Assembly: GCA_963930775.1 (NCBI GenBank)
Contig: OZ005691.1
Span: 8,119,000 to 8,182,999, forward strand
Length of the DNA: 64,000 bases
Origin: Cliona cf. orientalis
Lineage: Eukaryota; Porifera; Demospongiae; Clionaida; Clionaidae
Direction: 5' to 3'
The position numbers and the translations under genes are program-made. Positions 1 through 64,000 of this stretch are shown in pieces. Every line of letters begins with the position of its first letter. The first letter of the stretch is position 1. The notes under the pieces are model-generated. The model saw nothing but the letters and a program-made list of their open reading frames with translations. It did no database searches and was not told where the DNA came from.

Positions 1-1199
1 ATATATGCCGTTCTAATTTAGCGAATTGCACATTTACACTCGTGCCTGCATGTATTGACCAAGTAAGCTGGGAGCTACCGTTGGTATCAAGCTGTACCGC
101 GCCGGACTCCGAAGGAGGAGAGAGCGAGACAAAGGTCGTCGTCAGCTCAACAGCGCAAGGACTAGCTATGAACGCGATAAAGATAGACGTGCTGCTAACT
201 GACCGGCTCTGACAGTAGAGGCAGGCTAATTATCTTTTCTCTTGACTGTTGGCAGACACTATGTCGAGGGAACTAGCTATCGTGCAGCTGTATAGACCTA
301 CATAGCACTATGAGACTGTCTGTCATTGTATGCTTGAATATGTATCGGTGGTCTTCATGATCTATTGTGCTATGGCTTTGTTAAAGTTTTCGAGTCTCAG
401 CTACTGACAGAGACTTTCAGAGGCTCAGCTCAGGCTCGCCCCAAACAGGCCCTGCATGACACTAGTATAATAGCATTTCACAACCTCAGTGCAGGTAAGG
501 ACAGTCTCAACTTTGTTCATCAATGAAATATGCATATTTTCAGGAGCTAATACTAGTGCTTGTGTGAAAATTGAGTACTGATCATGATATTGAAATTGAA
601 GCCCAACTCTAGTACTTTCATAATAATGTGACACAGCAAACCACAAATATCTAATCAATAACCGCAATTAACCACACCCTCTGAAATACTATTAAATTTT
701 GTAGTTTTCCAACACTGTTCCTGTCAGATTTTTCTTACCTTAAGTAGACAAGGCTAAATCTAAGCTGCTTTTCTTGATTTTCACCGAGGGATATTTAGAA
801 ACAACATAGTGATAAGAACAAAATCGCAAAAAATGTCATTATAGCTACCCTGATGGTACGATCTTTCACACACGCCCACAAAACAGAGCAAGCAATCAAC
901 TTATCCCTTGGCAGATCCTTGATAAATATCTCGAAGTTTAGCTTTCCATCATTCAAACAGCGAAATAACCCCTGGAACAATGTTGGAACTCACAGAACAA
1001 AACAAAAAAAGCGCGATTGTTTCAGCTACACAGCTACACAGTCATGGCTTGTAGTATGCCACTATCGGGTGATGTCACGTCTAACCGCTAATTGGCCACA
1101 AATTGGAAGTGTCACAAACTTTGAACCTATTATTGCTTAGGCCACACCCCTCACTGTAGACCAATAGCAGCTGTTTTAACTCACCACTAAGAAGCATGC
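1..1199. other. Left-end intergenic DNA, no gene seen
   Basis: I see no open frame with protein-like composition, no splice-bounded exon and no RNA gene here. Positions about 1055-1225 resemble a stretch near 56380-56515 (shared wording around 'aactttgaacctatt'), so at least part is a dispersed repeat. Confidence 0.5.
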
Positions 1200-1227
1200 A
1201 ATGTTGATGATTTCACTCTTATATCAC

Positions 1228-1573
1228 AAAATGGCATGTCAGACACACCCAATGTACTATACATACCCACTATTACGTAACTATCAAGATAATGCAAAAT
1301 TTAATAGCGTGCCACTGCACTGCACGCTACAAAATGGAATGGATTCATACTCAAACTAAGATGAGAGATGGAGGCAGTCTTGAGCTAGCCCAAGAAGCTA
1401 GAAAGAAAGAAACATTGACAATTGGCTATTTTTTGAACATCTGGTTCTGGCATGTACAATTATTTTGATGAATGATCTTGGTCTCAATAGATACATAATT
1501 TGCTGGAGATTCTGATTTTGACACTAAAAAATTTCACAAAATTACCGTTTTGAGATTCTGATGTTTGTAATAT
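1228..1573 (+). repeat. Dispersed repeat R1, left part (interrupted by a MITE)
   Basis: This segment and its continuation at about 2241-2315 match 48452-48887 at moderate identity (shared 'catctggttctggcatgtac' and 'gccatccctactta'). The 667-bp MITE at 1574-2240 splits this copy, while the copy at 48.5 kb is uninterrupted. No coding potential is visible; the function is unknown. Confidence 0.7.
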
Positions 1574-2240
1574 GTGACCGGATTTGGGAAAACCCTCCGT
1601 ATGGGATCCGCGCGCGAATCGCGCAATGCGCGTTTTTAGTAGCTCAGGTCGAAATTTGTCAAAGTCCAGATTTTGTCATATACATGTTGAACAACCCTTC
1701 TTCTAACTGTTGCCGTCTTCTACGGAGGCTAGTCGTGCTATACGAAGGCGAAATAAGCCTTCATTTTGACCCACCTAGTCGGCACAGCCACCGTACACGG
1801 AGCCCGTTGCTATGGGCGGTAATTAGAATTCTCTACCTAGATACAGCTAGATTCATCGATCTACTGTACATTCGCTCACCTTTTTAGCTTCTTGGGCATC
1901 TAAGAACAATCGGCTGTCGTTGTCAACAACGAATTTCAACTCTTGCTCGATCTTTACGTTCATTTCGAACGGCTCCGCCCAGGTCCATTTAATTGATTTC
2001 CGGGTCACGCGTAGTATGCGGAAACGCCATACGCGTGCATAGCAACGCCTTTAGACCGTAATTTCTCGATTATTGGGGGTGTGGCGCGATCACAAACAAA
2101 GCGCTCTATCTCCACAACGAAGCGCGCGATCGGCCTAAGACTTGAACGCGGGTTAGCTCTATGCTAGAGCTTATCAACCATGCATCAAACTCAATTTTCT
2201 GAAAAAATCCCATACGGAGGGTTTTCCCAAATCCGGTCAC
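1574..2240 (+). mobile_element. 667-bp MITE family, copy 1
   Basis: The element begins GTGACCGGATTTGGGAAAAC and ends with the inverted complement; the terminal inverted repeats are about 34 bp. Flanks are ATAT on both sides, read as a 4-bp target duplication. Two more full copies lie at 32240-32909 (inverted) and 57055-57721. It encodes no transposase, so it is non-autonomous, but it keeps a small first-exon-like ORF on its minus strand (1880-1963). The TIR and 4-bp AT-rich target do not let me name a superfamily. Confidence 0.9.
1880..1963 (-). CDS. Captured first-exon-like ORF inside MITE copy 1
   Basis: Reading on the minus strand, an ATG at 1963 opens 28 codons ([10 protein letters not shown]...DAQEAKK) that run straight into GTGAGC, a good splice donor at 1879. 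The same ORF and donor are kept at 32518-32601 and 57361-57444. I do not recognise the peptide. The simplest reading is the 5' coding exon of the autonomous parent transposase, retained in the deletion derivative; a captured host exon is the alternative. Confidence 0.45.
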
Positions 2241-2315
2241 ATATATTACATATTATATGGGAGTGTCCGTGCCATCCCTACTTAGCTATAGAGTCTACAG
2301 ACTCCATGATCGAGG

Positions 2316-2874
2316 TGGCTGCTTTACTGAGTTGTATGCATACAAGCATGCTGAGCTCCACCCATTTAAATAAAATTTTATCAGATCACCACGTGTAGCT
2401 GGCCTTCTTTGTTGTGAAAAACCAAGACCAAAGATTTTGCTACACTCTATTGTAAGTCTGAGATACAATTTGATGGGGCTGATTACTACTTTCGAGGAAG
2501 TATAGCCATGTTTGTAGCTGTTGGGGCTGCTGGTCTGGCTGCTATCCGTAGTAATGAGTGATCGTTCAGCGAGTGTATCATGTACTGTGTGTATTGGCAA
2601 AGGTTTTGGGACCTTTTGCATGCTACCCATTATAAGCAAGCTGACCGCTATAACGAGTGACTGCTGAGCAAGGTTCCACTGTATATATTCAGTGCAACAA
2701 ATTCATAAATATAGCCAATAACTCTGATGACCTTTGCTTGTTACATAACCCTTAATAATTGTGCAGAGGTAGTAGAGAACAAATTTTTTTTCTAAAATTG
2801 TACAATCATATCCATTAGGAAAATCCAGTGTGATTACCCTGTTATGTTTAAGGTATATTTATTCTCTTAGTTAC
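2316..2874. other. Intergenic DNA with a pogo/Tigger-like TIR remnant
   Basis: No gene is seen. Around 2668-2682 the sequence 'caaggttccactgta' matches the right end of the pogo/Tigger-like MITEs at 6850 and 17435, so a single decayed terminus is probably present. I could not find its partner end. Confidence 0.35.
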
Positions 2875-3400
2875 CTCATTTTGTCAAGATCAGAACCTTG
2901 CATTCCTTTGGAGTTGTAGATGAGATACGAACTAAGCAGTGTCACAAATACGAGGTAGTTGATTATATCTCCAACTTGAGTGATGTGATCAGTTCCTTCT
3001 GTATCCAAGAACACAATAACAAATTTGTCGCATTCAAGTACAGTGGTAGCCATCCATATTCCACTTGTACACGCTTCAAAAGAATCACTGGTTTGAAAAA
3101 CATCTTTCCAACCTAACATCATTGAAAGAAGGTAAGATTTTCCTGTGCGACTTGGTCCGCAAATGCTAAGTACTGCCACTGGTTTTTCAATCTTTCTCAA
3201 CATATCAAGGGCATTTAGATGAAGCCGCAAGCTTCCTTGATCAGATAGCGAAACCAATTGAACCGATTTTTTCTCACAGTTTATATCCAACACCTTTCTC
3301 GTAAATTTGATGGTTTCATTTTTTTGCTCACAATGAACTGATATTGAGTTAGTGTTTGAATCCAAGTATACTACACTAGGTCCAATAGGACGGTGCGGAT
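2875..3400 (-). CDS. Guanylate-binding-protein-like GTPase, single internal exon (partial)
   Basis: A 526-nt exon on the minus strand is bounded by TTTTACAG upstream of 3400 and AG|GTAACT at 2875/2874. It reads DPHRPIGPS, then after about 60 residues the P-loop GPSRTGKSYLL, then SGIW (switch I region) and LDTEG (switch II). This order is that of the GBP/atlastin large GTPases, which assemble on GTP hydrolysis at membranes. The guanine-specifying RD motif and the helical domain should lie in later exons, at lower coordinates; I could not find them. No upstream exon is evident either. It may be a gene fragment or pseudogene. Family call is firm; function is inferred only from the family. Confidence 0.75.
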
Positions 3401-4028
3401 CTGTAAAAGAGTAAAATACAATAATAAACGTAATTTACTAGTAAATGTACGTGCACAAACCCAGTAGTGGGAGTACAGCAAACAACTTATAACTTGTGGT
3501 TGTATATAACATGCATGCACTGCCAGCTAGTTATCTATAGCCATAGGTTGCTGCAGGTAATAATTTTGATTGGCAAAAAAACTTGTTGCTATGTATAGTT
3601 CTTCTCATTGCATAGTCACTTTACATGATAAGGGATTATCCACCCCATTACTATTATACCTGATATAAGCTGATAAGATTAAGTGGAGGAATCATGCCTT
3701 AATATTAGCTATACCAGAGGACTTCCATGCTTAGCTAATACACGAATTTCAAAGCAACATCTTTAGGGCATAATAATTCAATAATGTGCTCTAGCTCTAA
3801 GTAAAGTGCATACTAATATAATGATCCGACACATAAGGGTAGGTTAGCTTTAGGGTAGACTACATCTAATAATACAGTTAACGAAATTAATTGTAGTTAA
3901 TGCACTTGGTGGTTATCCCACCATTAAATTTTGATGACTTTGAGATACTACACATCACTGAAGATAACGTAGATACAGGAGGCTGACAGATTCAAGGAAC
4001 GAGTATACGGAGTGCATGATTGTAAGAT
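3401..4028. other. Intergenic AT-rich DNA
   Basis: An upstream exon of the GTPase should lie here or be lost; I see no candidate with a matching one-nucleotide phase. Short motifs such as 'tgctgcaggtaataattttgattgg' recur near 21413-21440, suggesting a dispersed repeat fragment. Confidence 0.35.
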
Positions 4029-5042
4029 TTGGTAACCACACATGCACCCTCACCGAACCTGTCACCCTTCCTGTCAATGCAGCAGTCATTACATGCTGAC
4101 GCACCAGTTATAGTTATGACAGTGCCTTCTATCGACACGCCAGTTATTGTCAAGACAGCCCCTACTACCAAACCGCTAGTTGTGGTCACAACAGCCCTTA
4201 CTACCGAATCAGTAGTCACCACTCCTGCTTCAACAGCTTCTTCAAGAGATACAGTCACGACCTGAGTTGCAGAAACCTCCACAGCTACTCCAACTATAGC
4301 AGTGCATGACGATTCCCATCCCTACGCCAGCGGTCGTTCCAGCACTTGGAGTGCGATTGCCCAAGCTTACGATCCAGCCTTTTGATGGTAATGCGACCCT
4401 GTGGACATCATTCTGGGACTCGTTTGACTCAGCAATTCATCACAACACTGGTCTGAATGAAGTTGACAAGTTTAATCACCTTCAATCATTGCTGAGGGGA
4501 TCGGCTTGAGATGCTATTTCGGGGTTGATGCTCCTGATGAACAAACTACTGAGTGACTTGCGCCTGATCATTGGCTGTAAGATTGGGGAGGCAGATTGGC
4601 AACTGGACACCATCATGACCAAACTGCTGCAAGAAATCAAGGATAGTGAAATCAAGGACAGTGAATGAGCATGCCTACAGTCCACCTCTGTCCAGAGCAA
4701 CTAGAAGAACGGTGGAGGAAAGGCACCATCAACAGCTGTCACTCTGCTCCTTGGAGATAAGCCACAATGCTGCTACTGTAATCCTAGCCACACCCCTGAG
4801 AGATGTGACCAGGTAAGCAACCCAGATGAGCGTAAACAAGCTCTAATGAGATATGGCAGGTGCTTTGAATGTTTGCGGAAGGAACACTTTGGCCGATAGT
4901 TCGTTCTAAGCTATGCTGTGCTACGTGTAGAGGGAGGCATCATTCATTATGTGCTGTGACCCATCAGAGAGAGAAGGAACCTCGCACGACTGTGCTTAAT
5001 CCAGCAGCACCCAATTTTCAACTCCCACAACCACGTCCATGA
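4029..5042 (+). pseudogene. Decayed BEL/Pao retrotransposon gag region
   Basis: From about 4306 the plus strand encodes VRLPKLTIQPFDGNATLW followed by a DUF1759-like stretch (WDSFDSAIHHN, NHLQSLLRG), typical of the gag of BEL/Pao LTR retrotransposons. An in-frame TGA at 4507 breaks it. Further on, with frame changes and stops, come a zinc-knuckle-like CYC-x4-H-x4-C and the CFECLRKEHFG stretch (about 4768-4897) that closes this family's gag. A Thr/Val-rich low-complexity leader lies at 4029-4265. No protease, reverse transcriptase, integrase or LTR was found nearby, so this is a dead fragment. Confidence 0.75.
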
Positions 5043-5239
5043 TACAAGAGAAATGGTTTGGTGTCGACAAAATCCAAGGAAATGATCACATGACAAGGTT
5101 TTACACATCTTTTGCTTTCTATTGCCATACATGACCCCTTCAAGTAGACTGTGCCAAGAAGATGAGCTATTTTTGGTGTTAGGTTAGGTCTATTCCTCTA
5201 AGATCTACCCCAAAACATATCGTATGCATCTTGCTATCT

Positions 5240-6125
5240 CTTCGCGGATGACACCAAGCTGGTTAAAGCTATTACAGACTCAAATGATTGCACCCTTCTA
5301 CAAAGTGATCTTGATGCTGTGGCTGCATGGTGCAATCAATGGAAGCTGCGTCTGAACCAGGCCAAATGTGCAGCCATGAGAATGAGTCTATCCCCCATCA
5401 CAGATGATGAGCCTGAATACCATCTTGAAAATCAGGCAATCGCCACGCCAGACTCGCAAAGGGATCTAGGCATAGCTTCAAGCAGGAACTTGTCCTGGTC
5501 CACACACTACTCAGCAATATGCAGAGAGGCATACAATAGCCTGCATCTACTACGACGTACTCTACCTTCCAGTTCACCAATCAACCTAAAAAAGAAATTG
5601 TACCTAACTCTAGTGAGATCTCACTTTTCTTATTGTTGCCAACTCTGGAAACCGAGACTAATCAAAGATATCACGGCAATTGAGAGGGTGCAAAGGAAAG
5701 CAACAAAATATATATTGAATGACTACTCAACGAGCTACAAGAATAGACTTCGGCAATTACAACTGTTTCCGATCAGCCTTTGGCTGGATCTCTTAGACAT
5801 AATGTTCCTGGTGAAATGCATAAAGGACAAGGAGGATAATATGAACATTCATGAATTTATAACAATATCTACTGCACCCACAAGAGCTGGGTCATCTGGG
5901 TTGAGCCTGAATGCCAATTTTACTCACACGCTGAGAGCTAAACATTTCTACTTCAACAGAATTGTTCAATTATGGAATCATGTACAGCCATCCACCTTTA
6001 CTCTCTCTGACTCAATTGAGACCATCAAAACAAAAATCATAGGGTTCTTATTTCACCACTTTGACCACTCTCACGAACTGTGCAACACCTATCATCTCCT
6101 CTGCTTGTGTCACTTCTGTCACTAA
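5240..6125 (+). pseudogene. LINE reverse transcriptase C-terminal fragment
   Basis: About 290 codons stay open from the FADD motif to TAA/TGA near 6125. FADD carries the two catalytic aspartates. Residues around KLRLNQAKC match the motif D region and SYCCQLWKPRL the post-RT region of LINE polymerases. There is no start of its own; the reading frame is cut at the element's 5' truncation point. It reverse-transcribed LINE RNA at a nicked target in the ancestor and is inactive here. Confidence 0.8.
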
Positions 6126-6301
6126 ACCACATCAATAATTTGTTAATTAATATTATAAAATTATTAATCATGTACCGTACATCCAGCATCTCCAGAAGGT
6201 GGAGATGTCTGGCAGCAGCACACCCTTTTTCCAACTTGCTACACTTTGCCCATTATTTCTTATTTCTATAGTCATTCATTGTGTGTCTGGCTGCGAAGTT
6301 C

Positions 6302-6324
6302 AATAATAATAATAATAATAATAA
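6302..6324 (+). repeat. (AAT)n microsatellite tail of the LINE
   Basis: Seven to eight AAT units directly follow the LINE 3' end. Such a simple-repeat tail is the usual 3' signature of CR1/L2/jockey-group elements. Confidence 0.85.
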
Positions 6325-6599
6325 TTGCTTTTGGATTTCTCCATCAGTAGCTTCTACAATATTCCAAAAATGGCTCAATGTCATGCGTACTTGTTGATCT
6401 CCTGGCCTGTTCGTGAAATTTACCAATAGCAAGGTTCCTTAGCTCAGGGGTAAGTGATTGACCACGCCCCTCCTACAATCGTGGCCAGCTATGACAAAGC
6501 ACTACTGTGGACGACCATAAAAGACTGTATTGATGAGAGATCTGTCAATTGACAGCTCCTAAGCAAGAATATGAGGCATATTTAGGCTTTATTGTAGTT

Positions 6600-6850
6600 A
6601 CTGGTTGCTGAAACCGACCGTTTTGATGGTGGGTATGGCCTATAACTGTCCGTTATGCGAGGTTGTTCACTATTGCGCAGGCTTGAATGGGGCCAAAATA
6701 AGTGTCAGTTATACGGAATAGCGGGGTGTCCACTGTTGAGGGGGTCTGAATGTATTGATGTCTATGGAAATACAATCCGGACATTCAGAATTGTCCGTTA
6801 TATCGCAGGTGTCCGCTGTTGAGGAGTGTCCGTTAAGCGAGGTTCCACTG
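6600..6850 (-). mobile_element. pogo/Tigger-like MITE, right half
   Basis: The stretch repeats 'tgtccgtta' and 'gaggttccactgta', and ends GCGAGGTTCCACTG|TA. Read from the right, the terminus CAGTGGAACCTCGCTTAACG is a widespread pogo/Tigger-type TIR with a TA target. The left terminus is diverged (about 6600) and was not matched with confidence. Confidence 0.55.
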
Positions 6851-7036
6851 TAAAAGTCAAAGTGTAAATCAACATTTGAACCCACTACATTTTATCCCAC
6901 ATGCAAGATCCCAAACCACTAGACCGATTCTGTTGTCACTGCTGGCAACTATTATCTCACCTATCTTATAGACAAACAATAGGAAACTAACCCCATTCCC
7001 TCCCATCTGTACTGCGTGTATTATATGTACTAGTTA

Positions 7037-7270
7037 TACTATATACAACGAAAAATATTTTTCAGAGCGACAATTTTCTTATATAGTCCGTGTCATTACA
7101 TGAGGGCATGGATACGCGTCTTGGATGCGCCCGGTTGCTATGAACGCGCGGCGCGGGCGGAGAGAAAGTCCGCACTACAAGGCTCAGGATTGGTCAGAAC
7201 TGTAGGGCCGTGTGCACAAAGAAGAGTGGCCTTAATGCCTTGGGCCATAGCTACAGCTAGAGACGCATTT
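7037..7270 (+). repeat. Dispersed repeat R2, copy 1
   Basis: This matches 44056-44290 almost base for base (shared 'gaaagtccacactacaaggctcaggattgg' type wording). The left copy keeps more CpG, the right copy shows C-to-T decay. Outside this span the two loci diverge. Function unknown. Confidence 0.8.
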
Positions 7271-7516
7271 TGTCAATCGAACGATCGGCGTGAAAGCGCC
7301 GCGCGTTTCGAGAGGCCTGCTAAGCAGGCGCTGGCACTACCGAGCCTCGAGCGAAGCGAGAGGCGAGGTCTGTTCTTTGTCATACCTGTCAATAGTCCGG
7401 TAACAACGTTCGAGCAGAGCGAGAACGTCGCCATTGCATACTTAGTTGGAGGGGTGTGGCCTCTGCAACCGCTTCCATCTGCGCATGCGCAAGGTACTAA
7501 TGGGTGAGCATGTACT
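7271..7516. other. Hairpin-rich GC segment
   Basis: Short inverted repeats crowd here: CCTGCTAAGCAGG (7315-7327), CCTCGAGCGAAGCGAGAGG (about 7343-7362) and GTTCGAGCAGAGCGAGAAC (about 7408-7427), then a GCGCATGCGC-type palindrome near 7482. An open plus-strand frame (7100-7507) crosses the repeat boundary and has no recognisable domain, so I do not call it a gene. Confidence 0.4.
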
Positions 7517-7702
7517 ATGGGGGTTAAACGTATAGTTTAACCCGAGTTAACTGAAGGAGGGTGTGATCGGCTGGGCGTGGCTTACGCATGCGCATAACCG
7601 GTATCCATGGGCGCCAAACAGCGACTCTTGAAGCGGCTGCCGCAACAACACTGCTCAGTCTGGGCCTTGACAACAGCAAAGCTGCCAGCTCAAACCAAAG
7701 CT
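7517..7702 (+). repeat. Duplicated 186-bp module, copy 1
   Basis: It is nearly identical to 13048-13233. It contains the palindrome GGGTTAAACGTATAGTTTAACCC, a CGCATGCGCA motif, then an ATG at about 7607 opening MGAKQRLLKRLPQQ. The module may be a duplicated promoter plus first exon, but downstream sequence differs between copies. Confidence 0.75.
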
Positions 7703-9066
7703 AAACGAAAGTCAAACTTCTGCTCGTAAATATCCGCTCGTATACAGCCCGAAGAGACTTTCTTGGCCCTCGCCACCTCAGCTACGGTCTACCAGCCAAG
7801 CCGGCTACCCTACCCGATACGAAGTTCCCAGCACTGAACTCTTTGTCAACGTTGTCTGCGTGCTACCCACGGCCTCCTCCAATACTGGTAAGCTAACGCC
7901 AAAAGCAATGGTGCTGGCAGTTGTTCAGTATCTGACATGAGAACTATAGCTATTTGTGCAGTTGCTATGCAGTAATAATAGCCCGACCAGAGGAGCGGTC
8001 ACTCCAATGGGGCAGGCCGGTCCATGCCAGGACAGACCTTTTGAGGCTGCTAGTTCTCGAATAAGCTTAGGCTAATAATGTATATTGTGCAACTAATTGT
8101 AATGTGTGGCAATGTGATACCAGTTGCAGTATTAATGTGTGGCAATAGCAGCTGCAAAAAAAAAAAATAATAATAATAATTAATAAAAAGCTGCACCATG
8201 TACATGCTTGTACATTGCGCATGTGCACAGCTCATGCTCATGCTTGCGTTCGAGCACGCGTGCACAGAGTGAGCTGGTACCAAGTAGTTTGGCACCAAAG
8301 TATCTGACTTGCAGGCGGGCTGGCTATAGGGGCGCAGGCCAAATGCTGGCAGCCCCATGCCTACATTGCTGTAGCTGCTAATGCTCCCCCTATCGGCATT
8401 GCTACCTCACTGCCTTGTGCCAGTTGCATTCTAGCAGCTGGTGGTGAGCGCTAGCTTCAATGCTGGTGCCGCTGCTCTATAAAAGGGGACTCAAAAATCA
8501 AGTCTGGTTTATGCTTCAATGCAAAGCCCTCAGCGTATAGCTATACTGGCATGCACGGCTCATTGATTCTTCTGAGAGCTGCTTAAATAATCAGGAGAAG
8601 AAAGATATTAAATGGATGAGCTGTTGTTAGTTGGGTATTGCAGCCTTATACCTACTTCAACGACCCATAGCACCTATGTGGCTAGCAAGCACCCTTACCG
8701 GTGTCAGCTTAATTGCATCCTCAAATTAAGTGACCCACGAAGGTCTCCATACCAATATGCATAATTATTAGCCCCACCAGTAATGGTGCTATCATAGTGG
8801 CAAAGCATTAGTGTGCACATGCGTGTCTCTTCAGCTATTACAATAAAGATGGTTATTCACGGCTGTGGGTGTCTTGGTAGGCCCCAAATCATACATGGTT
8901 AGTCATTCCCGGCTTGTCCATCTCGGGTCGCAGCCTGGGGTGTGACCTGAAGGAAGGGTGGATATTCCTCCCGTCCTTCTACTTATTATTACATGGGGAT
9001 GGAGTAGCCAGCTTAGCAGTCATGACGGGGACCTGCATACCAGTGTTGATATCCCTTCCCCCACAT
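7703..9066. other. Intergenic DNA with one possible exon
   Basis: A frame open from about 7675 to 7885 ends at a consensus donor (ACTG|GTAAGC) and has protein-like composition, but no homology is recognised and no partner exon is seen. A TATAAAAG box-like motif occurs at 8477. The rest shows poly(A)/(AAT)n at 8156-8183 and nothing else. Confidence 0.3.
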
Positions 9067-9456
9067 CAGTCGTATTCTAGGACTTACGCTCAGCCTATTA
9101 TTAGCCTCCACCCCCCCCCCCTTGATTACTGTCCACCATGTGCGGTGTGACCGGGGGAGGATTATCCCCTCCCCCACTTCCGAAAAGGTTTGCGATCGTA
9201 TTCTAGGACATGCGCTCGAACTATGTTCAGCGTGTTATTAGCCCCCCACCCCCCTTTGATTACTATCCACCATGTGCGGTGTGATCGGGGGAGGATTATC
9301 CCCTCCCCCACTTCCGAAAAGGTTTGCAGTCGTATTGTAGGATATGCACTCAAGCTATGCTCAGCCTATTATGAGCCTCCCGCCCCCCTTTTGTTTGCTG
9401 TCCACCATGTGCGGTGTGACCGGGGGAGGATTATTCCCTCCCCCACACCCGTAACG
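9067..9456 (+). repeat. Tandem repeat, three units of about 134 bp
   Basis: The anchor CACCATGTGCGGTG occurs at 9134, 9268 and 9403, giving periods of 134 and 135 bp. Each unit also holds a near-palindrome GGGGAGGATTATCCCCTCCCC, a C-rich tract and 'cgtattctaggac'. Units differ by point changes, so this is an old local duplication. An open frame crosses all units because the period is not a multiple of three in each frame; I read it as non-coding. Confidence 0.85.
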
Positions 9457-12400
9457 TCAGCACTCCCACTAGAGTACTTTTGCTAAAACTATGCTCAGCC
9501 CTCAATTGCAGCCAGCCAGTTATGGAGTGATACTGGCTAACTCTTGGCCTCACATGTCTCAATGGCGTGGGCTAACCCAGGGCAAGCTTATTGCGACAAT
9601 ACCTTCATCATATAATGCAGTGCTCGGGGCAAGCGCCCACGCTCTCCTAAGTACTAAATGTGAGCCACTGATGAAGTTGTCACTGAGGATATACGCAGCA
9701 GAAGCCATGCATGATCCTCAGTCACATGACATCTATGCACCTTCAGGTGATATTTGTAGTCCAGAGTGTATTCTCGTGTATGCTTAGCATAATGGCCAAC
9801 TGGCTACTTTGTGGGGCATGACCGTCAGTGCAGGTCAGGAAAACAGGGCCTGATTCTCCCTTTCCCAGTCACAATGGGAATCCAGCATATTATGTCATGT
9901 CAGCACTGATAACATCTGTAGCAAGAAATCCTGGCAAAGGTATTGCCCGTTCATAGACAGCTGAAATATCCTAACATGACTCTTTTGCATATGCTAATCG
10001 GAAAGTACCTTGCTCAAATTCCAAATAATATTAGGACATACCACTGCTAGCTATGTGTGTATAGGACCCATCGCTGGTACTCGCATACTATGATAGGAAT
10101 CTGAAATTTGGCATCAAATTGGGCACCTTGTGAGAGTCATCATATCAAGCTGCTATTATTAGCGAAGTAGCTAGCAGCATACATAATATCAGCTAGTACT
10201 CCAGACACCCAGATGACCTAAGACAGCTGGGAATCAGACATTTATTGCTCATAAGCTATCTGCTCTTATGTATCATACACGACGCATTCTGTCAGCTCTC
10301 TGGCATCATTATTAAAAACACATATCTCACTGTACGTGTCTGCGGGCCTGACATGGGCACTCGGTGGTTGCAAAGTGCTGTACCGATCACGTTCGCTGCA
10401 GTTAAGATGACATCCATAAAGCTAACAATTTTGCTGCACGTTAGAGGCTCTAACAACTTGCACACCAATTCTCAAAGAGTGCTATCTAGTGTATTGATGT
10501 TTGGCATTTTCCTCAAGTTAATACTCGTGCACACCCCTAGATGCCACCTACAAGCTAGAGCAATGCAGGCTTCTAATGAACTATAGCAAGACACGTGGCA
10601 TTGCACCAACTCCCAAATTCGACAAGAGGCGAAGCATTGGCTAGCATGTCCGAGACAATCCCATAGATGCAAGCCCAGAGAGCAAGAGGTTTGGTTTACA
10701 CCTCATACCCCATAAACACAGCAATATCATCAACAGAGTCGACCCAGCCCTCTCCCCTCCTCCACACAGCAGAGTCAGACATGAGTGGCTCATGCATGCA
10801 TGCATGCACTCCTGGAACTAAGTCCACGCCATGTACACGCACTAATCGCTACCAATCGTCCGTAACAGATGTCTGACTTATATACTTCGATTAGATGCTA
10901 ACGCACCTTTGCTTGTGGCATTAACTTGCACTGTATCCCGCATGCTGCTATACCCGATGACCTTAAGTTTGCAATGAACAGTACTGGAATTAATGTTACG
11001 TTGTGCACATACTAATACCTATTCTGTCATTGCGTCTGCAATAGATGTACTAGATGGTCATAACTGTGGTTACGCAATCAGCAATCATTGTTAAATTTAA
11101 TTGGAAAACCACGCCTGAGTTTTGGATTATGGCAAGGCCGTAACATAGCTAATTTTAAGCCTGGCTAAGTATATACGTATAGCTAAGCTCATATGGCATG
11201 CAATAATGACGTACAGGGATCCTTGTGAGCAGCTTGCAGTAATAATAATAATAGTGGACATGCAGTGCTGCTCAGTACACCACAATAGTGCTTCACGTGT
11301 GCTTTGTATAAATTATCGCTAAGTGATGGATTATGGTAGCTCAGGTATCAACAAAGTTTAGTGGCATTCATAGCCAATACTATAATAACTGCATGGCATG
11401 GCCAGCATATCATCCATTGCTACCTCCTCAATTGCAAGGGGGTCCTTGTAAGCATCCAGCCTGCTATCAAACTCGTTAATAATTCGTCTTCTTGCCTCCC
11501 ACTTGCATGCAGGCTTGGCATCCCATTGGAAATAGGAATCAATGGCATCTCTAGGATTTTGAGCTGTTTCTTGTGATAAGCTATGCCACAAAAATTTGTC
11601 ACATTAACTGACTGATACTCATGACAATGACGTCATTTATTGCGCATGCATGCTCAGACTACAAGCGCAATCTGTACCTAGCTGCAGGCCTGAGTTGGTA
11701 TTAATGACACCCATGGGCCATTGGCCATACTGCTACTGTTCAAGACACATCTAGCTACAGGCGTATCCACCATTGGGCACGATACCTAACATATAGCTAA
11801 GTGGCCTCTCCTAGTAGTGCACCCTTATCGCCTATCCCCTCTATGTAGTCGGGTCATATCAGGTTTGTCAGCCCAACTCTGACCAGAGCTATGTTATTAT
11901 AAATGCATTAACTAGTAAGCGGCATAACAACTAGTGCACAGAGCAGAGTTAAGCAAGTGTTCGAAACTTAGCTGATCAAGTCGAAGGTGCTCAACACAGC
12001 CCTAAGCAATAAATAAAATTTAATGTGATACAAATGCCCTAGGCTCAATAAGAGAGGGGTGTCCTATACAGCCTGTAGCTAGTTAAGCAGACTGTCCCTC
12101 CAAGCTTGCATGAATGGGTCACAGTGCTCTACAGACAGTAAGACTTAGAAGCATGCATCGCTAATCAACCCAGATCCCATCGCAGTACTCTGTAGTCGCC
12201 GGCAGACATGCAATGAGATACACCCATACTATAGCGCCTTGTGTTATAAGGGCTATGGTTCCGATCCCCCAACAAGAGCGGGTGAAAACTCCTCAGCTCA
12301 GCCCCTCGGGCAACGTAGTTACTGATAGCAGGATATCCCAAATATGGAGAAGGTGGTGAAGATACTAATGCCCCCCCTTTGGTGACTCCCCCTCGCAGCA

Positions 12401-12777
12401 AGTGATAGCACCACTTATTGCTGTCTTAGGCACCTGACTAGCAATACCTGATTTCAGATAGAGTCAGGGCAGCAGCTGACAAAAAAAAAAAAAACAAACG
12501 AAAAGAGTACTGTACAAATGCCACAAACTGAACAGTCCAACAGCATCGTCTTAATTGTTGGTACCTTAATCACCTTGCCATCTATATATTGAGCTGGTAC
12601 TTCTCTCTCAGTACTGCCCCATGATTACATTAGCAAACATACACAACCGCACCCCACACCATGACAAGACTGATGGTGTGGTGTGGACTCGCACCATCTT
12701 CCCTCACCTTCCTGAAGTATTTCCTTGGAGGGAAAGGATCACCTCTTCGCTCAGAGGCTCTCCTTCCAATGGAGGGG
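9457..12777. other. Intergenic DNA, no gene recognised
   Basis: Several open frames of 60-120 codons exist but none shows a domain, a splice-bounded structure or biased composition. Low-complexity islands include (TGCA)n near 10794-10810, (AAT)n near 11240 and poly(A) at 12481-12494. Confidence 0.4.
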
Positions 12778-13048
12778 GATGGGGATAATAGCGCATCCCC
12801 ATCACCAGTATCTCCAAGGAAAAAGATGCAGATTAATAAACTTGGAGGCCTGGCCATACTCAACCCACAAATGCTTAGCTGCAAATACACTGTAAACCTC
12901 CAACCCATAGCATCGGTAAGGCCTCCACCATGCATTAGTGCACAACAAGCCACGCCTCAGGTCGGGTACACCCTCCAAACAACTACCCTGTCTAGCCAGC
13001 TCGCATGCCTCTGCTAGGCTATACTTAGAAAACCGACAAACAGTTAAA
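12778..13048 (+). repeat. 271-bp direct repeat, unit A
   Basis: Nearly identical to 13332-13602. It carries a plus-strand frame (SPVSPRKKMQINKLGGLA...) that meets a GTAAGG donor-like site at about 12914, but no homologue is known to me, so coding status is open. The two units flank a 283-bp segment (13049-13331) whose left part is the duplicated 186-bp module. Confidence 0.85.
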
Positions 13049-13233
13049 TGGGGGTTAAACGTATAGTTTAACCCGAGTTAACTGAAGGAGGGTGTGATCG
13101 GCTGGGCGTGGCTTACGCATGCGCATAACCGGTATCCATGGGCGCCAAACAGCGACTCTTGAAGCGGCTGCCGCAACAACACTGCTCAGTCTGGGCCTTG
13201 ACAACAGCAAAGCTGCCAGCTCAAACCAAAGCT
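13048..13233 (+). repeat. Duplicated 186-bp module, copy 2
   Basis: Near-identical to 7517-7702, and here placed exactly at the end of unit A of the 271-bp direct repeat. High identity argues for a recent copy. The internal ATG (13138) opens MGAKQRLLKRLPQQ as in copy 1, but the frame then continues differently. Confidence 0.8.
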
Positions 13234-13331
13234 CCCACCCTCCCACCCCTAGCCTTGGCTCTGCTACCACCGTCCAACTGGTCCAAAGTTGATGCTGAAT
13301 CAGTTGTGACCAGTACCCACCTGTGGATGGG

Positions 13332-13602
13332 GATGGGGATAATAGCGCATCCCCATCACCAGTATCTCCAAGGAAAAAGATGCAGATTAATAAACTCGGA
13401 GGCCTGGCCATACTCAACCCACAAATGCTTAGCTGCAAATACACTGTAAACCTCCAACCCATAGCATCGGTAAGGCCTCCACCATGCATTAGTGCACAAC
13501 AAGCCACGCCTCAGGTCGGGTACACCCTCCAAACAACTACCCTGTCTAGCCAGCTCGCATGCCTCTGCTAGGCTATACTTAGAAAACCGACAAACAGTTA
13601 AA
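13332..13602 (+). repeat. 271-bp direct repeat, unit B
   Basis: Copy of 12778-13048. Its last base directly touches the left inverted repeat of the two-gene transposon at 13603, so the transposon either inserted at this edge or ended the duplicated block. Confidence 0.85.
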
Positions 13603-13642
13603 GGATTTTCCGGTTGCTTGTCTGAAAATTTGAATTGTCTGG

Positions 13643-13654
13643 TACGCATGCGCA
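13643..13654. promoter_or_regulatory. Subterminal CGCATGCGC palindrome, left end
   Basis: TACGCATGCGCA lies 40 bp inside the left TIR and 126 bp before the accessory ATG. A mirror-placed GCGCATGCGCAA lies at 15853-15864, 40 bp inside the right TIR and about 72 bp before the transposase ATG. The motif matches the NRF1-type palindrome; it may be a promoter element, a transposase subterminal site, or both. Confidence 0.5.
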
Positions 13655-13779
13655 ATTATACATATACGATATACGGTATGTCAGTAACAGTACCGCCAAA
13701 TTGCCGCGCGAGACAGGTGATTTTCACTGTGCCACGAACAGCAAGAAGTATGTAAAGTGTAACGAAAGCGTCCATCACA

Positions 13780-14748
13780 ATGGCAAGTACGTTTCAAGTG
13801 GGATCTCAGTCCCGTGTGAATGTGATTAGGCCAACTTGTCCTATTCGGCAGGTTGTGATCACACCATTATCATCATCTGGCGTTCAAGGGCAACAGCCGC
13901 GTATCATCTCAAAGCTGCTTATGAAAGCCGTCGAAAGAAGTGGTACCAAAGGGAAAAAAGATAAAGGGAAAACTTTCACTTTGAGGGATCTAAATCCATC
14001 AACACTGCAAACGTGTACACAGCTAAAGACTCTAATTAAAGTGCAGCTAGGTGCTGATCTAATCGATGAGTTTGATATCGGCTACATTCAAGGCAATACA
14101 ATTGTGAGTTTAAGGAGCTCTAGAGATATCCAGGAAGTGTGGTTGAGTGTCTTGAAAGGCGAGAATATAACCCTCTGGTGTGATGGTCTCCGTAAAGAGG
14201 GTCAGTCTGGTGCAGCGACCAAGAAACGGCCTAACAAGTCAGTGCAGGAAGAATCTGATGATGATGAAGACTCTGGGGTGACAAAGAAGAAGAAAAAGAA
14301 GAAATCAGAAGAAAGAGAGGAGCAGGTCGAAGACACAATGGAGCAATTACAGTCAATGCATATAAAGAAGTATACTCAAATGCAGTACAGGGTTTGGAGT
14401 GAAATGTATGTTGGAGGAATACACAGCAGTTTGAATGAGCCACCCACAACTACCATGTTTCTTAGAGCAGGTGGCGTGGCACCATCAAAAAAGAAAAGTG
14501 ATCCTGTGTCTGAAGCTCTCACCCACCTTGCATCGGCGATAACCGTGGGACCTGGCTTGGCCAGATCTGGACCATCATCTGCAAATCAAGCAAAAAATAG
14601 TCCCGCAAAAACAATTGAAAATAGATCTCGATGCTATAGGCAACTTGGAGAAATTAAAAGTTTGCACGAGTCAGGTTTATTGTCCGAGATGGAGTATCAA
14701 TCTGAGCGGGAAGCCATCATGGCCACATTAAAGAACCTTTCATGCTAA
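13780..14748 (+). CDS. Transposon accessory protein with SHOCT-like C-terminus
   Basis: A 322-aa single-exon protein with start in good context (cacaATGG). No known enzyme domain is recognised. Visible parts: basic residues 55-65; a putative folded block at about 66-138 ending in ITLWCDGL; an acidic then poly-Lys linker (157-180), probably a nuclear localisation signal; a block at 198-228 with YTQ, RVW, GIHSS and PP...MF; and a C-terminal helix pair at about 285-318 (LGEIKSLHESGLLSEMEY) like the SHOCT domain. The relic gene at 18045-19420 in the neighbouring transposon keeps the same blocks in the same order and the same convergent position. I infer a transposon-encoded DNA-binding or transposase-assisting protein; the biochemical role is unknown. 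Confidence 0.8.
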   Translation: MASTFQVGSQSRVNVIRPTCPIRQVVITPLSSSGVQGQQPRIISKLLMKAVERSGTKGKKDKGKTFTLRDLNPSTLQTCTQLKTLIKVQLGADLIDEFDIGYIQGNTIVSLRSSRDIQEVWLSVLKGENITLWCDGLRKEGQSGAATKKRPNKSVQEESDDDEDSGVTKKKKKKKSEEREEQVEDTMEQLQSMHIKKYTQMQYRVWSEMYVGGIHSSLNEPPTTTMFLRAGGVAPSKKKSDPVSEALTHLASAITVGPGLARSGPSSANQAKNSPAKTIENRSRCYRQLGEIKSLHESGLLSEMEYQSEREAIMATLKNLSC

Positions 14749-14818
14749 ATTGGACAAAATTTAATAATAATATTATTGTGCATACAGTATGTTGTCATTA
14801 TTATACTTGAAAAGAAAA

Positions 14819-15781
14819 TTAAACATATCCACAGTGAGATATATGTCCATAGCAATCATCTGAGGTGATTGTTCCAAAGAGTAGTGCAATGTATGCTCTT
14901 GGATCTGTGCATGCTTCAAAAAATTGATGATTTTGCTTCATTAGGCTCTTCACCTGACTAAATATGCCCTCTACAGGCATCAGATCAGGTGAATAAGGGG
15001 GAAGGAATAAGAGCCTTGCACCAGCTTGTACTTCAATTAAGTCTCTAACTTCTTCAACATGGTGTATGCTAGCATTGTCCATGATCACGACTGATCGGGG
15101 ATTTACACCATTGAATGGAAGCAAATGTGGTAGCAAGCATACCTGAAGAAAGTGAACAAACCGATCCCCATTCATGGTACCTTCAGCAAGGTATACATCA
15201 TGAATACCATCAAGTGAAAGTATTGGGATAGCAGAATACCTTGTTCCTCTCACTAATAGACGGTCGCACACAGGTCTACCACGAACGCTGTAGCCATACT
15301 TTCGAATTGTGTTACGCTTATCGTACCCTGTTTCATCCATCCATATGAGCATGGACGGATCGTAGATAGAAATATCAGCCATGAATTCTGCTCTCAACTT
15401 GTCATCCCTCTGTTTAGCAACACGGCACATTGCTTGCCTTGTGCAACCCATGTGTTTCAAAGTTTTGCAGATAGTGCTAACACTCACCAACACTCCAAAA
15501 ATGTTCATGAGTTTGGTTTGTACCTCATCAAGGTAAATACCAGGATTTTGTAGAATAATCTGGAGTAACGTAAGTTGCTCAAAGTCGCCTAGTAGTCTTG
15601 GAGGACCATGCCTGTACTGTTTTGGCTCAACATCTCCTGTTTGTAGAAACATGGTAATGTACCGTCTCACAGTACGCTCAGAGAGGTGCAGAAGTTGAGA
15701 TATTTCCATAGCTGAGTAGTGTCGAGTGAGAGATAACCACACGACACGCCAACGAAGATCCAAAGAGTAGGGAACAGGCAT
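14819..15781 (-). CDS. IS630/Tc1-mariner-type DDE transposase
   Basis: A 320-aa protein; I choose the ATG at 15781 (MPVPYSLDLRWRVVW) because family members start at this sequence, although the frame stays open upstream to 16237. Residues 1-50 and 55-125 form two helix-turn-helix units (SERTVRRYI; STICKTLKHMG) that should bind the terminal repeats. The catalytic triad is D149 in WMDETGYDK, D235 in IMDNASIHH and E271 in SPDLMPVEGIF, with 35 residues between D235 and E271 (DD35E). It cuts and joins the element at TA sites in the nucleus. No stops or frameshifts are seen. Nearest relatives known to me are IS630-like transposases of cnidarians and sponges. Confidence 0.92.
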   Translation of the reverse strand: MPVPYSLDLRWRVVWLSLTRHYSAMEISQLLHLSERTVRRYITMFLQTGDVEPKQYRHGPPRLLGDFEQLTLLQIILQNPGIYLDEVQTKLMNIFGVLVSVSTICKTLKHMGCTRQAMCRVAKQRDDKLRAEFMADISIYDPSMLIWMDETGYDKRNTIRKYGYSVRGRPVCDRLLVRGTRYSAIPILSLDGIHDVYLAEGTMNGDRFVHFLQVCLLPHLLPFNGVNPRSVVIMDNASIHHVEEVRDLIEVQAGARLLFLPPYSPDLMPVEGIFSQVKSLMKQNHQFFEACTDPRAYIALLFGTITSDDCYGHISHCGYV

Positions 15782-15852
15782 GGCACCGACAAACTCGAAA
15801 CAAAAATTAATACTAGTATTCAAAAATACCGCGCGCGTTGGTTGAGCCTTAC

Positions 15853-15864
15853 GCGCATGCGCAA
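15853..15864. promoter_or_regulatory. Subterminal GCGCATGCGC palindrome, right end
   Basis: Mirror partner of the motif at 13643-13654, at the same distance from its TIR. It lies just upstream of the transposase start on the minus strand, where a promoter is expected. Confidence 0.5.
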
Positions 15865-15903
15865 AATTTCGAATTTTGCGCTGGACAAGCAACCGGAAAA
15901 TCC

Positions 15904-16272
15904 CAGTACTGTTATTAAATAGATGATCATGCATGCTAGCCACATTACCCCACGATTGTGACATTAAACATACTTGTATACTAGTAATAATATACGTGCA
16001 AATGATTGCATCATAACCATGCACCAATAATCTAACTAGGATCTCTGTACATGCCCCACTATCCCCCCACCTGCGTGAAACCAAGGGGTACAAAGGGATT
16101 TTTTTTACAGGAGAAGTTGGACCTAGGATGGGGCATTTGACTTTTCTGCCCACATTGACATAAATTATTTGTAAACTAGAGGGTGTGGCTCCTGAGACTA
16201 TGTTTGCTACATCACAACAGCTGCAGCATGAATGCAATCAAATCCCCTACATTCTACTAGGATATTATACTA
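15904..16272. other. Spacer between the two transposons
   Basis: 369 bp with no gene. It is the only DNA between two elements of the same class in mirror orientation. Confidence 0.5.
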
Positions 16273-16387
16273 CAGAGTGTTTTGCTTCCCTTTGAATGAA
16301 GCCTCATCACATTCTAACCACCATGTACTACATGTGTAACCACCCTACATTAATTAGCGCCCCACAGGCATGCCAGCACAATCATAA

Positions 16388-16398
16388 GCGCATGCGCA
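16388..16398. promoter_or_regulatory. GCGCATGCGCA palindrome upstream of transposase 2
   Basis: The same palindrome found near both ends of copy 1 lies 77 bp before the transposase start. Position fits a core promoter element; function inferred only. Confidence 0.4.
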
Positions 16399-16474
16399 AA
16401 TTTGAAGTGTGGTTTAAAGGTGGGTGTGCTTCTTGCAATAGCGTGTTATTCAAATTTCAGTACAGCGTTCATCC

Positions 16475-17920
16475 ATGGCTAATGCGTTTAGTGCTGAGCC
16501 AGGCCGTACTACCGCCTATTCTGATGATATTCGATGGAGGGTCATTTGGCAGAGATTGGTTAGAGAGATGTCTTTTAGTGAAATAGCCAAGAATTTGAAT
16601 ATAGCTATGGGAACAACTCACAACATCTGGTCAAGATTCATGCTGACAGGAGACGTCAGTGCTAAAAAGCAGCCACCAAGGTACAAAAGGAGAAAGTTAA
16701 ATGAATACGAAGAGCTTTTGCTAACTGGCTTAATTTTGGAACAACCTCAGTTGTATATCTCTGAAATGCGAAAGCACATTCACGATGTTATTGGACTTGA
16801 AGTGTCTAATACAACCATCTGTAGAATTTTAGGAAAGCATGGTTTTACTAGGAAGAAGATCAGACAGGTTGCACAGCAAAGTACGGGCAAGATTCAGAGC
16901 AGAGATGAGTTTCTTTTCAGTGGACCAACTGGTATGGGTGGATGAAACAGGGTGCGATAAGAAAAGTGCTACAGTGAAACCTGCCTTAGCGCACAGTCAC
17001 CTGGACAAGGCGGTCACCTCCTTAATACAGCCACATCCCGTAGGTCCCAAACAGCCACAATGCATTTACTATGGAATGCAGCCTGGATAAGACGGCCATC
17101 CGTATACCGGCCAGTTAGCCAGGTCCCATGGCGTTTACACTAGTACAAATTAGCCTGCCTTTAGTGGCCACTGTAGGACAGCCCCCAGGGAAACCCCCAC
17201 TTGGCTGCCAGGTACAATTAATTTTGTGGGTTTGTTAGACCACCAGCTAATCGCACTTGCAGGCATTCCCAGCACTTTACAGCTCCCTACACTGCTCTAT
17301 TGCAGCCCACAGTTACGTTTGCAACCTCACTTCTCCTACAAGCCACACCCCCTATGTTTTGCATATTGCAGCCACCTCTCTAATGCAGCCACAGATATTT
17401 GGCCCAATGGTGACCGCTTTAGACAGGTTCCACTGTATTTGCAAGCTGGCTACGCTCTGAGGGGTATCACACCCGAGTACCATCGGAAGCTAGTGAAGGG
17501 AAGAAGGCTCTCATCCGTTGCTGCTATCGCTGTTGATGGTGTCGTAGCTGTAGATTTCACTCACGATTCAATGAATGCTGAATTCTTCTATGAGTTTGCT
17601 CGAGGATCACTCATTCCAAACCTCCTTCCGTTTAATGGCCAGAATTCCAGGTCAGTTGTCATCATGGACAACTGCTCAATACATCATGTGGACTGTGTTG
17701 AACAACTCTTTCGTACTAGTCCTATTCTTGCCACCATAATTAATATTACAGTCCAGATATGAACCCTATCGAGCACACCTTCAGTAAGGTTAGGAATCAC
17801 CTGAGGAGACACACACGATGAGCTGGTCCAAATTGTGGATGATGTAACTCCTTTGGTAAGAGCAGCATTTGATACAGTAACTGAGGAGGACTGTCGTGGA
17901 TGGATACAACATTGCAGCTA
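16475..17920 (+). pseudogene. IS630/Tc1-type transposase, broken by frameshifts and a nested MITE
   Basis: The frame opens at 16475 and gives an N-terminal HTH half (YSDDIRWRVIW ... STICRIL-type SNTTICRILGKHG). A frameshift near 16885 is needed to continue into VRARFRAEM and the first catalytic site VDETGCDKK (about 16945). Right after this, a 464-bp MITE (16972-17435) interrupts the gene. The rest resumes as YALRGITPEY..., with the second aspartate in IMDNCSIHH (about 17665), then loses about ten residues and shifts frame before SPDMNPIEHTFSKV, which holds the final glutamate (about 17772). All three catalytic positions can be found but the gene cannot be translated through. It corresponds domain by domain to the intact transposase at 14819-15781. 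Confidence 0.88.
16972..17435 (+). mobile_element. pogo/Tigger-like MITE nested in transposase 2
   Basis: TA|CAGTGAAACCTGCC at the left and GACAGGTTCCACTG|TA at the right form inverted ends with a TA duplication, 464 bp apart. The sequence repeats 'acagcc' and 'cagcca' phrases and holds no ORF of interest. It sits between the first and second catalytic motifs of the host transposase, so it landed after that element inserted. Confidence 0.85.
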
Positions 17921-18044
17921 GCAAGTGTGAATAATTATTATGTATAATTATTGTATATACATGTCAGATTATTATTGTACAACAATAATATACTGTATAG
18001 TACTGTCTTGCCATAAATCAAAGCTTTCCTAAATCACCAAGTAT

Positions 18045-19420
18045 CTATTCTTTCTGCGGTTCATACTCTTCTTTTGTTATGGCTCCATCCTTAAAAAGAC
18101 CATGCCATTCCAGCAGGGTCTTGAGCAGCTGGCCATTCGGTAGTTTGTCTTTTTTCCGAGACTTTGCATCCTTAAAGAATGGCTGGTTTGGTGGGACCTT
18201 GTATGATTCATGCTTGCCCATCTGTATTAAAGGAGCCCACATTCGCAACCGCTCCTGATCGTAGCCTGTATGTGTTGATTAGAGTTTCTCGTAGATTTCC
18301 TGCACCTCACCAAGCTTCTTATCCTGAGACACTGCAACAGGTGACCTTTTTTGGTGCAGCTGTTTTCTGCAGCAAGATGTGGACGTTTTGGCCGTGGGAC
18401 ATCATCTTCTTTTACCACTTTTCGTCCATCACACCATAATAGAACTTCAGTTAGCGTTTATTGCTCATATGCAGCGTACATATCCTTAAGATCATCAGCA
18501 GTGAATATCCATCTCATCTTACCGCATACTCCTCGCTTCTAGGTTCAATATATCCAAAGTTCGTGGCACTCTCATCTGAAACATGCTCATCGAGAGATTT
18601 CTGTAGTTGTGATTTAAGCTCTTCAACATTCACAAATTTTTTTTTCCTGTGTAAGCGCGTAGTTTATGGATCTGATAACCTGCCTTCCTGTCGGGTGGTA
18701 CAACTTTGACTGAATATTCCAAGCACTTGGAGGAATGGTGCACTTGCTGTGGTCTACTTTCACTAGGATCTGACGACATACTGTTACATTCTTGATCAGA
18801 TTTTCCTCCCTATTCTGAATCCAAGTCTATAACTGGTGAATGCTGCATTTGGGGTGCGGTTTGAAGCAGGCTGTATCTATGCGGCAGATTCTGTAAATAA
18901 TAAGTATGTACATGTAAAGCTAATCAGGGGTATAGATACACTGTAGATATCTGGTCATGCATACACACACACCCATACACGGATTTTCCTATTAATGCAT
19001 ACCAGCACATGGCTCCTCATACATACACATACATTCACCAAAATTAATAGCAGCACACCTGTACACAGTACGGCTCTATGTAGGCAAACTTGAGACCGAT
19101 CACAGCATGTGCACATATGCAATATAAAAGTACAAGCACAGTGATGATCTTACAGTTTCATATAGATAGCTACACTGTACACAACAGTGCATACATGGGC
19201 ATACCTGCATCATTTGCGGTGCTACAACAGTGTGGCTGCTGCTAGTGCCTCGAGCTCCTTGAGGTTGTCCATGAACCCACTGTTGTCCCGGTGCAGGAAC
19301 ATGTACAGGTGATGTCAAGTCCACATACTGTCCCGAATTCACCACAAAACGTCAGTCAATAACAGATTGAGGAGGATATCCATACTGCTGTGGATTCTGT
19401 CCCAGCCGCTGTTGAGTCAT
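18045..19420 (-). pseudogene. Accessory gene of transposon 2, decayed
   Basis: On the minus strand an ATG at 19420 opens a Gln/Pro-rich exon (MTQQRLGQNPQQYGYP) that ends at a GTATGC donor near 19204; a TTTACAG acceptor near 18892 starts the next part. There follow, with in-frame stops and frameshifts, FGYIEPRSEE and LLWCDGR, then YDQERLRMWAPLIQMGKHES with VPPNQPFF, and finally LLEWHGLFKDGAITKEEYE at the stop (18045). These blocks match GYI...LWCDG, YTQ...RVW...GIHSS...PP...MF and the SHOCT-like tail of the 13780-14748 protein in the same order. It is longer at the N-terminus and has an intron, unlike copy 1. Confidence 0.8.
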
Positions 19421-19922
19421 TTTTACAGGCAGGCAGGCGCAGTGTAGCAGTGTAGAGTCTCAATATCGCAATGAACAGCTACTTGACAGTAGTCTAAACT
19501 GGTCCAAACCGGGTGCTCAAAACTGGTCCAAACCAGTTCTACATGTACACACTAGTTGTTTTAAGGTATAGTCATGGTGTTGTTTTAGTGCACCACTAAT
19601 TCATTTATACCTACAAGTGTACTACAGCTGTCTACTGAGTACAGCAGAATTCAAAGGGAAGCAAAACACTCTGTAGGTGCTGAATAGGGGAATTGACTTC
19701 AAAGGTTGCTTCTGACAATTGAAACCGTCATTGTCAAATCCCCTAGTATGCCCCTACTCGGAGCGGGAGGGGGATACTGTAGCATACCGTTGACAGGTGC
19801 GTAACGATTTCGTTAAAATACCAAGCCAAAGTAATTTCATTGGTTACTTCTAGCATAATCAAATGGATAGTGCTCGACCCTCTCTCACGTTTCAAAAACC
19901 ACATCCACTAGGCAAGTGAGAG

Positions 19923-20273
19923 CAGTGGTGGATCCAGGATTTCTTGAAGGGGGGTTCCAATAGTACAGTTGTGCGCGAATTTTTGAAGCCATGCCCACTT
20001 TGGGGCCAAACCACGCCCATTCGATCGTTTTTGAGAGAAACTATCAATCCTACTAGTCCAATCGATCTGTTTTGAACGAGTTTTCTGCTAAAGCATGCCA
20101 AGGTGAGCCATAGCAGTAGTTTCCTTAGTTCTGTAGACAGAGAGGGGGGTTCCATTTAGCCTATCAATCAGTAATTTATAACCTATAATCAGTACTTCTT
20201 AGTGCTAGGTGCAGCCCAAAGGGGGGGGGGGGGGTTCCATGGAACCCTAGGAACCACCCTGAATCTGCCACTG
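19923..20273 (+). mobile_element. hAT5-like MITE with 5-bp target duplication (GAGAG)
   Basis: It begins CAGTGGTGGATCCAGGATT and ends AATCTGCCACTG, with GAGAG directly on both sides. Internal sequence contains a 14-G run and resembles 25736-25960. CAGTGGC-type ends are hAT-like; the 5-bp duplication fits the hAT5 group. Confidence 0.75.
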
Positions 20274-21892
20274 GAGAGAGGGTTTTGCTTGCTAGACTAG
20301 CTCAAACCAGGCCAGCGCGTGACTTAATTATTGGCTAAGCACTCCATAGTAATGTAAACCACTATGCAGCTGTGAAGTTTGTAGCATATGGAAAAATTGC
20401 AATACATTAGTCCCATAGTATTCTACATAACGTGCCACGCCCCCGTTACGTACAGGAAGACTTACCGTTTGTATGGCATTCAATGGCAGCCAGGTAGTCA
20501 CAATTGTACAGAAAGTGTTTGTTCTCTTTACTGATAGCCTAAGCTAACTTTCTATGGCCGGAATATGAAAGCTTCATCTTACTAGTTAACTCTGAAATAA
20601 TTACTTTGTCCTCCAGTGGGGCATGAGTATCCGCTTTTCTTCTTGACACTCAACTGACTCAGAGTTTATTCCCATATATAATGTATTAGAGGTCAAGGTC
20701 CGGATGGAATAAACATTCTAAAATTACTTTGCTCTTGAGGAGTGTTGGTTAAATAGAGTTTCTACGGTCAGATTTGTGTCCTATGAACCCTGAGCTTCAA
20801 TTTGATACCTGAATCGCCAGGGTTAACCCCCTAATACACTGTGCTATTTTCAGTTGAAGTCAGTACAGGCGTCATTTTGTAGATTTCTAAGCTTTATCGT
20901 CGTTTGACTACGCTTTGCAGTTTGTTATGAAGCTTTTCGTTTAGCAGTAGGCTAATAGAGATTGAGCTAAGTCAGAAGACTGTCAAGAAGCACTCTGGTG
21001 GCTGCTATGACGACAAAAAGCGATGGAGTCTGCTATCAGCCGCACTCATCCAAGAAAGCGGTACAATGGAGGAAGATTTTGGCAAGTTTGGATAACTATC
21101 AGATGAAATGATACTTTTACCTCAGACTTGTGCATGTTTTAGGCATAGATCAAAGCTCCTAAAGCTTCAGAGACCGAAAATATGTAGGCTAGTACTTCAT
21201 GTAGCTAAATGACACGGACTTTTACGGATAATATACGGCATATTGGGACCGTATACGGAAAATTGACCTGAGTTGTGCGCGTACATACAAATATTTCCAT
21301 ATGGCATGTAGTGTGGTCTGTGTATGCTTTCTACATCTGTATAAACCAAGTCTGTACTATGGTCTTGTGGTGTGTACTATGCACACTGCTACATTATTTC
21401 TATGGCCACAGCTTGCTGCAGGCATTTGATTGGGAAAATCCTTGTTGCCATGTACAGCATCACAAGGGATTATCCACCTTGTTATTAGTGTGATACAAGT
21501 ATTGTTGTATTAGTGGACTTTTCTACGCTTAGGATTATGATTGTATTTATGATTGTTAACTTCATGTAAACTACAAGAAGTTGACAATAACTATTGATAA
21601 TAAATAATTTCTGATTCCAATTATTGAGAGTACAATGTTTAGTATTAATATTTATCCCGATTTGGAAATAATGCAGTGAAGACCAGAAAGTAAAATTACT
21701 ACATAATAAATTCTTGTGGTACCAACTGCTAATTTTTTTGCACTGTTTGTGAGGGATGTTCATGTCAAACTCAAGGTTGACATAATAATATTATGCACAG
21801 CCTGGTAGGGTAGGTGAGGGAACTATAGATTGTTAGCTAGCACACCCCCCCCCTCACTAACCCTCTTTCCTGCTGGGATTTTAAATGTACCG
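20274..21892. other. Intergenic AT-rich DNA
   Basis: No exon, RNA gene or transposon terminus is recognised. A short stretch near 21413-21480 echoes 3540-3640. Confidence 0.35.
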
Positions 21893-21894
21893 TA

Positions 21895-22387
21895 CCCTTG
21901 TGAAAGAGGGCCCATGGGCGGTGCACCTTACATTGGGCCAAGATTGGGGGATGGGCTGATATTCGAGGTATCAGGATCGCGTTTAGTGCGAAAGAGCACC
22001 CAGGTAAGTTACCCACGCTATATTCATAATTTGAATAGTAGCAGCGGCTACTATTGATTTCAGTCTTATTCAAGCATGGTTATATACCAATTCAGAACAA
22101 GGGCGGAAGCGAGACTTCACCGGATGTCGTAGACTGCAGCGATCGCTAGCCGTGCACGATCGTTTATTTGCGCTGAAACGTGGTATAAAGCTAGTTAGAC
22201 TTAGTTTTGTGGCTGTTACTTATCGATCTTACATAGATTATTCGAAGTTTAGTTCTCATAAACCAGTCATTTGAGCTGGGCAGATACACATGGGCACATA
22301 TTCGAGTAAACATCAGACCTTAGCAGGAACTTAAACCTAAAGTGGGGGGTGGGCCGACATTCCGTAGTGGGCCCTCTTTCGCGAGGG
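21895..22387 (+). mobile_element. TA-flanked MITE (493 bp)
   Basis: TA|CCCTTGTGAAAGAGGGCCCA at the left and TGGGCCCTCTTTCGCGAGGG|TA at the right are inverted repeats with two mismatches. TA duplication suggests the Tc1/mariner or PIF-like class; no transposase is encoded. Confidence 0.75.
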
Positions 22388-22389
22388 TA

Positions 22390-23362
22390 TGTTATTAGGA
22401 AAAGCTTGGAATTATGGTGTGTTTACATGTCATACTGCAAAGTTCATGAGTGGTTTACACTTGTCAAGACATATATATACTTAAGGGACTGATGGCCATA
22501 ACCAACACTAGGGATGTAATGTTGTTAGTGCCTATGTTCCAGGACAAACCAATGAGGATATGCAGCAGGTGCTATGTTGGGAAACCACCATAGTGCCCAA
22601 GTACCACACTGGCCTATAGCTTCACATAAGGTCTCTGAGTAAAAATTATGGGCTTGTGAATTGACGTTATATCTCCTTGTGTGCATATGCATGGTAGGAT
22701 CTGGGAATGAGAATTATCTCAGTGTGCAGGTTTCAAGCAACATTTTGAATAGCCTATATTTACATGTATGTAATAAGACTGAAACTTGCACTAGTTTTCT
22801 ATAATAGAGGAATTCAAGGCCAGAGGAGCATAGCAGACACAAAGTTTGCCAAAAATTCTACCTCAAAGCAGTACGGAATTCTACTAAGTTCTATCATCAG
22901 TGTCAATTTTGGAAAAATTTAAGTTTGGACAAACATACTATTTACGATCTAACAAATGTTTTTATTGGGGGGAAGGGAAGTGGAATAGAAGCGGTATAAA
23001 TAATGAGCCGAAGAGGGCCCAGGGGTGACGGTGGGTGCGGGAGGGAGATGTGTCCCAAAGCAAACGCATAACTTGATATTAGTGTTCCCAAAAAACCACC
23101 TAAGCAATACTTAAGGAGACATGATCAAATTCTACTTGTGTCTCTGGATGTCCTCTTGCTGAATCTGTCTCCTTAGCAAAGCAGCTGTATAGTGTTTGGG
23201 CAGTAGCTAGATCTTATTGTATCAGAACTGGTTTGTCCGATTTCGATCTCATTTGGCTTAAAGCTTCTTTGCCATGCCAAATGGCTGGTTTCTTATCTAC
23301 TCCTTGTTTTGCCCCCAAAAAGGTAATACATGCACCTTCAGGTCTGTGTCACACTTTAAAAA
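22390..23362. other. Intergenic DNA
   Basis: Nothing recognised. Base composition is AT-rich with one G-rich patch near 22970-23050. Confidence 0.35.
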
Positions 23363-23626
23363 GGGAGGGTGGCATGAAAAAATTTTAATTTTTTTTATTG
23401 GCTATTATTGAACCTTGGGTCGAGTTATATTCACATAATTTTTTGTAGATTTTTTGCTCTGCAACTTTTTGCAGAAAACGAGGTCAGTCTCCACTGATAA
23501 TTGCATGCGCTTTTGCTCCATCTGGTTGTGGTGCAAGGAGGGCGCGGTTTCGACATGACGTCAGAAAAGGAACGTTGCACGATCCTTGAACGTTAAAAAG
23601 ATAGGGGTTGGCTACCATAAGCGATA

Positions 23627-23990
23627 GTAGCAGCGATTCTGTGGACCTTTGCCTGTCCTTTTCAGTTTCTTCCGTCGAAAGCGAAGAGTAAGAAGCATCA
23701 GAAGTAGAAGGTGATCTGGAAATGGTCGAAGCGTATCAGTTTGAGTCCGAGGTTAGTGATCATTCACCAGGAGAACGGTTCGAGGATACAGCAGAATCAG
23801 TTGCAGAGGCAGGAGATGACGACTCTAGAGACAAGGAAAGGCTCCACAGCAGAGACTGGTAAGAATCTGAATCAAAATGCATGAATAATTATAAGATGTT
23901 ATTAAATAAACTTTAGGTGCCAGTCGGGAACATGCATTTGCTGCTGTGAGGTGGAAAGGCTGATGATGAGAATGCTAGTGAGATCAGCTG
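23627..23990 (+). pseudogene. P2X7-cytoplasmic-domain-like gene relic
   Basis: The plus strand reads an acidic Ser-rich leader, VEAYQFESEVSD, more acidic residues and then HSRDW at 23858, a GTAAGA donor, a CTTTAG acceptor at 23916 and WCQSGTCICCCEVERLM. The order acidic leader, (E)xYxFE, DWC...C...CC.E is that of the Zn-binding domain shared with the P2X7 receptor tail, which is common in transposon-linked proteins of cnidarians, sponges and fish. An in-frame TAA near 23690 and the short cysteine spacing show decay. Confidence 0.55.
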
Positions 23991-24679
23991 CTATAGCTGT
24001 GCAGGATTCAAATATCATATTATGTTTAGTATTGTGTGTATTAATAATCATGAGAAAATTGACAGCACTATACATTTAAGGAATAACCAAGGTGAAAGCA
24101 TGAATTATCTACTTTGTTTTATACATTGCGGAGACGGCTCTTCAAATCCACTACCAAGACTTTGGGACTGTGATGTTGGTTCAGTTGAGCTGGGTGTAGA
24201 TCCCTTGCTGCATAATGTCACGGTCTCCTAGTAGTTCGTCTACGTAAGCTGCAGCAAGAAGTGACAGCAGCCACAATAATGTTAATGTGTGTGAATATTA
24301 AATACATTACCATAATTAATATGTTGGATCTTGGACAACTTTGTAGCCACCCTTCTTGTACTTAGTCTTGGGAAACACGATATCATATCTCTCTTCACCC
24401 TTCTTTACACTGGTATGACTGCTATAATGGACACATGATGAAAATTGGAATAGGAGAGCTGATTCAAACACCAGTAGAGAGTCTGCCCCTTCCGTGTGTA
24501 TGAAGAATCGGGTTCGTCAGATCTAAAGGAAAGACAGGGGGTACCATTAGAGTTAGAAACTACCGACTCAAGTGTTGAGTAGCTACATGTATGTGTATAC
24601 ACACAATGTCACGTCCACTTGGATGTTGGGGAGGTTCAACAGGAATCTCCATAGGTGACCGAGTCTACACTGACTCAGC

Positions 24680-24761
24680 TAGCCTTGAACCCAGGCTCAC
24701 TTTTAGTCTCGCTAGCCACACAGACTAGCTCACTTTCAGGGTGAGCCTGGGTTCGAGGCTA
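24680..24761 (+). mobile_element. Mutator-like MITE (82 bp) with 9-bp target duplication
   Basis: The ends TAGCCTTGAACCCAGGCTCA and its complement (one mismatch) form a hairpin; TGACTCAGC occurs directly on both sides (24671-24679, 24762-24770). A 9-bp duplication is typical of Mutator-like elements. It is nested in the Kolobok-like element. Confidence 0.85.
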
Positions 24762-24899
24762 TGACTCAGCTAGCTACTGCATGGGGGCCCTGATGTCTCG
24801 AAAAGTTTATGGACAGTCTGTACGTATTAGCTACACTGAATAAAACCCTAGCTAGTGCTAATAATATGGTGGCTTTTATATCATACCTCAAACCTCTGT

Positions 24900-25190
24900 C
24901 TCTTCTCTACAGCTCCTCTCCCTTTAAATACTTGAGATCCCTCGTCATCATGCAACCATTGGAATTGTCCTATTGCGTGACTCTCCCCAGTCTCAGCGGC
25001 ACCCTGTGCCGTGGATGGTCGATGGAATATTGTTGGAATAGCTACAGACTTCAACTGCCTCCTTTTCTTCATCCCAATCTGAGAAGCAAGCATCGAGTGG
25101 ATGTCAAAACAGTCCCCAGTAAATGGTAGCTCATAGTCGGAGTGTTCGGTACATGTAGCCTTCCACTGAGCTCGCATCTGCTGTACCTGC
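24900..25190 (-). pseudogene. THAP zinc-finger domain remnant
   Basis: On the minus strand the C-terminal half of a THAP domain is readable: TGDCFD, then MKKRRQLKSVAIPTIFHRP, matching the THAP ending (…LKPDAVPTIF). The usual CxH pair before it is altered (TCTEHSDY). The N-terminal C2 pair and any transposase were not found. Confidence 0.6.
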
Positions 25191-25521
25191 TTTTCATTTG
25201 CGTCTTAGAATAGCATCGCTGGGTAACTTGAATAGGCTTACATGACCGCTAGGGATGTTAGAACACCCGGCAACCACGCATCTGTTGACATTATTCCATG
25301 GCTAGCTAGCTCCAGCTAGCTCCACGCGTTCCTTTTCTGACGTCACGTCGAAACCGCGCCCTAACCGGATGGAGCAAAAGCAGATGCAATTATCAGTGGA
25401 AACTGACCTCGTTTTCTGCAAAAAGTTGCAGAGCAAAAAATCTCCAAAAAATTATGTGAATATAACTCGACCCAAGGTTCAAAAATAGCCAATAAAAAAA
25501 ATTCATGCCACCCTCCCTTAA

Positions 25522-28500
25522 TGAGATTGGATACTACAACTGGCCATGCATACTCTAGATAATACAGCAACTAACTTTGCAGCAAAGTACTAGGTCAATA
25601 ATCGGTACGGCAAGTGTTCCATATTTGGCCCAGAAACAGCAATCAAAACATGATAAATTTTTGTAGCTAGTGATCACAACTCTCAGTGTAGTGGTAGCAT
25701 CTGTTTGTGATAGACAAGGAGGGCATCATACAGTGGCAAAGTTCAGGATTTGTTCAAGGGGGATTCTGTTATATCCTTGTGACACTGTGTGAAGTGCGCA
25801 TGCCCACTTTGGGGGAAAACCACGCTCATTTTGATCATTTTTGAGAAGAATTACCAGTCACCCTACAAGTCCAATCTATCTGTTGTCGAGCCATAGCAGC
25901 ATGTTTTAGTTCTGCAGGTAGCCAGAGATGGGGGTTCCAAAGGGGGGGGGGGGGATTCTGTCAAAAAAAGGGACTTAGGGTTTACCTAAACAACTATACT
26001 CAAACACAATTGAAAAATATGTCACAGGGCAAACACGTACACTCGAATACTGGCCGAAAGGGCATCTTGATTTTTGTATACTATGAATCCTTATTAATAA
26101 TAAACTGTTGCATCAGCCTTGGTGCAGTCAGCCTGCCACTCGGGACCCTTAGCAACTTGTTTCAAGTTCCGGCATATTAAAATCACACCGGTAGCTATAA
26201 GTATTAACCTTAATAGCTGCAGCCACCATGTTGCATGCATTGATGATAGCTACCATGGATTATATAGCGCGAAGATGAACTTACTGTATTATTATTATAG
26301 CTTAGTAGCACTGATCCATGATGGTACCCTGGTATTCCCCGTATTACCTAATGATTAGCTGTAGCTTCAACTTGAATTGCGTCTATGCGGACCCACCACC
26401 CAGGACAACTGAAATGCATGTCAGGTAGTTCAAGTATTCATTATAATGCTCACCAGGACGGTCGTGTTTCACACACTTGCTCGCCATCTTGTAGCTACTG
26501 AAAAGGAACCGCGGACTGAATATTGGCACGTGAGATGGTATGCCGCGCCGCGCCACAGGGCCTAGGGGGCAGAGCTACGCCTACGAGAGCGCCCATGGCC
26601 ACTCCAAGCCGGATCCTGCCAAATGCAAAGAGCACTTGCGCATTGCGTTGATGTTATTATCTGTGGTAGCTAGCGGCGATCCCGCGCCCGCGCGGTCAAT
26701 TGTGATAGTCGACCCCGTACCATATACCGCATAAAAACTAGAGCACTAAAGTGCAGAACGCTCGGCGCAAATGCAGCGTTTAACAGTAAATGTTGATGCT
26801 AGATATGGCGCTAAGATTACAAGTCAGGATAATTTGGTGGTAAATATACTTAGTAGTTTTGTGATGAATACGATATTTTGGTTATTGTTGTAGTGCTACA
26901 ATAATTGTGCTGATCCAGAGTATGTGGCTCTGAAATACTAACCAGCTAACACAATAATTTAAAACAGCAATACTGGCCAGGCTGCTAGATTCATGTAGAC
27001 TGCAATGGATAGCTAGCTACTGTCAGTATAAAGATACACGTACAACCAAGATTGGCCTCATGCACCGTATAAAGCTATGACAGGATGGTGACTATATGCG
27101 GTATGCAACTCACTCAATTCTAAGATGAGACCATAAACTATGGTGTACATGTTATCAGGATGAACGGTGAGCATTTATTAGACACTGTATATACTAGACT
27201 GCAGGAGCACTGCCACGTGGCAGGTATGGATTGCGCAATTGAGGTTGCCCTATAGAGCCTGGCCTATGAACTGTATCCTGTAGCCATATATGGTTATAGA
27301 CATTACCACAAGTAGTATACGGAGGGGATTTAACCCTAGTTTACAGTACTGGGAATGAAAAATGGCTGACTTTGCTATGCTAAAAATGAAGAATAAGCTA
27401 TAACTCGTGACAGAAAGCTTTTTAGCGAAATCCCTTAGTTGAAAACCTTTGGAGTTCGGCGAAAAATTGGCTGGTATGTTCATTTTGTTGTATAAATGTC
27501 TTAAGCAGGCAGTAGACTGGTAACAAAAAAACAAACAGACAAACAAACAGACTACCGTAACCCTCGTGCGCATGCGCGCCGAGCGTTAATTAACTAGCGA
27601 TACACTGTAGTGTAGGGTTCCTCGCTCAGCTCTGTGGCGCCGGGGTCCGTTATGTTTGTTGGGGTCTGGGAGATTTTGATTTTGAAGTGCTGGGGTAGCG
27701 GTGCGCATGCGCAATTAGACCACGTGACCAAATGGGACTTTCCCTTGCCATTGACCATGCGAGTCTAGTCTCGTTCCCAGACCCTATCACGCACGCGAGG
27801 AAAGGGTCTGGGGACAGGGTGGTACTAAAAGTAGGAACGGGGAAATGAGAAACGAGAAATTGGAAATGAGGAAATGGAAACGGAAATGGAAATGGTCGTC
27901 GTTGTTGCTAGTTGACAATACCGATGTGGATGCCATAGATAATAATAGGTCTATCTATGGTACATCAAAAGATCGGTTGTAACTTTATTTGTCAAAATTT
28001 ATATAGATAGATCTCTTGTAGCTACTATAAAATTTAATAGGGGGTGCTTGTGCATGTGTATCTCCCGGTTTCAGTCACATGAGGCAACAATTCTGGATTC
28101 CATAAGATATTTAGCTACTGAGTCACCAACCAAGTTCAGATCATTGGCCACCCCATGGTCACTCAGAGGTTGGTATGATGCAAGTAAATCTCTAAAGCAA
28201 GTCACAGTGACATCTTCAATATGGTTACCAACAAATTTGAGGTTGTTGGACCTTGTAGCTCAGCATCTACCAGCCTAGTATCCTAGTATCAGGGGCCCGG
28301 CGATACTGAGTCATGCCTGGTAGGCTGGCGGGCCAGACAGCCTGACTTTATAGTTTTTGTGCTATAGTGAAATACACATAAAGGTTAATACTTGTGGCCA
28401 TATTATTTGCAGCAGTGAGTACTACTTAAATTACAGCTTGTACAATTACAATGGCGTACAGTAATAGTAGGTTGTCATAAGTTTCTTATGTCTACTTACA

Positions 28501-28857
28501 CACACTTTACACGTATGGATCAGAAAATGCCCCCCCCCCCCCCCCCCCCCCCCCGCCAAAACTGTCCTTTTGAATCATGTGAATCACTGATCTAAAATTA
28601 AAGGTGTGTATATACGTAGCTGGTCCTTCAGTGATACTAGCAGACTGAGTCTGAGACTCTGTGATGTAGTTACACACTCAGACTAAACCTGAACAGACAC
28701 ACAAGAGCAGGAATCAAATATGTGCTGGATGTGCACACTTTTAACAGCGTCCATGGCTATGAGACTAGTCTGTTATATACCTGCATGAGCTATAGGAATT
28801 TGCATGCAACTGAAAACTCTCTATCTAGTGACGACCAAGAGTTAGCTGGTGCATAGC
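25522..28857. other. Intergenic DNA with repeat fragments
   Basis: About 25736-25960 is a diverged copy of the hAT5-like MITE at 19923 (shared 'catgcccactttggg' and 'gttccaaaggggggg'). A CpG-rich patch at 26480-26720 and one at 27560-27830 with GCGCATGCGC motifs look promoter-like but have no gene beside them. A 27-base C run is at 28527-28553. No coding exon is recognised. Confidence 0.4.
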
Positions 28858-29254
28858 CAGGCCCGTACACAGGGGGGGTTCGAGGGGGTTCGGACGAACC
28901 CCCCTTTTTTGGCCACCTAGCATACTAGCACTAGAAATAATCCAGGTGTAACTTACATGCTTCTTTACAAAACGAAGTGTTATTAATTTTTCCAAATAAC
29001 GCACACCGGATGTGCAATAGTCAGTGTACATATACATAGTGCTAGTCTAGTAGCTAGCAGCATGAGCCCCGATAATTGTAAACCACTGTCAGAATGCCTC
29101 AGAATCACCCTCAAAGAGTCTAAATTTCCAAAATTTTCTGGGGGAGCATGCCCCCAGGCCCCCCTAGGTGGGCTGTGGGCTAATGCCCACAGCATACCTG
29201 TCTGAGCCACGCCCCCATGTAACCCCCCTTTGAGAAAGTCTGCGTACGGGCCTG
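28858..29254 (+). mobile_element. hAT5-like MITE with 5-bp target duplication (ATAGC)
   Basis: CAGGCCCGTACACAGG at the left and CTGCGTACGGGCCTG at the right are inverted ends; ATAGC flanks both (28853-28857, 29255-29259). The interior holds GGTTCG-rich repeats and no ORF. Confidence 0.8.
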
Positions 29255-29259
29255 ATAGC

Positions 29260-31226
29260 GATCAACTTTTGCCACAGCTGGTCAAAGCAAAGGACCAGGC
29301 AGGCTCAAGCCCAGAATGGGCGAAGATTTTAGGCGTCGCGAAAATTTGTTCATCGGGCGACTGGACTTCGGCGATACTACAGCCATGTGGCAGCTGTAAA
29401 CGATCCAGAAGATAGAAGACCATGTTTGACGCCTGCTGCCACGGAAAAGAATTCAGCGTCGATGTTCACCAAGAAGAGCGACTATTTAAGGTCGACGCAA
29501 AAAATTTACTTGGTGGGTCATGGAGTCCGGGACGACCGTGGACTTGTGGCTGCCCTCAATCTTCGTGAAAGTAGGTCACTTTGTTTGACATCCTTGGAGC
29601 CGGCGATGGAGCTGGACTCCCTCTAGCAAGCAAGAACGAAGTTTTAGAAGCTCGCAAAGAAACCGTACAAAAACTCGATCGACCCGAGTATAAACCTCGC
29701 TTCGCTCGGTAATTTTATGCGGACACGGCTTTCGCGAAAGAAAGCACAAAGGCATGGAGCTAGAACAGTATATCAGTCAGTTGCACGAGTAGCTATAGGC
29801 CTAATAAGAAGGTACCATGAGAGTGAAACTTTAAAATATCACTGTCATGACCATCACTAGTCTCGAACCCAGACCCCTCCTATTTCCGCAGCGCTGAATG
29901 TATTGCATCACCAGCATGAGGAAGGGCATGACATCTCGCACTCCAGTGGCTCTATGCGAATTCCTCTAGAGCACACGAAACTCGTGCAAGTTTCCAGCCA
30001 AAAATTACTACAAGTAGATATGAAGAACTTCTTGTGAATGGAATTGACAAAATTTGCAATAATAATAGTATTATACAAAACTACATTTAATTGCCTTGAC
30101 ATGTTTACAACCCACTACATTATTATTAGTAGATGACAACGTACAATGATATTCACTTTAAACAAATGAAATTATTAACTATAATATGGTATCGATAATG
30201 ATACTAACTCTTAGTATTATGACCGATCTTCATCTATTACAATAAAGTAACCAAGTCATTAATGTTAATTTAATCACTGACATACATGTAAGACATGATA
30301 GAACCAGTAGTTTGTTCTTAGCAATTTTAGCAGGTATGGGAATGATAAATGTTCCAAATTAAGATGCATCACTTTCAAGAAGTTGCTGAAGAATAGGGGT
30401 ACCTGCATGTACAATCATACAAGGAGCAAACTTGTGATCAACAAGCAGTCACATTCATAAATTTAATACTGTCCCCCCTCCCTCCCTTCCCCCCCCCCCC
30501 CCAACTCACTCACACACAGTACCATGCATAATGCGCTGGATATCAATCTGCGATACAGGCCAAAATAGTTATCTATGGTGATAACTATCGATTTTCACTT
30601 TTTGGTATAGATCGATAGAGGAATCATTCCTCTACACAAAAATCTGCTTCGTAGCTTCTAGAACACTATACTTACCGAGTTATGGCTCGAAGAAGTCGGC
30701 CGTGTAGCTAACATTGGCCGTCCATGATACGGAGCCGTTGCCATAGTTGCAGGTATATAGGCAAGCACGACAGCTGCACACAAAAAAGTCTCCAGCCATT
30801 TCTTTCTTCAATTCGGTGTACTAACGATCTTTAGAAATGCTTGTCTTCTTGTTCTTTTCCATTGAAACGTTGGCTGCTGCTCTCGTTCGAGCGTTTTGGC
30901 AGTCAGCTAGCTCATTGACTTGGTGGGCGGAGTCACGTATTTACCATAAATGGCGAGTATACGGACTTGGGCGTGCAACATACGTAGCAATGTTCATTGC
31001 AATTTTTGCAAAACTTTATTACGGGCAATCCGTGTATATTTTTGCTCATATCTCCATGACTACACGGGCTAGGGACTTCAAATTTGCTAGAGCAATAGTT
31101 CAAAGGTTGTAGTTGGTAATGGTGGCCTTAACTTTTCCACAGCATTATGCATGGTTTTCTCGTGGACGGTCACATATTATAACAGAAATGTATCCAGCAA
31201 AATCAAGTTTTCAATCAACTGCTAAC
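29260..31226. other. Intergenic DNA
   Basis: A relatively CpG-rich patch (29260-29760) has open plus frames without recognisable domains. An open frame at 30837-31112 has a hydrophobic start but also no homologue. C-rich run near 30490-30502. Nothing here meets my threshold for a gene. Confidence 0.4.
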
Positions 31227-31228
31227 TA

Positions 31229-31415
31229 CCGTAAATCGCGAATATTTCGTTGTTAAAATATTTTCGGACAGCCTGGCTTGTACGAAAATTAAACGCACGA
31301 AAATACATGCACAATATTAACGATAATGCGGTACAGGGTCGTTTGTCCGAAAATTATTTAACGTGAAAATTTATAGCGTGAAATATTTTAGACACGAAAT
31401 ATTCGCGAATTACGG
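31229..31415 (+). mobile_element. TA-flanked MITE (187 bp), CCGTAAATCGCGAATA family
   Basis: TA|CCGTAAATCGCGAATATTTC at the left and the complement CGAAATATTCGCGAATTACGG|TA at the right give near-perfect inverted ends of about 22 bp. It lies just 3' of the HSF gene. Confidence 0.85.
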
Positions 31416-31554
31416 TAGTGGCCATGTATTGTACATTACGTAATGTGTGGCAGTAGCATTGTTATAATAATAACACATTTGAACTTCAGAAGTAATCACT
31501 CTGATCTTAAGGAGGTGGAGCTTAAAGGTTTTGACACTCCCATAACACCTTCTG

Positions 31555-34500
31555 CTAACAAACTTCTGAGTATATAGACTGGTTATACTCACTAGGTTTG
31601 GTAGGGGAGGGTTGGTCTTGTGGACTGATGGGATCCACAGAGGAAGACAGGGAGAGAGGAACAACAGCTCCTCCACCGACACCAGGCTGAATCATGCTCT
31701 CATGAGATATATCAGAATCATCATTGCTGTTGAGGGACTCAAGAAGACGCTGGGTGGAGAGGAGAGGGGGGAGGGAAGGGGACAGGGAGAGAGAGAGAGA
31801 GAGATCGTAACATCACACAAGTACAATAATTCAAAATTAAGTAAGAGTATCAAATTCACTTACAGCAGTGTCAACCATATCGTAGTCAGGAACTGGCAGA
31901 TGTTCGCTGTCGACAGACAAAAACTGCAAGGGAGCACAATATCAGTCAATAATTAAATATGGATACTACTATGTCACTGCAACTTACATCAGCGATTATG
32001 GCTGGATCGAGACTGAGGTGTCCACAAAGCATATCAGGGAGAGCATCAATACCCTGCTGGGAGTGCTCCACATGACCATTGATGCACAAATGGCTGCAGT
32101 GGAGAGAGAGAGAGAGAGAGGGGGGGGGGGGAAGGAGAGAGAGATCACCAGAAAATGCGAGGCAAATCTATGTACATGTACAGTGACACTAAAATACAAA
32201 CACAAAACGAGAACATGGACACATTAGAGTCACACAATTGTGACCGGATTTGGGAAAACCCTCCGTATGGGATTTTTTTCAGAAAATTGACTTTGATGCA
32301 TGGTTGATAAGCTCTAGCATAGAGCTAACCCGCGTTCAAGTCTTAGGCCGATCGCGCGCTTCGTTGTGGAGATACAGCGCTTTGTTTGTGATCGCGCCAC
32401 ACCCCCAATAATCGAGAAATTACGGTCTAAAGGCGTTGCTATGCACGCGTATGGCGTTTCCGCATACTACGCGTGACCCGGAAATCAATTAAATGGACCT
32501 GGGCGGAGCCATTTGAAATGAACGTAAAGATCGAGCAAGAGTTGAATTTCGTTGTTGACAACGACAGCCGATTGTTCTTAGATGCCCAAGAAGCTAAAAA
32601 GGTGAGCGAACGTACAGTAGATCGATGAATCTAGCTGTATCTACAGGTAGAGAATTCTAATTACCGCCCATAGCAACAGGCTCCGTGTACGGCGGCTGTG
32701 CCGACTAGGTGGGTCAAAATGAAGGCTTATTTCACCTTAGTATAGTACGAATAGCCTCCGTAGAAGACGGCAACAGTTAGAAGAAGGGTTGTTTGACATG
32801 TATATGACAAAATCTGGACTTTGACAAATTTGGACCTGAGCTACTAAAAACGCGCATTGCGCGAATCGCGCGCGGATCCCATACGGAGGGTTTTCCCAAA
32901 TCCGGTCACAATTGGTATCGATTACAAAGGTTGGTTTACTTTTCAGGGTGTGGAGTGGGAAGGAGAGAGAGCGGAGCAGGGTGGATGGGATAATCCGCCA
33001 GAAGGTCATGGGTCAGTGATGGGAACTGCATGGCTGCAGAGCTGGTAGTTACTGCTGTGCTGTTGGTTGTAGGAGACGGCTGACTCATTGCTGAAGCAGA
33101 AACCAGCTGGAGGTCCATTGGGGTCAGGGAAAGGTCAGAGGACGTGATGGGCAGGGTGAAGTACTGGTTGCTGGATGAGGCGCTGCTGTTGGTGGTCATA
33201 GTGGTGGCAACAGGGACAGGGGAGTTGCGGCTTGTTGCTATGGCAACATCCAGTCCACCAGCTACGTACATGAGAGATTATAGAAATATTGTACAACAAT
33301 TATATAACTGTCACTTCATTTTCTATCCTACACTTGAAATGCTCTCTGGATGACAATCCATTGTATAATATGGTAAAGGGTCACTATATACTTTTGTTAT
33401 GTAATCATCAAATGTTTTAAAGTATTTTATATGAAAACAGTTGATGACATTTACTGAACTGATTTCAAAATTCACCTTATCTGTACCAAATTTCACAAAA
33501 TTTTCGATACCATTATGCACTCAGCTGGAAAGGAAATCGCTACTAGGGGTATAATTATTTCCTTGCATGAGGTTCATTGCAACACACATGTACACGTAAC
33601 TGTACTTACAAGGTGAGTCAGACTGCAGTATTGGATCAGAGGTGTAGGACTGCACTGAGCCGACTGGCTGGATGGGGGAGGAGTCAGATGCAGACGGAGG
33701 AGTAGGCAGCGACACCTGAGGCTGAAAACAACAACAAAAAATTCAGAAGTCACATACATGTAGGAGAAACAATAGGGTCAATTAATTCACTACATGTGTC
33801 ATGTATACAGGAGAAATATGACAATTATGCTAATTATTGAACACACATACATGCACATGTAGCTTTCAAATATCAGGGGGTATCTCAAGTTTCTAAAACA
33901 AAAATTTACGTTCGAAACTATGTGAGGAGATACACATGTACTCATCTACAGTCAGATATTGCAATAATTATATACAGTACAGGTCACTAGAAAGAAATTT
34001 TAATACTGGTGCTGTATAGTTATATGCAATATTTCTTCCGTTACGCGCATACGCATACGACGAGCCAAGCGCGAGAGCGGAGCGAACACTTCGACGTAGA
34101 GCTAGAGAAAGAGGGCAAGCTCTGTGACATCGAGCGGCTAAAAAGGAAGAAAGACTGAGAAAACGCAGAAACAAATATCAGAATTTTCAAAAGGAGAGCT
34201 GCAGAGACTCAGACTGAGAGGGCCAAGGCTACAGAGAAAATAAATCTTTCTAGGCAGGCAGAGCGAAATATTTTGAGTGCAGAGGGTCCATGTGAGACTC
34301 CAAATTCAAGGCCCTAAAAAGATCAAGAACAAGTGACTGTTGCTAGTAAAATAATCATCGCCAAACTATGAGTAGCTAGAGACATGTTCCAAGCTAGGCT
34401 ATCCATAGTTTCCACTCCCTCGAGTCAATCATAAAATTAATTCCTATCTGTATACCAAATCATTTGTACTTGTGTGGGGTTCGCGGAGGCTCGCCCCATT

Positions 34501-37500
34501 GATGTTAAAACATCGTCTCTAGTAATAATTATGATGACATCAATGTAACCATGCATGCCCATGCCTGAGGGGGGGGGGGGGGAATATTAAATATATTTTC
34601 CCTTGTACCCCTCTGGGAGGGAAAATATCCTAGTTATACATTGGCTGGTAGAGTACACAGGTATACATACATGTAGGTGGGATATATGATCAAAATACCA
34701 CATCAAACATAAAGGGTATTTTAAGAGCAGAACAGCATCACTCTACTGCTATTCCGTGACTTTCCTGCATGTATCCCACATTTCCTTGTACAAATAACCC
34801 CCCCCCCCCCATTGCTTTAGAATAATAACTGCATTATTGACATACCGAATCATCTGGAGGGAAGGCAAAGTCACTGATGGTGGTTGGCGAGAGAATGAGA
34901 GAGGTGGCTCCGAGATAGTCATCACTCCTCATCCTCTTGGCCGGGGGAACCTGGCTCTCTGAGTCCATCAGCATAAGACGACCACCACTGCTACTAAAAC
35001 AAGCAAACATTAATTAGCAGTTAAAAAATTGTAAAAGGAATTAAAGGGATGATAGTGCTAAATGTGTACATAAAAATGAGGATAACTGAACTAATTGCAT
35101 CCTATACGTATACCTACACTGTACGTAACAATAATATTATGTAAGTTAGTGAATGAGGGCCTACATGGTTTGTAATGACTCATTAGTAGTATAAACCTCT
35201 CCTTAATAATCTACCCATGCAATGCTATAGTTTCAAACAAAACCTTAGCCCCTACCCTTTGCCTAATCAGCGTGTAAACCCCGAGTGATACGTATGAGCT
35301 GGCACATGTACATGTACATATACACGTAATACTTGCTGTTATGCTCATTCGCAAGTAGGTATGTACATGTACATGTATTGTAACAGCATGGTGGTTTGTT
35401 GTAAGTTACTAAGCAACCAAGTACAGTAGAGTAGTGTTCAAGAGTTTTATAAAACTGGTTGTTGAGCAGTCACCCAGAGTACATGCCATACACTCTAGCC
35501 ACAATCCAATTAGGTGTGCAGGATTACATAATCCTACATTACCAACAGTGCTAGATACAACAAAATAGTTATCTGTCAGTGAGTGAGCAATATGAGCCCT
35601 TGCAGGGCTCATATTGCTCACTCACTGACAGATAACTATTATATATTGTTTATATCACTCACTTCCTGGGCCTTCTTGAAGGTAGCTTTCCCTTGTATAC
35701 CAAGTGTACCAGAAATTGAATAATCTGCAGCAAAAAAGGTACAAGCATGAATACAAGGATGTTGCAGGGAATAGAAGACTGGGTTGAATTAAGTTAAATT
35801 ATTAGTAATCTATACCAAACTGGCCAAATCAAGGTTCACTCAAGTTTGCCACTATACGGTATCTACATGTACTATCAAAAGATGTGTATACTTGTATTCC
35901 AATTCAGTGTTCCTTTCAGCATAACAGCCTCCTATGCCTTCAATAGCCATATTTGATGTGGTAAATACAAATTCCGCCCAAACTACACCCACCCAACCTG
36001 TCTTAAACATTTCGTGGGGATAACCCTGCAATTAATGTACCTTATTGAGCACTCTCTGTTGCCTGACGTGCTTCTCCTTGAGGACCCCAATCTCCCGACG
36101 AAGGTGGGAATTGTCCCTGCAACACAAAACAAATCAATTAATAGCAATTTAATAATTATTAAATTAACAGTGCAAATAGATCTTAAATTTAATTGTAATG
36201 TCATCTTGTCAACTCCTACACAACACTGTACATGTACAGTGTCTCGGGAAGTGCCCACTCCCGGATAAGTGCATAATTTTATAATACATAATATTATACC
36301 AAATTCCAAGGGACAATGTTACAGTACCAACTTCCATTATCAACTGATATCTGGGTAAGCGAAGGTAGTGTACATGTAACTCAATGCAATCCCTTCCATC
36401 ATAATAAACTGCTGTGGTGTCCTGGGCAAGCTATGTTTCATGGGATCAATGCAGCAGTTTCTATACAAATGATTTACCCTGGGTAAGCATTCATGCGGGC
36501 CAAAATCACAACCTATGCTGAAGCACCTACGGGCGCTTTCCTGCAAATGGTACTATAAATCTGATTTTATGCGGGATACTATGGTAAAATTAATGTGTGC
36601 TTACTGCTTGAGTACATCTAGCACAGTGGCGATGCTCTCCTGCCGTCCCTTCATCTGGTGGATATCGTTCATCACCTTTGACATCTGAACACTCTTCTCG
36701 TCAGTTGTACCACTAGAGGCACGGCTAACCGTCTGCGGAGGAAGAAAAGATACATGTATCATAGCACACAGTTGATAAATACAAGGTACATGTACGTACA
36801 CATGATTGAGTAATTAATTGCGCACGTCTTTTTGCAATTATCTACTACATTGCAGGAAATGATAATTATCTCAGATACAGATGACTGTCAACATTTCACA
36901 GGTTTAAGTTTGTCGATGTGCACAATTTAGTTAGTTATTTTTCAGGTTTGATTTTCACCGCTAATAGATCGCAAAAACTGCAAAAAAATGGACCCATAGA
37001 AGCCTTCATACTATACGCACAATACTCTTGTGTACATACAGTATAATTATATGCACAGCCAACATGTAGCTATCAGGCTATCAGGCTGACACCACGTAAT
37101 TGACATTTTTACAAGTTTTTTGCAATCAGATATACATGTAAGATGCAAAGACAGGACAGTATCTTGTGTACAGGTGTGTTGTGATAAGTGTCGAAGCGAA
37201 GGTGATGTGCAAAGTAAGCCCTTACGTCATAATTATTGTGAACTAGGCCTTAAGCACTATACTCAAGACTCCCTCGATTTATGCTATATACAGTACATGT
37301 ATGTAGACTCATGATTGGGAACACACAAGAGTTACTGTAGCATTTGTGCAAGTTTACACATTCTGTCCATGTCTTCAAATTAACATGATAAAGGAATATT
37401 AATATTATTGAAGTACGTATTATGCTGAATTATATAATTATTGGCGCACCCTAACCGCATAATTGTGACCCTTAAATTCTATTTTTATGCAAGGGCCACC

Positions 37501-40500
37501 TAAACATGTGTTTGGCCAGATACAGAAGATAGAGTCTCATCATGTTCAACCAATCCTGGGGGACCATCCCCACGCCTGCCTAGTAGGGGGGCTAGCCAAG
37601 GGTAAGTGGTAGTGTACTGATTGTGATGTCATTACACTGTTTACCGGTACCCACGTACAACTGGGGATCCATATCTGGCTTAATTCGCTTAAAAATGCAA
37701 TACACTTACATGTACATGGTGACACAGTGCCTTTAAGCACAAGGATGCATGGCTAGCAAATGATCCAGTACCCTTCTGACTTCTTGTGTGAAATTATGCA
37801 CAGAGTGTACATGTACTCAGCTATAGGTAGGCATACCATGCAGCTATTTCAGCCTTCTATTACACTGTAAGTTTTTGACATTGAATTTATGTACACATGT
37901 AGAGTAACAAGAAGCTGCGGTTGCTTGTAGACTATGCTTTAAAATAGCGAGAAATGTACAAATTATTGGCGTACATGTATCTTTACAAAATACATGTACC
38001 GTACAAACAGTAGCACATGCCAATTACATCAAACATACATGTACACTCTACACATATGTATACATGCACTTGTATACATGTACATCTATACCGCATCATA
38101 CATGTACATAAATTTTATGTTTCACATAACATAGTACTGTATAGGCACACTCTACAAACACTTCATGTACACCAGTACCTTTACCTTCATCATACATTTA
38201 TACCTATGTACATATGTTAAGCCTACGTAAACGTAACATATACGTAGTCTCTAAGGGCCACACCTGTGAGGTTGATTCATGGTGACGGTGTTGGGTAGAG
38301 GACTTGACGAATCACGTACACATCACAACATGGAGGAATATAGTTACAGTACAGGCATACAGTAGGTAGGGTTATGCATGCATACATGTACAGTGGTATT
38401 ACTGGCAACAATGCTTTCAAATTAAGCTCATACAATCTTACACACACACCTTAATGCTATAAGCATATACATACATGTATACAATGCACATACATGTACA
38501 TGTACATGTACATGTACATGTAACATGCAACTCATACGAGCGTGCGCACAAATACACATACACATGCACACACAGAGTAACAATGTACACAGCAATAAGC
38601 AATCTGATTACAGCCCTACAGCAATAATGCACCAGCACTTAACCATTTTCACCAAAAAATGCACATTAACTGGCTCACTACAGCAAATTCCCCAGGATTC
38701 TAGTTTTCTAGACGATAAATCAGACAATAGCGATTTGGGTTCTAAATTATTGGAAGCAATATTAAAAATTGGTTACCCAGTCCAGAGACTAGTAGCTAAG
38801 CTGAAAGATACTGGAGAAAATGGCTAATCTGTTCGAGAGCCCTGGATATTATAATTATAAGGCAGAAGAGGTGCTGTAATTGAGACATTTACAGTAAATT
38901 TGCCAGTAGCTACATGTACCTTTCTCTGTACGAGATGCAGTAGCTCAGGGTGGCCACGACGAAAGTTAGTGTGCCAGAACTCCAAGTTCTCAGCATTCAC
39001 AGTCTTGATCAATGTGTGCTGCTCAGGTTTAGCAACTTTACGAAAACCATCTGGTCAGAGAAAGAGAGAGGGAGAGAGAGAGGGGGGGACAGAGAAAGAG
39101 GGAGAGAGAGAGAGGGAGAGAGAAAGAGGAAGAGAGATAAACAGAGAAAGAGGAAGAGGGAGAGAGAGAGAGAGATGAATTTTGCTGCGCTACGCCAATT
39201 TTCTGGCAGTACGGTACACTCATAGTCGATTTAATTACATGTATCTACCTAAATATCTTACTAATCATAGCGTGTTTGTCTTAGATGCTCAAAAAGGCTT
39301 TAATGGCCATTATCTCTGCAAGCACTACATAGTAGGAAGTGTAGTACTTACAAAGGTTGAGTTGCCTGACAAAGCTGTTGAAGTTGCTATGCTTGAAGTA
39401 GAGGGGTAGGACTTCCTTGGCCAGGGTAGGGTAGTCCTTCACAATGAACGTCTTACCGTTCTGTCATAGACAAAGTGTGTGCAAATGGAAAACTACATGT
39501 AAATGCTTGTACATTGTATATGCACACACAGACGATATTATTGTAACACAGTACATCGTGTATGAGTAAACAAAGTAGATGCTTTTCATACACTCCACAG
39601 AATCCCTTTAGTCACTAAATTTTTTTACTGCTACCATACTTGTCCCTTTCCTCCCCTTTTCTCTCTTCCACTCTCCCTCCCTCCCTCCCCCCCCCCCCCT
39701 CTCTCTCTATCTATCTCTCTCTCTCTCTCATCCATATCCCTGCCCCCACTTATTGTGGCAGTCTTGCTACACCAGGGCCACTCTCTCATGTGGGCAGGGG
39801 ATTTATAGTGTGCCCCACACACAAAACATCCTAAATTTCTGTGACCACTAACCAGATTAAAAACCACTCAAGTTGCATAGCAACAATCTAGCAGAACAGG
39901 TAGCCTATCAACTGGCTGGGAATGCAGCTCCTTAACTAAATTTACTCGCTGCTTTCGCTAATTTGCTGCTACCTTTGATGTACTGGCCCACATGCAGTAT
40001 GAATATTGGTGGCATAGATTTCAGGGCACACATGCACTAAGTAGTCAGCATGCAAACATGTGAAAGGCCTCTCCCTGGGCATGTCTAGTCATATCACAGA
40101 AACACTAGACATGCATACACACATGTACATACATGTAGGTCACATATTCAATTGGTTACATAATAGCTCATAATGAGCTCAGTGCACCCACCCATGCATT
40201 CAACTTACAAACTTGTGGCCTAGAGGAATGCCGCTAAGCCTCATGCAGGGGTTTCCAATATTCTTTGATCGTTTTACTACTCTACCCATTGGGAAACCAA
40301 ATTGGTTTTCTGAACGCTTCACTGCACTTCAAAAGTGTATGGCCACCCAGGATATCACTATCACACACAAATGTGGACTATAGAGAATACATGTAAATAT
40401 CGGAAAATTTTCGAGGGAGAAAGCTTTTGTGGGTCTGTAAGAAGAGATTATTTCGTAGAGAAACCTTTTGCGGAATGAAAAACAATCCTATGCATGCAAC

Positions 40501-41526
40501 AAATCCTATACGTGCACAAAGGTGGTATAGCATGTCCAAAATTTAGTGTGGAAGCTTTCGTGGGTGGCTCTCAAATTGCGAAATTAGTGATAGTTTTCTT
40601 CCTCAAATGTTTCCCGCTATATGATAACAGAACCACAGCTACTAAAGACGAAGGAAGCCTTTATTGTTAGTGCCGGACATGTTATAGACTGCGAAATTAT
40701 TCAACAACATAGAGTTGTAACTTCCCGATCTATATTACTCCATGCAAAGATATAGGGCAAGGCCGTCCAATCTTTACATGTACATGTATGTACACAAATG
40801 TAGGTAGACATGCTCCGCATGAATAAAATAGGGCACCATAATTATCCACAGGACTTTTCATCAATGAGACCAGGTGGCACAAATTTGCATGTGTACGGCA
40901 AACAAAAGTACATCATATAATGTACGTGTACACGTACATGTAGCTCTTGTGTTCTACTTCACCATTATAAAAGTTTGAATATCACTCCAATTGTGTGTGG
41001 AAGTCATGCTTAAGGGCTAGTCTACTGCCATAATCTATTTTGTTCTATCACAATAATTATAACATGTACATGTACAGTGTCTAGTCATATTTACATGTCT
41101 ATTACAGTCTAGTACTGCATAAGTCAATATTATTGGAAAATGGCCAAAATCAGTTTGAACATCGATTAACACCCCAACCATTAAACGTTCAAAGAGAATG
41201 CTACCATCTTACATATACAGGGGTCCTATATGAAGCTGAAACCGAACACAGATGCACAAATAACCAATGGTGCGCTTTAATTAAAATTCACTGACACAAA
41301 GAAACATAACATTTATATTATCTCGAAACATTCGACTATTAAAAAAAGAACTGAAAGACGTGCCCCATCAAACACAACAAAACCAACTCACCGTTGACCA
41401 TGATATAAGGTGGTTATATTCAGGCTTTTCCACGATCTTCCAAACTTTGGAAATAAACGTGGTGACGGTATGAGGGTCCGTATCTTCTTCATGCGCGAGA
41501 GAAACGGCTGAAGTTCGCGAGGCCAT
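31555..41526 (-). CDS. HSF1: Heat shock transcription factor (HSF1-like)
   Basis: Twelve exons, all with GT-AG borders and matching phases, give 527 aa: 41526-41392, 39460-39352, 39050-38920, 36732-36605, 36116-36041, 35724-35663, 34993-34846, 33721-33610, 33261-32940, 32093-31988, 31923-31864, 31749-31555. Exons 1-3 encode the winged-helix DNA-binding domain (about 21-125), with the recognition segment [17 protein letters not shown]. Exons 4-6 encode the HR-A/B coiled coil for trimerisation (about 135-205). The C-terminal part is Ser/Pro-rich with a conserved activation-domain motif, [16 protein letters not shown]. The product trimerises on proteotoxic stress and binds nGAAn repeats in chaperone gene promoters. 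Length matches vertebrate HSF1 (about 529 aa). Symbol given by domain order; HSF2/4 orthology cannot be excluded. It shares a 262-bp promoter region with the divergent NSUN2-like gene. Confidence 0.95.
31780..31803. repeat. (GA)n microsatellite beside HSF exon 12 acceptor
   Basis: On the gene strand it is a CT-rich tract directly upstream of the exon 12 acceptor, so it doubles as polypyrimidine tract. A similar tract (32101-32135) precedes exon 10. Confidence 0.7.
32240..32909 (-). mobile_element. 667-bp MITE family, copy 2 (in HSF intron 9)
   Basis: Inverted relative to copy 1, 670 bp, with AATT on both sides. It sits 30 bp downstream of the exon 9 donor of the HSF gene. Its small ORF with donor (32518-32601) is on the plus strand, antisense to HSF. 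Confidence 0.9.
32518..32601 (+). CDS. Captured first-exon-like ORF inside MITE copy 2
   Basis: ATG plus 27 codons ([10 protein letters not shown]...DAQEAKK) run into AAG|GTGAGC, as in the other two copies. It differs from copy 1 by one residue (N for K). Confidence 0.45.
34020..34320 (+). other. Arg/Glu-rich coding-like relic in HSF intron 7
   Basis: The plus strand contains short open pieces rich in Arg and Glu ([25 protein letters not shown]) broken by stops. Such charged repeats occur in the N-terminal regions of Helitron-type and Pif1-linked transposon proteins, but there is too little to be sure. Confidence 0.25.
35564..35640. repeat. Perfect 37-bp palindrome with 3-nt loop in HSF intron 6
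   Basis: The arms 35564-35600 and 35604-35640 are exact complements around TGC. On the gene strand the hairpin begins 22 nt after the exon 6 donor. The arms include CAGTGAGTGAGCAATATGAG. It could form an RNA hairpin or a cruciform; it may be a tiny foldback transposon. Confidence 0.9.
38485..38522. repeat. (TACATG)n microsatellite
   Basis: Six tandem TACATG units in an HSF intron. The palindromic hexamer ACATGT is scattered through the whole 35-50 kb part of the window, often as short arrays. Confidence 0.85.
39056..39178. repeat. (GA)n-rich tract before HSF exon 3
   Basis: About 120 bp of GA/GGGA repeats immediately upstream of exon 3 on the gene strand (CT-rich there), so it serves as or beside the polypyrimidine tract. 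Long open frames across it are repeat artefacts. Confidence 0.85.
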
Positions 41527-41788
41527 CTCGAATCGATAGGAAACAGTTTACAATACTGGCGACAGAGGCTGGAAATACAACTGAAGAAGAGCGAAGGCTA
41601 TAAAAGTGCTGTAGGTGATCAACTGAAACACAACCACACAATTACCGGCCCGTGCACTAGTTTAGTATATCCGGATACTAGTCTGGATACTTGCGCATGC
41701 AAGTACAAATGAGTTCGTCGACCATTTCCATACAGAATGTACACGTGGCTCCTCCTTCTGAGCTGAGGGACATGTGAAAGTGTTGAAT
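41527..41788. promoter_or_regulatory. Bidirectional promoter region between HSF and NSUN2-like genes
   Basis: Only 262 bp separate the two start codons, which face away from each other, so both promoters must lie here or overlap the first exons. I see no TATA box and no clear nGAAnnTTCn array; 'ggatactagtctggatact' is the only notable repeat. Confidence 0.6.
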
Positions 41789-52249
<10,461 letters not shown>

Positions 52250-52975
52250 TAATATTATGCTTATACATGTACCATTTTAAATAATCTTGCCAAAAATTTG
52301 AAAGAGAGGCTCTGTTTATAATGAATAATATGTTACAGTAGTACAATGTACATGTACAGTCATCTGAATTCTACATTTAATTTCCACCTATAATATTAAT
52401 ATTTTGCAGTGCTATTTGCATAATTGATATCCTGTACTCTCGATGAGCTATGCATGCCCTTTCATATCATGGTTAACAGTGAGTGTATGGCATTCCAGAG
52501 CTGACAAAATTAAACCAGAATAAATAAAGGTGAAGGTGACACCAAAATGGCAATTATGGTATATATATCAAAATAAAAATATATAAGATGTTAATAATAT
52601 GAAAGATATTATTGTAGCTAATATTTAATACATGACTTAAAGAGCAACGTGAAACATTATAATATATAATAATATTATATATTATTATCATAATATAATA
52701 ATATATATTGCATGTTGCTCTAAGACTTTTGTTAATGCAGAAAAGCAGTGATGTTCGCATAAGCATATCTTATGTGGGCGTGGTTACTTAGCTATGTAGC
52801 CACACCCGCCGTTCTCATCACTCAGTGTTGAATGGCGTGATCTCTGCATTGTGTCTTCAAATACAAAGAGACGTCATACTGACCCGTCTGGATACGTATT
52901 GAACATCAGCTAATTAACCCATAATTTACAATTTGCTACTTGAAATTGTTTCATATACTGTACGTCTCAGGATGC

Positions 52976-53026
52976 TCTGGGGTACCAGCCCCTTCCTCTC
53001 TCTTGCGAAGGGGCTGGTACCCCAGA
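52976..53026. repeat. Perfect 20-bp hairpin, 11-nt loop
   Basis: TCTGGGGTACCAGCCCCTTC and its exact complement (53007-53026). Stem length and loop size would suit a small-RNA precursor, but a micro-MITE is at least as likely. Confidence 0.85.
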
Positions 53027-53288
53027 CTAGCTCTGGAGATCGTGTTCCTAGCTATTGCATGAATATCTCCGAATCAGTCTTTGTAATCAGAGATACAGGC
53101 AGTTGGAGGGGCTACCTGCCTAAAAATTTAATATTATAGTCACTCGCGGAGCCAGACCACAGTGGAATTAATCTATGGCCAGACCTCTGTGACCAGCCCC
53201 TCCTATATACGCACCGTCCGACGCCCCCGAGAAGATGGGCACGAGTTACCTTAGCGCAGCAATGATTTGAACAATAATAGCTAATCCC

Positions 53289-53454
53289 CACTGGCGTAGG
53301 AAGCATGGATGCACCGGGTGCTGGTGCACCCATGAAATTTCTAAGTGGAACACACACAAAGTCACATATTTCTCTGAATTGTTCTTCGTTATCAATTTAG
53401 TGTACACATGGGAATCAGAGCACCCGTTTACCAAATCATCTTCCTACGCCTATG
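53289..53454 (+). mobile_element. hAT5-like MITE (166 bp) with 5-bp target duplication (ATCCC)
   Basis: CACTGGCGTAGGAAG and CTTCCTACGCCTATG are inverted ends; ATCCC flanks both sides exactly (53284-53288, 53455-53459). Confidence 0.8.
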
Positions 53455-54160
53455 ATCCCTTCTATACATAAAGGAGTACAGGCTGCACATACGTGCCTAT
53501 ATGAAATCCCACTGTGCGACCACTTAATTACATCAAAACTGTTTCATCACTCACAAAGTACTTACTTAGCATTGATTCTTATGTAAATTCACCTAGCTAC
53601 AATTTGAAAATTGATGATTGTTTGCCAGGTTGATGAAAAAGTTACCAGGGTGCATACATGCATAGCGTAGCTTACACAGGCTATAGAACTGTTTGCAACA
53701 ATGTGACCCGTGCACTTAGATCTAATTACTGTAACAATGTCATCAGAACTGTTTCATCACTCACATCAATTCTTATGTATTCACCAATTTGAATTACAAG
53801 TTGATGATGTTTGATGAAAAGGTTATCAGCACACATTCTTCACAAGTGTACATACACACGTACAGCATAATAATATAGTGTAACTTACGCACACATGTAG
53901 GCTATTTACTATAATAGAAACACCTAACTACAACGCAAGGTGCATGCACATGCCAGTCCTATCTACACACAGAATTCATCTTTGTCAATTATCATCCAGA
54001 AGAGACTAACTAGAGCATGTATGTTTCATAATCAGAGCAAGAAATTGAAATTTCAAATTATAATTGAGATGCTGAGAATTGCACAATTAAATTTTTATTA
54101 AATCAATGCTGCATGTATGAAATTTCTAGCTAGCTATATAGGTACGGTAGTTAATGATTG

Positions 54161-57100
54161 TCAAACTCGGCCATAGTACCCAAAACTGTACAGAATGGAT
54201 TTGTCAAGTGTATCAAATAGCTCTTCTTTTTTTTGAAACCTAGTTGGCAATCTTATTGCATTGAAGCATGCATCTGCTTCTGCCAGACCAGTGCCAGGTT
54301 GGTATTTGATTTGAAGCTTTTGCCTGAGGCCTAAGGGAGGAATCGAGCTGCACCCAGTTATAAAATTTAGGATTTGTGGGAGTGTTGCTTCATCTGGAGA
54401 ATCTGTATGTGTATGCATTTGTGAGAGTGAGAGGGGGGTACAATCATAGAGCAGGTAAAAGTCGTTAAGCCATACACAGCTACAGGTGACATAGCAGGTA
54501 AAGGTCGTTATTAAGCCATACACGGAATAGTGGAGTTTCTATCACAGTAATGAATGCTGTCTCACAAAATAGATAATTGAGGCTACTGATCACCTAGCAA
54601 TCTTTCCATGAAGCTGCTGTTTAGGCCACCATCAAACCAGCAGCATTAATTATGAACTAATGCAGCTCCACACAGTAGCTAAATCCTGTCGGACACTCCG
54701 GGATCATAAGTTAAATTCCCTTACCATATGAACGCTCCCGTAGGGCAAGGTACTCCAGAAACCAGTCGAGAGTCATCCGTTCATTAGAATTGGAAGGCAT
54801 ACTCGTAATCATGGAAACCAGCTTGTCGGCAGATAAAAGCTTGCACTTATTGTAAACAAAGAGCTCCTCACACTGAGCGGGGAATTGAGAGCACACCTTC
54901 TGTAGCTCAAATTTCTCCAGCCCTCTTGCAAATGCCACCAGATGTTGAGCTCGTTTGGTGATCAGCTCCTCGGTGATGAGGTTTTGAAGTAGGGAGTGCT
55001 TGTTGTCTGGCTTTATCATTCTAGTGGATGGCCATTTGGAGGAGGAAATGACTGCCATAAATTTGGGATCATCCAGAATGGTGTTAATCTCTTCAGCTGT
55101 TTGTGCTGTGGTTAACTATAGCAAAGAATCATATTGAAAAACTTGACTAGTTCTATGAAGGATATTGAAGTGAGTCATTCATAGCTACACTGGTCTGAAG
55201 GTCTCCCCAGATGCCTCAAGCAGCCATATTTATATTACACTTGGGTATAGCTACATCCCCGCTAGCTACTGATCTTATCATTGCATGTCTACATGCGTTG
55301 AAGAGGCTGTAAGACTTAAAATGTTTGGAGTTTCATTCAATTCATAATATCATCTAATTTCCATAGTACAAGAACCTACTTGTTGGATAAGCTCCAGGAG
55401 CTCGCAGTATGCCATTGACTCGGGAATATCTTCCACTGATGGAATGAACTCTGATGGTACTGCTTCATGTGTAGTCACTCCGGAGTGCAGCATGTAGTAA
55501 AAGGCTGGGTGGAGGCAGTCAAAGCCCGGCCCTCCACACATAATCGAGTGGCCGATCATCACCCCCGCAATTTCCATCACACCCTCCAAGCCCCAGTCTT
55601 TTTTAGGGATGCGTCTGTCCTCCTTCCCTTCAAATAGTTCGTTATTTATCTCTCGGATCATCATCTCGAAGAAAGTTATTTTCAATGCTCCTGCATCTGA
55701 GCCTTCCTCACCCATGAACTCAACATTGATGTCCTTGTGAAGTCTGTTCTCATTGCTCTTGAGCTCTTTGTAGAAGGAAAGCGCCTGCTGCCAGAGAGTC
55801 TCCTTATTTATTTTCAAAGACAGTTCTCCTGCATGATCCATTATCCTGTGGGCCAGCTCCAAGAGGATGGTTTGTAGAGAGCTTTGGATTGGTAAGTTAA
55901 GATCAAGACCACGTCCTGTAGTAGTAGCATCTTCTTCAGCAGATTCCTCAAGCAGAACACCTACACCTTCTTCAACTCCATATAGCATCAAGACTTCTTC
56001 AATTCGGCTTGAATCAATTCGAGGAAACATCTCCCTTAAATTCTGAAGTTGGTCCTGTGTAACAATTAATAATATGACATTACCGCATAAGGTAGCTTTT
56101 GCAATCACTTTGTATATATTACTATTACTGTTTGCATTATTTATCCATGCAAGGTTGCTTACAGGTAACTTCATCTCCTTGCTTCTAGTACTGCCACTCC
56201 AAATTGGACGTTGCACCTATACAAAAGGTTTTAATTAATAACAAGAACAAGTGCCGTACCAGTATGTTTGATGTCACTATCATAGGATAACAATGTAGCT
56301 AATATGCATGAGTTATTAACGGATGCTCAGAGAACAGCATTATCTCCCAAGAGTCTCCATCTGTACTACTATGCATATGCACATATGAGAATGGCATAAA
56401 CTTTGAACCTATTGTTGCATAGGCCAAACCCCAACTGCATGCAGGCCAACAGCAGCTGCTCCAACTCACAATAAAGCAGTGTGCAATGGCGACACTCTTT
56501 GCCTTCTTAAACATTGACTCTATAACCAAACTATAATTATATTATTTTATAGCCTAGCCTCTCGCTTCACTCGAAATATAATATATTCGATGCTTTGCAC
56601 TGTTATTTTTCTCTATGGCCCAACTGAACATGATTACTTACCACTGATCTTGAGGTACTCTGCAGTGAGCTAGAAGAGCATTCACCCTCTCTTCCACCAT
56701 TGTCTCCGCACTGCTGCTCTTGATTGGTGTACATCTATAGTGGATATTACAACTTAATGTTATTGCTAACCTTAGTATAAATAATTATTATTATTGTTAA
56801 TAAAGCGATAAATCTTGTGCTATCAGTAATGCTTACATCATCAATTCCGGATCCACAGTCTTGTTCAGTATTGGACTCTCCACAATTATCCTGCAGGTGG
56901 ATTGTTATAATTATTATATACATCTAAAATCATCATGATAAATCCCTCTACTTGTGTCAAGTTTTAACACTTGGTGGTAATGCGAATCACTTGGTCACAG
57001 ATGGCGTCTCTTACTGATTGTTATGCAACAATAACTAAATAACATTATTCATATGTGACCGGATTTGGGAAAACCCTCCGTATGGGATCCGCGCGCGATT

Positions 57101-59903
57101 CGCGCAATGCGCGTTTTTAGTAGCTCAGGTCTAAATTTGTCAAAGTCCAGATTTTGTCATATACATATCCAACAGCCCTTCTTCTAACTGTTGCCGTCTT
57201 CTACGGAGGCTAGTCGTGCTATACGAAGGCGAAATAAGCCTTCATTTTGACCCACCTAGTCGGCACAGCCACCGTACACGGAGCCCGTTGCTATGGGCGG
57301 TAATTAGAATTCTCTACCTAGATACAGCTAGATTCATCGATCTACTGTACGTTCGCTTACTTTTTTAGCTTCTTGGACATCTAAGAACAATCGCCTGTCC
57401 TTGTCAACAACGAAATTCAACTCTTGCTCGATCTTTACGTTCATTTCGAACGGCTCCGCCCAGGTCCATTTAATTGATTTCCGGGTCACGCGTAGTATGC
57501 CGAAACGCCTTCCGCGTGCATAGCAACGCCTTTAGACCGTAATTTCTCGATTATTGGGGGTGTGGCGCGATCACAAACAAAGCGCTGTATCTCCACAACG
57601 AAGCGCGCGATCGGCCTAAGACTTGAACGCGGGTTAGCTCTATGGTAGAGCTTATCAACCATGCATCAAACTCAGTTTTCTGAAAAAATCCCATACGGAG
57701 GGTTTTCCCAAATCCGGTCACATATTACAATGTCAGCTCTATACAATACTAGTTGAAATCCTATCATTCTACACATGAATGGGATTATTTCTAAAAAATG
57801 AGCTCCACATTGTCGGTATATATTATACTTATTTTTATTCGCTCACCATGAACTCGAGGTGAAGTGGTCCAAGGGCTCTAATGTACAAATCATGTCCCTG
57901 TTGAGTAAGCGCCTTGACATATTCACCATTCCATATGTGACCAGCAGCAACATTTGGCACTACCACCTTGCCGTAACAGGGCTTCACATATTCGAATCTA
58001 ATACATAATTCAGCCATATCTCATATGCACTCTCAATAAAGACTACATGATAGCTATAGCTATATAATTATACGCAGTGGCTATTGATCCGGCAGCCGGA
58101 CGACCTTTTCCAATGCTATAGATCCGGCAGAAATACTTAGAAATTTTTCAGAAAAAAGGAGCTAGAAAAAAAAACGAAAGTAAACACGACAAGCTGGATT
58201 CGAACCCCGTACCATCGGCTCCAGAATCCAGACACACAGCCACTGCACCACCACTGCTGCCACTGCTGCCACTGCTGGAACCCATTTTTTTCACGATTAT
58301 ATACACCAAACAACAATGATACTAGTATAGTACATCACTAACCCTGCTAACCATACCGTAGCCGAAACCCAACCCTACCTACCTACCCTGCCGAACTAAC
58401 CCTGCTAACCATACTATACCCGAAACCCAGCTAGCCCTACCTACCATGGAATGTATAGTCCTACATATAGCTATATATAGCTGGCAGTCCCAGCCCCCTT
58501 TGGGGGCTGGGACTGCCGGACCTATAGCAATGGAAAAGGTCGTCCGGCTGCTGGATCAATAGCCACTGCGATAATTATATTATACATCACACACGTATTA
58601 TTAGCATAGAAATCCATTACAGTGGAGTAGGAACGGTGGGGGGGGGAGGGCCAGGGGGCCATTGGCTCCCCAATATTTCAGAAGGGGGGCCCCCTGGCCC
58701 CCCCCCCCCCCCCCCCCCCCCCCCAATAATCATGCAGGCTTGATACAAAACCCTTGTGTATGTATCCTTCAAATTTTCATCATAATAATTATGTCAAGAC
58801 TTTCTTTGCCATTAAACGTCTGGTTAAAATACAACCTCTAAAAAGAATAATTAAATTCAGTAATCAACCCACAACTTGTATCAGTGGCCCCCGCAACACG
58901 TGATTGCTTCCTACTCCACTGCATTATACTATATGCTAGATTAGCACATCAAGCTACCAATAATTAGGCCATATCAATTTAATGTTTTGTTTCTCGGACA
59001 AGTAGGAGCTGGAAACAGACCCCGGTAATTGGCATGAAAATAATTAACAGGAGGTATAGCTTAGTAAATCGCGAGCATCACCAGTCCACAGACAGCCAGC
59101 TATCATTTTAGTAGTAAATACTTGTATTCTAGAGCAGTTTTGATAATCATTTATTAAGCTTTAATATAGCACTATATCAGTTGCAGACCAAGAGTGCTCT
59201 TTCTAAAGAGTACTCCTGCCTGTCACTATCATAATGCGAGGAATATTAATTAAAAATATAATATATTTTTAAATCAGCCAAAAACAGACCCGCGGAATCC
59301 GAGACTCGAAACAAAAAATTAACTTGGTATGGCCTTACGTTAATTAATAATAATTACTCACTTAGACTCTCCATCGGGAAGAATGCTGGTGAAGACATTC
59401 TCTATGGCCGTGTACACTGCGTCCTCCGTCATTGCTGTGTTCAATTCCACGAAATCCACCACCCTTCCCTCCTCATACATTAGTTGCCTAGCTGGGCCCC
59501 GTGGAATAGTGTCCTCTTCGTGGTCGAGGAGGAATACAGTGCGGGTAAATGCCTTCCCTGCAGGGCTTCGATTTGTAGTAGGTCGAGGCGGTCTTGATCC
59601 ACGGCGACCGTAGAACACATATGGGTTGTAGCGAGCTGGCGCACGATCACCCTGACTGTGCTGGGAGCGTCCGCGGCACTGTGGAAAGCGGCTTCCCATC
59701 TCCTCTTCCAGAGTTGATGACTGCAGGGAATTTGACCTAGTATATGGGCTCTCCTGCGGACGATCAATAGATCTACTACTACCGCTACTAGTAGTAGTAG
59801 GAATTCGGACTTGATTTCCAGTTGCTCCAATAGATCGTCCGACACGCTGTACCAGTTCCCTGACACTTCTCGGCTGTCCACTCTGATCTCGATAGTAAGC
59901 CAT
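54161..59903 (-). CDS. CUE-HECT E3 ubiquitin ligase-like protein
   Basis: Eight exons join in phase to 733 aa: 59903-59362, 57997-57847, 56890-56837, 56734-56642, 56216-56163, 56054-55380, 55115-54725, 54402-54161. Residues 1-180 are Ser/Arg-rich then end in a small folded-looking part (YEEGRVVDFVELNTAM). Residues about 300-335 (LREMFPRIDSSRIEEVLMLYG) resemble a CUE ubiquitin-binding helix bundle. From about 385 to the end is a divergent HECT domain: VEFMGEEGSDAGAL (N-lobe) and LNFITGCSSIPPLGL with the catalytic cysteine C699 in DACFNAIRLP (C-lobe). HECT ligases accept ubiquitin on this Cys and pass it to substrates. The C-lobe has the expected final helix but stops soon after. No human orthologue is evident. 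It is head-to-head with the integrase gene (369 bp apart), and intron 2 contains MITE copy 3. Confidence 0.85.
57055..57721 (+). mobile_element. 667-bp MITE family, copy 3 (in HECT gene intron 2)
   Basis: Same orientation as copy 1, flanked by ATAT on both sides. Its small ORF and donor (57361-57444, minus) are sense to the HECT gene, so the donor could be used in its transcript. Confidence 0.9.
57361..57444 (-). CDS. Captured first-exon-like ORF inside MITE copy 3
   Basis: ATG plus 27 codons ([10 protein letters not shown]...DVQEAKK) followed by GTAAGC. Compared with copies 1 and 2 it has conservative changes and the donor is still consensus. Confidence 0.45.
58073..58570 (+). mobile_element. 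Mutator-like MITE (498 bp), 9-bp target duplication, ~58-bp TIRs
   Basis: CGCAGTGGCTATTGATCCGG at the left and its complement at the right extend to about 58 bp of inverted repeat. ATAATTATA is repeated exactly outside both ends (58064-58072, 58571-58579). It lies in HECT gene intron 1 and contains a tRNA-like segment and two copies of 'ctaaccctgctaaccata'. Confidence 0.9.
58188..58262 (-). tRNA. tRNA-like relic (B-box GGTTCGAATCC) inside a MITE
   Basis: On the minus strand, GTGCAGTGGCTGTGTGTC (A-box-like) is followed 30 bp later by GGGGTTCGAATCC, an exact T-loop/B-box. The T-stem pairs in only two or three positions and the acceptor stem is not clear, so this is a degraded tRNA or a tRNA-derived SINE head, not a working tRNA. 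Confidence 0.3.
58620..58921 (+). mobile_element. hAT5-like MITE with 5-bp target duplication (CATTA)
   Basis: CAGTGGAGTAGGAACGG and GCTTCCTACTCCACTG are inverted ends; CATTA flanks both sides (58615-58619, 58922-58926). The interior has a 24-base C run (58700-58723). Confidence 0.8.
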
Positions 59904-60272
59904 AGTAGTAGTAGTGAGCTTAGTACGCTCAGACTGTAGTGTAGGCTATAGGCTATAGCAATCGAGAGTCACTTCTGCATTTAATAAAACGCCAGCTGCA
60001 GTGTAAACTGAGAACTGATAATTTAAAATTTTGAGTCTGCAGCATTATTTTATTGGAAATCACGGCTACTCGTTCGCGCGCGCATCATAATCTAGTTAGA
60101 CTGCGCATGCGCTATAAATAATTATTATTAATAATAGCATTTGATCTATAATAATAATAATTATAATAATTTATCACTATGGTTACATTGCGTACGTGTA
60201 TCTCGAGTAATAACGCAGCTGATCTGTACGGCTGAACGCTGGGAAATAGCTACTAGAACAGCGTAGCTAAGT
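59904..60272. promoter_or_regulatory. Bidirectional promoter region between HECT and integrase genes
   Basis: 369 bp between divergent starts. It contains TGCGCATGCGC (60102-60112), the same NRF1-type palindrome seen in the two-gene transposons, and CpG-rich DNA at 60070-60090. Confidence 0.55.
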
Positions 60273-61180
60273 ATGGATGACCTCGCCCGGGCCTTGGAAG
60301 GTCTACCTGGCTTTGTTGGCCAGCTTGATCTGCACCAACACACTTACGATGCAAACGTCGCGGAAAGGTTGGTGATTCGTGGTGAAGAGTACCTGGAGCT
60401 CCTACAAGTATTGTACATGAGGTGCGAGCAGGTGATGGACTCGCAACAAACTAGCGAGGACTTGTGGACGCTATTTGGCATGGTGCAAAGAAAAATAACT
60501 CCATATGTTGATCTACTCGGCAGCAATCCAAGGGATGACATACAATCCAGTTTAAATGGTTCACTTGCTTCAAGCGTCTCCATCGTTCTGCCTACGGCGA
60601 GGAGAGGCCCTGGAAGACCAAAAATGTTCGTTTCTAGGGCACAGCTGGAGTCCTTGTTTGAGTTGGGATTTACGTGTGCAAAGGTAGCCAAGATGCTGTG
60701 CATGTCGGAGCGGACTCTTCAACGTCGGCGCTCAGAGCTTGGATTACCTATCGGTCAGTGGTTGCTCTATTCACAGCTGAGTGATGAGGAGCTGGATGAA
60801 GTTGTATCCAACATATTACAGGTATGAATTGGAGTTCAATAATAATTATTAATGTGATTAATAAATTAATCTAATTTAAAATTTTTAGTTGATCCCCAAT
60901 TGTGGGTGTACCATGATGATTGGCTCACTCAGATCTCGTGGTATTTATGTTCAAAGACGAAGAATAATTGAATCAATGAGAAGGTTAGACCCAGTCAGCC
61001 AATTGATACGACGAAGGATAGTAACATACCGACGAAAGTACTCTGTGGCTGGCCCAAATGCCCTATGGTTAGTCACCATAATTTGTGTCATTTGTGTATT
61101 ATAAATAATATTCTCTGAATGATGTAGGCATATTGATGGACATCACAAACTAATTAGGTGGAAAGTAATCATTCATGGAG
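60273..61180 (+). CDS. Retroviral-type integrase gene, 5' part only
   Basis: Three exons join in phase: 60273-60821, 60889-61067, 61128-61180 (about 260 codons). Residues about 112-150 carry a Hin-like helix-turn-helix after an AT-hook-like RGPGRPK (ELGFTCAKVAKMLCMSERTLQRR). Then PNCGCTMMIGSLRSRGI and RRKYSVAGPNALWHIDGHH, whose HIDGHH holds the first catalytic aspartate of the integrase core (rve) fold. This plan is that of integrase-like proteins found in many copies in sponges, cnidarians and fish, possibly from Ginger-type or other DDE elements. The last exon ends at a good donor (GGAG|GTATGT), but no exon with the second Asp or the Glu is seen in the next 2.8 kb, so the gene is truncated or continues past the window. 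Confidence 0.75.
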
Positions 61181-61624
61181 GTATGTATAAATAATATTAT
61201 AATATGAGTGCACTTTCTAGCCCTTGGCCCATTGTATTCCAGCTGATCATAAGCTAGTGATGATTTCCAATTTGTAGCCACAAATAAGAGGTGCTAATTA
61301 ACTTCACCAGTATAATATTATTAAACTCTTGGTCAAAATGGTTTACAGTCAGAAATTTTGCTATGCTCTCAGTGGTGAAATTGTTGTCAGTAATGTTTTG
61401 TCCTGTGTTAACCTTTACTGCATTGGCATATTTCTGTAATATGAGGTTGGCAAAATGTCTTCCAGCAATAATTTTTGGTTATAAGGTGGTATTCTTCTAC
61501 ATGTGGCATACTTTGTTGTCTGTGGGTTCTATCACAATAATATTATAATTACATTACTATACTTGTGAGTATTAGGGTTTAATTTCATATACACAAAATT
61601 GGGGGAGGGGGAGAGATGGGAGCT

Positions 61625-61727
61625 TAGTCTCGCTATTACCCAGACCTAACTTCCCGTAGCACCGGATGCCGTATTGCATCACCTTCCCGGTACTGCGGGA
61701 AGATAGGTCTGGGTGTTAGCGAGACTA
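61625..61727 (+). mobile_element. Mutator-like MITE (103 bp) with 9-bp target duplication
   Basis: TAGTCTCGCTATTACCCAGA and the complementary TAGTCTCGCTAACACCCAGA at the right form near-perfect ends (about 40-bp arms). ATGGGAGCT is repeated exactly (61616-61624, 61728-61736). Confidence 0.92.
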
Positions 61728-62476
61728 ATGGGAGCTATAATATATCCTCTAGATTTGGTATTGCACACTCTTGAGTTTTTTTGTCTCTTTGGAATGTTGA
61801 TGATTAACTTCTTCATAGAGTAGAATAATTATGACATAGAATGCCCTAGACTTGTATTAGTGGATCATGCAAGCATGTTAGAGAAACTGTTAAATTTAAT
61901 ACAAACTCATACAACTTAGGTAATTCCAACATCCAGCCCATTCTAATCTAATTATGAGAAGGCACTGCAACTGCTTGACTAGATCTTCTAGAAGTTTAGT
62001 AGGCAGTATCTATGGTTAGCCTCTTTAATTGACTCCCATGAGATAAGGCATTTTCTCTAATTGTGTGTGTAGACATGCACTGTGAGTATCGAGTATGAGT
62101 ATATGTATGCATAATAATAATATTATTATGATTGTGCATGTATAATATCATGACTTAGCCTTGTATCCTAGGTAACAGCCATAGTATAACTACCATATAC
62201 CCCAGCCCTCAGGCATTATAACTCCCTACCCCTGACAATAGTCCAATCAACACAGTTGCACTGGCATACCAAGTTTGTGTTGTAGCTACTAGCTTTTCGC
62301 TAGCTGTAGCCAGTAGCTCCCACACATAATACAATCACTAGGAGGGTCCCAGCTTGATAGACTATTCAGATTGTCATTATGATAGAATCTAGCTACCTAC
62401 TATCTACTCCAACTCAAATACGAAAAAGTAAACAGTCTGCTGATTACACTAACCAATCATGGTCAAGATATTAAAC

Positions 62477-62592
62477 AGATAAACTATGTTTGCCTAGGAT
62501 ACACCGTTCATATACCACCTTCGCTCTCGGGCTACGCCCTCGAGCTCAGGGTGGTATATGAACGGTATATCCTGGGCAACCATAGTTTATCT
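62477..62592. repeat. Long imperfect hairpin, 43-bp arms, 30-nt loop
   Basis: Arms 62477-62519 and 62550-62592 pair with four or five mismatches (shared CCGTTCATATACCACC); the loop holds a second small palindrome CTCGGGCTACGCCCTCGAG. No target duplication is clear. Likely a foldback MITE; a hairpin RNA is possible. Confidence 0.85.
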
Positions 62593-64000
62593 ATTACATA
62601 TATTATATGCGTGACTGCATGTACATGTGCATTGAGTGTGGATCTTACAGCCAGGCTAGTAAAACAATCAAGCTTTGTGAAAATCAATGCTGGCTTTAAG
62701 CCTAGGGGGCCCATCTTACCATTGTATACCTAGTCCCTTATTCCTTGTGCCTAGCCATCATTCTGGCTTGGAACTTTTCTCACCCACTGTGGTATGAGTA
62801 CCTGGTAGACCCCCTTCCCTCAACTCTAATTAGCATAGAGGCAATGTAGCAATATTATGATGCAGCTGCAGCTGCCCAATTGCACCTTCCCTCAAAGGCA
62901 TCATCCCAATTAGGAGATATGCTAACAGTAGTAAAGCAGCTGCCTGATGTCTGGAAAGAAACTAGTGGACCACCTTACTGTACTTTGCAGGTCAATTGTC
63001 TTGGAAACTTAGGGAATGGCACCTGTCTCTGTCACTATATATAAATTGAAAGCCTTTGTGACTTATAGTATAACTAAATCAAGCACTTGAGAGCCACTGC
63101 CTATGTACCCTTTCTACTGGACAACTGACTTGCAAAGCACAATAGTAACTACATAATTATTATAAGAGCTATGGTCTATGATGTACTCACTATAATAATA
63201 TTATTATACCGTGTATGCATACATGTACTATGGATTAAATGTGCCCACTCATTACCTCAGGTCTAGATATTATAGCTCTACTTGTGTGTACCATTTGGCC
63301 TAAACCAGATACCTAGCTACCTTGCTGTGGGTATAGCAGCAGCTGCACCATTCCAGTTTGTAGACAGTAAGGGTACACTCAGGCAGGGTATTACAGCTGC
63401 AGTGAGTTGCTTTAATTCCCTTGGTGAGGCTCTACCTTGAGCTCACATGACCACTAATTTATATCTAATTAGTTTGTGGGGTACATTGGCTTTCTGTGTG
63501 TATGCATGCATTCTTCCTTCAGATAGGATAGTGTGGTTTGAAGAATTGCTTAGCATGGTACATGTACTAGTGTCATGCAGGACCTGTTTGGCAAAAGCCT
63601 GAGTTGAGCACTGAAGACTATTGATACAGAACCAAGCAGACCATGAGAGCCACAGTTACCAGCTGTACCTACCCATGCAATGGTCCCATCTACATCTATG
63701 CCAACAGTCAATAGCTGCCTTAGTCTCGTAGGACAGCCGCATAGCTACCTCTATTGTATAATCTCAGTAAGTAGCATGCCTATCTATCGCCTTCTAGCTC
63801 CTTGCACTGTTGAGGTGACTATAATTGACAGCTTTGTCTTGCTCTCTCCTTCTTTGATTTACACTTGTTTATAGCAAAATAAATATTAATCATAGCCTTG
63901 TCTAGTACACTACTGCATGATGTATTATCGGCACACCGTAGACTTTCAATACAGTCAATTCAATTATCGTCACTTGGAGCTTTGTCATCACAGTGCAAGA

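Follow-up and report, generated by a model that had tools for sequence, protein, structure and literature searches.

Two neighboring elements with convergent gene pairs

The window, the whole 64,000-nucleotide stretch analyzed here, contains two neighboring elements in each of which a transposase and an accessory gene converge, as the sequence-only reading had described. Element 1 (13603–15903) is enclosed by a 20-bp perfect inverted repeat (13603–13622, + strand; 15884–15903, − strand), with flank-side bases beyond the left core that have diverged relative to L010 and the right end. Inside it, the accessory gene (13780–14748, + strand, 322 aa) and an IS630/Tc1-type transposase (14819–15781, − strand, 320 aa from the likely Met, DD35E) converge with ~70 bp between them. 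The 472-aa stop-to-stop ORF of the transposase overruns the inverted repeat. A second copy at C5:11438525 is 98.4% identical as an element and 99% identical in the accessory protein.

Element 2 (16270–19676) consists of a 28-bp perfect inverted repeat (16270–16297, + strand, with TACAG from 16271; 19649–19676, − strand) around a broken transposase (+ strand) and an accessory relic (− strand). The first part of the transposase, located by tblastn at ~16490–16979 with its frame broken, includes a segment 49% identical to the L008 transposase (16490–16903; E = 1e-43) and one 44% identical to that of element 1 (16878–16979). A second broken part follows at ~17397–17918. The two are split by an insertion of ~430 bp (16999–17428, limits approximate, with transposase pieces on either side), whose imperfect 20-bp inverted ends are 80% complementary. 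The two largest pieces are 32–36% identical to the element 1 transposase. The inverted repeats, previously called unrelated, are related at their tips, which share TAC-N-G and a T-run, although the left tip of element 1 has diverged. Element 2 is closest to the L063 group, both by its inverted repeat and by the best transposase and accessory scores.

The accessory relic of element 2 (18021–18514, − strand) retains the end of the PB1 domain described below, the central block and the C-terminal hairpin. It aligns to a diverged accessory at 75.5 bits, whereas the best of 500 near-dinucleotide shuffles, 474 of which gave any match, reached 27.3 bits. A whole-genome search also recovered it blind, at C3:8137152–8137370 (window 18153–18371; E = 6.9e-14). 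The relic is therefore genuine and better than shuffled sequence, and is supported for this interval rather than for the whole stretch up to 19.4 kb; a weak further accessory piece (14.5 bits) lies at 18517–18663.

Three diverged transposases, including that of element 1, scored 94.3 (element 1), 106.9 and 109.4 bits against DDE_3 (cut-off 28.6) and 145.8 (element 1), 138.2 and 140.8 bits against the NCBIfam IS630 model (cut-off 100), and element 1 also matched HTH_23 (31.4 bits; cut-off 24.6). DDE_3 was matched instead of the Harbinger-type DDE_Tnp_4, which was not among the matches listed for these three proteins. The catalytic triad of the IS630-Tc1-mariner group spans DD34–39E/D, and a pattern search over 31 transposase ORFs found DD34E or DD35E in 18; it did not recover every motif in the remaining 13, many of which are truncated. 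By transposase, triad and TA-flanked ends, the elements belong to IS630-Tc1-mariner, yet they have two genes.

The accessory protein carries a predicted PB1 fold

Structure prediction revealed a domain that the sequence-only reading had not noticed. In the element 1 accessory, a putative PB1 domain (13894–14190, + strand; residues ~39–137) with the order strand-strand-helix-strand-strand-helix-strand is followed by a Lys-rich stretch and a conserved central helical block (14284–14475, + strand; residues ~169–232, with R204, W206, G213 and P222) and by a SHOCT-like C-terminal helical hairpin (14602–14739, + strand; residues ~275–320). AlphaFold2 modeled the PB1 region with pLDDT mostly >90, and the top 21 matches in a structure search were PB1 domains, 16 of them titled as such. 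The models of two accessories ~23% identical both show the ubiquitin-like PB1 fold, the central helical block and the SHOCT-like hairpin. The three collinear blocks reported earlier hold over a 57-row alignment in which many rows are partial, and block 1 falls inside the PB1 domain.

At E ≤ 0.1, Pfam PB1 (PF00564) matched seven of the 30 members scanned, the best of them at 1.6e-5; P0012 reached 23.0 bits (cut-off 23.6), and the Pfam scan of the element 1 accessory gave no PB1 match. For the SHOCT-like C terminus, the 28-residue profile PF09851 gave matches at E ≤ 0.1 in 21 of these 30 members, with a best value of 3.4e-6, but the seven members with listed scores (12.8–24.6 bits, element 1 lowest at 12.8) all fall below the 27-bit cut-off. 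PF09851 is precomputed for a few database proteins, P0012 among them. No Myb/SANT match was among those listed for the accessories, either in the scans of single proteins or in the 30-member scan (25 of 31 families shown).

Within the PB1 domain, position 49 in strand 1 is basic in 38/38 rows (36 K, 2 R), R69 is kept in 39/40, the K83 position is basic in 42/44, and D116 is present in 46/46; D93 and D135 are likewise conserved acids, and the turn between strands 3 and 4 has no conserved acidic cluster in the accessory alignment. A strand-1 lysine marks type II PB1 domains and an acidic OPCA cluster marks type I. One reading of this pattern is that the protein is an adaptor that hijacks the host, with a basic, type II-like PB1 domain docking onto host acidic PB1 proteins of the p62/NBR1, aPKC/Par6 or MEKK kind. 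The basic positions and the turn are as this reading expects, and the best structural matches include the PB1 domains of aPKC, NBR1 and p62; moreover, the element 1 transposase gave no PB1 match in a Pfam scan, so that an acidic partner would have to come from elsewhere. However, D93, D116 and D135 could form another acidic face and permit self-assembly, and the typing by these residues is putative. We regard such an adaptor as improbable, and the same applies to the changes in stability, localization or signaling that it would bring about.

The accessory is linked to the transposase across the genome

We searched the 216.8-Mb genome of this one species, which is repeat-rich, with many DDE_3 and DDE_Tnp_4 copies. 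The analysis took the 169 IS630/Tc1-type transposase places with the best scores, a set that leaves out several hundred weaker first-look candidates; an accessory homolog lies within 5 kb at 161 of them, and pieces of the accessory were found at six of the eight others. The two genes are tail to tail in 160 of the 161 pairs (median gap 146 bp), the same geometry as in the window. In the reverse direction, 165 of 244 accessory places have a scored transposase within 5 kb, rising to 175 after two additional transposase searches, where each search scored the best 116–150 of 548–606 candidates. Accessory homologs thus lie mostly beside IS630-like transposases rather than away from them. All 38 best-ranked loci retrieved by accessory match contain a transposase ORF (some elements are shown twice), and all eight best DDE_3 loci, chosen blind to the accessory, contain an accessory. 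In the closer check of the eight transposases that have no accessory homolog within 5 kb, which left out three further places, no accessory was detected in 1.6–1.8 kb on each side of two (L069 and L074). By a hand count, a long transposase ORF is present in 19 elements, and four of these (L042, L045, L048 and L055) have a broken accessory. Nearly every copy analyzed in this genome carries the accessory gene as a conserved second gene.

Repeats as abundant as these could in principle produce such pairs by nesting, if two independent transposons favored the same place. That explanation is barely credible given the single geometry of 160/161 pairs and a control with another DDE superfamily, in which 90 Harbinger places had an accessory within 1.5 kb in no case and within 5 kb in three, none convergent. 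It is refuted by the bounded copies, which hold both genes inside one inverted-repeat pair. Near-identical copies (L004/L005/L006, 99.8–99.9%; L063/L064/L065, 95.9–99.7%; L059/L060/L062, ~94–97%) lose their identity at, or a few bases from, TACAG...CTGTA ends enclosing both genes. The bounded copies have TAC...GTA ends, that is, TA-flanked inverted repeats, with the left tip of element 1 diverged. Because the near-identical copies sit at different sites and are delimited by repeats around both genes, the pair moves as a unit.

Both genes are under comparable selection

Accessory and transposase distances are correlated (Mantel r = 0.857; 21 of 31 elements; 0 of 9,999 permutations). Over all 15 close pairs, pN/pS is 0.53 for the accessory and 0.52 for the transposase, values that show decay to be widespread among the copies of either gene. 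In six less decayed, hand-chosen pairs it is 0.20 for both, with few accessory differences (25.5 synonymous, 18.5 non-synonymous), and in the other nine it is 0.60 for both. Eight diverged pairs have saturated synonymous sites in the accessory (pS 0.75–0.88) and pN of 0.26–0.54. That pN/pS is the same for the two genes and lies below 1 supports the earlier proposal that the second gene is needed for the life cycle of the element.

These values bear on whether the second gene might be a captured passenger hitch-hiking inside the inverted repeats. Transposons do capture host genes by transduplication, which is reported as the likely origin of the PB1 domain in the plant MUGB genes (PMC8616336), and the four broken accessories would suit a dispensable gene. 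We nevertheless consider a passenger very improbable: the gene or pieces of it occur at 167/169 transposase places in one geometry, none of the 38 retrieved accessory loci lacks a transposase, accessory and transposase have the same pN/pS, and the gene has been kept between families whose accessories share 23–50% identity and are saturated at synonymous sites.

A rather unlikely alternative, although a more serious one, places the accessory outside the transposition reaction as an element-encoded regulator, either an anti-silencing factor or a copy-number repressor. It predicts the same linkage and selection and explains them as well as a cofactor does. Host conflict would also be expected to make the accessory evolve faster than the transposase, as it does between element 1 and L012 (46% versus 70% identity), and parts of the PB1 and SHOCT type serve as interaction modules, which fits. 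Regulators would, however, generally be expected to be lost more readily than catalytic partners, yet the gene or its pieces persist at 167/169 transposase places.

A probable two-component lineage

Selection and analogy lead us to favor, with moderate confidence, a TA-inserting IS630/Tc1 lineage that is two-component by design, in which the accessory would act in trans as a transposition cofactor. Its most likely role is that of an obligate cofactor comparable to Harbinger ORF1, and the PB1 partner appears to be needed for element spread. Its members pair a DD34E/DD35E transposase with an accessory of predicted PB1 fold, tail to tail within one inverted-repeat pair. A disordered linker, with the Lys-rich stretch at its end, would probably serve nuclear entry of the accessory, and the central R-x-W/GxHxS/PP block and C-terminal hairpin may contact either the transposase or the DNA of the transposon and mediate self-association. 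The PB1 domain, with its invariant basic strand-1 residue, could dock onto an acidic partner of the PB1 or ubiquitin-fold type and thereby assemble or target the transposition complex, so that the accessory would play the part here that ORF1 has in PIF/Harbinger. More tentatively, an ancient IS630/Tc1 sub-lineage might be an obligate two-component system built on a PB1 scaffold, assembling either by polymerizing on the transposon ends or by recruiting an acidic-PB1 protein of the host.

Tc1/mariner elements serve as the textbook example of a minimal transposon, and this minimality is one reason for their use as gene vectors. Since a large lineage has retained a second protein, minimality is no rule of the superfamily. 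The lineage also provides a natural two-component system whose assembly module is separable, and in which the PB1 domain and its conserved residues provide a handle for testing partner function. PB1-dependent transpososome assembly, if true, would be an architecture that, to our knowledge, is known for no Tc1/mariner element. Annotation pipelines that look for transposases only could overlook the second gene or label it a host gene.

Comparison with known systems

We found no description of a PB1 accessory in the open-licence literature, consistent with the earlier view that this partner is undescribed. The accompanying one-gene rule needs qualification: Tc1/mariner and IS630 elements have a single ORF as a rule (PMC10379824), but the ciliate TBE and Tec elements, the multi-protein Tc1/mariner elements that we found in print, already break it. 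The elements described here share with one-gene relatives a DDE_3/IS630-type transposase with an N-terminal HTH, a DD34E/DD35E triad, a TA target and short inverted repeats, and differ in adding a conserved convergent second gene.

Like these two-gene elements, TBE (Oxytricha) and Tec (Euplotes) combine a Tc1/mariner transposase with extra proteins. TBE has two partners under purifying selection, one a zinc-finger/kinase protein of 57 kDa and the other a 22-kDa protein in which no domains are predicted, whereas ORF2 of Tec encodes a site-specific recombinase; the passages describing them mention neither PB1 nor SHOCT (PMC12242761, PMC7325037). TBE accessory proteins are also reported to have left DNA binding unchanged in an E. 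coli test (PMC12242761), which counts against the cofactor reading. PIF/Harbinger likewise joins a DDE transposase and a required second protein, ORF1, in one element (PMC9921582), but its transposase is from another superfamily. Kolobok, also of another superfamily, has a lineage-specific second protein or domain beside its DDE transposase, these accessories being nucleases, a helicase or KolX (PMC9587614). The plant Mutator-derived MUGB genes also join a PB1 domain to transposon-derived proteins, but they are domesticated host genes in which PB1, likely acquired through transduplication, is part of the same protein rather than encoded by a gene of its own in a mobile element (PMC8616336).

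Two neighbouring two-gene elements

The window contains two adjacent transposons, both flanked by TA. Element 1 (window 13603-15903) is enclosed by a 20-bp perfect inverted repeat and carries two genes within it, an accessory ORF of 322 aa on the plus strand and an IS630/Tc1-type transposase of 320 aa on the minus strand, which lie tail to tail with a gap of ~70 bp. Element 2 (16270-19676), bounded by a 28-bp perfect inverted repeat, contains a broken transposase interrupted by an insertion of ~430 bp and, on the minus strand, an accessory relic at 18021-18514. The sequence-only reading had taken this relic as the remains of a homologous accessory gene, a claim set as refutable by shuffled sequence. 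Aligned with a diverged accessory encoded at another place in the genome, the relic reaches 75.5 bits, and the best of 500 near-dinucleotide shuffles (474 with any hit) reaches 27.3 bits, which bears out the claim. A blind genome search with the same diverged accessory also recovered the relic (window 18153-18371, E = 6.9e-14). Among the groups compared, the loci L008/L063 are the closest to element 2 in repeat, transposase and accessory.

The insertion that splits the transposase of element 2 occupies 16999-17428, has imperfect 20-bp inverted ends and is possibly a small non-autonomous transposon. Left of element 1, reading by eye shows a direct duplication at 13000-13602 whose copies are offset by ~554 bp: a stretch ending ...aaaccgacaaacagttaaa is present from 13000 onwards and recurs at ~13554-13602, and this second copy directly adjoins the start of element 1.

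The accessory gene accompanies the transposase across the genome

We searched the 216.8-Mb assembly (149 contigs, including the window) for transposases, taking the 150 best-scored of 548 DDE_3 candidates and the 125 best-scored of 569 found with the element 1 transposase, which gave 169 merged places, and for accessories with three diverged accessory proteins as queries, giving 244 places after merging. An accessory lies within 5 kb of the transposase in 161 of the 169 transposase places, and the genes converge in 160 of these 161, with a median gap of 146 bp; the earlier expectation that accessory homologues sit beside IS630-like transposases thus holds in this genome. Six of the eight exceptional places hold accessory pieces detected by a local HMM, which raises the count to 167 of 169. 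The other two, L069 (C1:19008693-19009412) and L074 (C14:5613981-5614826), are the only copies among the eight checked closely in which the local HMM detected no accessory in 1.6-1.8 kb on each side; they may be derivatives that have decayed or that genuinely have one gene. The number of transposases apparently without an accessory falls from 82 of 169 with the window accessory as the sole query to 8 with three queries and 2 with the local HMM, so that single-query counts of absence mislead.

Expanding the transposase set with 20 places chosen by eye from two more transposase searches, 14 of them new, gave an accessory in 172 of 183 places by coordinates; three of the 14 additions lack one, judged by coordinates alone. 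Because scoring took only the best candidates and left weaker transposase candidates unscored, the search counts are lower bounds. In the converse direction, for 69 of the 244 accessory places no transposase was scored within 5 kb, and transposase remnants are present in all seven of those 69 that lie in fetched loci. Both genes are found in each of the 66 best-ranked loci (L001-L066), several of which show the same element twice.

The mariner profile Transposase_1 (PF01359) gave 0 matches in this genome or in 14 control genomes and was therefore unusable as a negative control, and the Harbinger transposase DDE_Tnp_4 (PF13359) was taken instead. Around the best 90 of its 143 matches, an accessory lies within 1.5 kb in 0 places and within 5 kb in three, none of them convergent. 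Both genes of the two-gene elements are absent from the two Harbinger loci that were read, L067 and L068.

The two genes move as one unit

Near-identical copies occupy different chromosomal places, and their match ends at TACAG...CTGTA termini, or no more than a few bases away from them, that enclose both genes. Copy groups bounded in this way include L004/L005/L006 (99.8-99.9% identical), L063/L064/L065 (95.9-99.7%) and L059/L060/L062 (~94-97%, aligned in pieces). A copy of element 1 on contig C5 is 98.4% identical to it, and the two are bounded in the same way by ends of another type (TACTGGG on the right). The bounded elements measure ~2.15-2.83 kb, and the accessory and transposase move as a pair. 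The comparison covered 14 locus pairs, in which L013/L051 is one and the same place and L002/L007 repeats L059/L062; the pairs with split alignments and both ends undefined (L017/L019, L021/L034 and L032/L034) do not enter the boundary claim, which rests on the others. The two window elements had been described as having unrelated TIRs; the ends do fall into several distinct types, but "unrelated" goes too far, as TAC-N-G and a T-run are common to all of them.

At C4:5069774-5074005 of this assembly (G000; loci L017, L018, L052 and L053), two near-identical two-gene elements adjoin in inverted orientation, with their accessories ~2.3 kb apart; the sequence fetched there has perfect inverted arms of 800 nt. 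This arrangement could form a hairpin transcript.

The accessory gene is under selection

Accessory and transposase distances are correlated (Mantel r = 0.857, reached by 0 of 9,999 permutations) across the 21 elements that remained of 31 once near-duplicates and L001 were removed. When the 15 close pairs are pooled, pN/pS comes to 0.53 in the accessory and 0.52 in the transposase. Six less decayed pairs chosen by hand give 0.20 for both genes, the few accessory differences amounting to 25.5 synonymous and 18.5 non-synonymous; three of these pairs include a transposase ORF that is truncated or broken (L019, L065 and L060), and L063 is used twice. The other nine close pairs, with some copies frameshifted, give 0.60 in both genes. 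The value for L005/L006 was recomputed, as an earlier ratio had read an ORF beyond the element's end. The accessory is thus under selection, with pN/pS below 1 and equal to that of the transposase, and the equality indicates that the two genes keep pace. In eight diverged pairs the accessory synonymous sites are saturated (pS 0.75-0.88; pN 0.26-0.54). The accessory diverges faster than the transposase, with 46% versus 70% identity between element 1 and L012. As counter-evidence, the accessory ORF is broken in 4 of 19 distinct elements chosen by their transposase (L042, L045, L048 and L055), counted by hand among elements with a transposase ORF of at least 310 aa.

A predicted PB1 protein with a putative role in transposition

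Structural models predict a PB1 fold in the accessory, which also has a central helical block and a C-terminal hairpin; almost all entries in the structure-match lists of two accessory models fall to the PB1 part. A PDB sequence search with the accessory profile returned only three weak matches, all to one DNA glycosylase (E ≥ 0.27), and one with the transposase returned no match (E up to 0.1). Among the Pfam matches listed for the accessories, no catalytic family reaches the cut-off, RE_SacI and DDE_Tnp_1_6 being weak one-member hits; these and the other matches (MRP-L47, DDHD, GvpG, DTHCT and others) were discounted as weak and variable from member to member.

The accessory is linked to the transposase in a constant geometry, moves and diverges with it, and shares its pN/pS below 1. 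We infer from this behaviour that it is a trans-acting transposition cofactor, which would assemble or target the transposition complex; the main rival reading is that it acts as a regulator, either countering silencing or controlling copy number. Since PB1 domains and helical hairpins mediate interactions, and none of the matches listed to a catalytic family reaches its cut-off, assembly or targeting is likelier for a cofactor than catalysis. The pattern of residues in the accessory PB1 domain suggests a further sub-hypothesis, in which this domain may dock a host acidic PB1 protein.

Protein databases hold relatives of the accessory in 24 clusters, and a second search gave 66, of which 22 are shared with the first. 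A further 102 clusters (P0069-P0170) belong to the third accessory clade, some of them lying on contigs as long as 9.7 Mb. These may represent the same two-gene system in other organisms or in a different assembly of this species. No relatives with linked DNA were found in the viral contigs or prokaryote genome contigs searched.

Comparison with known systems

Among the matches listed from the open-licence literature, none describes a Tc1/mariner element with a PB1 or SHOCT partner. Additional genes are known from other elements: the second ORF of Tec elements encodes a recombinase (PMC7325037), and Kolobok lineages carry several accessory proteins (PMC9587614). A PB1 domain is described for the plant MUGB genes, which likely gained it by transduplication (PMC8616336). 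Tc1/mariner elements have one ORF as a rule (PMC10379824), whereas the lineage described here has a second gene. Its functional analogue would be PIF/Harbinger, whose transposition requires a second protein, ORF1, beside the transposase (PMC9921582).
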